A DNA stretch of 61,658 nt. Source: a virus. Made by a program: the position numbers and the translations under genes. The stretch is taken from positions 1-61,658 of IMG/VR virus record IMGVR_UViG_3300043640_000110; one strand, given 5' to 3'. Shown here in pieces: positions 1 to 61,658 of the stretch. Each line of letters begins with the position of its first letter. Position 1 is the first letter of the stretch. The notes under the pieces were generated by a model. The model worked only from the letters and a program-made list of their open reading frames with translations, was not told the DNA's origin and searched no databases.

Positions 1-127
1 ACACCGAACCTGCTCCCCAATCTCGATTTGCCGACAGGTACAAATCAGGTACAGTCAACCAATAACGATTTTCCAAACGATAGAAAATAAAGGGGATATT
101 GTCATTCCCGTTCATATGCCGGGTATG
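1..127. repeat. Left copy of 127-bp terminal direct repeat
   Basis: Bases 1-127 are identical to 61532-61658. The final gene of the window (60881-61621) ends inside this repeat, so its stop also appears here at position 90. An exact 127-bp end overlap is what a k=127 assembler leaves on a circular contig, so I read it as circularity (a circular or circularly permuted genome) rather than a biological terminal repeat. Confidence 0.93.
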
Positions 128-301
128 GTTGCGGTGTCCTTTTAGCTCCGTAACTTACTGATTTCAAATAGAGCATATAAGGTCCGTAGGGTACACAAAA
201 CCCCTACGGAGGTACAGAAACAGGTACAGTAGCTTTGTATCACAAAGTAATTTAGCGTATATAGCGTATATAGCAACCAGAGAGGACACAACAAAAACAG
301 C
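128..301. promoter_or_regulatory. Non-coding leader with repeats upstream of the ParB-like gene
   Basis: No convincing gene lies here. It holds a perfect 9-bp inverted repeat (TCCGTAGGG at 183-191, CCCTACGGA at 202-210), two AGGTACA heptamers (210-216, 222-228) and a tandem 9-mer TAGCGTATA (253-261, 262-270). Two more AGGTACA copies lie at 36-42 and 47-53, at the end of the preceding gene. Repeats of this kind next to a ParB homologue suggest a partition-like binding site, an origin or an operator. Which one cannot be told from the sequence. Confidence 0.5.
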
Positions 302-1381
302 ATGAGCAACACAGCCCAATCCAACGCTCCCGAGTTCCAACTCAAGCCGGAGCAGTTCAATGTATCCGAGAAGTACAACGTGCGCCGCTACCCCGGCGAT
401 GAAGAACTGGAAGCGAAGCGGATCGAACGTCTCGCCAACGTGATCGAACGGGATGGCCAGCTGGATGCCGTTATCGTCACGATCGAAGACGGCTTGGAAA
501 ATGTCATCATTGCCGGTCATCGTCGGCGGCGTGCCATCTCCATGCTGAACGAACGGCGAACCGCTAAGGGTCAGCCGCTAATGACGGTACGCGCGCGGCT
601 CGATACCGATGGAGATCTCAAGCGCAAAGCCCGAACCAGCAATGTCCAGCGGGAAGATCTTTCACCCATGGACCTCGCCCTCGAAATCCAGACCATCCGC
701 GAGGAGCATAAATGGGAGGGCTTCCCCGGAGCAAAGAAGGTCGCCGACTACCTGGGGATCGAACTCACGACCGTAACCCAACATGAAAAATTGTTGACCG
801 GCAGCAAGGAAGTTCAGGAGAAGGTCCACGCCGGAGAGCTGACCACGCAATCCGCGTTCGACATGTTGAACGTAAAACCTGAGGCCATCGTTCCCGTTTT
901 GGAACGCGCGCAAGAAATCCAGGAACAGAAAGACCGTCGCCTCACTCCTAGGGCCAGAAAGCGCCGCGAGGGAAAAGGTATCGAAGACGGTTCCCGGATC
1001 GAACACCCTGCCGTCGTGCAAGCCATTCGCGAAACCCCTAACGCAACCGACAAACCCATCGCCAGAACCCGCAAGGAAATTCTGGAAACCCTGGAACAGT
1101 TCGACTCCCCGGCATACGGCCACCCAGACGGCGCGGTAAACATTTTCATTCGCTATTTCATCGACAAATTTGCGGCTGGCATTGGTACCCCGGATACCAT
1201 GCGCAAGAAGTTCGACGCCATGGTTCTGAAGGCTCCAAAAGGGACCAAGCCAGAGAAGCCCGTAGAGTCTAAACCCGACGCCAAAGCCAAGATCAAACTT
1301 CCGGCCAAGAAGAAGGTAGCGAGCGCCACCGAAGCCAAGCCTGCGAAAAAGACCCCGGCAAAGAAAGTAGCAAAGAAATAA
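302..1381 (+). CDS. ParB/Srx-fold (ParB N-terminal domain) protein
   Basis: This 359-aa protein has a ParB-type N-terminal domain. The family signature GHRRRRA lies at residues 72-78 and a ParB-like segment TSNVQREDL at 112-120. It is followed by a predicted helix-turn-helix stretch (about 140-190) and a lysine/alanine-rich tail resembling histone H1 (last 40 residues). ParB homologues bind DNA sites and, in chromosomal members, hydrolyse CTP; some phage members are nucleases or regulators. It is the first gene of the plus-strand block, with an AGAGG ribosome site and repeats just upstream, and is followed 4 bp later by an AAA+ ATPase. No ParA is nearby, so a classical partition system is not complete. 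The basic tail suggests strong non-specific DNA binding (inference). Confidence 0.85.
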   Translation: MSNTAQSNAPEFQLKPEQFNVSEKYNVRRYPGDEELEAKRIERLANVIERDGQLDAVIVTIEDGLENVIIAGHRRRRAISMLNERRTAKGQPLMTVRARLDTDGDLKRKARTSNVQREDLSPMDLALEIQTIREEHKWEGFPGAKKVADYLGIELTTVTQHEKLLTGSKEVQEKVHAGELTTQSAFDMLNVKPEAIVPVLERAQEIQEQKDRRLTPRARKRREGKGIEDGSRIEHPAVVQAIRETPNATDKPIARTRKEILETLEQFDSPAYGHPDGAVNIFIRYFIDKFAAGIGTPDTMRKKFDAMVLKAPKGTKPEKPVESKPDAKAKIKLPAKKKVASATEAKPAKKTPAKKVAKK

Positions 1382-1385
1382 ACCA

Positions 1386-2570
1386 ATGCCAGGGCTCCGG
1401 GTACGTGCGAAGTTACCCGACTCCCCTATCTCCTGGTTGATTAAAAAATTCCGCGAGCATCTGCACATACCGGACCCGGCTCCGCTTCATGTTTTCTACG
1501 GAGCGTTGGCGGCAAACCTGATCGAAGGAGATCCGGTTTGGTTGATGCTCGTGGGACCTCCTGGGTGCGGGAAGACGGAGTTATTGAATTCCATTTTGGG
1601 ACTGGATGGAGTTTCTGAATCCGCCAAGATTTCAGGCACAGCGGCGTTCCTAAGCGGGACCGCGCGCAAAGACATCAGCAAGGATGCAACAGGCGGGATA
1701 CTGCGTCAGGTCGGATCGCATGGGGCGGTCGTGATGAACGACTTCACTAGCGTATTAACGCTTAGGAAAGATGTTCTGGACGATGTTCTCAGCGTGTTTC
1801 GCGAATGTTATTCCGGAAGGTTCACTCGTGATATCGGATCGGAAGGCGGCAAGAAGCTGCATTGGGATGGCAAGGTAGCTTTCTTTGCTGGTGTCACGGG
1901 AGCGATAGACGCACAACATGAAGCGAATTCCAGCCTAGGGGAACGATGGATTTATTTCCGCATGCCTGCCGGAGACGGATTTGAACGTACCAAGCGAGCG
2001 GTAAAACGTGGAGATTCGATCTGGAGAGAAGGTCTCAGGGAATCGGTTCGGGCTTTTCTGGCTGGTTTAGATCTGGAATTCGGAAAACTGGAATCCAGAC
2101 GCGAGTTAACGGACAAGGAAATTATCAAGCTGTATCGCATGGGGAAAATTGCGGCTACATGCCGAAGTCCTGTTGTACGTGACCGGTATACCAGGGAAAT
2201 TATCAGCGCCAGAGAGACGGAATCGGAAACCAGATTGGTAATTGCATTGGGGCAGTTATTAATCGGCATGGAAGCCATTGGAGTTTCAGAAGCGGATCGC
2301 TGGAAGGCTCTCGGCTCCGTGGCCTTAGACTCTATGCCCAAGCTTCGGGGTATCACGATAGACGAAATTATTGCTGATAAATCCGGACTGGGAGTTACCT
2401 ATTCTCATCTCGCGGAGGCTATGGGATGTAGTAGGACAACTGCGGAAAGAACGGTCGAGGATTTAGAGGTTCACAAGATTGTGCAACGGGAAAAAATTGA
2501 CGGTGTAGTGCATGTGAAGTTTAGCGAATGGATGCGGGATGAGTATCAGAAAGGGTGGGGTAATGGCTAA
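1386..2570 (+). CDS. AAA+ P-loop ATPase with C-terminal winged helix
   Basis: The 394-aa product has a Walker A GPPGCGKT (57-64) and a hydrophobic Walker B-like strand ending in MNDF (about 114-120). An Arg-rich sensor region follows, and the last 70 residues look like a winged helix (Tyr-Ser-His-Leu-Ala-Glu-Ala-Met then Cys-Ser-Arg-Thr-Thr). An ATPase fused to a DNA-binding module, directly after a ParB-like gene and before a helicase, suggests a role in replication initiation, helicase loading or genome maintenance. I cannot assign it to a named family with certainty. Confidence 0.75.
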   Translation: MPGLRVRAKLPDSPISWLIKKFREHLHIPDPAPLHVFYGALAANLIEGDPVWLMLVGPPGCGKTELLNSILGLDGVSESAKISGTAAFLSGTARKDISKDATGGILRQVGSHGAVVMNDFTSVLTLRKDVLDDVLSVFRECYSGRFTRDIGSEGGKKLHWDGKVAFFAGVTGAIDAQHEANSSLGERWIYFRMPAGDGFERTKRAVKRGDSIWREGLRESVRAFLAGLDLEFGKLESRRELTDKEIIKLYRMGKIAATCRSPVVRDRYTREIISARETESETRLVIALGQLLIGMEAIGVSEADRWKALGSVALDSMPKLRGITIDEIIADKSGLGVTYSHLAEAMGCSRTTAERTVEDLEVHKIVQREKIDGVVHVKFSEWMRDEYQKGWGNG

Positions 2571-2844
2571 CGTAAATACTCAAGCATGTGACGTGTGTAA
2601 CGCGCTGCGACACGATAATCGGCATTGGCTTCGCGTCTTTATCCCTAACGAAGCTCAAATTACAATTTCCAGTTGGGATGTTGACGTTGCCATGGATGAA
2701 CAGGTAAAGCAAGTACACATTTGCGATCAGGGCTGTTTAGTAAGATTCATCTCTTCTAACTTTCCGGGGAGACCTAAGACGGATAGGTTGAAGGTAATAA
2801 ATGAAGCCACAAAAAAATACCTGACAAAAATGAGGCTAGGGTGA
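2563..2844 (+). CDS. Small zinc-binding-like protein
   Basis: This is a 93-aa protein of unknown function. It has a CDVC pair near the N-terminus and a CDQGC pair about 45 residues later, a plausible zinc site. I chose the ATG at 2563 because a purine-rich AAGGGTGGGG lies just upstream; an upstream ATG at 2539 is also open. The start overlaps the ATPase gene by 8 bp and the end overlaps the helicase start, so translation is probably coupled. Confidence 0.65.
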   Translation: MANVNTQACDVCNALRHDNRHWLRVFIPNEAQITISSWDVDVAMDEQVKQVHICDQGCLVRFISSNFPGRPKTDRLKVINEATKKYLTKMRLG

Positions 2845-4475
2845 TCTCTCTCGCAAATTTCGAACCTTATGAACTCGATTTGCCGGAGCACTTTGACTCT
2901 TTCCGGCCTGCCCAGATTGAAGCCATAGAGCAGATCGCCAACGATCCTCTGGCCTATCAAATGCTGGACCTACCCACCGGCTCCGGTAAAACCTTAATCG
3001 CGATTGCTGCCGCGAAAGTCCTAGGTGTGCGAGCTGTCATCGCTACCGCAACTCTCGGCCTGGAGCAGCAATACATGCGCGAGTTCGAATCTATCGGTCT
3101 CGTAAATATCCACGGCAAGAATAATTACCACTGTGAACTCGGCGGGCGGGTAAGTTGCCGCTGGGGGAAGCTGGAAGGCTGTCCAAATCATAAGCGGGTA
3201 GCAACAGCCAGAGGAACGATAGAAACCTGTAGCACGAAATGTCCCTATGAGGCTGCCCGCAAAAAGGCGCAATGGGCTCCCCTGGTAGTAACGAATTACG
3301 CCTATTGGATCAGGGCAAATGAACGCGGGAAAGGTTTAGAGCCAGCTCCCAGCGAAGGGGTTAACCCAGTCGGCTTACTTATTCTCGATGAAGCCCACAA
3401 AGCCGTCGAGGAATTAAGTCGAACCTTGCAGATCGTAATCAAAGAATCTCTGCTACAGGGGTTAAAACTCCCCTACGAAAAAACAGACAGTGTGGATATC
3501 TGGCGAGCCTGGGCCAACGGCATCACCGATGAAGTGGACTTGCAATATTCTGTTGCCATCCAGGAATACAAGCGCAAAAAAACACTTGGGAATAAAGCTA
3601 ATCTCTACAACTGGGAAAACGCAAAAGAGCTAGTAGAAAAACTGCTGGACGTGAATGCCGATCAGTGGGTATGCGAAGCCCGCGAAGGCACTAAACACGG
3701 ACGCAGCTGGACTTTTGACCCGATCTGGCCCGCCCAGTGGTCCCAAAAGCTTTTTTGCGGAGTTCCAAAGGTCGTTCTGATGAGCGCCACGCTTCGGCCC
3801 ATTACTGGGAGAATGCTGGGGATTCCCAAGGAGTCCATTAGCTTCCGGGAGTGGCCTCGTGTATTTCCAGCCAAGAATACCCCTGTGTATCACCTCGCAA
3901 CAACGCGCCTGAATCATAAGGCGAAACAGGAAGACATAGACAAGTGGGTGAATCGAATCGATGAAATTATATCTGGCAGGCTGGATAGAAAAGGACTCAT
4001 TCACACTGTTAGCTATCAAAGACAAAAATATCTTATTGAACACTCTAAATTCGGCGGGAGGATGGTTGCGAATTCATCGGAACCAGACTCAGAAAGCGCC
4101 ACCCAGATATTCGAACGCTTCAAGCAAATGGGACCGGGTTCTATATTGGTGTCTCCGTCCTTTTCTACGGGCTGGGATTTCCCTGGGGCTGATTGCGAAT
4201 ATCAAATCATCGCCAAGCTCCCCTTCCCGGATACCCGAAACAAGTTAATGCAGGCTCGATTAGAAAGGAACGCACAATATGTAAATTACCTAGCAATGCA
4301 AGATCTAGTGCAAGCTGCTGGGCGCGGTACGCGGTCGTATCAAGACTGGTGCGAGGTGTTTATTGTGGATGATTCTATCAGTTGGTTTTTCTTCCGCAAT
4401 AAAGCCCTGGCTCCCCGTTGGTTCAATATTCTGAACATAAGTCAAGTACCTGTTGCGCCGCAGAAAATAGCTTAA
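2841..4475 (+). CDS. XPD/DinG-type superfamily 2 DNA helicase with Fe-S cysteines
   Basis: The 544-aa protein has motif I PTGSGKT (45-51), a DEAH box (183-186), motif III SATL and a motif VI-like AAGRGTRS near the C-terminus. Between motifs I and II lie Cys98, 106, 114, 130 and 134, the place where XPD, FancJ and DinG helicases bind a 4Fe-4S cluster. It should be an ATP-dependent 5'-3' helicase acting on replication or repair intermediates. The start is GTG at 2841, overlapping the previous stop by 4 bp (GTGA). The window later supplies an ERCC4/XPF-type nuclease, so an XPD/XPF-like pair is encoded in one operon region. Confidence 0.88.
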   Translation: MISLANFEPYELDLPEHFDSFRPAQIEAIEQIANDPLAYQMLDLPTGSGKTLIAIAAAKVLGVRAVIATATLGLEQQYMREFESIGLVNIHGKNNYHCELGGRVSCRWGKLEGCPNHKRVATARGTIETCSTKCPYEAARKKAQWAPLVVTNYAYWIRANERGKGLEPAPSEGVNPVGLLILDEAHKAVEELSRTLQIVIKESLLQGLKLPYEKTDSVDIWRAWANGITDEVDLQYSVAIQEYKRKKTLGNKANLYNWENAKELVEKLLDVNADQWVCEAREGTKHGRSWTFDPIWPAQWSQKLFCGVPKVVLMSATLRPITGRMLGIPKESISFREWPRVFPAKNTPVYHLATTRLNHKAKQEDIDKWVNRIDEIISGRLDRKGLIHTVSYQRQKYLIEHSKFGGRMVANSSEPDSESATQIFERFKQMGPGSILVSPSFSTGWDFPGADCEYQIIAKLPFPDTRNKLMQARLERNAQYVNYLAMQDLVQAAGRGTRSYQDWCEVFIVDDSISWFFFRNKALAPRWFNILNISQVPVAPQKIA

Positions 4476-4486
4476 TTATTTTTCAG

Positions 4487-4514
4487 TTGAATTTAAACAA
4501 AATCGTGATAGTGT
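4487..4514 (+). promoter_or_regulatory. Possible sigma70-type promoter
   Basis: The 104-bp gap before the next gene contains TTGAAT (4487-4492), 16 nt, then TAGTGT (4509-4514). The -10 match is weak. It would serve the two well-translated genes at 4580 and 5553. Confidence 0.3.
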
Positions 4515-4579
4515 TTCTAATTACGGGCTGCAAATAACAGCGGCAACGTAACCCAACAATCAAGGAGAAAAGGAAGTAT

Positions 4580-5473
4580 ATGGCAGGATTATTGCACCCG
4601 AAGAATGCCCAAGAGAGCAGCAATTTCGCTTTTAAGGAAGGCTTTGTAAAGGTTGTTAATTCATCTTTCAAGGTGATCCAACCACGCGAGCCAAAGGAAA
4701 AGAAGAAGGACTATATCGCGCGCTCGCCGTTTACGGCCCTCGTATGGGATGTAAACCGGTTGGATGAAAATCTGGAACCGCTCACCGATGAGCATGACAA
4801 TCCGCTGACTGAATCCATTGAATTCAGCTTGGGAAGCAAGGGGATTACCAACTGGCATCCCGGTAAGGGCGATACTCCGGACGATACCGACATTGAGGAT
4901 CAGGGTGTTAAACCCGGCGCGGAAGGCAATACGATTTTCATCGTTAACGCTAGTGCGGCAATCAATTCCAATAGCGGCATCTCGGCTTTGAGTACATCGC
5001 TACTGGGCAAGGTCGAAGAATTGTTCCTGAACCGGGAATGGGCTCCGGATTGGATCGGCGGCGTGTTCTACATGAAAGGCATACAGGTCAAATCCGGCGA
5101 GGGGGATGGAGCTTTTACCTATACCCAGAAGATCGTGGACAAAGTTGTCAGCCTGGGTAAAAAGACAGCTCAAGGTACTGTTTCCGGCAAGCCCGAAGCA
5201 GCCGCCAGCAAGCCCGACGACGCAGCCGAGAAAGCTATCCAACCGATCATGGAAGCTTTGTCCGCTGAATTGGACGGTACCAAGGTTGGTTTCAAGACTC
5301 TGGTAAATCGCGTGTCCACCGCGCTCAAAAACAACAACGTCGATGCCAAGCTGCATGTTCCTGTGCTGGCCCTGGTTAAAGATGTGGCATGGCTGAAAAA
5401 GAATACCGGGTTGTTTGATATGGCGACCGACGTGGAAGCCAAGACGGTTGTCTTCGGGACCTTGAAAGACTAA
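4580..5473 (+). CDS. Unknown phage protein, early operon
   Basis: I do not recognise this 297-aa protein. It has an acidic, globular N-terminal 200 residues containing an NTIFIVNAS strand, then an Ala/Lys linker (about 195-225) and a helical C-terminal domain. A strong AGGAGAAAAGGA ribosome site precedes ATG 4580 and a clear terminator follows after the gene, so it is probably made in quantity. Its place between a helicase and recombination genes fits a DNA-binding accessory such as a single-strand-binding protein, but no diagnostic motif supports that. Confidence 0.7.
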   Translation: MAGLLHPKNAQESSNFAFKEGFVKVVNSSFKVIQPREPKEKKKDYIARSPFTALVWDVNRLDENLEPLTDEHDNPLTESIEFSLGSKGITNWHPGKGDTPDDTDIEDQGVKPGAEGNTIFIVNASAAINSNSGISALSTSLLGKVEELFLNREWAPDWIGGVFYMKGIQVKSGEGDGAFTYTQKIVDKVVSLGKKTAQGTVSGKPEAAASKPDDAAEKAIQPIMEALSAELDGTKVGFKTLVNRVSTALKNNNVDAKLHVPVLALVKDVAWLKKNTGLFDMATDVEAKTVVFGTLKD

Positions 5474-5492
5474 CTTCTTTCCTTGTTCAATA

Positions 5493-5526
5493 GGGCGATT
5501 CGATAGCTAGGATCGCCCTTATTTTT
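5493..5526 (+). terminator. Rho-independent terminator
   Basis: A perfect 7-bp stem, GGGCGAT (5493-5499) with ATCGCCC (5512-5518), is followed by TTATTTTT. It lies 20 nt after the stop of the 4580 gene and would end or attenuate that transcript ahead of the 5553 gene. Confidence 0.85.
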
Positions 5527-5552
5527 AACCCCTTTTAAAGGAGATTATCTAA

Positions 5553-6404
5553 ATGGCATTCATTTCTCAAACACAAGCACTTGACCCGCGATTCCGCCAA
5601 ACCACGGCAGCGGATCTACAGGCTACCCCATTCGATCCGACCAAACCAATCCGCCTTTACATCCCGAAGGCTCCTTTCCCAAATGACGCCGATGTAACCG
5701 TTTCCCTGGAAGTCCTGGGCGCTGACGGAGCACCGAGAATTGTCAGCGTAAAAGCAAAGGGATCTACGTTTGTTCCCAATATTCCGGGGAAACGAACCTA
5801 TCCCAGCTACAAGGCTTTTCTCGCCGACCTGACAGAGCCCAATGTAACCACGGAGTCCAACTATCTCAGCGGGGCCATGGAGAGCATTGATCCTGGCATG
5901 TGGTTTCTCTTTGTCCCCTGGGATGAAGTAAATCACTACGCGGATCGCATTTCAGCGGACCTCAACACTCCAACTGCGATCAAGGAAGTCTTGGATGTTC
6001 AACAACACAGTCTTTTGTACGGGGACCGGAATCGCGTTTACTACCGAATTGAACTACCAAGCAGCGGCACGTTTATCGACGTGGGAGAAGCGAAACGAAT
6101 CTCGGCCCAGTTAAACGGAATCGATTCCCCCGGCGTGTTCTCCCTGATCTCTGCGGATGGCGGCCCGGTATTATCCATTACCTTCACCCCCACCCCCCAA
6201 CCAACCACCTGGGTAGTAAAACAAGACCCTCTGCCGATCGTTATTCCTCAAGGATACGGACCAGGAATTAGCCCATTCGGCGAGCTGGGATTCGTTTCTC
6301 TTGCCGATACTCCTATTCCTGTTTCTACGGGCGATGGCTTTACCGCCGAAGACCGCGCCACGCTCAAAGATATCCACGATATCGTCTCGGTGAAAGCTAG
6401 TTAA
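5553..6404 (+). CDS. Unknown protein, possible beta-rich domain
   Basis: This 283-aa protein is not recognised. It is rich in Pro, Thr and Val with many predicted beta strands and no membrane segment or signal peptide. An AAAGGAG ribosome site lies 9 nt before ATG 5553, and the gene stands between a terminator and the nuclease genes. It could be a nucleic-acid-binding or structural protein expressed early. The sequence gives no decisive motif. Confidence 0.65.
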   Translation: MAFISQTQALDPRFRQTTAADLQATPFDPTKPIRLYIPKAPFPNDADVTVSLEVLGADGAPRIVSVKAKGSTFVPNIPGKRTYPSYKAFLADLTEPNVTTESNYLSGAMESIDPGMWFLFVPWDEVNHYADRISADLNTPTAIKEVLDVQQHSLLYGDRNRVYYRIELPSSGTFIDVGEAKRISAQLNGIDSPGVFSLISADGGPVLSITFTPTPQPTTWVVKQDPLPIVIPQGYGPGISPFGELGFVSLADTPIPVSTGDGFTAEDRATLKDIHDIVSVKAS

Positions 6405-6495
6405 TTCACCCATACGGGGCGCGCATGGTCTTCCGGGAGATCCGGTTGTAGGGTGTCCACTTTCCCAGCATGAAACAAAGCGCCCCACCAAATCC

Positions 6496-6717
6496 ATGAA
6501 CAAGTACGCTCAGTTTTCCAAGGTAAAAGAAGCCTGGGGCTGTAAGCGGAAACGATATTTCGCAACTCGCCTTGAAGCAATTGAGGGCCGGGACAAGCAT
6601 GGCCGGTTGAAGATTTACAAATGCCAGTACTGTGACGGTTTCCATTTAAGCGGGTTAAAAGATGCCAGTCCTGATAGATCAACAAGAAATAACCCTGGAA
6701 TGGGCCGATCTCTTTAA
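6496..6717 (+). CDS. Small zinc-finger-like protein
   Basis: The 73-aa basic protein carries KCQYCDGFHLS near residues 42-52, a pattern seen in short phage proteins that probably bind one zinc ion. A second Cys lies in the N-terminal third (WGCKRKRYF). It overlaps the nuclease gene start by 56 bp. Function unknown; RNA or DNA binding is likely from its charge. Confidence 0.65.
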   Translation: MNKYAQFSKVKEAWGCKRKRYFATRLEAIEGRDKHGRLKIYKCQYCDGFHLSGLKDASPDRSTRNNPGMGRSL

Positions 6718-7246
6718 ATGGGTTAACCGCCCACAGGTTAAATCTCCGCGCTCCTCCGGGGTCCATGTTTCCGGCGTAATCAAATACGTTCTGCAAACCT
6801 CTGGATTCCTGAATAAAGAAGACGCTACCGACGATTGCCCCTGGTGTATTGCGGTTGGTGTGGCCATGGAGAACTATCTCGTAGGGTTATGGCCACCTGA
6901 GTTAATCTGGCAACCCGGCGAACAGAATTTAGATGGTATTTATGCAAGCCCGGATGGGATTACCGGCGCACAGTTAGAGGAATTTAAAGCTACCTGGAAG
7001 AGTCAGCATACCCGGCCCGATATCACCAAGGAACGTATTTGGATGTGGCAAATGGCGGCCTATTGCAAAATGATGGGCCTCACCAGGGCGCGCCTGCATG
7101 TGTTTTGGATGAACGGGAATTATCGTCCTCCGTTCCCGAAGTACGTAACTTACACATTGCAGTATTCACAGCAGGAGCTAGATAGGTTTTGGGCGAACGT
7201 GATTTTAAAGAACAAAGATAAGGCGACTGCGGAGGCGCACTTATGA
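6662..7246 (+). CDS. PD-(D/E)XK nuclease, RecB/Cas4-like
   Basis: The 194-aa protein shows the RecB-family nuclease order: Asp91 in LDGIYAS, an ExK pair (Glu107, Lys109, in LEEFKAT) and the QxxxY motif (Gln130, Tyr134). These residues bind metal and position DNA in lambda Exo, RecB and Cas4 enzymes. It lacks the Cas4 cysteine cluster, although Cys59 and Cys62 form a CPWC pair before the core. Together with the Sak4-like ATPase 500 bp downstream it probably forms the phage recombination module. Confidence 0.8.
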   Translation: MPVLIDQQEITLEWADLFKWVNRPQVKSPRSSGVHVSGVIKYVLQTSGFLNKEDATDDCPWCIAVGVAMENYLVGLWPPELIWQPGEQNLDGIYASPDGITGAQLEEFKATWKSQHTRPDITKERIWMWQMAAYCKMMGLTRARLHVFWMNGNYRPPFPKYVTYTLQYSQQELDRFWANVILKNKDKATAEAHL

Positions 7247-7431
7247 ACATTGCAAAGATAACTGTGTTTTTCGCGAATGGGACGACGGTAGAGATTCACC
7301 GGCCCACGGCGCTAAAGACAGATCCCTCAGCCGGGTTGTTATTAGTGTCGGATGAAAAGGGAGATGATTATCTGTTTATCATGCAGGCAATCAAGTATTG
7401 GATTATCAAGAAAACCAAGGTCATAAATTAA
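7243..7431 (+). CDS. Small unknown protein
   Basis: A 62-aa protein with a likely beta-hairpin N-terminus and an aromatic C-terminus (KYWIIKK). It starts in the ATGA overlap with the nuclease stop, so it is probably translated by coupling. No function can be proposed. Confidence 0.55.
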   Translation: MNIAKITVFFANGTTVEIHRPTALKTDPSAGLLLVSDEKGDDYLFIMQAIKYWIIKKTKVIN

Positions 7432-7443
7432 AGGAGATAGGTT

Positions 7444-7809
7444 ATGAGAGTTAACATTTACGCGGAAGAGATCACGCAGCGAGTAGAGCTAGTAAAGAAA
7501 GGCGAGTTCACGGGGATTCGCTTTTATCTGGAATTACCGGTTGCGCTACAAACCCCTCCAACGAAATTAGGAGAACAGCCAGGAATTACGCACCTCTCTG
7601 GCCCTTTTGTTCATCACCATAACGATGACGACAGCGCCGCCGTGACATTCTGGGGCAAGCGGGAGTTGCGGAGTGCCCTTATCAAGGCCATGGCATTGTT
7701 GGATACGCCAGAATATTTTTTAAGACCCTCACAAGAAAATGGCCAACCGGGTCAATCCGTTTCTGTGGAGCATGCGGGAAAACTATCAAATGAAACAAAG
7801 AGAGATTAA
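7444..7809 (+). CDS. Unknown phage protein
   Basis: This 121-aa protein has an excellent AAAGGAGATAGG ribosome site before ATG 7444. A HHHNDDD stretch in the middle could bind metal, but may be only a loop. It is placed between the nuclease and the recombinase ATPase genes and its end overlaps the latter. The family is not recognised. Confidence 0.6.
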   Translation: MRVNIYAEEITQRVELVKKGEFTGIRFYLELPVALQTPPTKLGEQPGITHLSGPFVHHHNDDDSAAVTFWGKRELRSALIKAMALLDTPEYFLRPSQENGQPGQSVSVEHAGKLSNETKRD

Positions 7810-8614
7810 GATAGCCGGATTTACCAGCGATATCTCGCCAACAGACAAGCCTACTATCTCTATCTATGGTGAGGAAGGTTCCGGCAAGACTCGCTTTGCC
7901 GCCACGGCTCCCGATCCGATCGGCCTATTGCCCCTGGATCTAAAATCCAAGCGCACCTTTGAACCAATCGCGAAATCACTAGGCAAATATGTTATCGCGC
8001 CGGATAAGCCTTTTATGCTCCCAACGGAAGCTATTGCGCTCTCTTTGCTCGATAGCGATATCCAGGAGCAAAAGGACAAAATCAAGGAACGCTACACGAC
8101 TCTCTACCGGCGCGTATTAGAAGACGCCATGAAACTGGCAGAACACCCCGATATCGCTACCGTGGTCGTAGACTCTAATACCGCTTTTTGGGATTGGATT
8201 CTATACAGCCATTTCGGGCGGCGAAATCGTATCGATATGTTCTCGCGCGCGGTTCCGAATCAGGACATGCAGGATTTTATCGCGGCCCTGAAACACAAAA
8301 ACCTGATTCTGCTCCACCGCTCTGCCGACATCTACAAAGAGACCGGCGAAGTAGATAAGCAGGGCAAGAAGATCTCTGCGGATACCGGCAAAAACAAAGC
8401 CGAGGGCTGCTCCAAGCTGGGCTACTTTATCAATTGCGAAATTGAAATGGTCAGCAAGGATAAATCCAACAATCTGGATGAAAAGTTCAAGGTCCGGGTC
8501 CGGGAGTGCCAGAGTAATCCTCTAATCGAAGGGAGCATGCTGGACGATTACGGGATGAAGGGTAAAGACATCACCTGGGATAACTTAATGACAGTTATAA
8601 ATTGGGAGGAATAA
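7790..8614 (+). CDS. Sak4-like/RecA-fold recombination ATPase
   Basis: The product (274 aa from ATG 7790) begins with a short strand, then Walker A GEEGSGKT (27-34). A Walker B-like strand ending in VVVDS lies about 90 residues on. This minimal P-loop layout is that of phage Sak4-type single-strand annealing ATPases, which work with an SSB in homologous recombination. Upstream in-frame ATGs at 7739 and 7772 are possible; I prefer 7790 because it gives the smallest overlap with the previous gene. Its neighbours (RecB-like nuclease, ERCC4 nuclease) support a recombination role. Confidence 0.75.
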   Translation: MKQREIKIAGFTSDISPTDKPTISIYGEEGSGKTRFAATAPDPIGLLPLDLKSKRTFEPIAKSLGKYVIAPDKPFMLPTEAIALSLLDSDIQEQKDKIKERYTTLYRRVLEDAMKLAEHPDIATVVVDSNTAFWDWILYSHFGRRNRIDMFSRAVPNQDMQDFIAALKHKNLILLHRSADIYKETGEVDKQGKKISADTGKNKAEGCSKLGYFINCEIEMVSKDKSNNLDEKFKVRVRECQSNPLIEGSMLDDYGMKGKDITWDNLMTVINWEE

Positions 8615-8788
8615 ATGATAAGAGCAAAAATTTTCATTACGACAACATTCAAGCTAGAAGGAAACTTCGAAGCGGAAACTCTCGCCGAGGCCGTTGCTGT
8701 AGCTGAAATGGAAGCGCGTAACCATAGCGAGTTTGATTGCAGCCGCACCCTGGTTATTTCTACAGAAAAGATCGACGACCCAGAATGA
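8615..8788 (+). CDS. Small unknown protein, 57 aa
   Basis: ATG 8615 follows the previous stop directly, with GGGAGGA 5 nt upstream. The 57-aa acidic product starts MIRAKIFITTTF and ends at 8788 in an ATGA overlap with the ERCC4 nuclease gene. Ala/Glu repeats in the middle suggest a helix. No function assigned. Confidence 0.6.
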   Translation: MIRAKIFITTTFKLEGNFEAETLAEAVAVAEMEARNHSEFDCSRTLVISTEKIDDPE

Positions 8789-9534
8789 TTCGTGTCGATT
8801 CCCGCATCGGGTCCGGGGAACTTACCGGCCTGTTTAAGCCCTATGGCATTAACGTCGAAAAAACGCACCTGGAGTATGGTGATTTCGACTTTGAAGGCAA
8901 AGGGCCAAATGGTCTCTGCTCTGTGGTATTTGAACGGAAACGAATCGAGGATCTTGTAGCATGCATGCAGGATTTTCGATTAGCCGGTCACCAGCTACCA
9001 GGGATTTCAGAAAACTATGATTATGGCTATCTGATTATCGAAGGAATATGGAGGCCAGATAGTAATGGCTTCCTCGAAATCGGAGACCGGGGCAGCTGGC
9101 GCGGGAACGGTATTCATACTCGCTCCATAACTAATTTTGTAATGGGATTGACCCTGCGAGCTGGATTAATCCCCTGGCGAACCTCGACACAAAAGGAAAC
9201 GGTAGGCTTCATCGTTGACCAATACCGGATGTGGAACGAGAAAGCCTGGGAGGAGCACAAATCTCATGATGTCGTATATGCTCCGGCTGAATCCGGCTCG
9301 CTGGGTTTGTTCTTAAAACGGCGTCCGGTTTCCCTCGCGGAAAAGCTCGCCATGCAATTACCGGGAATCGATGACAAGGCGCGGTACATCGCAAGGCATT
9401 TTAAGAATGCCAGACAAATGTTTAATGCGGAGGTAGAGGAATGGGCTTCAGTGCCATGGCAGACGCGATCGGGAAAGTTCAGATTGCTCGGCTCGGCAAT
9501 TGCAAAAAAGGTTGTGGGGGCAATCACATCATGA
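8785..9534 (+). CDS. ERCC4/XPF-type structure-specific nuclease
   Basis: The 249-aa protein opens with the ERCC4 nuclease fold: Asp5, GD at 32-33, and the signature FERKRIEDL (49-57), equivalent to the V/I-ERK-xxx-D motif of XPF and Mus81. The C-terminal part includes LPGIDDKARYIARHF, a helix-hairpin-helix-like element. These enzymes cut branched DNA. I chose ATG 8785, which overlaps the upstream stop as ATGA. A phage carrying both this and an XPD-type helicase is notable; a role in resolving replication or recombination intermediates is likely. Confidence 0.85.
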   Translation: MIRVDSRIGSGELTGLFKPYGINVEKTHLEYGDFDFEGKGPNGLCSVVFERKRIEDLVACMQDFRLAGHQLPGISENYDYGYLIIEGIWRPDSNGFLEIGDRGSWRGNGIHTRSITNFVMGLTLRAGLIPWRTSTQKETVGFIVDQYRMWNEKAWEEHKSHDVVYAPAESGSLGLFLKRRPVSLAEKLAMQLPGIDDKARYIARHFKNARQMFNAEVEEWASVPWQTRSGKFRLLGSAIAKKVVGAITS

Positions 9535-9695
9535 GTTTTCATATGGAGTGTATCTGTGGGAACAAGATCACAACCATAGCGCCGGAGGGGATCTGCGGGA
9601 ATTGCGGACGCTCCTGGAAAAACGAATGGAAGGCCGCTGCCAAGGAACTAGGCGACATCCCGAAGATGAAACCGCTCTCTCGTTACGCCAAATGA
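9531..9695 (+). CDS. Zinc-ribbon protein, 54 aa
   Basis: The start ATG 9531 overlaps the nuclease stop (ATGA) and the stop overlaps the next start. The product has CICG and CGNCG pairs about 15 residues apart, a compact zinc ribbon. Its tight coupling to the ERCC4 nuclease suggests it may assist it, but this is inference. Confidence 0.65.
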   Translation: MSFHMECICGNKITTIAPEGICGNCGRSWKNEWKAAAKELGDIPKMKPLSRYAK

Positions 9696-9913
9696 AGATA
9701 AAGCAGCTCGACATTGTTCTCAGGCGAAACAAGCGGGGACAGATTGTGGCCCTGGCTCGGCAGATGACACCGGAGGGCTTGAAGTATGGAACGAATTTAC
9801 TCAAGGGTAGGCACCCGTCAGATTTTAAAGACGCCAGGACCTTGGTGCAAGCCCTTATGGAACATACGGTAACGCAACTGGATTTTTTCGAGGAGAGCAC
9901 GGAGTGGGAATAA
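9692..9913 (+). CDS. Small unknown protein
   Basis: A 73-aa basic-to-acidic protein starting MKIKQLDIVLRR, coupled by ATGA to the zinc-ribbon gene. A longer open frame reaches back to 9500, but that part lies within the two upstream genes in another frame, so I start at 9692. No family recognised. Confidence 0.6.
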   Translation: MKIKQLDIVLRRNKRGQIVALARQMTPEGLKYGTNLLKGRHPSDFKDARTLVQALMEHTVTQLDFFEESTEWE

Positions 9914-9932
9914 ATGCCATGGAAGTAGGCGT

Positions 9933-10385
9933 ATGGGAGCAGTAATGACAATCGGACCTTCCTGCCGGGACCTGGGGTTATCCCTGGATGTGCTCTCTAA
10001 CTTTGTCCTGGGCGAATTGGAATGGGATTCGATCGATGGAATAATCTGCGGCATAGAACCGGGCTGGGATCAGGCTGTAGCTTTGACCGCCCTGGACATC
10101 GGCAAACCAGTTCACGTCATCACGCCCTATCCTGGCTGGGAAAAAAAGTGGTCCGATTCCATTCAAAAGAAATGCTTGCGAATTATCGATCAGGCAACCA
10201 CCTGGACGTACATGAACAGCATCCATGATGAGCGGCCAGCAGACGGCCATATGGTCGATTGTTCTGATTCAGCTCTGGCTCTGATCCCGGATGGCTGGAT
10301 GAGTAATCGCCTAAGCGTAGCAACGCTAAAGAAGATCCCAATTAACAATCTTTGGAGAGCGATTCATGAAGCGGGGGTTTTATGA
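9933..10385 (+). CDS. YpsA/SLOG-like (DUF1273-type) protein
   Basis: The 150-aa protein has the layout of SLOG-superfamily proteins related to YpsA: a GIEPGWDQAVALTALDIGKP segment near residues 48-67, followed by a VITPYPGWEKKW motif. SLOG domains bind nucleotides or nucleotide-derived ligands in a Rossmannoid pocket, and some act as sensors or nucleotide hydrolases. An alternative start is ATG 9945, which has GGGAG upstream. It sits in the recombination operon. In this phage it might modify or sense nucleotides; that is inference. Confidence 0.65.
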   Translation: MGAVMTIGPSCRDLGLSLDVLSNFVLGELEWDSIDGIICGIEPGWDQAVALTALDIGKPVHVITPYPGWEKKWSDSIQKKCLRIIDQATTWTYMNSIHDERPADGHMVDCSDSALALIPDGWMSNRLSVATLKKIPINNLWRAIHEAGVL

Positions 10386-10660
10386 CACAGCAAAAGAAGC
10401 GGGGGTTGTTTCATCCGGGACATGTAGCCACTGTCCGGAGACCGCAGCAGGTAAGCAATGAGCAGATTAATAAACTGCTGGTGATGTTGAGTATTGCCGG
10501 TGAAATCACATCGGATTTTAACGAACATACGAATCAGTGGGAATACGATGTTGACGGCGCGGTTCGGTGGGTTGAGCTGCAAATGGGTTACATGATTGAC
10601 AGTCTGGGCGAGTTGACAAACGGACAAATCGGGGCCTGTTTCGAGGAGTTGGACGGATGA
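10382..10660 (+). CDS. Unknown protein, 92 aa
   Basis: ATGA overlaps join this gene to both neighbours. The protein is basic at the N-terminus (QQKKRGLFHPGH) and helical and acidic after. No domain recognised. Confidence 0.6.
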   Translation: MTQQKKRGLFHPGHVATVRRPQQVSNEQINKLLVMLSIAGEITSDFNEHTNQWEYDVDGAVRWVELQMGYMIDSLGELTNGQIGACFEELDG

Positions 10661-10809
10661 AATCTCAAAATATCTGCCAAAACCCAGGCTGTGGAAAGTC
10701 TATCGAACTCAAGGGGCCTAATGCCAACCAGGGCAAGAGTTACTGTAGCCCACGCTGCCGTGTTGCTGCATGGAATAAACGTAATCCGCGTATCCGGGAG
10801 AGTAAATAA
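10657..10809 (+). CDS. Zinc-ribbon protein, 50 aa
   Basis: The product has CQNPGCGKSI near the N-terminus and YCSPRCRVAAW about 20 residues later, the four-Cys ribbon found in many short phage and bacterial proteins. It starts in an ATGA overlap with the previous stop and ends 2 bp before the next ATG. It is short but well supported by its motif and spacing. Confidence 0.7.
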   Translation: MKSQNICQNPGCGKSIELKGPNANQGKSYCSPRCRVAAWNKRNPRIRESK

Positions 10810-10811
10810 AT

Positions 10812-11216
10812 ATGGCTGAAAAAATAACGGTCGCCAAAACGGTCGATAAAGTAGCAAAGTTTTCATTTAAAACCCTTCCGGAAGTACGGGAGGTGGCAGA
10901 GCTGAAATCACGCAAGAGGATAATCGCCCTGCTTACCAAATTGGCTGAATTGGACCTGGAGATGAAGGCCAATAAAACCCGCATGGACAAGACCAAGGAT
11001 GAGCTGGAAACCCTCCAGAACGAAACCGGCATGATCGGGTTCCGCTTTGAAAAGTTGTGCTTCATTTCCCGTGAGGTTCCCGGCAAGAAAACGCTGGATA
11101 AAATGGCGCTGATCGAAAACGGCGTCGAGCCTGAAGTAATTGAAAAGTCCATGAAAACCGGGAAATCGTATATCGAACACCGGTTCAAGGATATTTCAGA
11201 CGGGGAGGACGAATGA
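10812..11216 (+). CDS. Coiled-coil protein, unknown
   Basis: A 134-aa, highly charged protein with a likely coiled coil between residues 30 and 75 (Lys/Glu/Leu heptads) and a C-terminal acidic tail. Similar short coiled-coil proteins are common in phage recombination operons. The function is not known. Confidence 0.6.
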   Translation: MAEKITVAKTVDKVAKFSFKTLPEVREVAELKSRKRIIALLTKLAELDLEMKANKTRMDKTKDELETLQNETGMIGFRFEKLCFISREVPGKKTLDKMALIENGVEPEVIEKSMKTGKSYIEHRFKDISDGEDE

Positions 11217-11404
11217 ACAGCCGGGATCAGAAAGCTGCTCAGTGGGTCGCGGAAAACCGGGGGAGATTATCTGAGATTGCTGATAAAGTACGGCCCAAGG
11301 TTACGCCACAGTTCGTGCAGATGGTTTTGCGGGGGAAACGGAAAAGTGAAGACGGAAGAGTTGAGCGAGAACTGAAAAAGGCGGGGGCACCGGTATCGAA
11401 ATGA
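11213..11404 (+). CDS. Cro-like helix-turn-helix protein
   Basis: The 63-aa basic protein fits a small HTH: a helix (LSEIADKVRP), a turn and a recognition helix (TPQFVQMVLRGKRKS). It is coupled by ATGA to genes on both sides. A local regulator, perhaps of the glycan cassette that follows, is a fair guess. Confidence 0.6.
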   Translation: MNSRDQKAAQWVAENRGRLSEIADKVRPKVTPQFVQMVLRGKRKSEDGRVERELKKAGAPVSK

Positions 11405-12564
11405 GCAAGTTTAATTTAAACCAGCCAGTTCCCATACTTTTACTAGGGGACGCCCCAGATCAAAAGACCGGCCTGGGCAGGCTCGGCAACGATCTCGCTT
11501 GGCTTCTCTCTTCCATGCCGGAATTCAAGGTTGGCTACCTGGGCCGTGGCGGAATGGGACGTGCCAAGAATCCCTGGGCGCAATACGCTTTCGCCGCTCA
11601 CGAACAATGGGGCGAATCGAAAATCGAGGACGCCTGGGACGATCTCAGCCAAGGCCAGCCGGGAATCATCTTCACTCTCTGGGACGCCAGCCGCTTGGTC
11701 TGGTTCGCCGATCCCACTGGCTTATCTCCTCAGCTGCAAAACTTCCTGACCTACGGCAATTTCGAGCGCTGGGGTTATTTCATGCAGGATTCAACGGGGA
11801 TTATTCCCAGTCAGATTCCCTTGGAATGTGCGGAAGTATTCGCCCGTTACAGCCGGGTTCTACTCAGCTCTAAATGGGGCCACCAGATCACGAAGAATTC
11901 TATTCAGCTGCCTGATGTGGACTGGATTCCACACGGTATTAATCGCTCCGTTTTCCAGCCTCAGGACCGCATGATTGCACGATCAGGCTGGGGAGTTAGC
12001 GAGAAGGAAATCGTCATCGGTTGCGTGATGTCCAACACCGCGCGTAAGCAGTGGCCGGTGGTCTTAGAGTCTATTGCCCTGATGCCGGGTCGGCCCAAGC
12101 TATGGATTCATACCGACCGGCTAGTGAATTACTGGAACTTGAATGCCCTCGCCGTCGAGTACGGATTAACCGGTGACAGGATTATTTTCGAAGACCGGTC
12201 ATTCTCCGATAAGGAATTGGCCTGGAGGTATTCCGCGTGTGATGCCACGGTCGTTATTAGCGGCGGGGAGGGATTCTGTTACCCGGTTGCGGAAAGCCTG
12301 AGCTGTGGAATCCCTGTGGTTACAGGCGAGTATGGCGCTGCCGGAGAGCTGACGGATCACGGGTCTATCCCTCCGAAATACAGCGTGATCGATACCAGTC
12401 ATAACGTGAGGCGCGCCCTTTATTCTGCCGTGGATGTGCGAGATTCTCTTCAACGATGTTTGGCTATTTATGGCGAGCTGGATTGTACCAAGCTGGTGAA
12501 TCATTTGGACTGGCCGAACTTGGGTCCGGTGTGGCGGAAGTGGTTACGGAAGGGGCTCGTCTGA
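11401..12564 (+). CDS. GT4-like glycosyltransferase (GT-B fold)
   Basis: The 387-aa protein has the N-terminal G-L-G-R loop of GT-B enzymes (DQKTGLGRLGNDLA, about 20-33). Near residues 280-320 is a C-terminal donor-binding motif (GGEGFCYPVAESLSCGIPVV), with the E-x7-E-like Glu residues of family GT4. It should transfer a sugar from a nucleotide-sugar to a glycan or protein acceptor in the cytoplasm. It opens a cassette of four glycosyltransferases and two methyltransferases and is coupled to the HTH gene by ATGA. Confidence 0.85.
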   Translation: MSKFNLNQPVPILLLGDAPDQKTGLGRLGNDLAWLLSSMPEFKVGYLGRGGMGRAKNPWAQYAFAAHEQWGESKIEDAWDDLSQGQPGIIFTLWDASRLVWFADPTGLSPQLQNFLTYGNFERWGYFMQDSTGIIPSQIPLECAEVFARYSRVLLSSKWGHQITKNSIQLPDVDWIPHGINRSVFQPQDRMIARSGWGVSEKEIVIGCVMSNTARKQWPVVLESIALMPGRPKLWIHTDRLVNYWNLNALAVEYGLTGDRIIFEDRSFSDKELAWRYSACDATVVISGGEGFCYPVAESLSCGIPVVTGEYGAAGELTDHGSIPPKYSVIDTSHNVRRALYSAVDVRDSLQRCLAIYGELDCTKLVNHLDWPNLGPVWRKWLRKGLV

Positions 12565-12566
12565 AA

Positions 12567-12782
12567 ATGAAAGATGAAGACGTTCAGAAAATGATCGATT
12601 TTTTCTTTGTCCTACTAGCTTTTCTTGTTTTTATTTATGTTTGTGGAATCTGGCTTGGAGAGCAGCTAAATGGAAAAACAACTAAGTTTTATCGCAACAA
12701 CAATCACCACAGACACGCGCAAGCTAAGCGATTTCGAAACATCCACCACCGGAATAGCTGCAAACGTTTCCGTATATCATAA
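12567..12782 (+). CDS. Small membrane protein candidate
   Basis: A 71-aa frame with one strong membrane segment (FFFVLLAFLVFIYVCGIWLG, residues 10-29) and a His/Arg-rich tail. The first half is free of other genes, but the last 113 bp overlap the next glycosyltransferase in another frame. If real it may anchor or couple the cassette; the overlap keeps confidence modest. Confidence 0.45.
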   Translation: MKDEDVQKMIDFFFVLLAFLVFIYVCGIWLGEQLNGKTTKFYRNNNHHRHAQAKRFRNIHHRNSCKRFRIS

Positions 12783-13413
12783 CGAACCAAATTGCGGAGT
12801 TGTCCCGGCGCTTCAATCTGTCTATCGCCAACAAAAGGGCTATGACGTAATCGTTTTCATGCATGATGACGTGCTGATTTATGACCATCTATCTTCCAGC
12901 TGGTATGAACAGGTAATGGCCGAGTTCTGTGATCCCAAGGTAGCTATCGTCGGCCTGGGCGGCGCAAGCGGGATCGGCTTGCCTGATATCTACAAAATTC
13001 CCTACCGTACCAACCAGCTTCAACGCATTGATTATCGATCCAATCAGGAGGATTGGGAAATCCATGGCGGTCACGGGTTGGGCCGTAGGGATGTTGCCGT
13101 AGTGGATGGCTTCTTTATGGCCGTGCGGACTGAGTTCCTGAATCAGATCGATGGCTGGGCTGGATTTAAGCACAATTTCCACATGTATGATGCCTATCTT
13201 TGCCTGATGGCGGCGCGGAGGGGCTGGAAGGTTAGATGTGTTGGCGTGAAATGCTTGCATCGCGGAGGGGGAACGAGTACAAAAGCTGAATACGCGGAGT
13301 GGTGCAAGGAGCGCGGGACAACGATGGAGCGAGACCATCAGGAGCCGCATGTTTTTATCTATGAGGAGTTTCGAGACTTATTACCGCTGAGGGTTGGAGG
13401 TGAGGTTTTATGA
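12670..13413 (+). CDS. GT-A fold glycosyltransferase
   Basis: The 247-aa protein resembles family-2-like transferases: a MHDDVLIYD segment (about 58-66) supplies the DxD-type metal/nucleotide site, followed by GGHGLGRRDVAVVDGFFMAVR, the acceptor-side motif. It lacks a membrane segment. GGAGAG precedes ATG 12670. It ends in a 4-bp overlap with the methyltransferase gene. Confidence 0.78.
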   Translation: MEKQLSFIATTITTDTRKLSDFETSTTGIAANVSVYHNEPNCGVVPALQSVYRQQKGYDVIVFMHDDVLIYDHLSSSWYEQVMAEFCDPKVAIVGLGGASGIGLPDIYKIPYRTNQLQRIDYRSNQEDWEIHGGHGLGRRDVAVVDGFFMAVRTEFLNQIDGWAGFKHNFHMYDAYLCLMAARRGWKVRCVGVKCLHRGGGTSTKAEYAEWCKERGTTMERDHQEPHVFIYEEFRDLLPLRVGGEVL

Positions 13414-13964
13414 TCGCTTTTGAAGATGCAATGCAAATTACTCGCGGGGTATCGTCGGAGACCGCGTTTGACGACACGGAATTGCGCGCGCTTTACGATC
13501 TACTGTTGGAGGTTCCAAAAGGCGGCATCGTGACGGAGATAGGCTGTCAGATTGGCCGGTCTTCCTCGCTAATCCTTCAGTGTGCGCGAGACAATTTCCT
13601 TTCGGTTCATATTGACCCTTGGACAGTGCAGCCTGATTTTGCGGCCCAGTGGCATGATATGGCCTGGAAAATTGGTGTGCCTCATGTTGTATATCAAATG
13701 CGAACGGAAGACGTTTTAAATATCCGTCAATTGCCCCCTTTCGTTGATTTGCTTTTGATCGATGGCGATCACACCGAGGCCGGGTTATTGGTAGATGTAA
13801 AGATGGCTGAGTATTGCATTAGGTTTGGTGGAATTCTTTGTGCTCATGACTATGGCCGCGATTCACTTCCCGATGTAGAAAGAGTTTTGAGCAAGTCACT
13901 GAAAAGCCCATATTGGAACCAGTTAGGGTTATCTGGAACTCTTGGTTGCTGGCGGCGACTATGA
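13410..13964 (+). CDS. Class I SAM-dependent methyltransferase
   Basis: The 184-aa protein has motif I TEIGCQIGRSS (about 42-52) and the LLLIDGDHTEAGLLVDVKMA segment of the Methyltransf_24 type, where the Asp/His pair can bind metal. Such enzymes often O-methylate sugars. ATGA overlaps on both sides place it inside the glycan cassette. Confidence 0.8.
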   Translation: MIAFEDAMQITRGVSSETAFDDTELRALYDLLLEVPKGGIVTEIGCQIGRSSSLILQCARDNFLSVHIDPWTVQPDFAAQWHDMAWKIGVPHVVYQMRTEDVLNIRQLPPFVDLLLIDGDHTEAGLLVDVKMAEYCIRFGGILCAHDYGRDSLPDVERVLSKSLKSPYWNQLGLSGTLGCWRRL

Positions 13965-14680
13965 CCAATATTGTAATGCTGGTACATGGCAGGCGAGCTT
14001 TAACTCAGCAGTCTATCGACACGCTGTTAAAAAACACTGCGCGAAGTGCTTTCAATTTAACGGTAATCGGAGACGATGCTCACCCAGGTGATTATGAAAG
14101 CGATACCGCACGCCTGTGGCCAGAAGACCCTAGGAGCCTGGAATGGATTCAAGTTCATAACTCGGATCACAATCTAGCCAAGCTCCGCAATCTCGGGGTC
14201 TACTGGAGCCAGCATCGTTTCGGGCGCGGGGAATATCTCTACCTCGCGGACAACGATTCCTATTTCACTCCTGGCTGGCTGGATATCCTTCACTCCGCTT
14301 ATGAACAATACAAGGTTGAGCGCTTCGTTCTAATCGGCGGCCAGAATCATCACTATCACCAGCCCATTAATCATGATCGCTGGATTGGGGGAACTCATAA
14401 GCCCGCGTGTGTCCTCCGCGAATACGGAGCCCTGGCCGGTACTTCTCACTTCATGAAGTGGGCGACATGGGATAAGTTCGGCCCTCAGGTGGAAACGGGC
14501 AACTCCGGTCCCTGCCAAAGCGAAGATACCGAATTCTGTGAGCGTATCCGCGCTACCGGGGGAAGAGTAGGAGCGGTCTGGCCGGAGGTGGTTTATGACG
14601 CGGGGATTAAGCAAACCGGTGGAGAGCTGAGTCCTGGAGCGAATACGAAAACGCGGTACCCAGGAGTTGTTTATGAATAA
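13961..14680 (+). CDS. Family-2-like glycosyltransferase
   Basis: Read from ATG 13961 (ATGA overlap with the methyltransferase), the 239-aa protein begins VMLVHGRRALTQQ and has a YLADNDSYFTPGWLD segment (about 85-99) as its DxD-type site, and EDTEFCERI near residue 190. These are features of GT-A glycosyltransferases of the GT2 type. It probably adds a sugar to the glycan made by this cassette. Confidence 0.75.
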   Translation: MTNIVMLVHGRRALTQQSIDTLLKNTARSAFNLTVIGDDAHPGDYESDTARLWPEDPRSLEWIQVHNSDHNLAKLRNLGVYWSQHRFGRGEYLYLADNDSYFTPGWLDILHSAYEQYKVERFVLIGGQNHHYHQPINHDRWIGGTHKPACVLREYGALAGTSHFMKWATWDKFGPQVETGNSGPCQSEDTEFCERIRATGGRVGAVWPEVVYDAGIKQTGGELSPGANTKTRYPGVVYE

Positions 14681-15185
14681 TGATTGCCAGATCAATCTAG
14701 GTTCCGGTCAGCGCAAGTTTTCCTCCCCCTGGATAAACGTAGACGTACAAGCAAAGTGGACCCCGGATATCATCTCTGACGGTGTATCCATGCCCATGTT
14801 TGCGGATAACTCCGCAAAAACCATCGTCATGCATCACGTCTTAGAACACTTCGGATGCAATGAGGCGGATCATGTCATCAGAGAATGCTACCGAATCCTA
14901 GCTCCTGGCGGTAGTTTAATTGTAACCGTGCCTGATATTCCAAATTTAATGAAGGGCTTCTTTCAGGATCGGATTAATTTACAGGTTTTAATGACCAATC
15001 TCTACGGTGCCTACATGGGCGACGAAGCGGATCGGCACAAGTGGGGCTATGGCAGCTTGAGCCTGTATCAATACCTATTCCAGTGCGCCCCGTGGAAGAA
15101 AGCTATTACGTTTGACCATCGGGAGATTCCGGGAGCGGACATCGCAAAAGACTGGTGGATTTTAGGTATGGAGGCTATTAAATGA
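14673..15185 (+). CDS. SAM methyltransferase (Methyltransf_11-like)
   Basis: The 170-aa product starts INLGSGQRKFSSPWINVD, a compact motif I, and has MHHVLEHF and ECYRILAPGGSLIVTVPD, hallmarks of class I methyltransferases associated with polysaccharide clusters. ATG 14673 overlaps the preceding gene by 8 bp; a TTG at 14667 is also open. It likely methylates a sugar. Confidence 0.8.
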   Translation: MNNDCQINLGSGQRKFSSPWINVDVQAKWTPDIISDGVSMPMFADNSAKTIVMHHVLEHFGCNEADHVIRECYRILAPGGSLIVTVPDIPNLMKGFFQDRINLQVLMTNLYGAYMGDEADRHKWGYGSLSLYQYLFQCAPWKKAITFDHREIPGADIAKDWWILGMEAIK

Positions 15186-15361
15186 CAGATGAAGAAAAGC
15201 AAGCCAGTAATGCCGCGTTTGAAGCGGGATGCATCGCGCCGGAAGGATCTATGTGGAGATGTTTGGCATGCGGACGGATAAGTAAAAACCGGATGGGTGG
15301 GGACACGACCGGCTGGGATGAGTCTTGTTTCTTAAACTCGGAATTGGAGGCCGTGAAATGA
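15182..15361 (+). CDS. Zinc-ribbon-like protein, 59 aa
   Basis: A 59-aa protein with Cys at about residue 17, a WRCLACG pair and a later Cys (DESCF). It overlaps both neighbours by ATGA. It may be a zinc-binding adaptor. No function is known. Confidence 0.6.
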   Translation: MTDEEKQASNAAFEAGCIAPEGSMWRCLACGRISKNRMGGDTTGWDESCFLNSELEAVK

Positions 15362-16326
15362 ATCCAGGATTGATCGTCTTAACATGCCGCAACGGCCTGG
15401 AACTATCCAAAGCCTGTCTCGCTTCTCTAAAACTACAGCATCTACGCCCAAACATCCTGATCGTGGACAATAACAGCTCAGACGGTACAACGGCCTGGGC
15501 TAGATCGGAAGCGGAGCGAGATGCAAGGATCTTTCGGACGACTTACAATTACACCGCAAGCGTATCTACTCTCTGGAATGATGCCCTAAGATTTGCCTGG
15601 GCGCGGGGATATGAAGACGCGCTTATTGTGAATAACGATACCGAACTCCTGCCTGAAACTTACGAGTCTCTTCACTGCTGGGCGATCCCTATCTGGAACG
15701 AGGGCGACGGCAGTGAATCGGGTATGGTGACGTGCGTTAGTAGGCGTCATAAGGATGAGTTGGTTTACGATCGGATGATTACTGCAAGGAACCACCCGGA
15801 TTTTTCTTGCTTCCTGATCCGGTGTTGGGCCTGGGAACGGGTCGGCGGGTTCGATGAGGAGTATGTAGGAGCGTATTACGAAGACAACGACTTTCATGTC
15901 AGGCTTCATCGCGCCGGTATTCCTGCGGTATCTATCAGCATTCCTTTCCTTCATCACGGCGGGAGTACGCTGAAGAAGGCCCCAATGGAGGAGCGCCGGA
16001 GAATAGAGTCTAATGCCAGTAAGAATCGAGAGAGATTCTTCCGCTCGTATGGGTGTTATCCGGGGACACGAGGGTATGAAAAGCTATTCGAGGAGGATTT
16101 CAACTCGAAGCGCAAACAGGTTATCAGCGATCTGGCTAAAGCGGAAATGGCGGAAGGGATTTACGATACTACCGCTGAACGGGCGGCTTTTCTAGCAGAT
16201 CAATCACGGTCCCCTTTGTCACCGGCTGAACCGCCTTCTTTAGCATCGATGGCGCACCCCTCCGGAGGGTGGAAAGCAGCGCCAGAGACTCACCCACGGC
16301 CCGAGGAGAAGCAAATACAGCCGTAG
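15358..16326 (+). CDS. GT2 glycosyltransferase with extended C-terminus
   Basis: The 322-aa protein has the GT2 landmarks VDNNSSDGTTAWA (about 37-49), VNNDTELLPETY (DxD-type site) and GGFDEEYVGAYYEDNDFH (acceptor and catalytic region). The fold ends near residue 245. The last 50 or so residues are Pro/Ser/Ala-rich and are encoded by DNA antisense to the end of the ejection-protein gene on the other strand, which overlaps by 158 bp. The tail may therefore be a read-through extension. Confidence 0.85.
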   Translation: MNPGLIVLTCRNGLELSKACLASLKLQHLRPNILIVDNNSSDGTTAWARSEAERDARIFRTTYNYTASVSTLWNDALRFAWARGYEDALIVNNDTELLPETYESLHCWAIPIWNEGDGSESGMVTCVSRRHKDELVYDRMITARNHPDFSCFLIRCWAWERVGGFDEEYVGAYYEDNDFHVRLHRAGIPAVSISIPFLHHGGSTLKKAPMEERRRIESNASKNRERFFRSYGCYPGTRGYEKLFEEDFNSKRKQVISDLAKAEMAEGIYDTTAERAAFLADQSRSPLSPAEPPSLASMAHPSGGWKAAPETHPRPEEKQIQP

Positions 16327-17752
16327 CTGCCGCAGCGGGGCTGTGTAAATACGCACCAACAGCCAGGGGGGTTGAGGCTAAAGTTCCTTGTAATCCCCTT
16401 GGCATTACCTGACGCATGGAATATCCCGCCAGAGTATCTTTTAATTCACTTCCAGCGGCAGCATCCAAGGATTCCAGTAGGATCTTCCGGTAATCATTGT
16501 TCTGGTTGAGGGCATACGATAGTTTACGGATAGTCGTGCCTGGGTTTGTTGCGTTAGCAGAAAGCTCCGATCGTACATTATTCAATAACTCTGAAGCCTT
16601 AGAGTAGTCCCTGGTCATCTCCGTGTAACCGGGGACATTGTTCTCTAATTCCGTGCGGATGGTTCCCCCAAGTCGATTAAAAAATGGCGCGATATCAGGG
16701 CTTGCGGCATCGGCATATTCATACATAAGCTGCTTTAAGGAGTCCATCCCAGCGGGGGATTGATCCGTTGAAAGCACGATCTTGTTTACGGCATCTTGGA
16801 TTAATTGGCGATCTTCTTTCCGCGTGATTCCGTCTAGCTTATGATTCCCCGAGAAGTCAAGATTATGAAGGCCGCTCTTAGTGTTGATGCGATAATTCTT
16901 AAACTCGTTCATCATGCTCTGGCCAACCGGCAGTTTAGGGACTTGAATCTTAGGGTTTAAACCGGAGAGCTGAGCCTGATAAGCTACGCGGCGGTTGTCG
17001 GCAACAGTTTTAACTGCGTTCTTTAAGTCGCTGACGATTTCAGTTTCGGTGACTCGATTTCGCATCGCATCTTTAAACCGTCGTGACGTAGTGGTTGCTG
17101 CCGTGCGTACGGCTTCTCCCCCGGCCCCAGTAGTCTTACCCAGTAGATCGCTTGCCCCCCGAATCAAAAGAGGCGCACCACCAGCGATCGCCGGAACCGC
17201 TCCCCCTAACAGTGCCGCCTTGCCTATCTCTCCGGTATCGCCACCGGAGCGCAACCCTTCAACCGCTCCCGCAGCCCCAGCTTCGCCTGCAACGCGCGCG
17301 ACATAAGGAGCAACCCGCGCCAGCTTAGTTCCGGCGCTTAATGTTTCAGCCGCCTTAACGCCTTTCCCTACTAGTCCACTAGGGGATGCGAACTGCAAAA
17401 TCGTACTCGCTAATGCTCCAGTCTTTCCGGCTATGGTCGGAGGAGGAGTAATACTTGCTTGTACTTCTGGGCTATCAATAACACGATCCATCCCGACCGC
17501 CCTGCGAAGTAGATCACCCCCCTCGAATACGGTTTTCGCGATGTCGGAACCGAAACCAGTCAATACATCCCCGACCATCGTATTGGCACTAGGTGGCTTG
17601 CTGATTGGGCCGCTTCGGATATACTTAGCCGCTTTATCTTTCAGGGCCGAGGCTGCGTTCTTAGCTTTTTGGTCAAGCGTTTGTGGAGGTCCATCGGGAA
17701 CAAACCCATCCGCCTCAAAGCCGTCATTATCTGGAATGAAATCGTCAGGCAT
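16169..17752 (-). CDS. Probable internal virion (DNA-ejection) protein
   Basis: This 527-aa protein is Ala/Gly-rich in the first half, with hydrophobic stretches (about 100-215) that could insert into membranes, and helical in the second half. It is the last of three consecutive genes (19488-20105, 17755-19488, 16169-17752) after the tail fibre, the position of ejection proteins in P22-like phages. No enzyme motif was seen. Its 3' end overlaps the last plus-strand glycosyltransferase tail to tail. The role is inferred from composition and place. Confidence 0.65.
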   Translation of the reverse strand: MPDDFIPDNDGFEADGFVPDGPPQTLDQKAKNAASALKDKAAKYIRSGPISKPPSANTMVGDVLTGFGSDIAKTVFEGGDLLRRAVGMDRVIDSPEVQASITPPPTIAGKTGALASTILQFASPSGLVGKGVKAAETLSAGTKLARVAPYVARVAGEAGAAGAVEGLRSGGDTGEIGKAALLGGAVPAIAGGAPLLIRGASDLLGKTTGAGGEAVRTAATTTSRRFKDAMRNRVTETEIVSDLKNAVKTVADNRRVAYQAQLSGLNPKIQVPKLPVGQSMMNEFKNYRINTKSGLHNLDFSGNHKLDGITRKEDRQLIQDAVNKIVLSTDQSPAGMDSLKQLMYEYADAASPDIAPFFNRLGGTIRTELENNVPGYTEMTRDYSKASELLNNVRSELSANATNPGTTIRKLSYALNQNNDYRKILLESLDAAAGSELKDTLAGYSMRQVMPRGLQGTLASTPLAVGAYLHSPAAAATAVFASPRAVGESLALLSTLRRGAPSMLKKAVQPVTKGTVIDLLEKPPVQR

Positions 17753-17754
17753 TT

Positions 17755-19488
17755 TTATTGCCGCTCATACTTAGCCGGGTCGAAAGCGCTCTCTGAAATA
17801 GTCCCTGGCTGACCATCTGATTTGCGAATCACTTTAATCTTTCCTGGGGGAGCTGAAATTCCACCACCTTCAATCTGTGGAATTTGTCCCTCCTGGCGAG
17901 GCCCTAACATAGAGCGCCGCGTGTTGTAGTTGTTCCGCAAGATCTCCAGGGCTACCTTGGTTTTTGTCAATGCCTGCTGAACAGTGTCATTCAGGGATGG
18001 AGTGTTTAAAACAAACCGCTCCAATTCTGTTCCCGTTAATTGCTTGCCGCCGTTCTGGAAGGCTTGACTTGTTAACAGAGTGCTGAGACGATTCGCAAGT
18101 TCAATTTCCGTCTCAGACGCCCCGGAGCCACCCAGCTTGTCAATCTCATACATCTTAACCCGGCCCAGAGCAGGACCCTGCACCTGATATTGCGGGTCTT
18201 TAAACATCGTCTCGACCGTTTTAAATTGATCGTAAGCGTTCTTAATCCCGGCTAGCTGGTCTTGCGTCCCCTGTGGAACGGTTGGAGGCGCGGTTAAGCT
18301 AAGACCCTGTTGTCCACCTGTAGTAGGAGTGCTATCGGCGGCGTATACGGTTCGTACGGCGGGCTTACCAATGGCCTGGGACCGAGGCAGCCAAGTAGGA
18401 ACGCCGTTAACCATAACCTGGGATAGAGGTTCACCGGAAGCGCTCATATTGCGCTGGATTTTCTCGATATCGCTGGAGGTTGGCTCTTGTCCAGGATGTT
18501 CGTTCTTCCAGGCAGCCAGGGCATTGTTAAACGCTCCGGTAGGAGGGGGCGGGATCTTAGGCAATCCCTGCCCTATTTTTTCTCCTGTATCTTCATTTAT
18601 CAGGACTTCATCGGGAGCGAGCTTTACGTTACTGGTTCCGGCACGCTTCAGGTCTCCCGTGGCGACATTAAAGATCCAGTTGCCCCCGGCGCTGGCCCAA
18701 CGCTCTCCATTCCCAGCGGCTTCTACCTGTTTGTTCCGAATGAAATTAGCAATCTGAACCGGCGTAGTTAAATCAATGGAGCGTGCGAGATCCACGAGGG
18801 CGCGCAAATCTTGAACCTGTGACTGGCGCTCCTCCTCCGGCGTATTCGGAATGTTTTTGTAATACGCATACTGTTCTCCATCGCGCGAGAATTCATTCTG
18901 CCGTCGCGGGGGTGGAGGCAATTGCGGCATCGCCATAGGTAACGGCGCAGGAGTTCCAAACCCAGGACTGGGCATGCCGCTCACTGGAGGAGGGGAATCC
19001 GATCCAGGTTGGGCACTCTGCGGATTCTGCTGGCCCTCCTGCATGGCCTGATTTAGATACGTAGGGACCGGAGGCGTCGGCAATTGATACTCTGCTGGCC
19101 CGGTGGTCTCCATGCGAGGCATTCCCCCCTGACCCTCCGCACCGCCTGGGAAATTTACCTCAGTGCTTACAGACTCTTTTTGCGGAGGCTTCTCAATGGG
19201 AGACTGAACATCAAACCTCCCCTCCTGAATTCCCTTCCCAAGATGACGAACCATCAAAGCATGGGTGTCCGTAGCTTCCTTGGGCGGCTTCTTTCCCGGA
19301 GGCGTACTGCGGATCGCGAAAGCAGCCTTCAGGAGTTCCGGCGCGAATTCATCCGTGGCGCTCTCTGCCATTTTTTCGTATTGGGCGGCGAGGTTCTGAT
19401 AAGCTTCATGCTCAACGGCAGCTTTCTGAATATTCTCACGCTGGATTTCGCCTCCAAGCCCTGCTAATACTCCCGCAAAAGATCCCAT
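17755..19488 (-). CDS. Probable internal virion protein
   Basis: The 577-aa protein has a helical N-terminus, a long Pro/Gly/Gln-rich region (about 80-200), then a globular part with a WNFRA-like strand and a helical C-terminal third. It starts in a TAATG overlap with the previous gene and ends 2 bp before the next. The size and neighbourhood fit the second ejection protein of a short-tailed phage. No lytic transglycosylase motif was found. Confidence 0.6.
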   Translation of the reverse strand: MGSFAGVLAGLGGEIQRENIQKAAVEHEAYQNLAAQYEKMAESATDEFAPELLKAAFAIRSTPPGKKPPKEATDTHALMVRHLGKGIQEGRFDVQSPIEKPPQKESVSTEVNFPGGAEGQGGMPRMETTGPAEYQLPTPPVPTYLNQAMQEGQQNPQSAQPGSDSPPPVSGMPSPGFGTPAPLPMAMPQLPPPPRRQNEFSRDGEQYAYYKNIPNTPEEERQSQVQDLRALVDLARSIDLTTPVQIANFIRNKQVEAAGNGERWASAGGNWIFNVATGDLKRAGTSNVKLAPDEVLINEDTGEKIGQGLPKIPPPPTGAFNNALAAWKNEHPGQEPTSSDIEKIQRNMSASGEPLSQVMVNGVPTWLPRSQAIGKPAVRTVYAADSTPTTGGQQGLSLTAPPTVPQGTQDQLAGIKNAYDQFKTVETMFKDPQYQVQGPALGRVKMYEIDKLGGSGASETEIELANRLSTLLTSQAFQNGGKQLTGTELERFVLNTPSLNDTVQQALTKTKVALEILRNNYNTRRSMLGPRQEGQIPQIEGGGISAPPGKIKVIRKSDGQPGTISESAFDPAKYERQ

Positions 19489-20105
19489 TACGCGCCTCCC
19501 GTTTTAAAGAGCTTGCCCCAGTCAACGGACTTGGCGATGTTATAGATTCCCGATCCCATTTCCTTGCCGGTATCGTATGATTTCTGCTGTTGAGACGCTA
19601 AGCTATTCCCTAATCCCCCAAACCCAGCCATCCCGGAACCGATTGCAGACGTTCCTAGTTGTCCTACTCCCAGGCCGAGCTTGCTCAGGGCATCCGCCGC
19701 ATTTGTGCGCGCGCTAGAGAACAAGTTATTAATGGTAGCCATTTGCTGAAATGGTAGCTGATTAAACAGTGTGGCTCTCCCTCCCGATCGCGGAGCCAAA
19801 TCCGTAGCAGTTTGCTTGGCGACATTGAAGCCGCTATTGGTCTGCGAGATATCCGGCGCGAGGGATTGAGAGACCTGACCACGATTCCCGCTAAAGATAG
19901 ACTGGAAATAATTCTGAGGCCCCGCGAGATTGGCTTGGGCCTGATCTAAAAAACTAAGTCCTTTGCTGCCTGTGGCCGACGCTAACTGCTGGATGGAGTT
20001 ATTAACATCCTTCTGTTGTTGCGAGGGACCACCGAATAATTTACTTGCCACCCCTCCACCCACCAGGGAGGCGATAGCCGGAATAGCTGGCACGAGGAAG
20101 GGCAT
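19488..20105 (-). CDS. Small internal virion protein
   Basis: A 205-aa protein with a hydrophobic, glycine-rich N-terminus (LVPAIPAIASLVGGGVASK) and Gln/Ser/Gly-rich remainder. Small proteins of this kind precede the large ejection proteins in podoviruses and may form part of the trans-envelope channel. The assignment is by position and composition. Confidence 0.6.
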   Translation of the reverse strand: MPFLVPAIPAIASLVGGGVASKLFGGPSQQQKDVNNSIQQLASATGSKGLSFLDQAQANLAGPQNYFQSIFSGNRGQVSQSLAPDISQTNSGFNVAKQTATDLAPRSGGRATLFNQLPFQQMATINNLFSSARTNAADALSKLGLGVGQLGTSAIGSGMAGFGGLGNSLASQQQKSYDTGKEMGSGIYNIAKSVDWGKLFKTGGA

Positions 20106-20112
20106 AATGGAA

Positions 20113-20478
20113 TTATTCTACCGCCTTTTTAAAAATGTCCATATCAACCCTCTCAATTCCCATCGCCCTAGCCAGTTCCGCAACTCTTCCTTCTGCAAAA
20201 ACATAGTAATGAGTCTTCCCTACGCGCTTGCTTAACTCTTCTTCCATGGTTGAAATTAAACCTCTGGTAGCCAGCGGATTATAAACAACCAATGGCTCGG
20301 CGTGGAATTGCATTTGCAAAACTATGAACCCAGCCATCACTGGCGTAGAGTCGTCTTCGGTGCCCTCAAATGCAGCTATAACCATGGCGAATCTGGGATC
20401 AGGCATGGGAATATTGCGATCGTCAAATTCTTTCTGTACTAGATACCATTCAGATACTTCCAGAACTCGATAGGTCAT
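20113..20478 (-). CDS. Unknown protein, possibly GNAT-like
   Basis: The 121-aa protein is alpha/beta and contains a VMAGFIVLQMQFHAEPLVVY segment that resembles the core strands of GNAT acetyltransferases, but the acetyl-CoA loop (Q/R-x-x-G-x-G/A) is not clear. Proteins of this type often sit by phage fibre and ejection genes. Function unproven. Confidence 0.5.
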   Translation of the reverse strand: MTYRVLEVSEWYLVQKEFDDRNIPMPDPRFAMVIAAFEGTEDDSTPVMAGFIVLQMQFHAEPLVVYNPLATRGLISTMEEELSKRVGKTHYYVFAEGRVAELARAMGIERVDMDIFKKAVE

Positions 20479-20483
20479 ATTGA

Positions 20484-22469
20484 TTACACCGTTTCATAGG
20501 TCCCGTTTATTTCGATCTCATACACCAAGAGATTCGTATAGGGGAAGTTGACACCGATCCAAACTGTCATAGTTGAACCAGATAGCCTGCAAACTCCGGT
20601 CGCTGTAATTCCACCAGTAGTAACCCCAGCACTAAAAGACTGATTGCTGGTTACTGGAGCAAATGGCAAAGTGATTGTTGGATTAGAGCCATTAGAGGTA
20701 CCTTGGACGTAGGCTCGAAAATTACAAGTCTTACCGAATTGGCTATAAGCCCCACTTGCAGTAACCGAACTGAGATTGCTCGTGGTCGGAGTATAAGCAT
20801 CCCAAGCCCCAGGTCCAGGAAGATCCGGGAAAGTGGCAATACTGACAACCCCGGTAGCCGTGGTACTCATCAGGACACCTGTTGCCAATAGGGAAAGCGC
20901 TTGTTCTGCGCTAAGGCCAGCATCCGGAACTTGGGTGATATAGGTAGCAGTCGCAGGAGCACCACCACCCCCCCCTGCGGTAATACCTTGCCACGTCGTT
21001 CCATCCCAATACTCAAACACTCCGGTATCTGTTTCGTAATATTGATACCCGGCATCCGTCGCCCCAAGTACTGGCAAATCGGCAAACAGTCCCGCATGGA
21101 ATCCCACCATAAATAACCATGCAGTTCCGGAATTATAGTAAAGCGCCTGGATGTCAGTGGCGTAGTATTGAGATCCGATAGGATAATCAGCGGGAAGAAA
21201 CAGAGCTTGATCGGCCAGGGTTCCGGTTAAAATAACTCCCAAGGTTCCAATAGCAATCCAATCCGTTCCATCCCAATATTGCAAGGTGGTGGTATCAGAA
21301 GCGTAGAACTGGAATCCGTTATCCGGCAAACCTAAATCCGCTGGCCTATTCGCAGCGATATCGTACATCCAGGCGACAACCAGTACCCAATCCGTTCCAT
21401 CGTTTCGATAGAGCGAAAACCGATCTGACTCGTTATACAAAACCCCAATCGGGAAATCAGCCGGAGTGTAACCCGCCCGGTTGGCATGTGTGTCCCTGTA
21501 GGTAATTCCCAGAGCCCCATATCCCATCCAGACTGTTCCCGTCCAGTAGTAGGCAATAAACTGGTCGGTAGCATAAAAGATAAATCCAGCGTCCGGAACT
21601 CCTAAATCAATAGGCTCATCCGCAAACACGGCCTTCATGGTCCCGTCTACATAGATCCAATCCGTTCCATCGTTTCGGTACACTACAGTGCGATCTGTTT
21701 CAAAGAACATCGCCCCAATCGGGAAATCAGCGGGGAGGTAATTTATCAGCCGGTTCGCATGGGTATCGGCTAATAGAATTCCGATTTCGCCCTGGGCGAT
21801 CCATACCGTTCCATCCCAGCGATAGGTTGTGTTCTGATCGCTCGCATAAAACAAAAACCCAACATCGTCTGCCGTGAGATCGGTAGGCCGATTCGCGATC
21901 AGATCGTACATGATCCCTAAGGCGTATTGCCAAACCAGCCCAGCAGCCAAATACAAAACAGTGCGATCTGTTTCCCAGAACAACGTCCCAGGCTCATAAT
22001 CTTCAGCGTCATAATTTGCTACCCGGTTGGCATGCGTATCTTCCAAGGTGACCGCAATAGCTCCTTGCGGAAAATAAGCCTCTAGTCTCTGATCGAATCG
22101 ATACAATACACCAGCGCTATGGCTAGTAGGATCATTGGAAATACTTATCAGCGTTCCATCTCCTACGTTGGCGCTCTTATCGCTAAGCTTGGGGGCGCTG
22201 GTGTATTTTGGAACAAAAGCATACTGATTCGTCATCAGTTGCCCGGTGAGATTCGTCACGTTCAGCGCGGCTGGACCCGTGGATTGCAACATGGATTGCA
22301 AATTAGCCGGTGAAAAAGCAACCGATAACTGAGACTGGGTAACGGGCTTAGAGTCTACGACCGTGTTTAATTTAGCCTGCACCCCATACACGGCTTCGAA
22401 AGCGCGTCTTACCGCTAAGGCTACATTGGGGTCAGCTTTACCCTCTAAATTGGGGAACCAATTTGCCAT
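20484..22469 (-). CDS. Tail fibre with eight ~45-residue beta repeats
   Basis: The 661-aa protein has a helical N-terminal 80 residues for attachment, then about eight repeats of 44-47 residues. Each repeat ends in a Y-x-x-D/S-G-T-x-W motif and alternates between an A type (DTHANR...PADFPIG) and a B type (NRP-x-DL...GF-x-FYASD). A Gly-rich hinge and a C-terminal beta domain (about 530-661) follow. This is a receptor-binding fibre layout. It starts in a TAATG overlap with the large structural gene. Confidence 0.78.
   Translation of the reverse strand: MANWFPNLEGKADPNVALAVRRAFEAVYGVQAKLNTVVDSKPVTQSQLSVAFSPANLQSMLQSTGPAALNVTNLTGQLMTNQYAFVPKYTSAPKLSDKSANVGDGTLISISNDPTSHSAGVLYRFDQRLEAYFPQGAIAVTLEDTHANRVANYDAEDYEPGTLFWETDRTVLYLAAGLVWQYALGIMYDLIANRPTDLTADDVGFLFYASDQNTTYRWDGTVWIAQGEIGILLADTHANRLINYLPADFPIGAMFFETDRTVVYRNDGTDWIYVDGTMKAVFADEPIDLGVPDAGFIFYATDQFIAYYWTGTVWMGYGALGITYRDTHANRAGYTPADFPIGVLYNESDRFSLYRNDGTDWVLVVAWMYDIAANRPADLGLPDNGFQFYASDTTTLQYWDGTDWIAIGTLGVILTGTLADQALFLPADYPIGSQYYATDIQALYYNSGTAWLFMVGFHAGLFADLPVLGATDAGYQYYETDTGVFEYWDGTTWQGITAGGGGGAPATATYITQVPDAGLSAEQALSLLATGVLMSTTATGVVSIATFPDLPGPGAWDAYTPTTSNLSSVTASGAYSQFGKTCNFRAYVQGTSNGSNPTITLPFAPVTSNQSFSAGVTTGGITATGVCRLSGSTMTVWIGVNFPYTNLLVYEIEINGTYETV
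20960..22090 (-). repeat. Tandem ~135-bp repeats coding fibre modules
   Basis: The coding DNA of the fibre contains recurrent blocks such as AATCCGTTCCATC and GGGAAATCAGC, in an A/B alternating series (for example near 21370-21450 and 21655-21730). Nucleotide identity is high enough in pairs of A modules to allow slippage or recombination, which would change fibre length. Confidence 0.65.
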
Positions 22470-25400
22470 TAGATCTTCGCTCCGGATACACGGGAAACAT
22501 CACCGAACGGCATCTTGATTTCGAATACTTCCGACGCGCCAAAGGATTTAATTCCTACCTCACAATCTTTCAGGAACAATCGGATCGGCCCTCCCGTGAA
22601 TTGATAGGTCCAGGCTTTCCCTTTTAGCGGCCACGTGCCGCTAGCTAAAACCAAATCGGCATAGTAGAACTTTCGATACTGGGTGCCGGTTGGAGGAATA
22701 GTAAATGTTGCCGTGCTTCCGGCTTCCGTCGTGATGGTAAATGACGCTTCATTTCCAGCGATAACCGCAATGTAAAACCAACGCATCACGCCGAAGCCAT
22801 GTAGATCGTGAGTTGTCGGCTGTGTAATCCAGTAGTTTGTAAGCTCCGGCATGGGCTCATATACCCAATCGGTATCGGGAACGTCCCAGATTGCAGCATC
22901 CCCTAGAGGCTTAGTGCGAACCAGATGCGCGATAAATGGAGGCCTCCAGGAATAGGGAACGATCTCCTGGCCTCTATGGGTAGCTCGGATAGTGGTCTGC
23001 AACACTCCACCGTCTCCCTGGATCTGAACATCCACCGGCCCACCACTAGTATCCGCGCGCAAACGAACTCCCTGCATCCATTTCGCGCCAGGGTATCCGC
23101 AGTCCGTCCACTTGCCGGTGATCGCGGCATTCTCCGGGTAGGGATCGTAAATAAACGTGACCCGAAACAGCTGCCATTGATCGGCGTCTGTGGGATAGAC
23201 CCGCATCAGATGCGAGTTAAAAGGAATCAGTGGATAGGGCAGTAATTCTTGCCCGTTATTATTCACGGAGAGCGTATTGCCAGAATCGACACCACCGTCT
23301 TTCAGAATGGTTACCGTCCGCTCGATCCCTAACGTATCGGCCTCAATCAATACCGCGCGAATATATTTGGAATTCGGAATACCGCCATCATCCCAATCGG
23401 TCGCACGCTTTAGAGAGGTCTCTGGTTTATTTACAACCGAACATTCCCATTCATAAAATAAGGGAGTTGCGGTAGTGGAACTCCAAACGAAATCCAGGGC
23501 AATGTCACGCGCCAGCTGTCCTAAGCCGGTGAGCAAATCAAACGGGTTCTCCTGCCGGGTTGGAGTATTGAGGACGATCGGCGTAAGTAGGGTTGTGTAG
23601 TTGTTGAATCCTGGAGTAACCGTTATCGAAATAGATTTAGTATCCGCATCCAGATATAAATCCCCAAATAGTTTCCTGGTTCTGGGGTCTCCATAATCCA
23701 TGGACGCCGTTCGGAAATGTCCAGCGATTGCTGTCCCTGCGTCAGAAGTTCCGCCAAAGGTATAAACCTTTCCGTTATTACTGCACAAAAGAAGAGATGC
23801 AAGGCTCTCCCCTTCATCCCCATAATGAAGCTGTACTGGCTTGGCAAAGCTATCCGGCCACCATGCTTCTAGCACGGTGTCATAGGAAAGAGTTCTAAGA
23901 TTTCCTGCCGTGTCCTGGTAATCAAAAAACAACCAGGAGGCGGCCCAGGATAAACGCAATTTCTCCGTGACGGTAAAGTCTGGAGGAAGGAATCCATTTA
24001 CCGCAATTGCTGGTTGGTCGTCATGTGGAAACAGTGGCCGCAGATCTTTGAAGGTGATCGAAGTAGAACCGGAGCCAGCTGTCCAATAAATCCCATCGTC
24101 AGACAGGAACCATACTCTACCGCCTCCGACACAAATAGCCCAGGACGCAAATAGCCCACGATCGATAGCAAGCTCCTGCGAAACAATTGGATTATCAATA
24201 TCTCCGCTGGGGCGCAAGTCAAACCAGCGGGAAGTGGATGCAACCAGAGACCGGCCATCATACAGGACTCCATTCATGAGCGGGTCGGAGGGAGTAGTCA
24301 GCTCGACAAAATAATGCTCCGGCGCGGAGTCTGGATCATTTCCCTTGGTGAACCGGACAACTCCCGGCTGTCTGGGATCTCCCACGGCGAAATTGAAACC
24401 ATTAGACGGACCCCAGGCACAGGGTAATGGTTGCCCCAATAAGACCGGCTCATCGACGTAGAACGTCACACCAGCTTGAGAATTACCAGACTCTACTACC
24501 TGTAATCGAGTAGTTGAGGATGGCTGCCCGTAAAGCGTATAAACGATTCCATTGATCTTGATAGGCGTGCCCGGTGCCCAGGAAGTATTGAAAGTGTCTG
24601 TACCGCTGGTTCGAGTAACGCTGGTGCCTACGATCGTGCAAACTCCACTCCGGGGAATGTCGATACTCGGGAAGGGTAATAGGGTATCGATTTCCAGCGG
24701 GGGATTGGCCGCAATCGCTGTATCGGATTGAGTATCGATAAAAGGCCCCGTGCCGTTAGGGATCGTGCCTACATAATGCCAATCGGAAAGAGTTCCACCG
24801 AAGCGCTCAATATCAATCAAGTCCACCTGTGTATCAGTAGATGCGACGGTAGTTACGGATACGCTTCCCCGGCGCGGCAAAACGCCAGCTCTTGTAGCCG
24901 GTCCAGGCGTGGATCGTGCTCCCGTCAGAGAGGATCGATATCGATACCGGTAGAGGATTGGATTGCTATCCGGACCCTGATCCGGACCATAGGTACCTGC
25001 GTACAAGAAAGCAGCGATCTTTACTACCGTGGTAGTTGCAACAGTTAGACTGAATCTCCAGGCCTTCACGTTCGCCAGGGTGCGAGCCGTATCCGTTCCC
25101 ACCTGGATCAACTCAGAGGCGCGAAAGATTAATTCACTCCATTGAGACTGCCCGGTTCCAATTTGTTGACTGCTGGTTGCGCCAAGTCCAGGCTGGCCAC
25201 CAATTGAATTTGCTGGGACATTCAGATAATTCAGGTAATCTTTATACTTTCCCTTAGCCAAACCCTTATTGATCTCTTCGATAGTAGGAACCTTATCGAT
25301 ACTGGGAAACAATTTATTCCCTTTGAATTTTGTATCCAGGTTTTCTTTATCGTTTGTAATTAAACGCTGGATCGCAATGGCTCTTGCGTTCTCTACTGTG

Positions 25401-26674
25401 ACATTCCCATTCCCACCCAACGCAGCAGCAAAATCATTAGGGCGGAAGGCCTTGAAAAAATAGTTCTGGGTAAAGTCATTCGTCGCTGGATCAACATCGA
25501 ACATTACGCTTCCCTGAACTACATTGTCCAGATTGTCAATGTTGATGGAGATGTGGAAATAATCATCCGGCTGAATCGCGCGTGTACCGATTTTCGATAA
25601 ATCGTAGTTGGCCGTTCTGGTGATTGTTCCCGTTCCCTCATTGGTTAAGGTGCTCTGCAAAGATAGAGCTGTGATCGCATTTCCAGCCGCTTTGTTCGAA
25701 ACGGTATAGGCACGGAAGGAGGCAGGAATAACAATCGCATTTCCGGCTGCTTTGTTGGTAACGGTCGAAGCACGGAAGGAATAGGAACCATCCGGAGCTT
25801 GTGTTACCGACTGCACCCGTACAGACTCCCCAGCGATCACGACCATGGAGTTTCGCTGCAATCCAGTCCATGAACCAGTCGGCTGCACGCAACATGCGCC
25901 AGTGGTCCCAACATCATAAGAGATCGCCGCGATTGTGGTAGCCGCCAATGCAGGACGGACTTCTACCATTTCTACGTTTTCCGCTACAAGCGTGACCTCA
26001 ATCATCTCCCCCATAAAGGAGTAATCGACAGCGGCATTTACTGGAGCAATAGTTGCCCAGCCAGTTGTACTAGCATCGTAAACAATGCTTCCGATTGTCG
26101 TAGCAGCCGGAACACGAGTAGGGGTTGTGATAGCGCCAGCGTTTCCACCAGCAACATAGCCACTCCCGGCTCCGGCGTCGATCAAGGTATAGAGTGGCAA
26201 TCCCAGAGCAATTCCAGGGGCCGTTAAAGGGGCTTGTATTCCTGTCTGGTAATTAAGGCCGTCCACTCGAATCTTGCGAAGTTTCAGAGAATCGTAGACA
26301 TAACACCAAGAGTCTGGAGACTGTTCAGGACGCCACGGAACCATAGATAACGGACTGCCGGAATATCCTGTGTCGCGAACGGTAAACGCAGTAGTCCCGG
26401 AATAAAGCCCCGTCCCGGCTCCGATCAACCGAGTGAAGGGCTGAGGAGCAGTTGGAAGTGGATCGTTAAGACGTTTGATGGAATGAACAGAAAGAGCGGT
26501 CGCCGCTACGGTATTTACCTCTACCTGTCCAGCGCGAGGTTCTAGCCTGCCGACCTGATAAGAGCGAACGTTTTCCAGGATAGGAAATTTGTCCGCTGGC
26601 ATCAGATCGATAGGGTTGTTTAGATCGATCCCATTAACAACAAGGGGCTGAGACTTCCGCTCGAATTCTGGCAT
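22469..26674 (-). CDS. Large structural protein (tail or adsorption apparatus)
   Basis: The 1401-aa protein is beta-rich through its length with no signal peptide. Its N-terminus (INLNNPIDLMPADKFP-like, then NVRSYQVGRLEPRAG) resembles proteins that dock on phage necks or tails. It contains internal repeats, including a 20-residue unit (NKAAGNAI) duplicated at 25674-25785. It sits between the tailspike and the fibre gene, so it probably forms the needle, hub or spike base. The specific role is not known. Confidence 0.65.
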   Translation of the reverse strand: MPEFERKSQPLVVNGIDLNNPIDLMPADKFPILENVRSYQVGRLEPRAGQVEVNTVAATALSVHSIKRLNDPLPTAPQPFTRLIGAGTGLYSGTTAFTVRDTGYSGSPLSMVPWRPEQSPDSWCYVYDSLKLRKIRVDGLNYQTGIQAPLTAPGIALGLPLYTLIDAGAGSGYVAGGNAGAITTPTRVPAATTIGSIVYDASTTGWATIAPVNAAVDYSFMGEMIEVTLVAENVEMVEVRPALAATTIAAISYDVGTTGACCVQPTGSWTGLQRNSMVVIAGESVRVQSVTQAPDGSYSFRASTVTNKAAGNAIVIPASFRAYTVSNKAAGNAITALSLQSTLTNEGTGTITRTANYDLSKIGTRAIQPDDYFHISINIDNLDNVVQGSVMFDVDPATNDFTQNYFFKAFRPNDFAAALGGNGNVTVENARAIAIQRLITNDKENLDTKFKGNKLFPSIDKVPTIEEINKGLAKGKYKDYLNYLNVPANSIGGQPGLGATSSQQIGTGQSQWSELIFRASELIQVGTDTARTLANVKAWRFSLTVATTTVVKIAAFLYAGTYGPDQGPDSNPILYRYRYRSSLTGARSTPGPATRAGVLPRRGSVSVTTVASTDTQVDLIDIERFGGTLSDWHYVGTIPNGTGPFIDTQSDTAIAANPPLEIDTLLPFPSIDIPRSGVCTIVGTSVTRTSGTDTFNTSWAPGTPIKINGIVYTLYGQPSSTTRLQVVESGNSQAGVTFYVDEPVLLGQPLPCAWGPSNGFNFAVGDPRQPGVVRFTKGNDPDSAPEHYFVELTTPSDPLMNGVLYDGRSLVASTSRWFDLRPSGDIDNPIVSQELAIDRGLFASWAICVGGGRVWFLSDDGIYWTAGSGSTSITFKDLRPLFPHDDQPAIAVNGFLPPDFTVTEKLRLSWAASWLFFDYQDTAGNLRTLSYDTVLEAWWPDSFAKPVQLHYGDEGESLASLLLCSNNGKVYTFGGTSDAGTAIAGHFRTASMDYGDPRTRKLFGDLYLDADTKSISITVTPGFNNYTTLLTPIVLNTPTRQENPFDLLTGLGQLARDIALDFVWSSTTATPLFYEWECSVVNKPETSLKRATDWDDGGIPNSKYIRAVLIEADTLGIERTVTILKDGGVDSGNTLSVNNNGQELLPYPLIPFNSHLMRVYPTDADQWQLFRVTFIYDPYPENAAITGKWTDCGYPGAKWMQGVRLRADTSGGPVDVQIQGDGGVLQTTIRATHRGQEIVPYSWRPPFIAHLVRTKPLGDAAIWDVPDTDWVYEPMPELTNYWITQPTTHDLHGFGVMRWFYIAVIAGNEASFTITTEAGSTATFTIPPTGTQYRKFYYADLVLASGTWPLKGKAWTYQFTGGPIRLFLKDCEVGIKSFGASEVFEIKMPFGDVSRVSGAKI
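25674..25785 (-). repeat. 60-bp offset tandem duplication inside the 1401-aa gene
   Basis: Two near-identical blocks of about 48 bp, both starting ATCGCATTTCC, begin 60 bp apart (from about 25674 and 25734) and encode a repeated NKAAGNAI unit. The reading frame is kept. Confidence 0.75.
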
Positions 26675-26698
26675 GAGATGTACCGGCGATGCGTGAAA

Positions 26699-28936
26699 TT
26701 ACGGACAAGTAGAGGGAGTGGTACCGTAGATAATCCCGAAATAAACGAATATAGAACAGGTTGAGCTGGCTTTTATAGTGCCGGTGAATCCACCGTGATC
26801 CGTTCCGCCAGCGCCCCCTACGGTAATGCCACCGGAGCCATCTTTCACAGAGATTCCTGGAGTTGTGAAGCGTCCCCCATTGGTCCCTACATTTTGAGTA
26901 ATGTTCCCGTTTATCACCCAATCGCCATCGTCGTTCATATAGGCCAAGACGGTATCTACCCCGCCGTTACGTTGAATAAATCCAAAGCGGTAACCAGATC
27001 CATTCCCGACATAAAGCTTTCCAGTATAGGGAGGAGAATCGCTTGTATAACCTCCACAGAGGAATCCGCCGCCGCCGCCTATGGTATCGCTCAGGAAGTC
27101 ACACGACTGCATATTGACCATGGAAATTCGGCCCGTCAGAGTGGGGCCAGCGCCGTTACCATAGATAGTTATTTTGTTGCCATTGGCTTGATCTTGAAAC
27201 ATCCCCTGACTTGGAAGGTCCGCCGAAAAATATTGGGTATAACTCATGATATTAGCGGTAAATTCCACCTCGAAGATTTCCCCATCGATATGGAATAGAA
27301 TCCCGTCCGAAACAGAACCAACACCACCACATACAATCGTGTTATTACGAATAGACGCACCAATAAGAGCCGAGGGAAACCAAAATACCTCAACCGCTGA
27401 ATCTGCCTGCGGAGCACACCCTATAGTGTTGTTTTCGATTGTCCAGGCCGAACCACAAATCTGTAAATTAGTTCCTAGCTCACCACCCGTAGCTCCCCAA
27501 TCGCCGATGAAATTTCCAACCACATGGACGTTGTAGGTATAACGCCGATCGTTACAGGCAATCGCTTTCGCTAGCCCGACGCCGGTACCCATTTCGAAGG
27601 CGTTTCCCTGGATAAACCATTCCCCACCCGGATCGGAAATATGGGCTATAGTGGCCGCTCCAGTGGAAGAACTGAAATGGTTATTCGTAATCGTCATCAC
27701 CTGGGAGAATGTCCCGCCAGTGGAAGCGTCGTAGCCCTGGATGCCGATATCGTATTCCTGAAGTGTATTATCCCGGAATACAAGTTCCTGGGCGCTGTCC
27801 AAGCGGAATACGATACTAAACCAAGCCCCTGTGTTATTAAGTGGATTGCAGAACCATCCAGTGCGCTCAATAATGCCAAACGCGGAGTTTCCGACCTCGC
27901 CGTTATATAGACCAAAATCAATCCCGATGCCGTGAAAAGTTGGGTTGGTAACTAGCACCATAAAATCGTGCATCCGGAAATTGGCTGTTCTTCGTGCATC
28001 GACAATCCGGTCTACATCGCCAGTGAATAGAATGCGAGTCGCGGAGGGTGCGCCGCCAGTGGGGCCGCCCTGGCCATAGATCTCACAAGTGCGGGTATCG
28101 TGAGCATCGATAGCAGTGTTGACAGTGAAGTCACCCTTAGGCATTTCGATCCGGCCACAGCGAACACCTAGGGCTACGATTGCCTCTTGTACGCTGGCGA
28201 ATAAATCTACCGCATCCCACCAGATCGCCTGCACCTCGTTACCAGCGTTGATAGTAACCAAGCCAGTTCCCTGGAAGATCTCATACGATCCCGCTGCAAT
28301 GGTTCCGTTAAAGGTAATGGTTTGGCCGGAATTGATAATCAAGCCGCCGCCCTGAGGGAACCAGAGAGAAGATGAAGCCGGAACGGTAAAAGAATTTACG
28401 ACACAAAAATTAGGGACCAGGATGGTTCTATTTTGCGCCAGGGCATTCGTAAAAGCCGTGGTGTCATTCGTAGTTCCGTCGCACTCCGCACCGTAGTCTT
28501 TAACGCTAAGAATGTCCACCAATTTTTCAGAGATCAAACGGGGAACTCCGGAAGTAGGCGCATCGAAATATGGATCGATGGTACTCATTGCGCCGAAGGA
28601 AAACGGCGGGCTAATCCCTGCATTGCTGAACTGGGTATCGTAGGTTCCGTCATCGACATAATAAAACCAATACCCGGAGACGGCTGAGGTAAAAGGATTT
28701 GCTTTCGAGGTCCCGTTGTTATCCGCGTAGATAGTCGCAAGGTTGGTTGTCCCTGGAAGGTAAACAGTCACCGTGCAAGATGGATAAGACCGCTGCACCC
28801 TGGTAGTCGAGGGAGGCTGAGCTGGAACGTTAACGGTTTGGTTGCCGTTCTCGCACCATCCTTGCATTTTGGTGCGGGCAAACGTAGGCAAGCTAATCGC
28901 GATCAATAAAATTGTTAATTTAAGCAGCTGGCGCAT
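26699..28936 (-). CDS. Pectate-lyase-fold tailspike-like protein with signal peptide
   Basis: The 745-aa protein begins with a clear Sec signal peptide (MRQLLKLTILLIAISLPTFA). Near residue 145 it has VKDYGAECDGTTNDTTAF, the N-terminal signature of Pectate_lyase_3 right-handed beta-helix proteins such as phage tailspikes that cut polysaccharide. Regular Asn-rich turns follow (NNHFSS, ENNTIG, RNNTIV), then a C-terminal domain. GAGGAA precedes ATG 28936 and the start overlaps the previous gene by 17 bp. A signal peptide is unexpected on a virion protein: it may instead be exported by the infected cell, or be processed. Confidence 0.82.
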   Translation of the reverse strand: MRQLLKLTILLIAISLPTFARTKMQGWCENGNQTVNVPAQPPSTTRVQRSYPSCTVTVYLPGTTNLATIYADNNGTSKANPFTSAVSGYWFYYVDDGTYDTQFSNAGISPPFSFGAMSTIDPYFDAPTSGVPRLISEKLVDILSVKDYGAECDGTTNDTTAFTNALAQNRTILVPNFCVVNSFTVPASSSLWFPQGGGLIINSGQTITFNGTIAAGSYEIFQGTGLVTINAGNEVQAIWWDAVDLFASVQEAIVALGVRCGRIEMPKGDFTVNTAIDAHDTRTCEIYGQGGPTGGAPSATRILFTGDVDRIVDARRTANFRMHDFMVLVTNPTFHGIGIDFGLYNGEVGNSAFGIIERTGWFCNPLNNTGAWFSIVFRLDSAQELVFRDNTLQEYDIGIQGYDASTGGTFSQVMTITNNHFSSSTGAATIAHISDPGGEWFIQGNAFEMGTGVGLAKAIACNDRRYTYNVHVVGNFIGDWGATGGELGTNLQICGSAWTIENNTIGCAPQADSAVEVFWFPSALIGASIRNNTIVCGGVGSVSDGILFHIDGEIFEVEFTANIMSYTQYFSADLPSQGMFQDQANGNKITIYGNGAGPTLTGRISMVNMQSCDFLSDTIGGGGGFLCGGYTSDSPPYTGKLYVGNGSGYRFGFIQRNGGVDTVLAYMNDDGDWVINGNITQNVGTNGGRFTTPGISVKDGSGGITVGGAGGTDHGGFTGTIKASSTCSIFVYFGIIYGTTPSTCP

Positions 28937-30242
28937 TGGATTCCTCGTAAGCGGACTGGCCGAACAGAGGCGTCATATATCGCGCCTTGATAGCCAATAA
29001 AGAATTTCTCTGGGTTGCAGCGGACAGAAAGCGATCGTACAGCGGCATGGTTGCTACAAATTCTGAACCACCTATCTTGAAGCACAGAATATGACGAACA
29101 TAATCCATGAGATAGCTAATCTCTTCACGGCCTACCTGGATGTAATCGGCATCACTCGGGGGAAGGGGAGCCGAGCGAACCACATCGCAAGTAATCCCAA
29201 TAGTCTGGTTCGGGAGATTGGATAACGCCAAAATGTCATAGATACAGGCCGAGTAATTTGTTTCACCTGGGATATTGCGCCATGTGGGCCGCATCGCATC
29301 TAAGTTTGATAGCGTATCCAGTGGAATTGGTCTATCGTTCACCTGAACCCGGATTACCGATCGCATGGATTGGGAAATGGCAATGAGCTGCTGATACCGT
29401 TCCATGGAATACTTTGCCCGTAGGGGATCAAACCCCTCGTTCTGCGTCGAGAGAAGAGAAGACAGGGCAAGGTACTTGATCGCGAAGGCGAACTCATTTG
29501 GAACCTGAAATAAAGTTCCATCGGCTACAGCCATGGGAATAGTCTGTACGGCGATAAGTTCCAATGTCCCCGCTGCTAATGGGATTGGATAGAACTGAAT
29601 CTCAACAGGCCGGGTTTCCGCCATGGAATAGGCAAAAGGAATGCTTGGCTCCAGAGTCCATAACGGGTTCGCGGAGTCTTCAGACCATCCATCCTCCCGG
29701 CGAAGGGGATAAATAATCCCCGTGCTCTCGTCTCCCCAGGAAGCATGACCAATCAGCGCGATCTCATCCGGAAGAGCTGTACGTCCAGCCGGGGGTGAGG
29801 ATAGCGGAATCGGGCTGTTAATCGAATAGGGAAGCCTGGAATCTAAAACGAACTGGTTTCTGGAGCGTATTAACGCATTAACAAATTGATCTATCGAGAA
29901 CTGGGTGGTCATCCCAGCGCCAGAGACCCCGGAAGCGGGCTCTTGTAAGGCGTATTGGATTTCTTGGGTTAAAGTCCCTAGAGTATAAGTCCGCGCGCGG
30001 AGCCCAGGTAATTCAATGGAGAGATCGTAGTAAGGAATGGAATTTCCAGCACTGAAAGAACCACGTTCGCGCCAGTAGGAAGTGAGAGCGCCCCAGTAAA
30101 GGAGCGCTTCATTTAATGCGGAATCTACCTCAGCCCCACTCCAGTATGAACCGGCGCGCATGGATTGCAAGACTTCCGACTTGAATTGACTGCGCGTGTA
30201 TTGGGTGTAGGGCATGACATTTGGATTCTTTTTAGGGGCCAC
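28920..30242 (-). CDS. Structural protein, probable head-tail connector
   Basis: The 440-aa protein is mixed alpha/beta with no membrane segment. It lies downstream of the capsid, portal and adaptor genes and before the tailspike, and its N-terminal helices (YTRSQFKSEVLQSMRAGS) resemble adaptor or tail-nozzle proteins. Met10 (30215) is an alternative start. Its leader carries a notable inverted repeat. I cannot name a family. Confidence 0.6.
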   Translation of the reverse strand: MAPKKNPNVMPYTQYTRSQFKSEVLQSMRAGSYWSGAEVDSALNEALLYWGALTSYWRERGSFSAGNSIPYYDLSIELPGLRARTYTLGTLTQEIQYALQEPASGVSGAGMTTQFSIDQFVNALIRSRNQFVLDSRLPYSINSPIPLSSPPAGRTALPDEIALIGHASWGDESTGIIYPLRREDGWSEDSANPLWTLEPSIPFAYSMAETRPVEIQFYPIPLAAGTLELIAVQTIPMAVADGTLFQVPNEFAFAIKYLALSSLLSTQNEGFDPLRAKYSMERYQQLIAISQSMRSVIRVQVNDRPIPLDTLSNLDAMRPTWRNIPGETNYSACIYDILALSNLPNQTIGITCDVVRSAPLPPSDADYIQVGREEISYLMDYVRHILCFKIGGSEFVATMPLYDRFLSAATQRNSLLAIKARYMTPLFGQSAYEESNAPAA

Positions 30243-30252
30243 TAAGGACGGC

Positions 30253-30315
30253 TTGACACTATTGCCAGTCTGGAAATCTTGTACTGGCTCCCGGTCTTAG
30301 TTGTTACCGTGTCAA
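30253..30315 (-). promoter_or_regulatory. Nested inverted repeat in the leader of the 30242 gene
   Basis: A perfect 7-bp pair, TTGACAC (30253-30259) and GTGTCAA (30309-30315), encloses a perfect 5-bp pair, CCAGT (30265-30269) and ACTGG (30283-30287). On the minus strand this lies 11-73 nt before the start codon, so it may fold in the mRNA leader or act as an operator. No T-run follows, so it is not a normal terminator. Confidence 0.5.
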
Positions 30316-30353
30316 CTCGGCACCCTGGGGAGTTTAAATTAAACCGTCGCGGG

Positions 30354-30563
30354 TTACGGCTTTTTCCACTCCCCTTTCTTTCCGGGACCTTCGATTGTCC
30401 CGCTTGTCGTCATAGAACCGCGTCCACCACCCGGAGAATCCTTATCGAAAGTATTGCTATAAGAATGAGTTCCCGGAGTGTTCTGGCGGTCTACATTTTC
30501 GGAACACATGGGGGTCTTGATCTGACCAACGGTTGTTCCTTCTTCACCTGGATTACGCGGCAT
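30354..30563 (-). CDS. Small Gly/Thr-rich protein
   Basis: A 69-aa, probably disordered protein (MPRNPGEEGTTVG at the start, lysine-rich end). It starts directly after the stop of the upstream membrane-protein gene. Its place in the virion operon suggests a minor structural role. Confidence 0.5.
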   Translation of the reverse strand: MPRNPGEEGTTVGQIKTPMCSENVDRQNTPGTHSYSNTFDKDSPGGGRGSMTTSGTIEGPGKKGEWKKP

Positions 30564-30743
30564 TTAGAGCCTCCTTGGCTTGGACCTGATAATGTTTTCT
30601 TCGAACCACTCATACATTAGATTAAGTCGAGCGTCGATTTTTTCCAAACGTTTAATATTTTGGATATGAGCAGCATAAAAACCGACGAACAACCCAGCAG
30701 CCGTTAGGATGTTGCCTAGGTTTACGGTTAAATCGAATTTCAC
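30564..30743 (-). CDS. Small single-span membrane protein
   Basis: From GTG 30743 (AAGGATAA ribosome site) the 59-aa product has one membrane segment (NILTAAGLFVGFYAAHI, about 10-26) and a charged helical tail (EKIDARLNLMYEWFEENI). That topology fits a holin, a spanin part or a virion membrane anchor. The longer frame to 30797 lacks a ribosome site. Confidence 0.55.
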   Translation of the reverse strand: MKFDLTVNLGNILTAAGLFVGFYAAHIQNIKRLEKIDARLNLMYEWFEENIIRSKPRRL

Positions 30744-30748
30744 TATAG

Positions 30749-31990
30749 TTATCCTTGATAAATGGCATGGCGCTGCAACCATGAGCCATCCATCCAAGGT
30801 GCCGGATAGAATGGCATGGATTGATACTTGAGATTCTTAATTGCTGTGTCGTCGTCTTTGTTTTCGAGATCGAAAATCATGCGCTCGGCCCTGGCGTCGT
30901 GCTGTACGGCGAGTTGTAAGTCTCGATACGGGTTAGGCATCGTAGCTGAACCAGGGAAACGCGCGCAATTCGCAAGAGCCATTTCTAGCAAGACATCGCC
31001 GCGCCGTGCAATGAAATCCGGAAGAGCTGGTTTTTGGTCGCTCAATTCAGGAAGCTTGCAGGCGTAAATGTACGAATATACAAAGGGCGTATTAATGGGA
31101 CGCGGCCATAGCTCATAACGGGGCACGCCAGATTGCGGTGTAGGCATGCACTGAATGATGAAGGTGTTTCCAAAGACGTAAGTATCCTGAGGAAAGTAAA
31201 CCTGGACACCATTGATTAAATCGATTGCCCCGTTGTCGAGAACGGAAACAGTGGTAGAAGCTCCGGAGCCTTGCCGCCAGGAGAATTCGAGGGCTCCCCC
31301 TGGAGCACCCCCAGTGGTGATGGTTAAAACGAATACGGTAGGAGCCGGGTAATTGTATCCGTATGAGGTGGACGATACCGGTATGGGTCCAGCGCCGGAG
31401 ATTTGCATGGTCGGCTCAACCACACCAAGATAGGTAGTTGTGTAGTCATAGAACGCGGCGGCATAAGTGATGCCGGTTTGAACGCGCTGCGGATCGGCGA
31501 GGTCTAGCTCGGCCTGGGTTAGGTTGTGATACAGGCGGTAATTGGAAGTGATGTTAACGATGGAGTAGAAATAGTTGAAATCTTCCGGAACCGCAAAATA
31601 GCACTGAAAAATCTGATAAGGGGCATTGGTAACAACCGGACCAATCCAGGGTTTATCCAGGACGATGGTAGTCGGAGAGATGACGGTAACGATTGTGTAG
31701 GTTGGAAAGTTGGATGGGTTTGCACCGACCCGGAACTGAGACCCAACCCAGCTCAGATCAAAAGCCGTACCAACGCCGGTTACGACGTTGTAATTCGGGA
31801 TACAGCTCACTAGGCCGAGATTGGAAAAGACGGACGGATAGAAGGCAGACGAACGCATCAACCAAGACCATTCGCGGCGCTCCATCAATTGATTGAAGGC
31901 GTCACGAACAAAGTCTTGGGCTAGGGCTGCTCCCACGCTAGGAGCGCGCAAAAGCAGCCTATTCCAGATAGTTGTGAAAGTCTGAGCCAC
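30749..31990 (-). CDS. Structural protein, probable neck/adaptor
   Basis: The 413-aa protein has a helical N-terminal domain (WNRLLLRAPSVGAALAQDF), a beta-rich middle with immunoglobulin-like character, and a helical C-terminus. This helical-beta-helical order is common in podoviral adaptor and tail-tube proteins that dock on the portal. It lies downstream of the capsid gene set. Assigned by position and composition only. Confidence 0.6.
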   Translation of the reverse strand: MAQTFTTIWNRLLLRAPSVGAALAQDFVRDAFNQLMERREWSWLMRSSAFYPSVFSNLGLVSCIPNYNVVTGVGTAFDLSWVGSQFRVGANPSNFPTYTIVTVISPTTIVLDKPWIGPVVTNAPYQIFQCYFAVPEDFNYFYSIVNITSNYRLYHNLTQAELDLADPQRVQTGITYAAAFYDYTTTYLGVVEPTMQISGAGPIPVSSTSYGYNYPAPTVFVLTITTGGAPGGALEFSWRQGSGASTTVSVLDNGAIDLINGVQVYFPQDTYVFGNTFIIQCMPTPQSGVPRYELWPRPINTPFVYSYIYACKLPELSDQKPALPDFIARRGDVLLEMALANCARFPGSATMPNPYRDLQLAVQHDARAERMIFDLENKDDDTAIKNLKYQSMPFYPAPWMDGSWLQRHAIYQG

Positions 31991-31995
31991 AAGGG

Positions 31996-32250
31996 TTAAT
32001 TTCCTAAGACTTGGACCTGAACTCCGGTGAACGGACCACCGGCTGTAAACGTGATGCGAGATTGGCCCGTAGAGGGCGTATTGGGCGTGACGGTGTAGGC
32101 TGTGATTGTGCTCAGTTCGATGTTGACTTGACGCACATTGGTAAGCCCTACGTCTAGCGTGTCGCCTGTGGCTCCCGCGATTACATAATACTGATCGCGC
32201 ATGGAGCCAGAGACGTTGTACTTCTGATTGGTTTGAGTGACGGCTGCCAT
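31996..32250 (-). CDS. Small beta-rich structural protein
   Basis: An 84-aa protein with repeating beta strands and no charged clusters, starting MAAVTQTNQKYNVSG. It lies 15 bp after the 32266 gene stop. It may be a capsid decoration or head-completion protein. Confidence 0.55.
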   Translation of the reverse strand: MAAVTQTNQKYNVSGSMRDQYYVIAGATGDTLDVGLTNVRQVNIELSTITAYTVTPNTPSTGQSRITFTAGGPFTGVQVQVLGN

Positions 32251-32265
32251 TGTCTGACGTTCTCC

Positions 32266-32850
32266 TTACAGATTAGGGATATTCACATCAGAGGTGACAT
32301 TGCCGCCACCAGCCGCCGCACGAGACGTACCTACAACCTGACTCGTCGCAGCAGTCAAGGCACCCATACCAAGCACCTGAGCGAAGTTGGCCGCCACATC
32401 AGCGACTAACAACTCACCAGGAACCGCAGCCACCCCGGACTTAACCGGAATGTTGTAGCCCTTGGTCAAGATGCAAATCAGGTTTCCAGGCCCAGCTGCC
32501 ACGCGATAGATACCAGCCACGTAGTTAGCAGACTGGTTTCCTGGGACGATAGCAAAGCGCCGGTCATTAGTAACGATGCGAGCCGACTTGTCTTTCCAGA
32601 AAGCCAGCTGGTTGGCCGCCACCTGACCCGTAGGAGTTGCCGACGTTGCTCCGGAGTCATTAAAGACTACGGAATATACGCGATCACTCAGCTCGAAGGG
32701 TTCGCCGAGGTCCCCAGGTGCATAGGGGAAGAACGAACCAGGAGGATAGCCCCCGCCAGCCATTTGGGGAGGAGGCGCTTGATTCAGGGTGTCGGGATTC
32801 CCGCCTTGAAGATAAGGCGAGATAATGCTCATTGTGTTATTGCCAGCCAT
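32266..32850 (-). CDS. Capsid-associated (decoration-like) protein
   Basis: The 194-aa protein has a Pro/Gly-rich N-terminus (about 60 residues) and a beta-rich domain whose Val/Gly pattern (AIVPGNQSANYVAGI) resembles capsid decoration proteins. It is 27 bp downstream of the major capsid gene. GGGAGAAACACTACC gives a plausible ribosome site for ATG 32850. The function is inferred from place and size. Confidence 0.6.
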   Translation of the reverse strand: MAGNNTMSIISPYLQGGNPDTLNQAPPPQMAGGGYPPGSFFPYAPGDLGEPFELSDRVYSVVFNDSGATSATPTGQVAANQLAFWKDKSARIVTNDRRFAIVPGNQSANYVAGIYRVAAGPGNLICILTKGYNIPVKSGVAAVPGELLVADVAANFAQVLGMGALTAATSQVVGTSRAAAGGGNVTSDVNIPNL

Positions 32851-32877
32851 GGTAGTGTTTCTCCCTTTTCCCTTGAA

Positions 32878-33984
32878 TTAAGCGCTGAATCCGTAGATGT
32901 AGCGGTGATAGCGCGGATGCAATGTCAACTCATGAGCCAGGAGAACCTGACCAACAAGGATGGTATTGTTCGCGCTGGGGATGAAGTCCCGGAAGCCGCC
33001 GCCGAAAGTCGAGTCGTTCGAAACATAGTAGTTCAGGAACGGCTTGCGCGCGTTCAAGATCCACAAGGTTTCGCCGTTGTTACCCAGGTTGCCGACAGGA
33101 TAGACTGCCGATTGATCGCCAGTCATTTCCCGGATACAAGTCAATGCCACCGGGTCATCGGTGCCAGCACCAGCAGGGCCGGTCATGTAGGAACCAGGAC
33201 AGTAGCGGGAAGCTACCAGGGTTGCTCCGTTGAAAGAGAGACCACGGAAGCCGACGCCAACATCCAGCTTGGTGTCCTGAAAACGCTGTTGGGTTTGGAA
33301 CTTGCTCTTGATGTAGCTAAAGCCCGTGGGGGTTGTGACCATCAAGTTCGGCTCGTAGTTGCCAGAGCCGTAGAACGCCTGCATGTAGGTCTGATCGATC
33401 GTGTCGTATTCGATTGCGCCGGAGATCTGGCGGGGAGTCGAGGTCAGAGACGGCGAATAGGCTGCACGGGTCAGGCCGCCATAGGTCTGATAGGTGTTGT
33501 TATCCCAGCCTACCGTGGTCCCATCGTTCAGCGCCTCGGTGAGGCCGTTGACGTTGGGGGTGTATCCGGCGTTGATGCCGTTCAGGTAGGTCAGGATCGA
33601 CACGAATGCACCCAGGGACATGTAGCCCTGATCGATGCGCGCGCGGAGCAGCTTGATTGCCGCCAAGTCACCCTTGTTCAGGACTTGAATATCTTCCTGG
33701 TAGAGAGGGACCGACACCTGAGAGAACTTCACATCGAAGCGCAACTGTTGTTCAGTTTGGCGCTGCGACACATTGAAATTCTTGCCCTTGAGATAGGGAC
33801 CACCGATCAGGGACGCATAGAGGAAGTCTTCGTTGATGGTCGAACCACCGGTGAAGTCTTCCCGCAACGATTGACGCAGGTAGTAGTTGAGCGGGTCCTG
33901 GTTATAGATGTCATCTACAAGCGCCGGATTTGTCCGAATATACCGGCGCGTAGTGACGTTGATTTGATCTAAATTATCGGGCAA
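32878..33984 (-). CDS. Major capsid protein
   Basis: The 368-aa protein fits an HK97-fold coat. A helical N-arm is followed by an E-loop-like segment and a P-domain, and it directly follows the scaffold gene and a partial terminator. AAGGAG lies upstream of ATG 33984. There is no sign of an N-terminal prohead cleavage domain longer than about 30 residues. Identity as the coat rests on length, position after the scaffold and fold-like composition. Another structural role is unlikely in this place. Confidence 0.8.
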   Translation of the reverse strand: MPDNLDQINVTTRRYIRTNPALVDDIYNQDPLNYYLRQSLREDFTGGSTINEDFLYASLIGGPYLKGKNFNVSQRQTEQQLRFDVKFSQVSVPLYQEDIQVLNKGDLAAIKLLRARIDQGYMSLGAFVSILTYLNGINAGYTPNVNGLTEALNDGTTVGWDNNTYQTYGGLTRAAYSPSLTSTPRQISGAIEYDTIDQTYMQAFYGSGNYEPNLMVTTPTGFSYIKSKFQTQQRFQDTKLDVGVGFRGLSFNGATLVASRYCPGSYMTGPAGAGTDDPVALTCIREMTGDQSAVYPVGNLGNNGETLWILNARKPFLNYYVSNDSTFGGGFRDFIPSANNTILVGQVLLAHELTLHPRYHRYIYGFSA

Positions 33985-34012
33985 AGTAATTCTCCTTCGA
34001 ATTTAGCCCGAC

Positions 34013-34046
34013 ACCTAAAATTAACCCCAAAATTTTAATAGGGGCT
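34013..34046 (-). terminator. Weak hairpin terminator before the capsid gene
   Basis: On the minus strand AGCCCC (34046-34041) pairs with GGGGTT (34028-34023), followed by AATTTTA. The stem is only 6 bp, so it may attenuate rather than stop transcription, raising the coat-to-scaffold ratio or protecting an mRNA 3' end. Confidence 0.5.
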
Positions 34047-34066
34047 CACTTTAACCGTGGGCTGCG

Positions 34067-34789
34067 TTACTTCTTTTCGGTCCCATGCCACGCCGCCAAA
34101 AGTTCCGAGTCCATATCCTTCGGAGCTTCGTTACTCTTTGAACGGTAAACCGGTGCCGTCTCTGCGGGGCGTGCATCCACAGGTAAACGGTTCTGAGATC
34201 GGATGTCGCGTTCCATTTCAGCTCGCGTATCCGCTTCCCATTTTTTGCGCGCTGCTACTTCGGCCTCTTTGACGCGGGGTTCAATGTACTTGTCGTAAGC
34301 GGCACGGATCGGAAGATGACTATCGGCTGCAATCTTTTCGATAGCCTCCAGGTCCGGGGCTTCTCCAAAACGGGCGACGTGCGCGGCGGTGATCGAAGTC
34401 GCGTCTTTCAGGACGGAAGCGAAGCGGTTTCCCATCTCGCCCATTGTGGCCTGGAGATCTTCTTTCGAAACATACTTCGATTCGTCAAAATTCGGCACGC
34501 CACCCGCCTTTAATTCGTTCAGCTCTTTCACGACCTTCGCGTGCTCTGCATTGACCCGCGCGTAATACGCATTCATTTCCGTATCGCGGGTTTTGTCTCT
34601 ATCTTCCAATGACCGTACCCGACCTACCTGGGCCTGATAATCATCGGTTGCGGTCTTTACGATCGCGTTCAATTTCGGAGAGAGCTTGTCATGAGCGTAG
34701 AGCTTGCCCAGGGCAGAAGTAACCTGTTCATCGGTTAATCCCGCTTCGGCGAGCGCATCGGTCATGAATTGCTGGAAAGTCTGAGGCAC
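34067..34789 (-). CDS. Capsid scaffold protein
   Basis: The 240-aa product is almost all helix and charged residues, with a likely coiled coil between residues 45 and 100, as in phage scaffolds. It lies just upstream of the coat gene. I use GTG 34789, which has GGAGCC 8 nt upstream and follows the previous stop by 4 bp. An open frame continues to 34900, but that portion overlaps the preceding gene. Confidence 0.75.
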   Translation of the reverse strand: MPQTFQQFMTDALAEAGLTDEQVTSALGKLYAHDKLSPKLNAIVKTATDDYQAQVGRVRSLEDRDKTRDTEMNAYYARVNAEHAKVVKELNELKAGGVPNFDESKYVSKEDLQATMGEMGNRFASVLKDATSITAAHVARFGEAPDLEAIEKIAADSHLPIRAAYDKYIEPRVKEAEVAARKKWEADTRAEMERDIRSQNRLPVDARPAETAPVYRSKSNEAPKDMDSELLAAWHGTEKK

Positions 34790-34793
34790 GTTT

Positions 34794-35105
34794 TTAGGCT
34801 CCTTGCATCGGAGGTGGCGGGAGTCCAGGCTGACCCGTGGGAGAACCAGGGGCTTGCTGTTGGGGTGCGCCAGCACCGGCTGCGGTTGGAACTGCGACAC
34901 GGAGCTTAGAGATAAAGTCCGCGACTAAGGGGGCTAGAGACGGTAGTTGCTGCACTAGCGTCTTACAGCCCATTTCTACTTGAGAGATCGATGACATTAA
35001 AGCAGGCATGCCGCCAGAAAAAGCGGATTGGCCAGAGGGAGGCGCGCCCGGTCCACCAGTTTCGGGAGGAATCGGAGGAAGCGAGGGAGATCCCGGCTCA
35101 GCCAT
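34794..35105 (-). CDS. Small Pro-rich head protein
   Basis: The 103-aa protein has Pro/Gly-rich ends around a helical centre (ISQVEMGCKTLVQQLPSLA). Its start ATG directly follows the stop of the 44-aa basic protein. It lies between portal and scaffold and may be a head-assembly accessory. Confidence 0.55.
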   Translation of the reverse strand: MAEPGSPSLPPIPPETGGPGAPPSGQSAFSGGMPALMSSISQVEMGCKTLVQQLPSLAPLVADFISKLRVAVPTAAGAGAPQQQAPGSPTGQPGLPPPPMQGA

Positions 35106-35240
35106 TTAGTAGCGGCTCGCTTTCTTGGCGCTGCTCTGTTTGCCGGTTTTCTTGAAAGACATCTTCATGCTTACCGGACGATTTTTGCCTGCCTTGGCTT
35201 TGGCGAACATCATATTTTTCGGAGCCGCTGTTTTTGCCAT
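35106..35240 (-). CDS. 44-aa very basic protein
   Basis: This short gene encodes a protein with about one lysine or arginine in three residues (for example AKAKAGKNRPVSMKMSFKK) and few acidic ones. It is placed between portal and scaffold, and its TAA abuts the next ATG. Such a protein may bind packaged DNA or RNA, or neutralise charge in the head. There is no named family I can give. Confidence 0.6.
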   Translation of the reverse strand: MAKTAAPKNMMFAKAKAGKNRPVSMKMSFKKTGKQSSAKKASRY

Positions 35241-35273
35241 GACAGAGAGAAAAGTAACATCAAAAGAAAATCC

Positions 35274-35289
35274 CTGTAAAGTTTTACAG
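35274..35289. promoter_or_regulatory. 16-bp palindrome upstream of the basic-protein gene
   Basis: CTGTAAA (35274-35280) pairs perfectly with TTTACAG (35283-35289) across a 2-bp centre. It lies 34 bp before the start of the 44-aa gene on the minus strand and downstream of the portal stop. On the minus strand GGATTTTCTTTT follows, so it could be a weak terminator or an operator. Confidence 0.4.
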
Positions 35290-35311
35290 TTGAATTAGCT
35301 TTATTGGTTGA

Positions 35312-37291
35312 TTAGGATTCCTTGACGGTTACACGCGGCATTTCCTGTCCGGAGGCTTTGCGCCCAGCTGCGTTCACATCGCCGATCAGGCCGATTTGTT
35401 GTTGATAGAGTAAGCGCTCAGGAATGGTCCGAACGTTATCCGGAAGCACGCCAATATTGGGAATGCCGAGAGCTTCCCAGAGGGTAAAGATATCCAACCA
35501 TCCGGCGCGAGTGAGCTGAAGATAGATAAGCTTCTGTTCGGTCTGGGCAGCATTCAGTAAAGAGCCTGGGGCGATCTTGAAGACGAACCGGCGTAGGAAT
35601 TCTTTGGCGCGATCGTAGCGGGGCAGCGGACCACGCAAGAAGGACTCAGCGGTAACAGTAGTTACTGTTTTCGGTTGTCCATTTTCATCCATCGACGTAG
35701 AGGTGGAATAGTCCTGATCGTGAACAAAATCAGGGATCAAGGAACCCGGATCGTAATCGAAATCGTCTTGCGTGATTCCACCAGGGCCTAGTTCCGTGAC
35801 TCGCATGGGAAGGGTATAGAACTGGGAAAAGTTGTAGGCCAGCTGCATGGCAAGGTCCCGCGTAAAGGCTTCGTAGATACGAGATCGGAAGCGAATCGAA
35901 GGAGTCATCGCATTGAGAATAGACTCTACGGTCGAATTAGAGGGAAGCTGATTTAAGCTTGAAAGCTGGCTCAAATCGCGAACCCCGGCCAGTTCCTTCA
36001 TTTCGTTAATAATCCAATCGATCTGTTTCCAGATGTCCTGGTCAAGCGGCGGGGGCGGAATGATCTGTACGCCTTTCCCGGCAAGGGGATTTTGATAGAG
36101 CTTCCACCCGGCGCGGCGCGTGTCGAAGGAATCATACACGGAGCGCGAGACGGAGTTCTTGTCCATGATCGAACCCGGTTGCGCGACCTGGGCGGCATGG
36201 TCATCGACAACACGCAGGAGGCGATTAAGGGAGGTTTGAAGCCGCAGCAAGTCCCACACGGGAGCTTTGCCTAGCCAGCTCCACGGGTATGGATTAAGCG
36301 TGAGCTTGATGATTGGGAATTGCCCATGCCAGTAAAAGCTTGGACCATCGTAGAGGATCTTCTGACCGGCCCAAACGATGGTTCGGCGATGTGGATACAT
36401 CTGCTCACCGGGCTTGACGACATAGGACCAATTATTTGCCGGGATACGTTCTCCTGCCTCATTGGTAATGAACTCGCCCATCTCCCGATCACGGTCTGTT
36501 TCATTTAGGCGATCGTCTTTGAGATAGCAAGTGTAAAGCGTGACCGTAGGAACCCGTGGGATATCCGGTTCAGAGGTCCCTGATTTGCGGAATTTCCAGA
36601 TAGGAGAAACCACGTCCGCTGTAGCGTCCCGAATCTTATTCAACCATGTAATAGAGCTACCATCGCCCTCCGGGTTTACGTTGACTCCAAAGCGATCGCG
36701 GACATAATTTATCGGGACCTTGCGCTTGACGATTACTCCCAGGCAGGATTCAAGAGAGTCGTAGGCGACGGGACGGATTGGCAAGACATTTCTGGGATCT
36801 TCCGCGCAAGCATCGATGTCGTTGATATCCGGATTCCAATACAGATGAAGGTATCCAGAAGCACCGGCAACATAGTATTTAACGCAGTCGGCGATTCGGA
36901 GATCGATATTGCGGCGCTGGTACCAGAAGGTAGAGAGTTTTCCATAAATTTGGGCATGCTGCTCAAAGCGCCGATTCGCTACGGAGTAATCCCAGAAGGG
37001 TTTTGTGTCGGTCATCATGGCCGCAATCTGCTCTGAGATAAGGGCGATGCGATTGGTACGGGTTTGAGATAAAACGGAGCGCGGATCAAATGCCTCCGAT
37101 TCATCCTGGCTCATAATCGCGTCGATAGCTCGGCCAATCTGAGACCATCCCGGCTGTGCGGCGAGGAACGCTTCCGCTTCCTCTACTTTCTCCGTAAGCC
37201 AGGAGATTGTGGGATTAACAGGGCCGCGACCATCACTTGACGGTAAAGGGCCGGGAGTTGCGGGAGAGTTCGGAGTAATAGATACGCTCAC
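35312..37291 (-). CDS. Portal protein
   Basis: The 659-aa protein has the size and layout of podoviral portals: a helical N-terminus, a beta-rich wing with a GYLHLYWNPD segment, a long mid-region (KELAGVRDLSQLSSLNQLPS) and a helical crown domain. It lies downstream of the terminase genes and upstream of scaffold and coat, the usual order. It should form the dodecameric DNA channel at one capsid vertex. Confidence 0.85.
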   Translation of the reverse strand: MSVSITPNSPATPGPLPSSDGRGPVNPTISWLTEKVEEAEAFLAAQPGWSQIGRAIDAIMSQDESEAFDPRSVLSQTRTNRIALISEQIAAMMTDTKPFWDYSVANRRFEQHAQIYGKLSTFWYQRRNIDLRIADCVKYYVAGASGYLHLYWNPDINDIDACAEDPRNVLPIRPVAYDSLESCLGVIVKRKVPINYVRDRFGVNVNPEGDGSSITWLNKIRDATADVVSPIWKFRKSGTSEPDIPRVPTVTLYTCYLKDDRLNETDRDREMGEFITNEAGERIPANNWSYVVKPGEQMYPHRRTIVWAGQKILYDGPSFYWHGQFPIIKLTLNPYPWSWLGKAPVWDLLRLQTSLNRLLRVVDDHAAQVAQPGSIMDKNSVSRSVYDSFDTRRAGWKLYQNPLAGKGVQIIPPPPLDQDIWKQIDWIINEMKELAGVRDLSQLSSLNQLPSNSTVESILNAMTPSIRFRSRIYEAFTRDLAMQLAYNFSQFYTLPMRVTELGPGGITQDDFDYDPGSLIPDFVHDQDYSTSTSMDENGQPKTVTTVTAESFLRGPLPRYDRAKEFLRRFVFKIAPGSLLNAAQTEQKLIYLQLTRAGWLDIFTLWEALGIPNIGVLPDNVRTIPERLLYQQQIGLIGDVNAAGRKASGQEMPRVTVKES

Positions 37292-37350
37292 GGATGGAGA
37301 GTATCAATGGAATGAGGAAACGGTAAAGATGGATTAGTAATAAAGGTAAA

Positions 37351-37710
37351 CTAGCGCGAGCCATAATCCTTGTTTATGGCCGATCCGGATTCACGAAAAT
37401 TACCCGGCTCATGGACTAGCCCTTTACGCTTTTCCATGGACTTCTTTTCCTCGTTAGAGAGAACCTTACGCTCATATCCTTCAGCGGCGAGCTTAGGGTG
37501 TATCGGACGGTCCCCCCGGCCAGGAATGCGCTGATCTCCGGTGCGCGCATTCTCATAAATAACTACCTTCTCCGAGGCGTGTATTTCCGCATCCCCGGTG
37601 AAATATGGTCCTGGTTTATGGCCTCGGCCATTACAGGGGAACGGCCAATCGCCAATACGTAAGTGCTCGCCGCAGTCAGAACAGAAAATGAGATCGTCCA
37701 AGTAGTCCAT
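37351..37710 (-). CDS. Zinc-ribbon protein near portal
   Basis: The 119-aa protein starts with FCSDCGEHLRI and has a further Cys at about residue 26 (PFPCNGRGH), a likely zinc ribbon. A basic C-terminal half (YERKVLSNEEKKSMEKRK) follows. Small ribbon proteins beside the portal or terminase genes are common in phages. The role is unknown. Confidence 0.65.
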   Translation of the reverse strand: MDYLDDLIFCSDCGEHLRIGDWPFPCNGRGHKPGPYFTGDAEIHASEKVVIYENARTGDQRIPGRGDRPIHPKLAAEGYERKVLSNEEKKSMEKRKGLVHEPGNFRESGSAINKDYGSR

Positions 37711-37725
37711 GGTTAGAAGCTTAAG

Positions 37726-38028
37726 TTACCAGCCGACAAAAGCATGCGCCCAATCGTTGACTTGTTTACAGAGGAATGCCGAGAAAGGAACTCCGGTGGG
37801 GCAGCGGGATTTAAGGCGCTGCAATACCCCCGGCTCGAAAACAATTTCCACCCCTTCTGTACGGATCGTGCTGAGCTTCTTGCACTGCTCCAGTAAGTCA
37901 GCGGGGCCTCGAATGTTTTTCCCAAGGATGCGAGAAAATTCCGCGAGATCTCCATGCGAAAGCGTTGCGGCCTTCATGGTGATGTCGATCACTTCCGGCT
38001 CTTCTTGTTTATTTTTAACAGGTGGCAT
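37726..38028 (-). CDS. Unknown protein, 100 aa
   Basis: A mostly helical 100-aa protein (DLAEFSRILGKNIRGPADLL) with a hydrophobic C-terminus. It lies between the KTSC protein and the zinc ribbon. No family recognised. Confidence 0.6.
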   Translation of the reverse strand: MPPVKNKQEEPEVIDITMKAATLSHGDLAEFSRILGKNIRGPADLLEQCKKLSTIRTEGVEIVFEPGVLQRLKSRCPTGVPFSAFLCKQVNDWAHAFVGW

Positions 38029-38034
38029 TATGTT

Positions 38035-38244
38035 TTATTTTTGAACCTTCGTCTTGTAGCGCTTAATTACGGCGTGATAAAACTCTCCAGGGGATCTGTA
38101 TTTTGTCCAGTTGTCGATCGCTTCCTGGGGTACGCCGGTATGGGTATAGCGTTTCTCGTTATCAAAAAATACACTGACCTCTTTCGTTGCCGGGTCATAG
38201 TCAAAAGACCTTACATGGTTAGACTTCGAAAAGGTATGTTGCAC
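38035..38244 (-). CDS. KTSC-domain protein
   Basis: The 69-aa protein fits the KTSC domain: a SNHVRSFDYDPATKEVSVFF strand pair, then YTHTGVPQEAIDNW, and a C-terminal helix (GEFYHAVIKRYKTKVQK). This small domain occurs alone and attached to lysyl-tRNA synthetases, with unknown function. In phages it often lies near terminase genes. Confidence 0.72.
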   Translation of the reverse strand: MQHTFSKSNHVRSFDYDPATKEVSVFFDNEKRYTHTGVPQEAIDNWTKYRSPGEFYHAVIKRYKTKVQK

Positions 38245-38272
38245 GATTTAAATATAACCGGACTGTCAAGGT

Positions 38273-39115
38273 TTAATAGTCCAAGCGATCCAATGCGCCA
38301 GCCCAGCCTTCGCGGATTTCATCAAAACTCATATCGGAAGCTTGCCAGTCGATAGGCTCTGCGGTTTGACGAATGTTTTCCGTAGTCCGTTCGATATTCA
38401 TACTCCAACCATTTGCACACCAGATAGCAAGGTTAAAAGCGCGAACGCGATCGTCATGGCCGCCTGGGTTCTCAGCCCATTGTTTATCCATGTTCATCCG
38501 GCAGTCTGCGTATTCCTCTACCAGGAAAGGGGACCGAACGATGGCATTGCGGAGATTGATATGCCTGGAGGCTTTTACCCATAGATCGCGATTGGTCCGA
38601 TTGGAAGCATGCCAGCCGAATGCAAGGCCGCGAGTTTGTGAAACAGGGGAATCGGCGTAGTATTCCCAGCGGAAATGATTCACATAACCTGATTCAAGCA
38701 TGCGCTGAAGAGTTCCGAAACCGGGACCGGGCTGAACTTCGATAATGCATTTACATTGATCTTCTTCCGTACCGGAATACATCCGGCCCAGCATATTGGC
38801 GATGTCACCCAGCTCGAACGGATCGCAAGGGGCGGCATATTCTGCTACTTGGTGATCCGGAGCGCCAAACCTTCCCATGCGGATGATTTCAATTGCCCCG
38901 TTATCCGTCTTCTTGTCATCCTTCACGCGAGAGTAACGGTTCCAGCCGGTACGACCCACGGCAACGTCAATGCCCATTACGTAGGTATGAGACTTTTGCG
39001 GAGGCTCCCACATCCAAAGAATTCCGCGCGGATCTCCGTCGTACTCAAGCTGCGGATTCATCTTGAGGAGCTTGCTGTTATTTCCGATGGAGAATGCATC
39101 TGGGAAGTGTGGCAA
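38273..39115 (-). CDS. Terminase large subunit, nuclease domain (split)
   Basis: The 280-aa protein matches only the C-terminal, RNase H-fold nuclease half of a large terminase: GIDVAVG supplies the first catalytic Asp, a central IIEVQPGPG strand the second acidic residue, and HDDRVRAFNLAIW the third. There is no P-loop. The start is TTG 39115 with CCGGAG 8 nt upstream. The ATPase half is the separate gene at 39321-40544. Together they would cut and package phage DNA. Confidence 0.85.
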   Translation of the reverse strand: MPHFPDAFSIGNNSKLLKMNPQLEYDGDPRGILWMWEPPQKSHTYVMGIDVAVGRTGWNRYSRVKDDKKTDNGAIEIIRMGRFGAPDHQVAEYAAPCDPFELGDIANMLGRMYSGTEEDQCKCIIEVQPGPGFGTLQRMLESGYVNHFRWEYYADSPVSQTRGLAFGWHASNRTNRDLWVKASRHINLRNAIVRSPFLVEEYADCRMNMDKQWAENPGGHDDRVRAFNLAIWCANGWSMNIERTTENIRQTAEPIDWQASDMSFDEIREGWAGALDRLDY

Positions 39116-39120
39116 GGTGA

Positions 39121-39324
39121 TTACTCCGGCAAGCCATCGTCAAAAGAAAATCCAAGTTCTTCTGAGTAGAATTTTATATAGCTGCCATCTTCAAACATTA
39201 TCATCACAAAAGCTTCCTTCTGTTCCTGGAACTCCTGTTTGTCGTGTTGCGTGATATCCGCAACAGTTTTCCCAACTCCCCAGCCAAGTAGTTCACGAAT
39301 ATTTGAATATATTTCTTCGCTCAT
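39121..39324 (-). CDS. Small protein between the split terminase genes
   Basis: A 67-aa acidic protein of unknown function. It overlaps the ATPase gene stop by ATGA and ends 5 bp before the nuclease gene start. It could be an adaptor holding the two halves together. A GVGKT string occurs but lacks the spacing of a Walker A motif. Confidence 0.6.
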   Translation of the reverse strand: MSEEIYSNIRELLGWGVGKTVADITQHDKQEFQEQKEAFVMIMFEDGSYIKFYSEELGFSFDDGLPE

Positions 39325-40544
39325 ACTCTCTGCCTTGATAGCTCAGCCATGTACGGCATACCTAGTAAAGCGTTAGTACGCATCCATTCAATCGTGTCGA
39401 TAGGCAAAGCAGATCTAGTGCTGTGCTGAAAAGACTGCTCAGGAGTAGCGCAATAATTGGTAAGGAAGACATGTAGTGCATCGTTCTTGCGGTAGAGTTC
39501 CCGCTCTGTTTCCCACCAGTAAAGCTGCTCTGGATTTAGGACCATCTTGCGGCCTACATACTCCGGCGAGGTGCGCTCTACCATGTCGGCGTGTTCGATT
39601 GAAACCTGGGAGGGAACCCAACCGTCATAAGGAGAGCGCCGGTACTTGGTTGGCTCGATATACCAGGGCGTAAAGGAATAGGTCCAGTGCCCGTATCCGT
39701 CACGGCGTAGGCGAACGTTCTCAGTGAATTCATACCAGAATCCATCTCGACCATTGGCCGTAGACTCTAAGCCCAGAAAGACTCGGGGAGATTGAGGGAC
39801 GGCAGGGAAGAAATCGAACTGTAGGCGTTCGGCAGCTGGCCACAGAGCAATTTCGGTTCCGTGGGACATGTCGAACTGTTGCCCCGTACCAACACCGGCT
39901 TGCTGATTAGCCTTTTGGTAAGTGAGGCGAGACTTTAGAATTTTGAGACCGATATGCTCATCTTTGACATTGAACTCGATTTCTGGCTTTAGATAAAAAG
40001 GAAGATTATCCAGGATTACCGTGTCGCGAACATAGAGTTCATGGATCTTGGTTTCATCCAGGGATGCAGCGAAACACCGGGTAGATTTGAACAGCGTCAT
40101 CCGATGATTGGAGATGAGGCGACCTAGCGCTGTAGCTCCCTCTTGGCGGCATTTGTGCCATACCAGGAGAATTCCGTCCGAGAATCCGGTTTTGTCGTAT
40201 TCCTTGTAGATTTCTTCCTCACGATGCGCCATGAGTTCGAGGGTCCGCTCTTGACCGGCCCAATAGACGATGGGGGCTACCCCGCCTCCGTCTTTGGCGT
40301 CTCGTTCAATATGGCCATAACGTAATGCCCAGTAGTTGAAATCTGAGCGGCATAGCATTGTTTCAGAACGGACGAATTCGGCCTCATTAGAAGTGAGATT
40401 ACGGGAAAGCGTACCTTCAGAGTTGAGAAGTTTGTCGAGTTTGCGCGAGATCTCTTGAGAGTCAGAGACGGAGCGCGGGTTGACTTTGTGACCGGCCTTT
40501 TTAAGGGCGAATAAGGATTTATCTACGATCAGCGGAGAGTACAT
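39321..40544 (-). CDS. Terminase large subunit, ATPase domain (split)
   Basis: The 407-aa protein matches the N-terminal motor of large terminases. A variant Walker A (HKCRQEGATALG, about 133-144) lies where others have KSRQxGxTT. It also has the conserved LKSRLTYQKA strand and a Walker B-like region (FDMSHGTEIALW). It ends at a linker after ALLGMPYMAEL, before any nuclease motif. The nuclease is encoded separately. ATPase and nuclease on two chains is unusual among terminases. Confidence 0.85.
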   Translation of the reverse strand: MYSPLIVDKSLFALKKAGHKVNPRSVSDSQEISRKLDKLLNSEGTLSRNLTSNEAEFVRSETMLCRSDFNYWALRYGHIERDAKDGGGVAPIVYWAGQERTLELMAHREEEIYKEYDKTGFSDGILLVWHKCRQEGATALGRLISNHRMTLFKSTRCFAASLDETKIHELYVRDTVILDNLPFYLKPEIEFNVKDEHIGLKILKSRLTYQKANQQAGVGTGQQFDMSHGTEIALWPAAERLQFDFFPAVPQSPRVFLGLESTANGRDGFWYEFTENVRLRRDGYGHWTYSFTPWYIEPTKYRRSPYDGWVPSQVSIEHADMVERTSPEYVGRKMVLNPEQLYWWETERELYRKNDALHVFLTNYCATPEQSFQHSTRSALPIDTIEWMRTNALLGMPYMAELSRQRV

Positions 40545-40840
40545 TACAGCGCATAGGTCACAGCTACAATATCCCCGGAACCGGCATAGACATAGATTTC
40601 AGAAAGGTCCAGGTATTGAGTATCGCCGATGGGCTGGAAAAGAATTCCCACCTGGGAGTCTACGCGGAGAATAGCCCCCCGAGTGGCGCTGGTGAAGGAA
40701 TCGCCTACTCTGGCATCTGCCGAGTTGGGATCTACATTGGGGACAGTAAAAAGCGCCCACTTGGCAGGAGTGCGAACGTTATTCGCGACTACCGGGAGAG
40801 AAGATGCGGCACCTACGATATCGGGGAGTGTGTGAACCAT
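40544..40840 (-). CDS. Small beta-rich protein
   Basis: A 98-aa protein with alternating beta strands (AILRVDSQVGILFQPIG), no membrane segment. It is coupled to the ATPase gene, whose start overlaps its stop. It may be a head protein. Confidence 0.55.
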   Translation of the reverse strand: MVHTLPDIVGAASSLPVVANNVRTPAKWALFTVPNVDPNSADARVGDSFTSATRGAILRVDSQVGILFQPIGDTQYLDLSEIYVYAGSGDIVAVTYAL

Positions 40841-40905
40841 AAATAAATCCTGATTAACACACTCTCATGGAGGGGGATTGCTGTAAACGTTGATTAACGA
40901 TAAAG

Positions 40906-41103
40906 CTAAATAGAGTCTTCGTCCACGGAGATGGATTTTGGGCCGTACATGAACTCTACCTCGTCTTTTATTTTGGGATCGAGTTGGAAGATCCCCTTGG
41001 TGGCGAGTTCGAGTTTGTACAGGCTGTGAATACCTTCCAGGGCTATGGCTATGCGCCGGAAGTAGCGAGCAATCAGGAAAAGAGCTTTAGCGGTGGTCCA
41101 CAT
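40906..41103 (-). CDS. Small basic amphipathic protein
   Basis: The 65-aa protein begins with an amphipathic or weak membrane helix (TAKALFLIARYFRRIAIAL) and ends acidic. It follows the 41104 gene with no gap. It could be a holin-like or terminase-accessory protein; the sequence does not decide. Confidence 0.5.
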   Translation of the reverse strand: MWTTAKALFLIARYFRRIAIALEGIHSLYKLELATKGIFQLDPKIKDEVEFMYGPKSISVDEDSI

Positions 41104-41310
41104 TTATAGTTGCGGTTTCTTTTCGTAGGGCTTAACAGCAGCGGTGCCATCAGGGTTAGAGAAATGAGAGATAGCGGCAACGATGGATTGAAGAATACCG
41201 ACACCAAGAGAGATAGAGACCTGATGGTCCGGGAGGATATTCCCAACGGCGTTTAGGACCTGAATAAGAGTGGAAACAATCTGCACTACTAAGTTCCAAG
41301 AAAAGGACAT
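41104..41310 (-). CDS. Small hydrophobic protein, holin candidate
   Basis: From ATG 41310 (GGAGC upstream) the 68-aa product has two hydrophobic stretches (WNLVVQIVSTLIQVLNAVG and ISLGVGILQSIVAAIS) separated by a short turn, and a charged tail (KPYEKKPQL). That is a class II holin-like topology, but a structural or antiholin role is possible. Confidence 0.55.
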   Translation of the reverse strand: MSFSWNLVVQIVSTLIQVLNAVGNILPDHQVSISLGVGILQSIVAAISHFSNPDGTAAVKPYEKKPQL

Positions 41311-41399
41311 GGTAAGCTCCGACAATTGAGATTTAAGCCGACTGATGAGTGGTCTTAGCTTAAAGTATATTCGTATTTCCTGAAACATCAAATTTAGCC

Positions 41400-42203
41400 T
41401 TACTGTGGAGATTCGGAATAAGTAACCGGGACTGCTTTAGAGCGCTCCAGCTCGTCAATGATACTCTCGACATTTGGCATTTGAATTACAGTGGTCACCT
41501 GAATGCCGCCCTTCTTAGTTAGGCCGACAGCCTCAAATATCCGGTCGCGAGAATGTTCATGCCCAGGTTTAAATACAACTCCTTCACCTTCGCAATTTGG
41601 ACAGACTACGATTTTGTATCTTGGCTGGGAATCTTCTTTTAGCTCGCCGTCGAGTACTTGGATCTCCATGCGGACTGTGGTGCGCCCATCACAATGAGGG
41701 CACACCGTTTGGCCGCCAGCCGCATCCTGAACCATGCGTTCGGCTGTTTTTGGGAGAGATGAGGTGATAGTGAGCATCGCTTCCGACATGTGGTAATCGC
41801 GCCAGATTGTCGAGAGCATCGCTGGGGTGACACCAAATAGAGAAGCTATGCGAGTCGTGCTCCAGTTTTTATATTTCATCTTGCCCAGGGCCAGCATGAA
41901 ATCAACGATCTTGGAATCAGTGGAGATGCTACAGATTCGCGCAAGTAAGCGGCGGTTCTTCCCCATGCTCTCGATGAGGGCGTTCTGATACTGAGCGTTC
42001 TGGATAGCGTTAAAACGCGCCTCTACCAGGGCTACATCTTTTTGGGGCGTAGCTTCAGGTTGGTATTCCGGATCGGTGTCGGGAGGTGGTTCGTCACACT
42101 CAAGAGTTATGATTGGCTCAACGAGAATAGAGTCTATGGCCTCAGCTACCTCAGCGACTTCTATTTTCCGTGGGCGGCCAGGGCGCTTCTTGAGCAGTGC
42201 CAT
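41400..42203 (-). CDS. DNA-binding protein, candidate terminase small subunit
   Basis: Read from ATG 42203 the 267-aa product has an AT-hook-like KKRPGRPRK at the N-terminus, an acidic linker, a helix-turn-helix (STTRIASLFGVTPAMLSTIW, about 120-140) and a DnaJ-like zinc region with CPHCDG and CPNCEG. DNA binding by an HTH just upstream of the split large terminase suits a small terminase. The zinc region would be unusual for that family. A GTG at 42218 is an alternative start. Confidence 0.55.
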   Translation of the reverse strand: MALLKKRPGRPRKIEVAEVAEAIDSILVEPIITLECDEPPPDTDPEYQPEATPQKDVALVEARFNAIQNAQYQNALIESMGKNRRLLARICSISTDSKIVDFMLALGKMKYKNWSTTRIASLFGVTPAMLSTIWRDYHMSEAMLTITSSLPKTAERMVQDAAGGQTVCPHCDGRTTVRMEIQVLDGELKEDSQPRYKIVVCPNCEGEGVVFKPGHEHSRDRIFEAVGLTKKGGIQVTTVIQMPNVESIIDELERSKAVPVTYSESPQ

Positions 42204-42218
42204 ACCTGGAATATACAC

Positions 42219-42481
42219 CAGGGGTCAAGGTTGATACATTAAAACGCAGATAATAATTATGGTTTAATTGTAACCGCCGCCGCTCGCCGCTTGGGCATCC
42301 GGGGTTCAGATTGGCTTTCAGCCCGTTCGCTTTGGCTCCCTCCGGTCGCTGCGCTCTCTCAACCATCACTCCCGTTCTCCCCAATCTTGAGCCGGTCTTC
42401 GTCGCCGTCAAGGCAACCCTTCGGGCTCCGCTTCGCTCCGGCCTATGACTGACTCCTCATCCCTCCAGGCGGCTTTCCACC
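42219..42481. other. Intergenic GC-rich region
   Basis: The gap between two minus-strand genes holds CG-rich clusters such as GCTTCGCTCCGGCC and CCGCCGCCGCTCGCCGC, and an AT-rich part near 42218-42260. No gene or strong terminator was found. It probably contains a promoter or RNA structure for the 42203 gene. Confidence 0.4.
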
Positions 42482-43435
42482 CTATTGAACATCGACCGCT
42501 GTACACGACATGCAGCAGCTTAGTTGGATCGTGACGGCATCACAGGGCGGCTGTCCCACCTGTATAGTCTTGGTGAATCTGGCGTCATAGAAATAATCCA
42601 CCAGGACGCGGCTAGCCTCCGGAACAGGAGTGCCGAATTCGATCTGGAGCCCTTCCTCGCGGAGAACATAGTCAAATGCAAAGTCTTTACGAATCCCATC
42701 CAGATAAACCCGGATCGATTCCCCGGATGGCTTGTGTTGAATCTGGAAAAGATTAGCCGTGATCCTTTGCGCGCGCTCTCCAAAAACCTGCGGTCTATAG
42801 GTAGTTCCATCCAGCACAGGAGTTAAGATCGGCCCCGCCTGGATATTCAAGGTCGCCGGATTGGTGCTCGTGTCAAAAGAAAGCCCTGTCCCCAGCTGAA
42901 AGGGGAGCCATTCCCAGGGGATCGTTTTAAACGGGCTTATGGGCTCGATTGTGATTTGGTTTATAATCGCGTTTCCGATGAGGCCCTGGAAGTTTAAATG
43001 CACCCAGGCGTCTCCGTTTGTCACGATCGTTAGGAAGCGAAGCGTATAGGCTTTGCGCGCCGATCCGGGGGACGTAGCACAGGTAAACGCGGGGCAGCCC
43101 CCAAAGCGCGCCAGATCTCCAAATACATCGATTAAACCGGATTCCTGATCGTTCACCTTAACAGTGAATACACGCTTCCCAGCGGCGCTTTGGTTCGGCT
43201 CGACAAAGGTTAAAGATACAACATAGTTCCCTGGCTCAATGGGAATGTCGTAGGAGAACTCGGGGCCGTAGCGAAGGGTTGTCAGCGATCCTGGCCCCAT
43301 ATCCGGCTGGTTCCAAAGAATCCCGCCGTGGGCATAGGCCGCATCTGCGACACAGGGGTTAATTGCTGGGCCGCCTGCGTTTATACACAGCGCACGAATA
43401 GGTAAACATACCAGGAAGAACAGAAGGAATTTCAT
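42482..43435 (-). CDS. Secreted malectin-like carbohydrate-binding protein
   Basis: From ATG 43435 the 317-aa product has a signal peptide (MKFLLFFLVCLPIRALC), cut before INAGGP, the start of a malectin domain. YDIPIEPGNYVVSLTFVEP and a later LIGNAIINQITIEP are further malectin landmarks. The C-terminal 130 residues are beta-rich and end with CDAVTIQLSCCMSC. Malectin domains bind glucose-rich oligosaccharides. An open frame extends to 43498 but the signal peptide fixes the start. It may bind host surface glycans after export. Confidence 0.75.
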   Translation of the reverse strand: MKFLLFFLVCLPIRALCINAGGPAINPCVADAAYAHGGILWNQPDMGPGSLTTLRYGPEFSYDIPIEPGNYVVSLTFVEPNQSAAGKRVFTVKVNDQESGLIDVFGDLARFGGCPAFTCATSPGSARKAYTLRFLTIVTNGDAWVHLNFQGLIGNAIINQITIEPISPFKTIPWEWLPFQLGTGLSFDTSTNPATLNIQAGPILTPVLDGTTYRPQVFGERAQRITANLFQIQHKPSGESIRVYLDGIRKDFAFDYVLREEGLQIEFGTPVPEASRVLVDYFYDARFTKTIQVGQPPCDAVTIQLSCCMSCTAVDVQ

Positions 43436-43563
43436 GCCGCCAGAATAGCAAAAGGGGCAAGTTCCCCTTGTGGGAGGACTCACCCCTTTTGAAGCCAAAG
43501 TACTGGAGAATCGATTACTTTCTACTTTACCACAGGCCCACCATTTTAGCTCAATGGCTGCTT

Positions 43564-43761
43564 TTAAGGCTGCTCAACCCCGCCGCCGGAACCGGCAATT
43601 GCGCCAGACAGGCTCGCAGTGTTGTTCTGTACGCGCACAGTCAAAGCGTCGATCGCTGGCTGGCTGTTACCGGCCTCGCCCAGGGCTGCAATCGCGCTGG
43701 CCGTCACCGTCTCGTTTTCTGTTACCGCTGTTTCAAGATTGGTCAAATTTAGTGCTGCCAT
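43564..43761 (-). CDS. Small Ala/Thr-rich helical protein
   Basis: A 65-aa protein with a predicted amphipathic helix (NLTNLETAVTENETVTASAI) and a Gly-rich end. AGGAGATC lies upstream of ATG 43761. It may be a coiled-coil trimerisation element or a minor structural protein. Confidence 0.55.
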   Translation of the reverse strand: MAALNLTNLETAVTENETVTASAIAALGEAGNSQPAIDALTVRVQNNTASLSGAIAGSGGGVEQP

Positions 43762-43796
43762 AATTCCTGATCTCCTCTAGCCGTTGTTTCTAGTTG

Positions 43797-43973
43797 TTAT
43801 TTCCCGGTTTTTAAAGCACTGGAGAGCTTCCTGGTGGATTCGCAAATTCGCTCCGTCAAAACATCGACCTCGCTTTGTTGCTGGCCCTCTAAAAAGTCCA
43901 TGAGACGGTCAAATCGCTTTGAGGTCTCCGGCTCCAGTTGTAATGTGATTGAAAACAGGTTAAATGCTTTCAT
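43797..43973 (-). CDS. Small helical protein, 58 aa
   Basis: The 58-aa product starts MKAFNLFSITLQLEP and is followed by a charged helical region (ERICESTRKLSSALKTGK). It is short but sits in the accessory operon in frame order with its neighbours. The function is unknown. Confidence 0.5.
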   Translation of the reverse strand: MKAFNLFSITLQLEPETSKRFDRLMDFLEGQQQSEVDVLTERICESTRKLSSALKTGK

Positions 43974-44027
43974 GGAAAGCGCATCCGAGATCAGTATAAG
44001 CGGGAATTGGGAAACGTCAAATAGCGG

Positions 44028-44330
44028 CTATCTGGAGGGTTTGTTTGAAGCGTTTATACGGTTGGATTTGAGCATTTTAATAACAGTTGAATGGAGCCTT
44101 AGGCTAATTATGATAACTGCGCCCATGCTCGTGATCGTGCCGACGATAAAGACCCATTTAGAGAGTTCCGAGCCCGAGATTTTATACCAAGTAGATAGGC
44201 TGGTGACGATTGCGGTATGGAGCCAAACGCGAAGAACGATGGTAATCACTAGGCGTTGTTTGGGCGGCATGGGAAAGGCCCTAAGGACCCTTAAAACCTT
44301 AAGGCAGAGCATGTTTTTTGGTTTCACCAT
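44028..44330 (-). CDS. Two-span membrane protein, holin candidate
   Basis: From ATG 44330 the 100-aa product has hydrophobic segments RLVITIVLRVWLHTAIV and WVFIVGTITSMGAVIIIS joined by a polar turn, and a basic C-terminus. Two spans, small size and a basic tail suit a holin. It overlaps the preceding gene by 32 bp. Confidence 0.55.
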   Translation of the reverse strand: MVKPKNMLCLKVLRVLRAFPMPPKQRLVITIVLRVWLHTAIVTSLSTWYKISGSELSKWVFIVGTITSMGAVIIISLRLHSTVIKMLKSNRINASNKPSR

Positions 44331-44697
44331 GAACAAGCTCCTCAACGGCATCTTCGGGACGCTTTAAACGCTCTATCATTTTCTCGTGCTGTATTTCGGC
44401 TTCTTCCCAGGTGCTACAGCGCTTGCATTCGTCAGTGAAAATAAGTTCTAGCCGAACCGCCTCTACCAACTGTTTAGGAAGATCGAGCCACGCCATTGTT
44501 TCAAACAAAATCGGGAGAAGGCCATTTCTGAAAAATCCATGATTTATCCCCAGGAAGACAGTCGAGATCATATAAGGCCCAACCCTGGTTAAGCGCACGT
44601 GACGGTCTGCTGAACCTAACCATTTAACCCAGGCCAGAGAGCTTTTACATCTCACCGGGGTCTTGCCGCGTAGGATGTAGAGTCCTAGGCTTTTCAT
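44299..44697 (-). CDS. Common phage hypothetical protein
   Basis: The 132-aa protein has the pattern WVKWLGSADRHV...STVFLGINH...PILFETMAW...CSTWEEAEIQHEKMI, which is recurrent in tailed-phage accessory regions. Its function is unknown. An ATGA overlap joins it to the gene upstream. Confidence 0.7.
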   Translation of the reverse strand: MKSLGLYILRGKTPVRCKSSLAWVKWLGSADRHVRLTRVGPYMISTVFLGINHGFFRNGLLPILFETMAWLDLPKQLVEAVRLELIFTDECKRCSTWEEAEIQHEKMIERLKRPEDAVEELVHGETKKHALP

Positions 44698-45236
44698 TGT
44701 AAATTCTCCGGACTTAGGTTGCCATACATTTTCATGCGGCCCTGGAAACTATCTATTGGATATTCTGCCACTTCCGCATCCAGATAGATCGGCTTTTCAT
44801 TTTCATTTCGTAGGAACTCAATCCTAGTAAGCTGTGACTTCTCCGGGTTCTGGACGTTGCAGATAATCACTTCGGATCTCTCGGAATATCCATGCTTAGA
44901 CATCCACTCGCTACCGCGCTCTTGGTAGAGATCATAAAACATCTCCGTACCGATATCTAACCCTTTCGCGGTCGCCTTCGTAAACCACGCCTCCGTACAG
45001 ATCGTGACTGCCGAGAACTTAAATTTCTTGACGTATTGCCTTAGCAATGAAAATACTTTTGCTTTTACAGTGTCGTTATTCAGGAAGCTGTTATCGAGCG
45101 GGAGCGCCCAGCGGCGTACTTTCCCGTCTTTAACGACAAGCACAACAAACCCGACCTCTCCAATGGATTCGAGATTTTCCTTTGCCTTTTTAATCGCGCG
45201 ATCAGCCAATGATTCAAGCGTTATAGTTTCGGTCAT
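44694..45236 (-). CDS. Unknown accessory protein
   Basis: The 180-aa protein is a mixed alpha/beta protein without recognised motif (VVLVVKDGKVRRWALPL, EVIICNVQNPEKSQ). It is coupled to the genes on both sides. An accessory role during infection is likely. Confidence 0.6.
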   Translation of the reverse strand: MTETITLESLADRAIKKAKENLESIGEVGFVVLVVKDGKVRRWALPLDNSFLNNDTVKAKVFSLLRQYVKKFKFSAVTICTEAWFTKATAKGLDIGTEMFYDLYQERGSEWMSKHGYSERSEVIICNVQNPEKSQLTRIEFLRNENEKPIYLDAEVAEYPIDSFQGRMKMYGNLSPENLQ

Positions 45237-45472
45237 CAGTCCTCCGGCGTCAACGTTTCAACGATTTCCATGTTCGTAAACCGCGCAATACGAATCGGCT
45301 TCCCTTGTTCGTTGGCTATTTTCTGGGCTATCTTTTTAATGTCCTTTACTCGGCCCATGTCAGCTCCGATAAGTGGGAAGTTTTGCCCTAGCAGCATGAT
45401 CGATGGAATGCCTTCATCGTCTGGGCCGCCGTCTTGTGCAATACAGGCGTATAGTTCCGTTATTTTAGGCAT
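45236..45472 (-). CDS. Small unknown protein
   Basis: The 78-aa product from ATG 45472 (MPKITELYAC) overlaps the next gene by one base and the previous by 8. It has acidic and Lys/Ile-rich parts. No function known. Confidence 0.55.
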   Translation of the reverse strand: MPKITELYACIAQDGGPDDEGIPSIMLLGQNFPLIGADMGRVKDIKKIAQKIANEQGKPIRIARFTNMEIVETLTPED

Positions 45473-45743
45473 TATCTCTTCGTTTCGCATGCTCGCGCTC
45501 AGCCATCACACCGATAAATATCCCAGCGGTAATCACGCTAAGAATGCTCGCCGTGGTGCTCTCCGGTTCTTGTTTGATAACTTCTCCGGTTACGTTAGCG
45601 AATGTTACAACTAGATCCGATTTGATGATTTCTTTTGTTCGCGCGAAGACGCCAGCATGATCTGTCTGGAATAACTCCCTCGCGAAGTCTTCAATCAGCT
45701 CTATCGGCGGCATCTTTGCATTTTCATTTTCGAGATTAATCAT
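45465..45743 (-). CDS. Single-span membrane protein
   Basis: The 92-aa product has an acidic N-terminal helix region and one membrane segment near the C-terminus (ASILSVITAGIFIGVMA), then a basic end. Tail-anchored topology suggests membrane association in the infected cell. Confidence 0.55.
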   Translation of the reverse strand: MINLENENAKMPPIELIEDFARELFQTDHAGVFARTKEIIKSDLVVTFANVTGEVIKQEPESTTASILSVITAGIFIGVMAEREHAKRRDNA

Positions 45744-45905
45744 TCTTTCCCACTTTCCGCCTTATTTGTTTTATTTGCCCGAGCGAAGCGAGGGCCGCCT
45801 TACGGCTCCACCAACTCTCCACTCTATAGATTTCTTCTACGGTAAAACGTTAACCAGCGCTTCCACGGTTCTGCATTTTCGTTAAGAGAAATTTGCTGGG
45901 CCTTT
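45744..45905. other. Intergenic region
   Basis: No gene seen. A GCCCGAGCGAAGCGAGGGC cluster near 45777-45795 could form a hairpin, and a pyrimidine-rich stretch lies at 45744-45760. It separates two small-gene groups on the minus strand. Confidence 0.35.
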
Positions 45906-46199
45906 TTATAAAGCTATGTATTCCTTCTCCGGATCTCCATTGGGCCGCCGTCTCCCGCTCTCTGCGTGCCGGAACCAGCCATCGGGCTCTGACTTCGGGA
46001 ACTTGTCCGCGTCCTGCCATTCTTCCGCCGCCGTGATCGCCTGGGCTGGGGACTCGTAGCACCACTGCGTGATATAGCAATGGTCACCAACCGGCCCGAT
46101 TACCAGCGTCGAATTATACATGCGCGGATATACGCACAGCTCCATCCCATTGCCGAGATCTTTCTGATACAATGCGCCCTCCCTGGTTATTGGACCCAA
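45906..46199 (-). CDS. Unknown accessory protein
   Basis: The 97-aa protein contains YITQWCYESPAQAITAAEEW, a pattern found in short phage accessory proteins. It begins within the last codons of the membrane-protein gene. Function unknown. Confidence 0.6.
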   Translation of the reverse strand: MGPITREGALYQKDLGNGMELCVYPRMYNSTLVIGPVGDHCYITQWCYESPAQAITAAEEWQDADKFPKSEPDGWFRHAESGRRRPNGDPEKEYIAL

Positions 46200-46585
46200 T
46201 CTGCATTCACCTCCTTCTTGCGTTCGGAATCTTTCTGCTCAGAATCTTGTTTTTCCACCTGAATCCCGACAGTGATCCTCGCGTTTTCCATATTCTTCTC
46301 TTTCATGATCTTGTCCAGGCGATCGTCCAGCTCAATCCACAAGCTATGTCGTTTCAGGCTGTTTCTACCGGCAGAACTGACGCCGATATTGAAGCCGACA
46401 AAAAACAAAGTAGGTGCGCTTGCGATCCCAACCCAGCGGCTTTGATTCGTCCAGAGATTGAAAAGGGTCACACCTAAAAGAGAAAAGTTCACGATAGCCG
46501 GGATATGGAGAGCAATAAACCCCAATCCGGCTTCCAATAGGCTCTTCACGTCACTCTTCACGTCACTCTTCAAGTTTTGGGCCAT
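46187..46585 (-). CDS. Two-span membrane protein
   Basis: The 132-aa product has two membrane segments (FIALHIPAIVNFSLLGVTLF and VGIASAPTLFFVGFNIGV) and a long charged cytoplasmic tail. A tandem SDVKSDVK at residues 7-14 comes from a 12-bp duplication. It could be a holin, an exclusion protein or an anchor. Confidence 0.6.
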   Translation of the reverse strand: MAQNLKSDVKSDVKSLLEAGLGFIALHIPAIVNFSLLGVTLFNLWTNQSRWVGIASAPTLFFVGFNIGVSSAGRNSLKRHSLWIELDDRLDKIMKEKNMENARITVGIQVEKQDSEQKDSERKKEVNADWVQ

Positions 46586-46615
46586 AGAGTCTAAGTCCTC
46601 CTTCTGGTTGAAACC

Positions 46616-47185
46616 CTAATCATCCGATGATTCAAACGGCCCAATAATTCCGCCACCCAATCCTTCCAAAAGCTTTTTCAGGGGGTTCTCGTTCACTTCA
46701 TTCTGTACAGCCATCCACCCGGCGCGGACCCCAACGGATTTATTCTTGTGGTCGCAAATCACGCCGAGGTCATACCGCACCTGGAGCCAAAATAGCGCAA
46801 TGGCGATATCGGCCAGATCGTCAAACAGATGGTAGGCCGTATGGTGGATTTCTTCCTCGACATCGTTAGCCGCTTCATCTGCGGATACTTGCTCCCGCAC
46901 CGAGCGCGATTTCAAGCGTTCCGCCGCCACCCACAGCCTACGCGCGGATAGATTGTGAATTACACCAATCACCTTTTCTTTCGGCTTGGGAGTTTGTAAT
47001 TTCTGTGCGGCCCGGTTGATTTGCTCATCGGTCAGCACCTCCATTGCCATTTCGATTTCTTCTAAAACTTCCAATAGCGCGAGCTGTGGCAGGGGGAACG
47101 GGAGCTTTGTGCTTTGCTCTAAACCCTTGTTAGTTCTTTGACCCTTGTTAGTTCTTTGTTCGTCTGTGTTTTCATTCGAGTCCAT
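46616..47185 (-). CDS. Unknown accessory protein
   Basis: The 189-aa protein has an Arg/Asn repeat (QRTNKG twice) near the N-terminus, then a long helical region. An acidic C-terminus follows a GLGGGIIG turn. No family recognised. It lies in the first group of genes transcribed from the 47.4-kb promoter. Confidence 0.6.
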   Translation of the reverse strand: MDSNENTDEQRTNKGQRTNKGLEQSTKLPFPLPQLALLEVLEEIEMAMEVLTDEQINRAAQKLQTPKPKEKVIGVIHNLSARRLWVAAERLKSRSVREQVSADEAANDVEEEIHHTAYHLFDDLADIAIALFWLQVRYDLGVICDHKNKSVGVRAGWMAVQNEVNENPLKKLLEGLGGGIIGPFESSDD

Positions 47186-47239
47186 GTAATTGTTTACCTT
47201 TACGCTCCGGTTATCTTACAACATTTTACTGGTGAAAAT

Positions 47240-47365
47240 TTACTGAGGGCAGATGGCGGATTTCGCGCGCGGCGGTTCCGGGGCCTGGGACAGGTAGGCC
47301 AGGAGTAAAACTCCCATGGCAAGGACTGCGGTCGCCTGGATCTTATGGATAGGAATGCGAATCAT
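47240..47365 (-). CDS. Small membrane protein, first gene of the minus block
   Basis: The 41-aa product from ATG 47365 has a hydrophobic segment (ATAVLAMGVLLLAYL) behind a short basic N-terminus, like a signal anchor. It is 19 nt after the predicted transcription start. A longer open frame exists, but it runs back through the promoter. The poor ribosome site keeps confidence moderate. Confidence 0.5.
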   Translation of the reverse strand: MIRIPIHKIQATAVLAMGVLLLAYLSQAPEPPRAKSAICPQ

Positions 47366-47390
47366 TTGGGTGATATTTAAATTGAGTTTA

Positions 47391-47418
47391 ATTGTAACCG
47401 GAGAGTATAGAGTGTCAA
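47391..47418 (-). promoter_or_regulatory. Strong sigma70-type promoter for the minus-strand block
   Basis: On the minus strand TTGACA (47418-47413) and TACAAT (47396-47391) are separated by 16 bp. Both hexamers are close to consensus. Transcription would start near 47384 and read the small accessory genes, then possibly the virion genes. Confidence 0.7.
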
Positions 47419-47928
47419 GAGGAAAGAAACAAGGAGGGGAGAAGGATTGGGAGAATGGGAAGGGAAAGAGATTTGAATTTAAACCAACCCTGATTTTTTT
47501 TGAAAACGTCGCTGAAAACAACGTGCCCGTTGCAGCCCACCCCCGTCACCCCCTGGACAATTCCCACCCCAGAATAAAATGGCGAACAAACGGAGAATAT
47601 AAGGGGGAATAACAGGCGAAACTGAGGGCCTGAGGCACTGTTGATAATATCAGTTATCACGAGTAGGGTTAGTGCCGGAGCGGCCTAGAATCAGGCAGGA
47701 ATTAAAGACGTACGCAATTACGTACGTGTCACGTCGGAAGGCAATTCGGTGTATCTATTCCCATCTCATAGACAGGATTAGGGTCGCCCTAGTACGGACC
47801 TAGCATGGTACTAAGTAAAAATAATAGTAAAATAAATCTCTCAAACTCCCCCAGACTACCCGATGAGATGTTATCGTTAGTTAGTTGAGCTGTACAGGCA
47901 ATCAATATAAAGGGAGCGCGGGAGCAAT
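47419..47928. promoter_or_regulatory. Divergent intergenic region with inverted repeats
   Basis: No gene was accepted here; open frames of 80-100 codons have no ribosome site or family signal. It contains TGATAA (47642-47647) and TTATCA (47654-47659) as an 18-bp operator-like pair, and ACGTAC (47708-47713) with GTACGT (47722-47727) nested in GACGT and ACGTC (47707-47711, 47731-47735). Just before the first plus gene TTGAGC and TATAAA are 15 bp apart, a possible promoter near 47886-47914. This is a likely control point between early and late transcription. Confidence 0.55.
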
Positions 47929-48153
47929 ATGCAAACCACAAATACAACGCCGGAAGTAGTCGAGACCTACCACAACACGCTAAAGAGCTACATCGAGCGG
48001 CACAATCATGACGCCAGAATCAACGGTGCGGGCGAGTTACAGGGATACATGATCTATACCAGGAGGGGTGAGGATGGACATATCGCGAGTTTTGGCCGCT
48101 GGGAAACGATAGCTCCAACATTTGCAGCTGTGCGCGATTGGTTGGGGTATTAA
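47929..48153 (+). CDS. Unknown protein, first gene of the plus early block
   Basis: The 74-aa protein has a helical N-terminus and a WETIAPTFAAVRDWLGY end. GGGAGC occurs upstream of ATG 47929. It leads the early operon. No function known. Confidence 0.6.
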   Translation: MQTTNTTPEVVETYHNTLKSYIERHNHDARINGAGELQGYMIYTRRGEDGHIASFGRWETIAPTFAAVRDWLGY

Positions 48154-48155
48154 CT

Positions 48156-48217
48156 CCTTAGCCCCACGCTAAGGCGATCCGAAAAGGGTAGCCCTAGTGA
48201 GTGATTAAAGGACACTC
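48156..48217 (+). promoter_or_regulatory. Leader element E1: 7-bp hairpin plus SD-in-loop hairpin
   Basis: CCTTAGC (48156-48162) and GCTAAGG (48168-48174) form a perfect 7-bp stem. Then GAGTG (48199-48203) and CACTC (48213-48217) form a 5-bp stem whose loop is ATTAAAGGA, carrying the Shine-Dalgarno sequence of the DUF932 gene (ATG 48226). The same order is seen in E2-E4. Confidence 0.65.
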
Positions 48218-48225
48218 AAAAACTC

Positions 48226-49389
48226 ATGGCACACAATATCAATACCTACATCGGACGGCGGAGCGCTTGGCACGAACTGGGAACCGTGACGGGCAAATAT
48301 CAGACTACAGAAGAACTGTTAGCCGATCCGGGTTTTCGGTACCACGTATTTAAGGAGCAATTGCGCGACGGATACGGGCGGCCTGTAGATGCGTGGGCAA
48401 CGTATCGCATTAATCACGCCGATCAAAACGACTTACGCAAGGCCGAGTTTTTGGGTAGCGTTGGCGAGGATTATGCCGTAGTCCAGCACGCGGAAGGTTT
48501 TAAGACCATCGACGCATTAATGCAAACTGCGGACGGAGCGCACTACGAAACCGCTGGGGTACTTGGCAATGGCGAAACCGTTTGGGCATTGGCCGATTTA
48601 GGTTTAACGGTTAACGTTCGCGGCGATCAGCAGGACGGTTATGTTCTCTTCAGCACCGGACACGACGGGAGCATGAGTCACTCCTACCGCTTGACTATGA
48701 CGCGCGTAGTCTGTCAGAACACGCTGAATGTAGCCCTCTCCGGTAAGACGAAAGCCAAGCTTACGGTGCGCCATACCAAAAACGCCATGAGCAAAATTCA
48801 TGCCATGGGCGAGACGTTGCAGTCTATATCAGCTGATATGCGCTCGGTTGAGGATAAACTCAAATTCCTCGCATCGCGCAAGGTCACGAAAGATAGCATG
48901 GTAAGCATTTTAGACAGGCTATTTCCAAAAGCCAAAGACGATAACGGTTCTGACCGCGATACCACGCGCCGTACAAACATCGTTAGCAAAGTGCTGGAAT
49001 TGTACGAGTCCAACGATAATAACGCCTTCCCAGAGCAGCGCGGGAGCGCTTATAATCTGCTCAATGCGATCACCAATTTTACCGATCATGAGCGCATCGG
49101 CGACAACGGCAAACGCGCTGTTAGCTCTATGTTTGGCAGTGGTGATGCACTCAAAAGTAATGCGTTTGGGGCGATATTGAGCGAGGCTAAGGATCTGCCG
49201 GAATTGGTGTATGTAGGTGCTACGGCTGCTCCCGCTCCGGTACGGCAAACGGTACGCGCTGCTCAAAGCGTGGTAGCGCCGAACTGGACTAGCGTGGGAA
49301 CGTCGGTATCCAATGCGGTCCCCAATGATGGCGACTGGCTCACGGCTGCTATTCGCGCTACCGAGTCCCGTCCCAAGCAAATTGCCTAG
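48226..49389 (+). CDS. DUF932 / phage-plasmid-like TIGR03299-type protein
   Basis: The 387-aa protein fits DUF932: it starts with AWHELGT (about 14-20), has GVLGNGETVWALADLG near residue 108-123 and MTRVVCQNTLNVALS about 160-175. This family is common on phages, plasmids and integrative elements, with an unknown role in DNA metabolism or gene exchange. The gene is led by RNA element E1. Confidence 0.85.
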   Translation: MAHNINTYIGRRSAWHELGTVTGKYQTTEELLADPGFRYHVFKEQLRDGYGRPVDAWATYRINHADQNDLRKAEFLGSVGEDYAVVQHAEGFKTIDALMQTADGAHYETAGVLGNGETVWALADLGLTVNVRGDQQDGYVLFSTGHDGSMSHSYRLTMTRVVCQNTLNVALSGKTKAKLTVRHTKNAMSKIHAMGETLQSISADMRSVEDKLKFLASRKVTKDSMVSILDRLFPKAKDDNGSDRDTTRRTNIVSKVLELYESNDNNAFPEQRGSAYNLLNAITNFTDHERIGDNGKRAVSSMFGSGDALKSNAFGAILSEAKDLPELVYVGATAAPAPVRQTVRAAQSVVAPNWTSVGTSVSNAVPNDGDWLTAAIRATESRPKQIA

Positions 49390-49418
49390 GTTTAGGCTTA
49401 GGTTTTAATACCCTGCTA

Positions 49419-49460
49419 GGTCCCGTTGTTATGAGCAGCGGGACCAATGAAGGAGATTGG
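49419..49460 (+). promoter_or_regulatory. Leader element E2: 7-bp hairpin plus SD-in-loop hairpin
   Basis: GGTCCCG (49419-49425) pairs with CGGGACC (49439-49445). CCAAT (49444-49448) pairs with ATTGG (49456-49460), with GAAGGAG in the loop as the ribosome site for ATG 49467. The two stems share two bases, so they may compete. Confidence 0.65.
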
Positions 49461-49466
49461 AAACCG

Positions 49467-49685
49467 ATGAAGCACTCAATAGGCCAACTGCCGATAAAAG
49501 TCCTAGACGGCGGTCTCGGAACATCTAGGCCACGTGTAGAAGTTTGTGAGATATGGCGAGCACCACAGCCGCGCGCGGGCTATGAAGTAATCAGGTACAA
49601 AGGGCGCAACTACGTCTTACGCGGTGGTATTAGAACGGAGCACTTTATCAGTTTAGACCTACCTATCAAAGGGAGAATAAGCTAG
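49467..49685 (+). CDS. Small unknown protein
   Basis: The 72-aa protein starts at ATG 49467, fixed by the AAGGAG 11 nt upstream in element E2. A longer frame to 49431 is possible but has no ribosome site. No family recognised. Confidence 0.6.
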   Translation: MKHSIGQLPIKVLDGGLGTSRPRVEVCEIWRAPQPRAGYEVIRYKGRNYVLRGGIRTEHFISLDLPIKGRIS

Positions 49686-49891
49686 TGAAAACCTACACCA
49701 TGAGCGCTGCAGCGGCTTTTAGTCACGTGCCAGAACATCCGGAACGCACCGCACGACGGTTCCACGGCGGAATGGACTTCGATGTCACGTTCCAAGTGTG
49801 GACTAGCCGCGCGGCCATGCTCAAGACAATCCAGATGCAAGAAAAACGTGAACAGCGTAGCACGGACTGGAAGGCTTGCAAAACCGCCTAA
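49685..49891 (+). CDS. Small unknown protein
   Basis: Starts with GTG 49685, overlapping the preceding stop by one base, with AAAGGGAG upstream. The 68-aa product has HVPEHPERTARRF and a helical end (MLKTIQMQEKREQR). Function unknown. Confidence 0.55.
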   Translation: MKTYTMSAAAAFSHVPEHPERTARRFHGGMDFDVTFQVWTSRAAMLKTIQMQEKREQRSTDWKACKTA

Positions 49892-49928
49892 CCTGCACTG
49901 TAACCGTGAACAGTATCGAAGGGGAAGT

Positions 49929-50006
49929 ATGAGACAAAAACATTTTACTGACTGCAAGCAATTCGCACGGGCAGAACGATTAGAAAGATACCCTGAGAGT
50001 GTTTGA
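49929..50006 (+). CDS. 25-aa peptide
   Basis: A short frame, MRQKHFTDC to RYPESV, with AAGGGG 5 nt upstream of ATG 49929. It lies in the early operon between two coupled genes. Size alone makes this uncertain, but the ribosome site is good. Confidence 0.4.
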   Translation: MRQKHFTDCKQFARAERLERYPESV

Positions 50007-50015
50007 GAGGAAAAC

Positions 50016-50402
50016 ATGACCAAAGCTAAAAAACTAGAACAGTTCGACAGCCTTATGACTCAATTGCATAAACTCGAATTAGCAGTATTTGACCTGATAT
50101 GTAATTCAAAATTCCCTTTCACGGACTGCGTAACAGTCAAGGTAGGAGACGAAGTAGATGGGGATTATCCGGACCATAAATACCGAGTATCTATCTCGCG
50201 TCGATCTTTGGCGGTATTCATGGTCGAATGTTTCGGCTATGACGGCAAGGTCGAACGGGTAGAGTTTTATAATGAGATGGAAGTGGCCGACCAGAGCCAA
50301 AATCAAAGCATATTCTGGCGTTCAGTTCGGCATGCTATCTGGAAGATCGGCGCGAAAGAACGGGAAGCTGCCAACATTCTTGTACTCGCTCCAGGATTCT
50401 AA
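50016..50402 (+). CDS. Unknown accessory protein
   Basis: The 128-aa protein has a helical N-terminus and a beta-rich centre (VTVKVGDEVDGDYPDHKYRV). GAGAGG lies upstream of ATG 50016. No domain recognised. Confidence 0.6.
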   Translation: MTKAKKLEQFDSLMTQLHKLELAVFDLICNSKFPFTDCVTVKVGDEVDGDYPDHKYRVSISRRSLAVFMVECFGYDGKVERVEFYNEMEVADQSQNQSIFWRSVRHAIWKIGAKEREAANILVLAPGF

Positions 50403-50470
50403 CCGCTCCCCTGCCACGTTCTAGGCCATAGGCGGATGGGCTTTGGGAGTCATCAGGGACCAATTCACCA

Positions 50471-50534
50471 GGGGTATGCGTGACTAGGAATCACAGCGAT
50501 ACCCCCTAACCGTCCATCGTGTTAAAGGAGCACG
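50471..50534 (+). promoter_or_regulatory. Leader element E3: strong hairpin plus SD-in-loop hairpin
   Basis: GGGGTAT (50471-50477) pairs perfectly with ATACCCC (50499-50505), with an inner GTGA/TCAC pair. CGTG (50518-50521) and CACG (50531-50534) then close a loop TTAAAGGAG, the ribosome site for ATG 50544. Same order as E1, E2 and E4. Confidence 0.6.
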
Positions 50535-50543
50535 TAGACAGCT

Positions 50544-50777
50544 ATGAGACAGAATAGCAGGCAACACAAAAGACAGTGTGAGTGTATCCGCGCGGGGAAA
50601 CAATGCCCCAGAACCGCCCTGGTACGCATGTATCTGAAACCGATCATGGAAGGCCGTGGGCCAGATATCCTAGGCGTTCGTATGTGCGAGCCTTGCGCCG
50701 ATAAAGCGCTGGAAAGCGGCTGCTATCAGCCTTTAGACGTGGAAGTATTTGCAGAGTTGAGGTACTCCAATGTCTAG
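50544..50777 (+). CDS. Cys-rich small protein
   Basis: The 77-aa basic protein has cysteines in pairs (CEC, CPRT, MCEPC, SGCYQ), a probable zinc site. It is led by RNA element E3. Function unknown. Confidence 0.6.
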   Translation: MRQNSRQHKRQCECIRAGKQCPRTALVRMYLKPIMEGRGPDILGVRMCEPCADKALESGCYQPLDVEVFAELRYSNV

Positions 50778-51183
50778 CTGGCTCGGCGATATATTGCATA
50801 CAGAAACGGACTCGGACGGCATCACATACAAATTGCGCGTGATGCAGGATAACTTGCCGATTCGTGGGAACGCGATCAGTACCGGCGATCCGGCGCAAGA
50901 TAAATCGGTTGAGGACGAATTAATCAAACGTTCTGACCGGGGAGACGTTTGGGCATGGGCGCAAGTAACCGTAATTGCAAGTGCGGATGGATTCGAGGGT
51001 ATGGACCATCTAGTCGGATGCAGCTATCGGGACACAAAAGATTTTATCGGAGACGGGAAGGAGGGGGATTACGCCGATATGAAGGCGGAAGCAAAGCGGG
51101 AATTGCTGGACGGATTGAAACGCGCGGTAGTGACGCTGGCGGCCTTAGAGTCTACGGTCAAGAATAAGAAAAGGGAAAAGTAA
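50770..51183 (+). CDS. Unknown accessory protein
   Basis: The 137-aa protein has a KLRVMQDNLPIRGNA start, a WAWAQVTVIA strand and YRDTKDFIGDGKEGDY, all found in short phage proteins of the DUF-type accessory set. It overlaps the gene upstream by 8 bp. Its role is unknown. Confidence 0.65.
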   Translation: MSSWLGDILHTETDSDGITYKLRVMQDNLPIRGNAISTGDPAQDKSVEDELIKRSDRGDVWAWAQVTVIASADGFEGMDHLVGCSYRDTKDFIGDGKEGDYADMKAEAKRELLDGLKRAVVTLAALESTVKNKKREK

Positions 51184-51184
51184 A

Positions 51185-51346
51185 ATGATTGATAGTACAG
51201 AACGTTGTAAAAATTGTGGCTGCTCTAAGCGGGAGCACAAAGGAAAGAATTGCAAGGGCAAGTCTGGAAAGGATGGAAAGCAGTGGGACCCGTGGCAACC
51301 GGGAGAGTATGACCGATTGGTAGCGGAAGTCGAGAAACAAGGTTAA
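51185..51346 (+). CDS. Zinc-knuckle-like protein, 53 aa
   Basis: The 53-aa basic protein has CKNCGCSKREHKGKNC near the N-terminus, a likely zinc knuckle, and then Lys/Gly-rich sequence. AAGGGAAAAG lies 5 nt before ATG 51185. It may bind nucleic acid. Confidence 0.65.
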   Translation: MIDSTERCKNCGCSKREHKGKNCKGKSGKDGKQWDPWQPGEYDRLVAEVEKQG

Positions 51347-51359
51347 GTCTCGCGCCTAG

Positions 51360-51408
51360 CCCATGCCCTTAGAAGCGTGGGACTGGCGAGCGATTTAAAA
51401 GGGCGCTC
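51360..51408 (+). promoter_or_regulatory. Leader element E4: 7-bp hairpin plus SD-in-loop hairpin
   Basis: CCCATGC (51360-51366) pairs with GCGTGGG (51375-51381) with one G-U pair. GAGCG (51388-51392) pairs with CGCTC (51404-51408), leaving ATTTAAAAGGG in the loop as ribosome site for ATG 51415. Order and spacing repeat E1-E3. Confidence 0.65.
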
Positions 51409-51414
51409 AACATT

Positions 51415-51615
51415 ATGATGCATGCGCACGATAGATTGATACGTCAAGGTCAACAACGAGTAGCTACCGTTTGCGGTTTACGTGTTGCTGTAGGCCATTC
51501 CGTCATCATCACAAAATACGAACACAAATACCTGGAACAGGGATTGCAACATTACGACTGCGTGGGATGTATTTCGGTTATCACGGAACGCGGGAAAGAA
51601 CAGAAACGGAGCTAG
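51415..51615 (+). CDS. Small unknown protein
   Basis: The 66-aa protein starts at ATG 51415 (or 51418), set by the ribosome site in element E4. It has a GLRVAVGHSVIITKYEHKYL strand. Function unknown. Confidence 0.6.
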   Translation: MMHAHDRLIRQGQQRVATVCGLRVAVGHSVIITKYEHKYLEQGLQHYDCVGCISVITERGKEQKRS

Positions 51616-51620
51616 GAGCA

Positions 51621-51914
51621 ATGGATTACTCCAAGAGCTATCTAATCGAAACTAACTCCATGCTTCCCATGGCTGTTGAAATTGCCCCAGAGAACGGCAA
51701 AACTTTTGCACTACCCGAACTCTACCGCCTATTGGATTGCGACACGATCCAAATACTCCAGCTGGAGAATCCAGACCGCTGGCTCATTATCGATGAGGAA
51801 GGGAAGATTAAAGACCGGCCCATCAACTCGACGGCTACCGTTCTCGCGCGGCTGTATCCGCACGATGTAATTGTCGGCCATGCAATCGTTTGCCCTTGCA
51901 GCATGCTGGAATAA
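51621..51914 (+). CDS. DUF3846-type protein
   Basis: From ATG 51621 (TAGGAG upstream) the 97-aa product fits DUF3846: KTFALPELYRLLDCDTIQIL then LIIDEEGKIKDRPINSTATV and DVIVGHAIVC. This domain is frequent in phages and conjugative elements, of unknown function. A longer open frame to 51471 overlaps the previous gene. Confidence 0.75.
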   Translation: MDYSKSYLIETNSMLPMAVEIAPENGKTFALPELYRLLDCDTIQILQLENPDRWLIIDEEGKIKDRPINSTATVLARLYPHDVIVGHAIVCPCSMLE

Positions 51915-51996
51915 GCTTTTTGAAAATAAGCTTGGTTCATGCGCCTAGCCGTAGACCCTAATTTCTACGGACTGGCGGAGGCACCAAACAAAAACC

Positions 51997-52209
51997 GTGT
52001 TCGATCCAATCAAAACACTAACAGAACTAAGACAGTCCCGCGATCAGATAGACCAAGCTATCGCGGTGATCGAAGCTATCGCGCAAAACGGAGGCGCAAA
52101 GCGGAGAGGAAGGAAACCGGCATGGATGAAGAGTATGGAAGAGTCCAAGCCAGCAGGACGGGGGAGACCACCGGGGAGTAAAAACAAAACCAAAGAAGCA
52201 ACCGCGTAG
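51997..52209 (+). CDS. AT-hook DNA-binding protein
   Basis: The 70-aa protein has a helical N-terminus (TLTELRQSRDQIDQAIAVIE) and two AT-hook motifs (RRGRKP and GRGRPPG). Such proteins bind the minor groove of AT-rich DNA. The GTG at 51997 is the only start in this frame; there is no clear ribosome site. Confidence 0.55.
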   Translation: MFDPIKTLTELRQSRDQIDQAIAVIEAIAQNGGAKRRGRKPAWMKSMEESKPAGRGRPPGSKNKTKEATA

Positions 52210-52223
52210 AATCCCGCATCTAG

Positions 52224-52267
52224 GACGCGATCACCGTTGGTTTGTCATGGGGCCATTGGCTCGCGTC
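52224..52267 (+). promoter_or_regulatory. Leader hairpin E5 upstream of the integrase operon
   Basis: GACGCGA (52224-52230) pairs perfectly with TCGCGTC (52261-52267), with further pairing inside. No SD-loop hairpin follows; the GGGAG ribosome site of ATG 52286 is unpaired. It may belong to the E1-E4 family in part, or be a stand-alone terminator or operator. Confidence 0.45.
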
Positions 52268-52285
52268 ACGGATGGGAGATTTAAC

Positions 52286-52363
52286 ATGCATGAAATTATG
52301 TGGATTCTCTTCCTAGCCCTTTTAATCAAGGGAATCCTGGAAGAGTTTGAGGACCGGCGATGA
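52286..52363 (+). CDS. 25-aa membrane peptide
   Basis: The product starts with MHEIMWILFLALLIKGILEE, a short membrane helix, then a charged end. GGGAG lies 7 nt upstream and the stop overlaps the integrase start (ATGA), so it may act as a translation-coupling leader. Confidence 0.45.
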   Translation: MHEIMWILFLALLIKGILEEFEDRR

Positions 52364-53331
52364 GACGATCCAACGTACTCGCAATGCCGCAACACAAAGG
52401 GCGCGCGGATCTATACGGGCTAGTCCAAACCGTTATCGATTCCATGCCAAGCCTAAACAGTAAACGTGCGTACCGTAAAAAGCTATTAAGCTTTCTCGAC
52501 TCCGGCTTTCCTTTCACGCGGGAAGGAATCACGGCTTATCTCGCAGCTGAAAGTAAAAGTACGGGCGCGTCATCCATCCGCCTGCATATCGCCGTACTCC
52601 GCAAGCTGGTGACCGAAGCCGAGATTGCAGAGATTATTACCACGCGCGAGGCTCTTGGTATCCGGCAGATAAAACGCCCCACCGAAGTAGGAATCAAACT
52701 AGGCCATTGGCTCACTTTAGAAGGCGCGCGCGAACTGGTAAAACTACCTGATCGCGACACCCTGAAAGGCAAGCGCGATGCCGCTTTAATCGCCCTGCTT
52801 TTAGGCTGTGGTTTAAGGCGTGAAGAGGCCGCTGTTTTGACGTGGGAAAAGTATCGCGAATACCAAGACAGAATGTGTCTCGTGAACATCGCTGGGAAGG
52901 GTGGCAAAACCCGAACAATCCCCGTTCCGGCCTGGGCGCAGAGCGATTTAGACACTTGGCGCGCCGAATTAGGTATACTCAACGACCAAGGAGACGCAGA
53001 ATTGAAGCGTTTATACGTTTTAAGAGCGATTGTTGTGGGTGGAAAGGTAGGCGAGCCTAGGACGCTGACCAGAAACCTCACAGACAACGGCGTATGGTGG
53101 ATCATTTCGCGCTACGCCAAGCGTTTGGGGATTAAACTCGGCCCCCACGATTGCAGGCGCAGTTTGGCGCAGCTGATGCGGAAAAATGGAGCCGAAATTG
53201 AGCAGATCCAATTCATGCTCGGCCATGCCAGCGTGAAGACCACGGAAATCTACCTGGGAGGCAGGTTGGAACTGGCTCGCGGAATGGCCGCCGTAGACCG
53301 GGTGAAATTGGGCAGGGAGGAATGGAAATGA
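52360..53331 (+). CDS. Tyrosine recombinase (integrase 1)
   Basis: The 323-aa protein has the N-terminal SAM-like core-binding domain and the catalytic domain with the Arg in CGLRREEA, Lys in GKGGKTRTIP, the HxxR box (HDCRRSLAQ) and the second His with the nucleophile Tyr (GHASVKTTEIY). It should catalyse site-specific recombination. It is compact, more XerC/D-like than typical phage integrase 2. It overlaps a 25-aa membrane peptide start region by ATGA. Confidence 0.85.
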   Translation: MRRSNVLAMPQHKGRADLYGLVQTVIDSMPSLNSKRAYRKKLLSFLDSGFPFTREGITAYLAAESKSTGASSIRLHIAVLRKLVTEAEIAEIITTREALGIRQIKRPTEVGIKLGHWLTLEGARELVKLPDRDTLKGKRDAALIALLLGCGLRREEAAVLTWEKYREYQDRMCLVNIAGKGGKTRTIPVPAWAQSDLDTWRAELGILNDQGDAELKRLYVLRAIVVGGKVGEPRTLTRNLTDNGVWWIISRYAKRLGIKLGPHDCRRSLAQLMRKNGAEIEQIQFMLGHASVKTTEIYLGGRLELARGMAAVDRVKLGREEWK

Positions 53332-53474
53332 TCGAGTACAAAATCCTCGAATCGATGCTGTACCTGAACGTCGAAGACTTGAACGACCTGGGGGCGCAAG
53401 GCTGGGAGTTGATTGTGCTCATGGACCGCGTGGAACCGGTTCGCTACATTTTCTCGCGGAGGGTGGCGGCGTGA
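53328..53474 (+). CDS. DUF4177-like small protein
   Basis: The 48-aa protein has MIEYKILES, then LNDLGAQGWELIVLMD, the pattern of DUF4177. Such proteins occur in phages and bacteria with unknown function. It overlaps integrase 1 by ATGA and the next gene by 4 bp. Confidence 0.6.
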   Translation: MIEYKILESMLYLNVEDLNDLGAQGWELIVLMDRVEPVRYIFSRRVAA

Positions 53475-53758
53475 TTAATTTCCGATTAGTCGAACACTAC
53501 CTCACCCACGGTCGGCAAGTTGTCGAAGTCTGGGACAACGATGAATTCATCGCCACGATTACGGGGCAGGACGAATTGCACGGTCTCTGCGTCACCAGCA
53601 AATACTTTGCCCAAGGGGTTCGAGCTGAGCTAATGGAGGAGGCTAGCGGGTTCCTTGCGATCACCGGTTTGGGTATCGTTCGAGGCGATCCGAAAACACC
53701 TACCGTCGAGCTGTTCATCGTTCCCCCGGAACACCGCAACCGCAAAGGGGGTTCCTAA
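53471..53758 (+). CDS. Unknown protein
   Basis: The 95-aa protein starts with GTG 53471 overlapping the preceding stop. It has VVEVWDNDEFIATITGQD and a Pro-rich end (EHRNRKGGS). Not recognised. Confidence 0.55.
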   Translation: MINFRLVEHYLTHGRQVVEVWDNDEFIATITGQDELHGLCVTSKYFAQGVRAELMEEASGFLAITGLGIVRGDPKTPTVELFIVPPEHRNRKGGS

Positions 53759-53800
53759 GCCTTTCGGCATACCCGAAACAGCTCCCCCGTTTATATTTTT
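53747..53800 (+). terminator. Candidate terminator after the integrase 1 operon
   Basis: GGGGG (53747-53751) can pair with CCCCC (53784-53788) around a small inner GCC/GGC hairpin, followed by TTTATATTTTT. The stem begins within the last codons of the gene. It fits an intrinsic terminator but the inner pairing is imperfect. Confidence 0.5.
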
Positions 53801-54042
53801 ACACTCTCAAAAATAAATTTATACTTATTAATTATTCTCTTCTCTTTTAAAAACTTCTACTATATTGGGGGGTCAAAGCGTAATAACGGGGGGAATCACC
53901 TTTACTAGTACTAAAGCTTATGCCATAACTTACATGAAGCTTTACACCTAGTACACGTATCCCGCAATCGGCAGTAACTTTTTGAACTTCCTGCTTATAT
54001 AGTAGATATATAAACGAGGTCGTTGTTACCGCAAAAAAGGAC
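53801..54042. promoter_or_regulatory. AT-rich region with long inverted repeat
   Basis: No gene. The inverted repeat couples GTACTA (53908-53913) with TAGTAC (53949-53954) and AAAGCTT (53913-53919) with AAGCTTT (53937-53943). An AT-rich stretch near 53999-54015 with TATATAG and TATATA motifs could hold the promoter for the RHH gene. AT-rich dyad elements beside an integrase also fit an att or operator site. Confidence 0.5.
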
Positions 54043-54507
54043 ATGACAAACGCTAGTACTTGGCCAGTAATGAAGTGGGGAAATCTGACACGTGTTGCCG
54101 TGTTACGAGACCCGATTCTGGGCAAAAATGCCAGAGGTTTAGTGTACGAAACTGGCGAATTTGGACCGGCCCGCTGGAAGCTTTTATGCGGCTGTGGATT
54201 CGCCTTCGAGATCTTCGAAAAGGACTTTCCTGGGAAGCGTTCTCTGCGGAGTTGTGGCCGTAAGGAATGCACGTTTAGCGCGCCTTTAATTCCACCTCCG
54301 AAACGCCATGGAGGCCGCCCGAGGGTTAACGATCCATCGATAAACACGACTGTTTATATGCCGATTGATTTGCTTGCGGAGGTTCAGGCCTGGGCTAAGG
54401 CGCACGGCTTCCTCAGCAATTCCGGCGCTGTGGTTCAGCTCCTCAAGATGGGATTAAAAACAGACAATTTAAAAACCACACAAAAGGACGTAGACTCTAA
54501 TGCCTAG
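54043..54507 (+). CDS. Ribbon-helix-helix/zinc DNA-binding protein
   Basis: The 154-aa product combines cysteines (CGCGF and SCGRKEC) with a C-terminal ribbon-helix-helix-like segment (TTVYMPIDLLAEVQAWAKAH) preceded by KRHGGRPRV. AAAAAAGGA lies upstream of ATG 54043. It should be a DNA-binding regulator and may act on the inverted repeat just upstream. Confidence 0.7.
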   Translation: MTNASTWPVMKWGNLTRVAVLRDPILGKNARGLVYETGEFGPARWKLLCGCGFAFEIFEKDFPGKRSLRSCGRKECTFSAPLIPPPKRHGGRPRVNDPSINTTVYMPIDLLAEVQAWAKAHGFLSNSGAVVQLLKMGLKTDNLKTTQKDVDSNA

Positions 54508-54787
54508 AAGTAGCCCTTCGCGGGATAGATCCATATGGGTGATGCGGGACCGCTGCTCCACTTGTATATTCCACCCTGGAAATAAAATGCACCTGCCATC
54601 GGGGAAGGTCGCACAAATGAAGCGTGCGGCGGATGCGGAGGGGACCTATATTATCTGCCATGAGGTTTCAGATACCCCGCGAGCTGCTGTTTGCAGGGGT
54701 TACTACGAAGTGCATAACAGTCAAATCCTACAGGTCGCCATGCGCCTGGACTTGGTACGTTTTGAATCCGCTCCGGGGGGGGGGTAA
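54500..54787 (+). CDS. Cys-rich accessory protein
   Basis: The 95-aa protein has CSTCIFHPGNKMHL, a further Cys in IICHEV and one in AVCRGYYE, a likely zinc site of a known phage accessory type. It overlaps the previous gene by 8 bp. Function unknown. Confidence 0.65.
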   Translation: MPRSSPSRDRSIWVMRDRCSTCIFHPGNKMHLPSGKVAQMKRAADAEGTYIICHEVSDTPRAAVCRGYYEVHNSQILQVAMRLDLVRFESAPGGG

Positions 54788-54793
54788 AAGTTG

Positions 54794-55201
54794 ATGAGCG
54801 ACTTCGCCACGCTACAACTATCGAATAGGCAGTTCTCTTTACTGCGAGAGTGCTACAACAAGGGCGGCTTAACCTTGGAGCGAGTCCTGCAAATGAGTCA
54901 GTCTACAGCCGGGTCTATTGTTCGGCGCGGGTTCCTGGTATGGAGTACAAGGGATAGCTTGTTTCTCCTGTCTCCAGAGGGGGTAAGCGTTGTAGATCAC
55001 TTCGAGAGCACAGACATTGATCGAACTGGGATAGACCGGCCATTGAGTTCTTTTATCGTGGCTGAAAATAAAGAGCTTAAAGAGGCGCATAGAGCGGCGG
55101 AAGACAGAGAAGATCCAAACAAAAAAGATCGAAGAAGATCCAAGTTCCGTCGCGCTGGACAGGACGAACCGCTGAAAAGCAAAAGAAAGGCGAGAAGATG
55201 A
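54794..55201 (+). CDS. Winged-helix-like protein
   Basis: From ATG 54794 the 135-aa product has LSNRQFSLLRECYNKGGLTL then SIVRRGFLVWSTRDSLFLLS, a MarR-like winged-helix pattern, and a basic tail (DRRRSKFRRAGQD). It may be a DNA-binding regulator. Confidence 0.6.
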   Translation: MSDFATLQLSNRQFSLLRECYNKGGLTLERVLQMSQSTAGSIVRRGFLVWSTRDSLFLLSPEGVSVVDHFESTDIDRTGIDRPLSSFIVAENKELKEAHRAAEDREDPNKKDRRRSKFRRAGQDEPLKSKRKARR

Positions 55202-56013
55202 CCGAAATAAATGTCAAAAGTGGAAATGACCTGATGAACCAAGTAGCAGAAGGATTAAAGAAAGTAGTACTGGAAAAGCTCCAGGTGTTAGCTGGTTTTA
55301 AGCGGGTACAGGAAGACTACCAGAGGGCGGCTAAGGCGTATCAGGCGCTCACTGGCGAGGTTTTACTACCTGAGGGACAGAAACAGCGCGGTAGGAAGGC
55401 GGGGAGCACCAAGCCCGCTGAAGACACTCTACTTGCCAATACGCAAACCTCTGGTAAATCTCTAGCTGGTAAGGAGCGGTATAGGATCTATCTGCAAGCC
55501 CTGGTAGATCATGGCCCAGCTACCGGCGCTGACCTCTGGAGGGCTACTGGATCGCTGGGAAATTCCGGCTCGGCTTTTCAGGCCATGGCTCGGCTAAAGG
55601 CAAAGGGATACGTGAACGGCAAAAAGTTATCCATGGGTGTTTTGTACAACATCCTGCCAAAAGGGGTAAAATATTTGGCGCAATTAACCAAAAATGACAA
55701 CCCGGCAGAATCGGAACCACTAAAACCACTCGTAATCGACACCGGGAACACCAAGGATACCAGGAGTGCGAATACCCAAACCGGGGTTCAGATCGCGCTC
55801 AAGGGCCTTGCCAGCGCAGGGAAGCCGATGAAGCCCGCAGAACTCTCCGATTACCTGCAAATCAAGGATCAACACACCCGTAAAAAGATCGGTATCGCCC
55901 TAACCGAACTTCGCAATAAAGGATTCGCCACAGCGGAAAAAAATGGCGACGGCGGCGCTTACTACGCCATCACCTCAGAGGGAATGAATAAGGTCGTGGC
56001 CTCTCTCCAATAG
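55198..56013 (+). CDS. DNA-binding protein with two winged-helix domains
   Basis: The 271-aa protein has a helical N-terminal part, then two similar winged-helix units (about 95-165 and 195-270), as in LVDHGPATGADLWRATG and KPMKPAELSDYLQIK. A basic linker (KQRGRKAGS) precedes the first. It starts in an ATGA overlap. It could be a replication or regulatory protein. Confidence 0.65.
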   Translation: MTEINVKSGNDLMNQVAEGLKKVVLEKLQVLAGFKRVQEDYQRAAKAYQALTGEVLLPEGQKQRGRKAGSTKPAEDTLLANTQTSGKSLAGKERYRIYLQALVDHGPATGADLWRATGSLGNSGSAFQAMARLKAKGYVNGKKLSMGVLYNILPKGVKYLAQLTKNDNPAESEPLKPLVIDTGNTKDTRSANTQTGVQIALKGLASAGKPMKPAELSDYLQIKDQHTRKKIGIALTELRNKGFATAEKNGDGGAYYAITSEGMNKVVASLQ

Positions 56014-56093
56014 CTAATTAAAAATCAGGGTAAATCGAGGATAAGGTTATTAAGGCTATTTAGAGTACATAACATATAACTCCCGCTTTACCC

Positions 56094-56122
56094 TTGACCT
56101 ACGGTAAATGTAATGATACAAA
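56094..56122 (+). promoter_or_regulatory. Promoter and operator of the HTH gene
   Basis: TTGACC (56094-56099) and TACAAA (56117-56122) are separated by 17 bp. A TTTACC/GGTAAA inverted repeat (56087-56092, 56103-56108) overlaps the -35, and a third GGTAAA lies near 56031. The layout is that of a self-regulated repressor. Confidence 0.65.
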
Positions 56123-56145
56123 TAGATTCAGATTAAAGACAAATT

Positions 56146-56454
56146 ATGCAATCGGTTCTGCCGGAAACAGAACCAGTTAACGAATCCACATTCGCCGGAT
56201 TTGTTCCTGCAAAATATCAGCATGAGCAAATCCGAGGGGCGCGGCTTCCTGGCTGGGAAGACCTCAATGTAACCGCACTTGCCTTAGATTTAGGCATTTG
56301 CGCGCAACACGCTAGACAGGTGTTGACGAAGCGGGCAGCCGGGAAGATGTGGCTCTACGAGTCCATAGCGCGACACCTCTGTATCTCAGTCGATGAATTA
56401 CTACGGCGGATTAATCGGGCAAGGAAGCTAGATAAGCGCCGCAAGGAATCCTGA
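56146..56454 (+). CDS. HTH repressor candidate
   Basis: The 102-aa protein has an HTH-like region (ALALDLGICAQHARQVLTKR, about 45-64) and a second helical part (SVDELLRRINRARKL). It is the first gene after a good promoter with an inverted repeat. It could be the lysogeny repressor or a Cro-like partner. There is no C-terminal peptidase domain. Confidence 0.6.
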   Translation: MQSVLPETEPVNESTFAGFVPAKYQHEQIRGARLPGWEDLNVTALALDLGICAQHARQVLTKRAAGKMWLYESIARHLCISVDELLRRINRARKLDKRRKES

Positions 56455-56539
56455 TCCGATTTCCATTTTGAAACACCGGGAAAAGCAAGCCAGCGGATAT
56501 CGGTGTGTTTAAAATTCGCACAAGGAGGAGTGGAGGAGT

Positions 56540-56791
56540 ATGGCAACGGGAAAAAAAGAAGCTGAATCTGGAGTAAATCCTCAATCTTCTCCTCAGCCAC
56601 TCTGCGTGGAGCAACATTATTCTCCCGAGGATATTGGGAAAAAATGGGGATTATCTCCGCAAAAGGTTAGGAAAACATTCCGGGATGAGCCTGGGGTGTT
56701 GACAACTACGGGATCTCAGGCGAAGCGCAAGACGATTCGGATTCCTCAGAGTGTTGTAGAGCGCGTGTACCGGCGATTGAAGTCCGCATAA
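56540..56791 (+). CDS. Excisionase-like DNA-binding protein
   Basis: The 83-aa protein has YSPEDIGKKWGLSPQKVRKTF, an excisionase/MerR-like winged-helix core, then KTIRIPQSVVERVYRRL, a pattern frequent in phage Xis-type proteins. It is 0.4 kb from integrase 2. AGGAGGAGTGGAGGAG lies upstream of ATG 56540. Confidence 0.7.
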   Translation: MATGKKEAESGVNPQSSPQPLCVEQHYSPEDIGKKWGLSPQKVRKTFRDEPGVLTTTGSQAKRKTIRIPQSVVERVYRRLKSA

Positions 56792-56816
56792 TTAGTGCAT
56801 AACTGGAATAACCCAG

Positions 56817-57017
56817 ATGCCGGAGACAATCACCTGCTGGCTTATCCAGCTTGAAGACGGGAAGCGGTTATGGGTTCCGGCAAAAGAAGTTGAGCAAGGA
56901 TTGTATCCTCGTTCCTTTGTTATCCGGGACCTCAGAACCAAGCCGGGAAATCATAACAATTTAAGGGACCATGCAAGCTCATTTTCAAGCCCCAGACCAG
57001 ACAATCGTAAACTTTGA
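56817..57017 (+). CDS. Small unknown protein
   Basis: The 66-aa frame starts with MPETITCWLIQLEDGKRLW, then a basic tail that overlaps the next gene. It has a weak ribosome site. No family known. Confidence 0.5.
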   Translation: MPETITCWLIQLEDGKRLWVPAKEVEQGLYPRSFVIRDLRTKPGNHNNLRDHASSFSSPRPDNRKL

Positions 57018-57159
57018 CGTGGACCCCAGCGAACTGCGGGAGAGCCTGTTGAAGGGGCCGCCGGTAGCCCATACATTTACAGACGATAAAGGTATAGAAT
57101 ATCGTTTAGCCCTTTATGGAGTGATGGAAAATCACGCTTACTACCGCTTGCTAAAATAA
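56971..57159 (+). CDS. Small unknown protein
   Basis: The 62-aa protein has AAGGGA upstream of ATG 56971 and ends in a TAATG overlap with integrase 2. It is acidic with an aromatic end (MENHAYYRLLK). Function unknown. Confidence 0.55.
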   Translation: MQAHFQAPDQTIVNFDVDPSELRESLLKGPPVAHTFTDDKGIEYRLALYGVMENHAYYRLLK

Positions 57160-58334
57160 TGCTGACCGCATACCGCAGACATTCCGAGAAATGCCCCCAT
57201 AAGGCGGATGGCCGCAGCTGGAAGCGCTGCAAATGCCCGCTGTGGACCGATGGCAGCCTGAATGGCCGCGAGATGCGCGTCTCGCTCGATAAGCTCGGCT
57301 GCTACACCTGGGAGCAAGGGCAGGAGAAGATTCGCGAATGGGAATCCAAGGGCCGCATTGTACAGCGGGTCGGAACCGTACCCTATCAGGATGCAATCGA
57401 TAAATTCATGGCATCCGCAAAGGCTTGTAATCTAGCTACTGGCACCATTATAAATTACAACAGTTTTTTTCGAGGGCTCGCTGGTTTTTGTTCGGACAAG
57501 GGGATTCGAGATATCAGCCAGTTGGACATGGATCTCACGGAGCAGTTCCGGAATTCCTGGACCTGTAGCCCGAACACCGCTAGAACCAAATTGATTTATC
57601 TCCGCTTCTTTATGAAGTATTGCCTGAAGCGGAAATGGATCGATGAAAACCACGCAAAAGAACTTGGTTCCGTAAAGGTCAAAGAAGTTCCAACGCTTCC
57701 CTATAACGTAGAAGAGGTCCGGTTGATTTTGGATTTAATCCAGCAAAACAGGTACGAAGGACGCCGGAATAAGCCTAAGCAGGAAACGATAGTACGCGCG
57801 CAAAGACTGCGGTTGATGTGTCTGGTAATGCGCTACTCCGGCCTTAGAGTCTCTGACGCCATAACGCTCAGCTCGAATCGCCTGGATAGCGAAGGTCGAT
57901 TATTCCTACACATGGCCAAGACAGGAACACCGGTCTACTGCGTGCTCCCGCTTTTCCTGGTAGATCAATTGCAGCGTTGCCCCATGGCTTCGATGGATCG
58001 CTATTTCTGGGATGGTACGGACGATCAATTGCGTAAGGATCAGATTGGTTACTTTCGTGAAATGTTTATCCAGCTTGCAGGGAAGAGAATTCCCAATGTT
58101 GGGTTTCATCGGTTCCGGGATACCTTTGCAGTTGAGCTGTTATTGGCCGATGTGAAGATTGAACGGGTAAGCCAGCTATTGGGGCATACCAGTATCGAGA
58201 CCACGGAAAAGCACTATGCTCCCTGGATCGCAGCGCGCCAAAGACAGGTGGAGGATGATATGCGCCGCGTGCAAGCCAATGACCCGCTGATTGCAAGCGA
58301 GACCCGGCCCGCGAAATTGGCGAGGGTGAAATAA
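57159..58334 (+). CDS. Tyrosine recombinase (integrase 2)
   Basis: The 391-aa protein has an N-terminal zinc-like motif (CPHKADGRSWKRCKCPLW, about 11-28), a core-binding domain and a catalytic domain with Arg in SGLRVSD, HRFRDTFA, and GHTSIETTEKHY. This N-terminal motif is typical of a recombinase group I associate with Acidobacteriota genomes (from general knowledge, not searched). It lies 1.1 kb upstream of the permuted tRNA. Confidence 0.88.
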   Translation: MLTAYRRHSEKCPHKADGRSWKRCKCPLWTDGSLNGREMRVSLDKLGCYTWEQGQEKIREWESKGRIVQRVGTVPYQDAIDKFMASAKACNLATGTIINYNSFFRGLAGFCSDKGIRDISQLDMDLTEQFRNSWTCSPNTARTKLIYLRFFMKYCLKRKWIDENHAKELGSVKVKEVPTLPYNVEEVRLILDLIQQNRYEGRRNKPKQETIVRAQRLRLMCLVMRYSGLRVSDAITLSSNRLDSEGRLFLHMAKTGTPVYCVLPLFLVDQLQRCPMASMDRYFWDGTDDQLRKDQIGYFREMFIQLAGKRIPNVGFHRFRDTFAVELLLADVKIERVSQLLGHTSIETTEKHYAPWIAARQRQVEDDMRRVQANDPLIASETRPAKLARVK

Positions 58335-58523
58335 ATGGCCTATATGTCTCGGAGCGATATTCGGAGTGCTATCCGGCAATTTCTGGACAGGAGTATTAAC
58401 GATCCGGTTTGTAAGCTTTTGCACGGTATTCTCAGCGGGGATAACACAAAAGAAAATGAATCTGTTTTAATGCATGCGCGGATTGAAATGCAGAGAGCTA
58501 TGAGAAAAGTGGAGGACGAATGA
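58335..58523 (+). CDS. Small helical protein
   Basis: A 62-aa, mainly helical protein (ATG 58335, immediately after the integrase stop) ending in MQRAMRKVEDE and overlapping the next gene by ATGA. Function unknown. Confidence 0.55.
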   Translation: MAYMSRSDIRSAIRQFLDRSINDPVCKLLHGILSGDNTKENESVLMHARIEMQRAMRKVEDE

Positions 58524-59281
58524 GCAAGCTACATGAACTACTGGCGGTCGAAGGAGATTTAAAATCCCAAGCCGAAGCCACCAGAAAAGACCTGAAGAAC
58601 ACCTTTGAAAAGAAAACCCATCACTTTTCAAAAAAGGTCGTGACCTTCAAGCCGAAAACGGAGGGCGCGGCGGATAAAGTGGAAAGCCAGCTGGCGCTCC
58701 AAAGCACCGTTCATAAGGAGCTGGCCTGGATCAGTGAAAAGCTGGCCAAAGCCATGGATGCGGGGCATCAAATCGATGTCGCTAATACCATGGCAACCGC
58801 CGATGTCATCCTGGAAGATGGTACGACGATTCTGCTCCACAATGTCCCAGCTACATCTCTTTTGCGGATGGAACACCGCATCATTGAGATTCGGGACTTA
58901 GTACACGCTATCCCAACCCTGGACCCGGCCAAGGGGTTTTTGATGGACCCCAGCGAGCAGTTCGGCATTTACCGGGCTCGCGACGATGAGCGCCCCCGTA
59001 CCGAGAAACAATTCGATTTCGTAGTTATGGTGGGACCGACCGATAAACACCCGGCCCAGACCAAGGAATTGATGCTGGATAAACCTATCGGTGTGGTTAT
59101 CACGCAGGAATGGTCCAGCGCAATTACAGTACAGGAAAAGGGCGATATGTTGGATCGCGTGGAAGAACTCCTACGGGCTGTGAAAAGAGCCCTGGCGCGC
59201 GCCAATGAATTTCAGGTGAAAGTAGAAGACTACAAGATTGGGCGTACCGTTTTGAAGTATGTTTTCGACGGGGCCAAATAA
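58520..59281 (+). CDS. DUF7873-like accessory protein
   Basis: The 253-aa protein starts LLAVEGDLKSQAEATRKDL and has ADVILEDGTTILLHNVPATS and TDKHPAQTKELMLDKPIGVV, all marks of a common phage hypothetical family I know as DUF7873 (from memory, not searched). Members are phage- and prophage-borne with no known role. It ends 5 bp before a GNRA hairpin. Confidence 0.6.
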   Translation: MSKLHELLAVEGDLKSQAEATRKDLKNTFEKKTHHFSKKVVTFKPKTEGAADKVESQLALQSTVHKELAWISEKLAKAMDAGHQIDVANTMATADVILEDGTTILLHNVPATSLLRMEHRIIEIRDLVHAIPTLDPAKGFLMDPSEQFGIYRARDDERPRTEKQFDFVVMVGPTDKHPAQTKELMLDKPIGVVITQEWSSAITVQEKGDMLDRVEELLRAVKRALARANEFQVKVEDYKIGRTVLKYVFDGAK

Positions 59282-59285
59282 GCTC

Positions 59286-59309
59286 GGGCGCGTCCGCAAG
59301 GGCGTGTTC
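59286..59309 (+). other. GNRA-capped RNA hairpin
   Basis: GGGCGCGTCC (59286-59295), loop GCAA (59296-59299), then GGGCGTGTTC (59300-59309). All ten pairs are Watson-Crick or G-U. It starts the structured non-coding region upstream of the permuted tRNA. There is no T-run after it, so it is not an ordinary terminator. Confidence 0.6.
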
Positions 59310-59406
59310 AGAATCAGCCTAAGACTTAAGGATTCAGAACTGGAATTACCGTTTTCAGACTTCTACCCGAGAGATTTAAGCTGGCGCAACAAACACCAAA
59401 GCAGCA

Positions 59407-59500
59407 GATAAGGTCATCAAAGCGGCGTCATTGGTTCGAATCCGATAGGGGCCCCCAAAATTTATGGCCCCTTAACTCAGCGGTAGAGTGCCGTGATAAG
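59407..59500 (+). tRNA. Circularly permuted tRNA-like gene
   Basis: The tRNA 3' half comes first: AGCGG anticodon stem (59421-59425), a four-base variable loop, T-arm ATTGG-TTCGAAT-CCGAT (59430-59446), acceptor AGGGGCC (59447-59453), C73 and CCA (59455-59457). After an 8-nt linker AAATTTAT comes the 5' half: acceptor GGCCCCT (59466-59472), TA, D-arm ACTC-AGCGGTA-GAGT (59475-59489), G26, and stem CCGT (59491-59494). All seven acceptor pairs are Watson-Crick. The D-loop has GG and the T-loop is canonical. The split falls in the anticodon loop, flanked by direct repeats GATAAG (59407-59412 and 59495-59500). U33 would come from the 5' half and A37-A38 from the 3' half; the anticodon depends on the junction (AUC if broken at 33/34), so identity is open. 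Confidence 0.8.
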
Positions 59501-59635
59501 ACTAAACCGAATCGGGACTGTTAGGTGTGATTCAAATAGCCAAAAATTAAGTCTGATCTTATAAATCAGTTACTAATTTGACTAGGGGCGGTTTCTCAGG
59601 CACGAGGGCCGCCCTGTAATAAAAACTGCAATAAA
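59501..59635. other. Structured non-coding region after the permuted tRNA
   Basis: No gene. It contains a hairpin with AGGGGCGG (59584-59591) and CCGCCCT (59609-59615) plus an inner CTC/GAG pair. It also has AAGTCTG near 59552, which is complementary to CAGACTT at 59356-59362 on the other side of the tRNA; one such match is expected by chance. I could not identify a group I intron core. Confidence 0.45.
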
Positions 59636-59842
59636 ATGCTCTTACTGTACGTCATTCACGACCATCCTTCGGATTTCCCGGATTGGTACGTAATTACCAA
59701 GTGGGACCTGTCTGTGCGCCTTGGTGTTTTTGGGTTTTGCAGGACTCTAGAAGAGGCGAGAGTGCATTTAAGTAGAAAAGGTTTAGTAAATATCGGGCGG
59801 GAACCCGATGACGATCCTAAGATTGTTGAGGTATGGGTTTAA
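59636..59842 (+). CDS. Small unknown protein
   Basis: The 68-aa protein (LLLYVIHDHPSDFPDWY at the start, TLEEARVHLSRKG later) is typical of short phage accessory genes. No clear ribosome site. It abuts the next gene start. Confidence 0.6.
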   Translation: MLLLYVIHDHPSDFPDWYVITKWDLSVRLGVFGFCRTLEEARVHLSRKGLVNIGREPDDDPKIVEVWV

Positions 59843-60091
59843 ATGGCTCTAGGAATTATCAATGAACAATGGGAAGAATTTTCTAAAAAGGTCATCCCTG
59901 ATACCGCTAGCGATAATCAGCGCAAAGCGATGAAGAGAGCCTTTTACGGCGGCGCTGGGTCTCTTTTGTTTTCCATCGTTGGTTTACTGGACGCCGACTC
60001 AGAACCTACCGATAAAGATCTCCTCATGATGACCTCGATTCATAATGAACTGGAGAACTTTAGCGCAGCCTGTCTAAGGGGAGAGCAATAA
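59843..60091 (+). CDS. Small unknown protein
   Basis: The 82-aa protein is helical with a hydrophobic centre (GGAGSLLFSIVGLLD). It starts immediately after the previous stop. No domain recognised. Confidence 0.6.
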   Translation: MALGIINEQWEEFSKKVIPDTASDNQRKAMKRAFYGGAGSLLFSIVGLLDADSEPTDKDLLMMTSIHNELENFSAACLRGEQ

Positions 60092-60095
60092 CCAG

Positions 60096-60347
60096 ATGCC
60101 TAACCAAATGCCTGTAGCTGCCAAAGCCGTGATTCACGTCATGGGAGGAATTCTCCCTCACTACCCGATACCGGAACACTCCAAGTCCTGGCACTACACC
60201 TCTACAGATTTTGAAGCCGATCAGCTCATCCCCAAAGATCAGCCGACTAAGTTTTCAACGATGCTGGATGAGGCGCACGAATACGCCAAGGGGTTATCCA
60301 ACCCGGCGTACTTAAACTGGGTCAAGGTCGAATGGATGTGGATCTGA
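60096..60347 (+). CDS. Small unknown protein
   Basis: The 83-aa protein has PIPEHSKSWHYTSTDFEADQ and ends NWVKVEWMWI. GGGAGAG lies upstream of ATG 60096. No family recognised. Confidence 0.55.
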   Translation: MPNQMPVAAKAVIHVMGGILPHYPIPEHSKSWHYTSTDFEADQLIPKDQPTKFSTMLDEAHEYAKGLSNPAYLNWVKVEWMWI

Positions 60348-60348
60348 A

Positions 60349-60660
60349 ATGCCTGAGACTCGCGTAGTGAATGTCCGAACTGAAATATGCGACATCTACA
60401 TCGGTCGCGAGCATCCAGCGGGTTACGCACGTTCCAAGTGGGCGAACCGGTACATGGTGGGCCGGGATGGGGATAGAGAGGAATGCATTGCCCTCTACGA
60501 AGCCGACCTACGCGCCGATCCGGAAAAGATGCGGCAAGCTGTAAGGGAGCTATCCGGGAAGCGCCTGGGGTGCTGGTGTGCTCCGGCTCCCTGTCATGGC
60601 GATGTGTTGGTACAGATTATTGAGGAAGCCCATGCCAAGCTATCAATGCGAACACTGTAG
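60349..60660 (+). CDS. DUF4326 protein
   Basis: The 103-aa protein fits DUF4326: CDIYIGREHPAGYARSKWAN, then LSGKRLGCWCAPAPCHGDVL. This domain is common in phages and bacteria; its CWCAPxxCHGD motif probably binds metal. Function unknown. Confidence 0.85.
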   Translation: MPETRVVNVRTEICDIYIGREHPAGYARSKWANRYMVGRDGDREECIALYEADLRADPEKMRQAVRELSGKRLGCWCAPAPCHGDVLVQIIEEAHAKLSMRTL

Positions 60661-60880
60661 CGGAACCTACGAAGAGATCCCCGAGAGAGAACCTGAGGCT
60701 CAAGCGGAAGCGAAGAAACTTTTCTCAATCGATGGCGATCTGGTTCGCATTTGTCATAGCTGCTGGGTTCTCGTAATGATGAATGCAGAACGTCAAGGCG
60801 TGATCGGCCCCCAGTGGCGCGAGTTGCTGGACGAGGAAGACCGCAAACTGATTGGACGCTTATTTTTGGAGGCTCAATAG
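60632..60880 (+). CDS. Zinc-binding small protein
   Basis: From ATG 60632 (GAGGAAG upstream) the 82-aa protein has CEHCSGTYEEI and ICHSCWVLVM, a likely four-Cys site. It overlaps the DUF4326 gene by 29 bp. Function unknown. Confidence 0.6.
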   Translation: MPSYQCEHCSGTYEEIPEREPEAQAEAKKLFSIDGDLVRICHSCWVLVMMNAERQGVIGPQWRELLDEEDRKLIGRLFLEAQ

Positions 60881-61621
60881 ATGCCAACCCTACGACCTGA
60901 ACTAACTACACTCCCGCTCCGGATGCTTTCCCTTCCCATCGACAAGCGCGGTTATCCTGTCCCCTGGTTCGTCGCCTGGGTGAACGGGGAACCTGAGTTC
61001 CGTCTCCTGGACCCCGACAAGTGGCTCCGTGCGACTCGCAATAAACTCTGTTGGGTTTGTGGCGAGCGCCTGGGTCAATACATGGCATTCGTCATCGGCC
61101 CCATGTGCGGCATTACGCGGACCACCAGCGAACCGCCCTGCCATCTGGAGTGCGCTACATGGTCAGCAATCAACTGTCCTTTCCTGGCGCGGCCCAACAT
61201 GGTTCGACGCGAGAACGATCTACCGGAAAGCACGATTGCCCCGCCCGGTGTCCACCTGGATCGAAATCCCGGCGTGATGCTTGTCTGGATATCCAAGCGC
61301 CCCTATCAGATCTTTAAAGACCACCAAGGAAGGCCGCTCATTCAGGTAGGAGATCCCGACTCTATGAAGTGGTACACGGAGGGCCGGGAAGCCACGACGC
61401 CGGAAGTCCTGAACGCGATCTACGCCGGATTGCCATTCGTGTACAGTGAGCTTCCCCGTGGAGAGCAACGGGACATGTTCAAGGAACACGCGCAAGATTT
61501 TCTAGCCCAGCTGCCGGAGGCTGTACCAGGTACACCGAACCTGCTCCCCAATCTCGATTTGCCGACAGGTACAAATCAGGTACAGTCAACCAATAACGAT
61601 TTTCCAAACGATAGAAAATAA
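60881..61621 (+). CDS. Phage accessory protein with CxxC...GPMC motif
   Basis: The 246-aa protein has LCWVCGERLGQYMAFVIGPM, then EPPCHLECATWSAINCPFL, a Cys/His pattern of a widespread phage hypothetical family that likely binds zinc. The last 35 residues are Asn/Thr/Pro-rich and encoded partly in the terminal repeat, whose AGGTACA heptamers they contain. In the circular genome this gene is 211 bp upstream of the ParB-like gene. Confidence 0.75.
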   Translation: MPTLRPELTTLPLRMLSLPIDKRGYPVPWFVAWVNGEPEFRLLDPDKWLRATRNKLCWVCGERLGQYMAFVIGPMCGITRTTSEPPCHLECATWSAINCPFLARPNMVRRENDLPESTIAPPGVHLDRNPGVMLVWISKRPYQIFKDHQGRPLIQVGDPDSMKWYTEGREATTPEVLNAIYAGLPFVYSELPRGEQRDMFKEHAQDFLAQLPEAVPGTPNLLPNLDLPTGTNQVQSTNNDFPNDRK

Positions 61622-61658
61622 AGGGGATATTGTCATTCCCGTTCATATGCCGGGTATG
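61532..61658. repeat. Right copy of 127-bp terminal direct repeat
   Basis: Identical to bases 1-127; see the left copy. The repeat contains the end of the 60881-61621 gene. Confidence 0.93.

What the first reader, a model, noticed from the sequence alone, without database searches (positions are those of the whole stretch)
59407..59500. Circularly permuted tRNA-like gene in a phage
Seen: T-arm, 3' acceptor strand and CCA at 59430-59457 come 8 nt before the 5' acceptor strand and a full D-arm at 59466-59489. The seven acceptor pairs are perfect, and the stem CCGT/GCGG also pairs across the permutation. Known: permuted tRNAs with this order (3' half, short linker, 5' half, ends in an anticodon, D or T loop) exist in some algae and an archaeon, where splicing joins the outer ends and RNase P/Z remove the linker. 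I know of none established in bacteriophages. Inference: the transcript would be processed into a circularly closed or nicked tRNA. A tRNA search with standard models would miss it.
Basis: partly seen in the sequence, partly recalled or inferred. Interest (0 to 1): 0.93.

Follow-up and report, generated by a model that had tools for sequence, protein, structure and literature searches.

The report
tRNA-mimic RNA with dedicated protein gene
A phage carries an RNA that folds like a tRNA with its two halves in swapped order; the same RNA sits right behind one uncharacterised protein gene (DUF7873) in hundreds of phages and soil bacteria, so it looks like an undescribed RNA-protein machine related in design to bacterial Y RNAs rather than a new kind of tRNA gene.

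Summary
The interpretation changes. The closest Rfam family is YrlA, the bacterial Y RNA, whose tRNA-like domain is permuted in the same way without splicing. But the element is not a Ro60 Y RNA either. It lies just downstream of a DUF7873 gene (58520-59281), and 188 of 206 DUF7873 genes from phages and bacteria (74 of 81 non-redundant) carry the same module 0-600 nt downstream, against 0 of 206 on the opposite strand and 0.5% of shuffles. A covariance model built without the window or its close kin finds the window at E=8e-10. The RNA has features that Ro60-linked RNAs lack (6-nt periodic YUNARN repeats, a GG-loop 3' hairpin) and lacks their UUACUUC motif. No Rfam family reaches its cut-off, DUF7873 has no fold match, and I found no literature. 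Best reading: an undescribed ncRNA-protein family whose permuted domain acts as a tRNA mimic. Conversion into a ligated tRNA is unsupported; linker removal by RNase P/Z is not excluded.

The parts
58520..59281 (+). DUF7873 protein gene (253 aa), the linked protein partner
   Evidence: PF25283 E=7e-61; AlphaFold model pLDDT 92 from a 92-sequence alignment; no PDB or viral fold match
59286..59309 (+). GC-rich hairpin directly after the DUF7873 stop codon
   Evidence: minimum free energy fold
59307..59330 (+). four tandem hexamers TTCAGA ATCAGC CTAAGA CTTAAG (NUNARN, period 6), candidate binding tract for the protein
   Evidence: spacing-6 NTNAR pairs in the window's RNA region 4 vs 0.5 in shuffles, P=0.003; family-wide period 6
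59393..59418 (+). 5' side of the imperfect basal stem that closes the tRNA-like domain
   Evidence: MFE fold z=-2.2; duplex energy own -27.8 vs -17.9 with other loci's 3' flanks, only 1.7% as good
59422..59426 (+). closing (anticodon-position) stem, 5' strand GCGGC
   Evidence: pairs with 59490-59494; family 73% with 4/4 pairs vs 18% across loci
59430..59446 (+). T-arm
   Evidence: 5/5 pairs, TTCGAAT loop; R1 hit
59447..59453 (+). acceptor stem, 3' strand
   Evidence: 7/7 pairs with 59466-59472
59454..59465 (+). acceptor loop: CCCA (N73-CCA position) plus linker AAATTTAT
   Evidence: family consensus N-C-Y-A start and U before the next strand
59466..59472 (+). acceptor stem, 5' strand
59475..59489 (+). 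D-arm with A14 and G18-G19
59490..59494 (+). closing stem, 3' strand GCCGT
59496..59507 (+). two further hexamers ATAAGA CTAAAC after the D-arm
59500..59528 (+). 3' side of the imperfect basal stem
59585..59615 (+). 3' hairpin with GG-containing loop CTCAGGCACGA, the family's 3' hairpin (usual loop HGGNUAY)

Best explanation
The element is the tRNA-like domain of a structured noncoding RNA of about 330 nt (59286-59615) encoded directly downstream of, and on the same strand as, a DUF7873 gene; gene and RNA form a two-part unit, most likely a ribonucleoprotein. Shown: linkage, conserved permuted fold with covariation, closing and basal stems, 6-nt periodic repeats, 3' hairpin, absence of Ro60 and of the Ro60-type motif. 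Inferred: several DUF7873 subunits bind the YUNARN hexamers at one subunit per 6 nt, and the tRNA-like domain, which keeps the nucleotides that build the tRNA elbow (U8, A14, G18-G19, G53-C61, U54-U55-C56, A58) and position C74, docks a host enzyme that recognises the tRNA top half (candidates: PNPase as for Y RNAs, RNase P, tRNA-modifying enzymes). It would thus work like a Y RNA (tether or decoy in an RNP) with a different protein. It is not inferred to become a tRNA.
For: Linkage: module 0-600 nt downstream in 188/206 DUF7873 loci (74/81 below 75% protein identity), 0/206 on the opposite strand, 21/4120 shuffles, 43 in 1.64 Mb elsewhere. Loci were found by protein sequence only. Independent check in 61 Streptomyces genomes: 32 have DUF7873 and all 20 R1 hits of at least 70 bits lie directly downstream of it. 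Fold: 87% of cells paired and covariation score 0.70 vs 0.20 shuffled and at most 0.18 slid (partly selected for pairing). Unselected features: closing stem 4/4 in 73% vs 18% across loci, basal duplex P=5e-24; U8 95%, A14 96%, G53 and C61 99%, C74 88%. Repeats: YTNAR spacing-6 pairs 120 vs 11 expected, lag-6 autocorrelation t=12.4. 3' hairpin loop. Window membership: R1 E=8e-10.
Against: No expression or binding data. Protein-RNA contact is inferred from linkage and periodicity alone. The window has only one module, only 4 tandem hexamers (one with a purine first), and its 3' loop (AGGCAC) departs from HGGNUA. 18 of 206 loci lack a detected module. The near-invariance of TDKHPAQ in the fetched proteins is partly forced because that peptide was the search pattern. 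The docking partner is a guess.
Confidence: 0.75

Rival explanations
1. It is an ordinary YrlA-type Y RNA that works with a Ro60 (Rsr) protein, the phage's own (missed) or the host's.
For: Best Rfam match is YrlA, 25.6 bits, E=0.006, model positions 23-86, the tRNA-like domain; other DUF7873-linked RNAs reach 33-37 bits. R1 also detects real Ro60-linked RNAs in phages.
Against: Below YrlA's gathering score of 69. No TROVE domain in the record. 8 of 9 Ro60-type loci from phages and Streptomyces hold UUACUUC, mostly about 15-30 nt before a T loop; 0 of 120 DUF7873-linked modules and not the window do. Ro60-type loci lack the 6-nt repeats. Protein linkage is to DUF7873.
Confidence: 0.08
2. Two-piece tRNA-like RNA: RNase P and RNase Z cut out the short linker, leaving a nicked tRNA-like domain with a free CCA end, held together by base pairs as in permuted tmRNA. 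(Compatible with the best explanation.)
For: N-C-Y-A at the start of the loop (C74 88%, A76 64%) and U before the acceptor 5' strand in 62%; window has CCCA and U(-1). Permuted tmRNA is a precedent (own knowledge).
Against: Many bacterial copies have 6-8-nt loops without CCA (CCA 15% in genomes, 49% in viruses; U-1 29% in genomes), and module CCA does not track CCA encoding in the same phages' tRNAs (p=0.32). Some loops extend the acceptor hairpin by pairing through the CCA.
Confidence: 0.2
3. Circularly permuted tRNA gene: outer ends are ligated and the linker removed, giving a functional tRNA.
For: Complete T, D and acceptor arms, closing stem at the anticodon-stem position; rotated sequence passes ARAGORN.
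Against: No natural anticodon loop; flanks conserved as basal stem; no RtcB or RNA_ligase family in the record; present in hundreds of genomes beside one protein gene, often as two different modules in a row; Y RNA precedent without splicing.
Confidence: 0.04
4. Attachment-site or tandem-tRNA remnant left by integration or decay.
For: Two tyrosine recombinases lie upstream at 52360-53331 and 57159-58334.
Against: The same arrangement is conserved with covariation at 188 of 206 DUF7873 loci in diverse phages and chromosomes; tandem tRNAs in the same scan pair their acceptors only at random.
Confidence: 0.01

Closest known systems
YrlA / bacterial Y RNA with Ro60 (Rsr) (Rfam RF02553)
   Same: Same permuted T-arm, acceptor, D-arm domain with a short closing stem and a basal stem; encoded beside a dedicated protein gene; can occur as two modules in tandem.
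   Different: Protein is DUF7873, not Ro60; no UUACUUC motif; 6-nt YUNARN repeats and a GG-loop 3' hairpin; acceptor loop keeps N-C-Y-A; RNA lies 3' of its gene, whereas the Streptomyces Ro60 RNA examined (L373) lies 5' of its gene.
Circularly permuted tRNA genes of algae and archaea
   Same: 3' half before 5' half, short linker, near-CCA end.
   Different: No anticodon loop; no ligase family found in the record; found in bacteria and phages next to one protein family.
Permuted (two-piece) tmRNA
   Same: T-arm, acceptor, CCA, linker, acceptor in this order; linker removed by tRNA enzymes in tmRNA (own knowledge).
   Different: Full tRNA D-arm; no tmRNA family match in the window; I did not look for a tag reading frame.
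GOLLD and ROOL large phage RNAs
   Same: Large structured RNAs of phages, often near tRNA arrays (own knowledge).
   Different: No Rfam match to any such family in 14 loci at gathering cut-offs.

Membership tests
YrlA / Ro60 Y RNA | Rfam RF02553 score at or above gathering (69 bits) | tested here: not met
   25.6 bits
YrlA / Ro60 Y RNA | permuted tRNA-like domain | tested here: met
YrlA / Ro60 Y RNA | basal stem of 5' and 3' flanks | tested here: met
   imperfect stem, z=-2.2; better than 98% of cross-locus pairings
YrlA / Ro60 Y RNA | Ro60 (TROVE) gene in the same record | tested here: not met
   no PF05731 match; record may be incomplete
YrlA / Ro60 Y RNA | UUACUUC motif seen upstream of Ro60-linked modules | tested here: not met
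   absent in window and in all 120 DUF7873-linked modules
YrlA / Ro60 Y RNA | binding to Ro60 and PNPase | not testable with these tools
   needs biochemistry
DUF7873-linked RNA family (defined here) | DUF7873 gene immediately 5' on the same strand | tested here: met
   58520-59281, PF25283 E=7e-61
DUF7873-linked RNA family (defined here) | match to covariance model R1 built without the window | tested here: met
   46.2 bits, E=8e-10
DUF7873-linked RNA family (defined here) | 6-nt periodic YUNARN repeats | tested here: met
   four hexamers at 59307-59330 (looser NUNAR form), P=0.003; the strict YUNA run test found no run of three in the window
DUF7873-linked RNA family (defined here) | 3' hairpin with HGGNUA loop | tested here: inconclusive
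   hairpin 59585-59615 present, loop AGGCACG deviates
Circularly permuted tRNA gene | anticodon loop after joining the outer ends | tested here: not met
   no unique join; anticodon depends on arbitrary choice
Circularly permuted tRNA gene | splicing of the outer ends | not testable with these tools
   needs RNA-seq; no RtcB or RNA_ligase family match in the record
Permuted tmRNA | tmRNA family match | tested here: not met
   no tmRNA or permuted-tmRNA match in the window

The most novel reading that the evidence does not exclude
A previously unrecognised class of RNP in which DUF7873 subunits polymerise along RNA at six nucleotides per subunit and display one or two permuted tRNA-like domains that are trimmed by RNase P/Z to CCA-ended two-piece tRNA mimics, engaging the host's tRNA or translation machinery in both phages and Actinobacteria.
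Probability: 0.15. Interest if true: 0.95.

Novelty: new variant of a known kind. Interest (0 to 1): 0.8.

Why it matters
Bacterial Y RNAs were the known users of a permuted tRNA mimic, tied to Ro60. Finding the same module tied to an unrelated protein, in about half of the sampled Streptomyces genomes (32 of 61) and many phages, shows that the permuted tRNA-like domain is a reusable part of at least two RNA-protein systems. It gives a testable RNA partner for DUF7873 (no fold match), a candidate new Rfam family, and a 6-nt periodic RNA code that predicts how the protein binds. It also explains permuted tRNA signals in phages without invoking splicing.

Tried and rejected
Exact and near-exact DNA searches for the window's module in viral contigs: no match. 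Integrase as a guide to relatives: one distant locus only. DUF7873 single-protein pattern scan: none; solved by a degenerate TDKHPAQ pattern. Guess that the Streptomyces RNA was scr3559: wrong, that is a 6S-like RNA. Single-sequence AlphaFold of DUF7873: useless (pLDDT 39). Fold searches: no significant hit. Conserved neighbour protein besides DUF7873: none found, but that clustering was noisy in GC-rich DNA. CCA encoding tracking ordinary tRNAs: pooled fractions matched but the within-locus test failed, so dropped as evidence. Group I intron in permuted form: no Rfam match near the site. R1 as a clean genome-wide detector: confounded by a background of tandem tRNAs at about 55 bits in Streptomyces. 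Literature: no paper found on DUF7873 or on this RNA; the primary YrlA papers were not held.

Full report
Observation. ARAGORN and Rfam at gathering cut-offs find nothing.

First lead. A permissive Rfam search of 58900-60000 gave one meaningful hit: YrlA, the bacterial Y RNA, 25.6 bits, E=0.006, exactly over the element and over model positions 23-86. YrlA contains a tRNA-like domain of D, T and acceptor arms plus a basal stem that binds Rsr/Ro60, while the tRNA-like domain binds PNPase (PMC8394870; PMC7790460). The YrlA consensus printed by the search has the same permuted order and the same closing stem. So the permutation alone is known biology and needs no splicing.

Phages carry many such modules. 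Most are tandem ordinary tRNAs, with random acceptor pairing, but 19 places overlap no ordinary tRNA, and 16 of these pair 6-7 of 7 acceptor bases, the window included. One of those (L081) was judged by eye to be the front of an ordinary tRNA that ARAGORN missed. Three of the records have a TROVE (Ro60) gene, against none of the records with tandem tRNAs; in two of them (L037, L116) it lies within about 1 kb of the module.

The window is different. It has no TROVE domain. Upstream on the same strand is a DUF7873 gene. In named phages of Rhizobium, Gordonia, Vibrio and Arthrobacter the DUF7873 gene is followed by a gap of several hundred nt with few or no annotated genes, and each gap contains one or two permuted modules. 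A degenerate DNA pattern for the peptide TDKHPAQ then fetched DUF7873 loci by protein sequence alone: 116 in bacterial genomes (mostly Streptomyces, Nonomuraea, Actinomadura, Nocardia; also Cyanobacteria, a myxobacterium, an Armatimonadetes MAG) and 116 in viral contigs. A descriptor of the permuted module, with ordinary tRNAs removed, is met 0-600 nt downstream in 188 of 206 loci; the opposite strand gives 0 of 206, dinucleotide shuffles 21 of 4120, other sense positions 43 in 1.64 Mb. At less than 75% protein identity the count is 74 of 81. 88 loci have two or more modules.

The fold is conserved. In 40 modules aligned without the window, the covariation score is 0.70 against 0.20 for shuffles and at most 0.18 for slid registers. 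Helices T, acceptor and D were selected for pairing, so I rely more on unselected features: the closing stem has 4/4 pairs in 73% of modules against 18% when flanks are swapped between loci; basal flanks pair at -27 kcal/mol against -19 for swapped flanks, P=5e-24; U8 95%, A14 96% (a purine was required), G53 and C61 99%, C74 88%. Together with U54, U55, C56, A58 and G18-G19, which the descriptor demanded, these are the nucleotides that hold a tRNA elbow together, so the L-shape is probably kept. Model R1 finds the window once, at E=8e-10.

More anatomy. The RNA regions contain a 6-nt periodic motif, YUNARN, e.g. CTCAAA CTGAAA CTCAGA CTGATG in L204: spacing-6 pairs 120 against 11 expected, letter autocorrelation peaking at lags 6, 12 and 18. 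The window has TTCAGA ATCAGC CTAAGA CTTAAG at 59307-59330 and ATAAGA CTAAAC at 59496-59507, P=0.003 for the looser NUNAR form. After the last module most loci have a strong hairpin whose loop reads HGGNUAY; the window's hairpin at 59585-59615 has the variant loop CTCAGGCACGA. No Rfam family other than tRNA reaches its cut-off in 14 of these loci.

The protein. DUF7873 has no PHROG or NCBIfam family. A model from 92 sequences is confident (pLDDT 92.4): long helices and a long beta-hairpin whose tip carries TDKHPAQ; near-invariance of that peptide is partly imposed by the search. No PDB or viral fold matches significantly.

Two systems share one module. In 61 Streptomyces genomes 32 have DUF7873, one copy each, and all 20 R1 hits of at least 70 bits lie just downstream of it. 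Other strong paired hits lie elsewhere; the one examined in full (L373) is followed by a TROVE gene, i.e. a Ro60 Y RNA. Eight of nine Ro60-type loci carry UUACUUC, mostly about 15-30 nt before a T loop, and they lack 6-nt repeats; none of 120 DUF7873-linked modules carries UUACUUC, nor does the window. So the window fails YrlA membership (cut-off, Ro60, motif) but probably works like a Y RNA.

Mechanism. Shown: linkage, fold, repeats, hairpin. Inferred: DUF7873 binds the hexamers in several copies and the tRNA-like domain docks a tRNA-recognising host enzyme. Linker removal is suggested by N-C-Y-A and U(-1) but not supported by the CCA comparison. Ligation into a tRNA has no support.

Limits. 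All evidence is from sequence. Literature search covered open papers only; the primary YrlA papers were not held.

Noticed in passing
L026 1772-1847; L113 (two modules, - strand); L117, L070, L064, L110, L022, L050, L090, L059, L078: Permuted tRNA-like modules in viral contigs with neither TROVE nor DUF7873 in the record; L070 has a long, nearly perfect basal stem, and L026 and the two L113 modules share a TGCTTATTTCT flank with compensatory stem changes. A third partner protein may exist, or the contigs are incomplete.
   Followed up: partly
L373-L378 (Streptomyces genomes): Ro60-type Y RNAs in Streptomyces: two or more permuted modules about 170-240 nt apart with GGTTACTTC-like motifs; in L373 directly upstream of a TROVE gene. 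They match the R1 model.
   Followed up: partly
L135 6763-6942: Pseudanabaena phage PA-SR01 has a sub-threshold permuted-tmRNA match (31.9 bits, cut-off 47).
   Followed up: no
window 302-1381: ParB-like protein in a phage that also carries two tyrosine recombinases (52360-53331, 57159-58334): possible phage-plasmid lifestyle.
   Followed up: no
window 48226-49389 and 60349-60660: DUF932 and DUF4326 proteins, both uncharacterised families.
   Followed up: no
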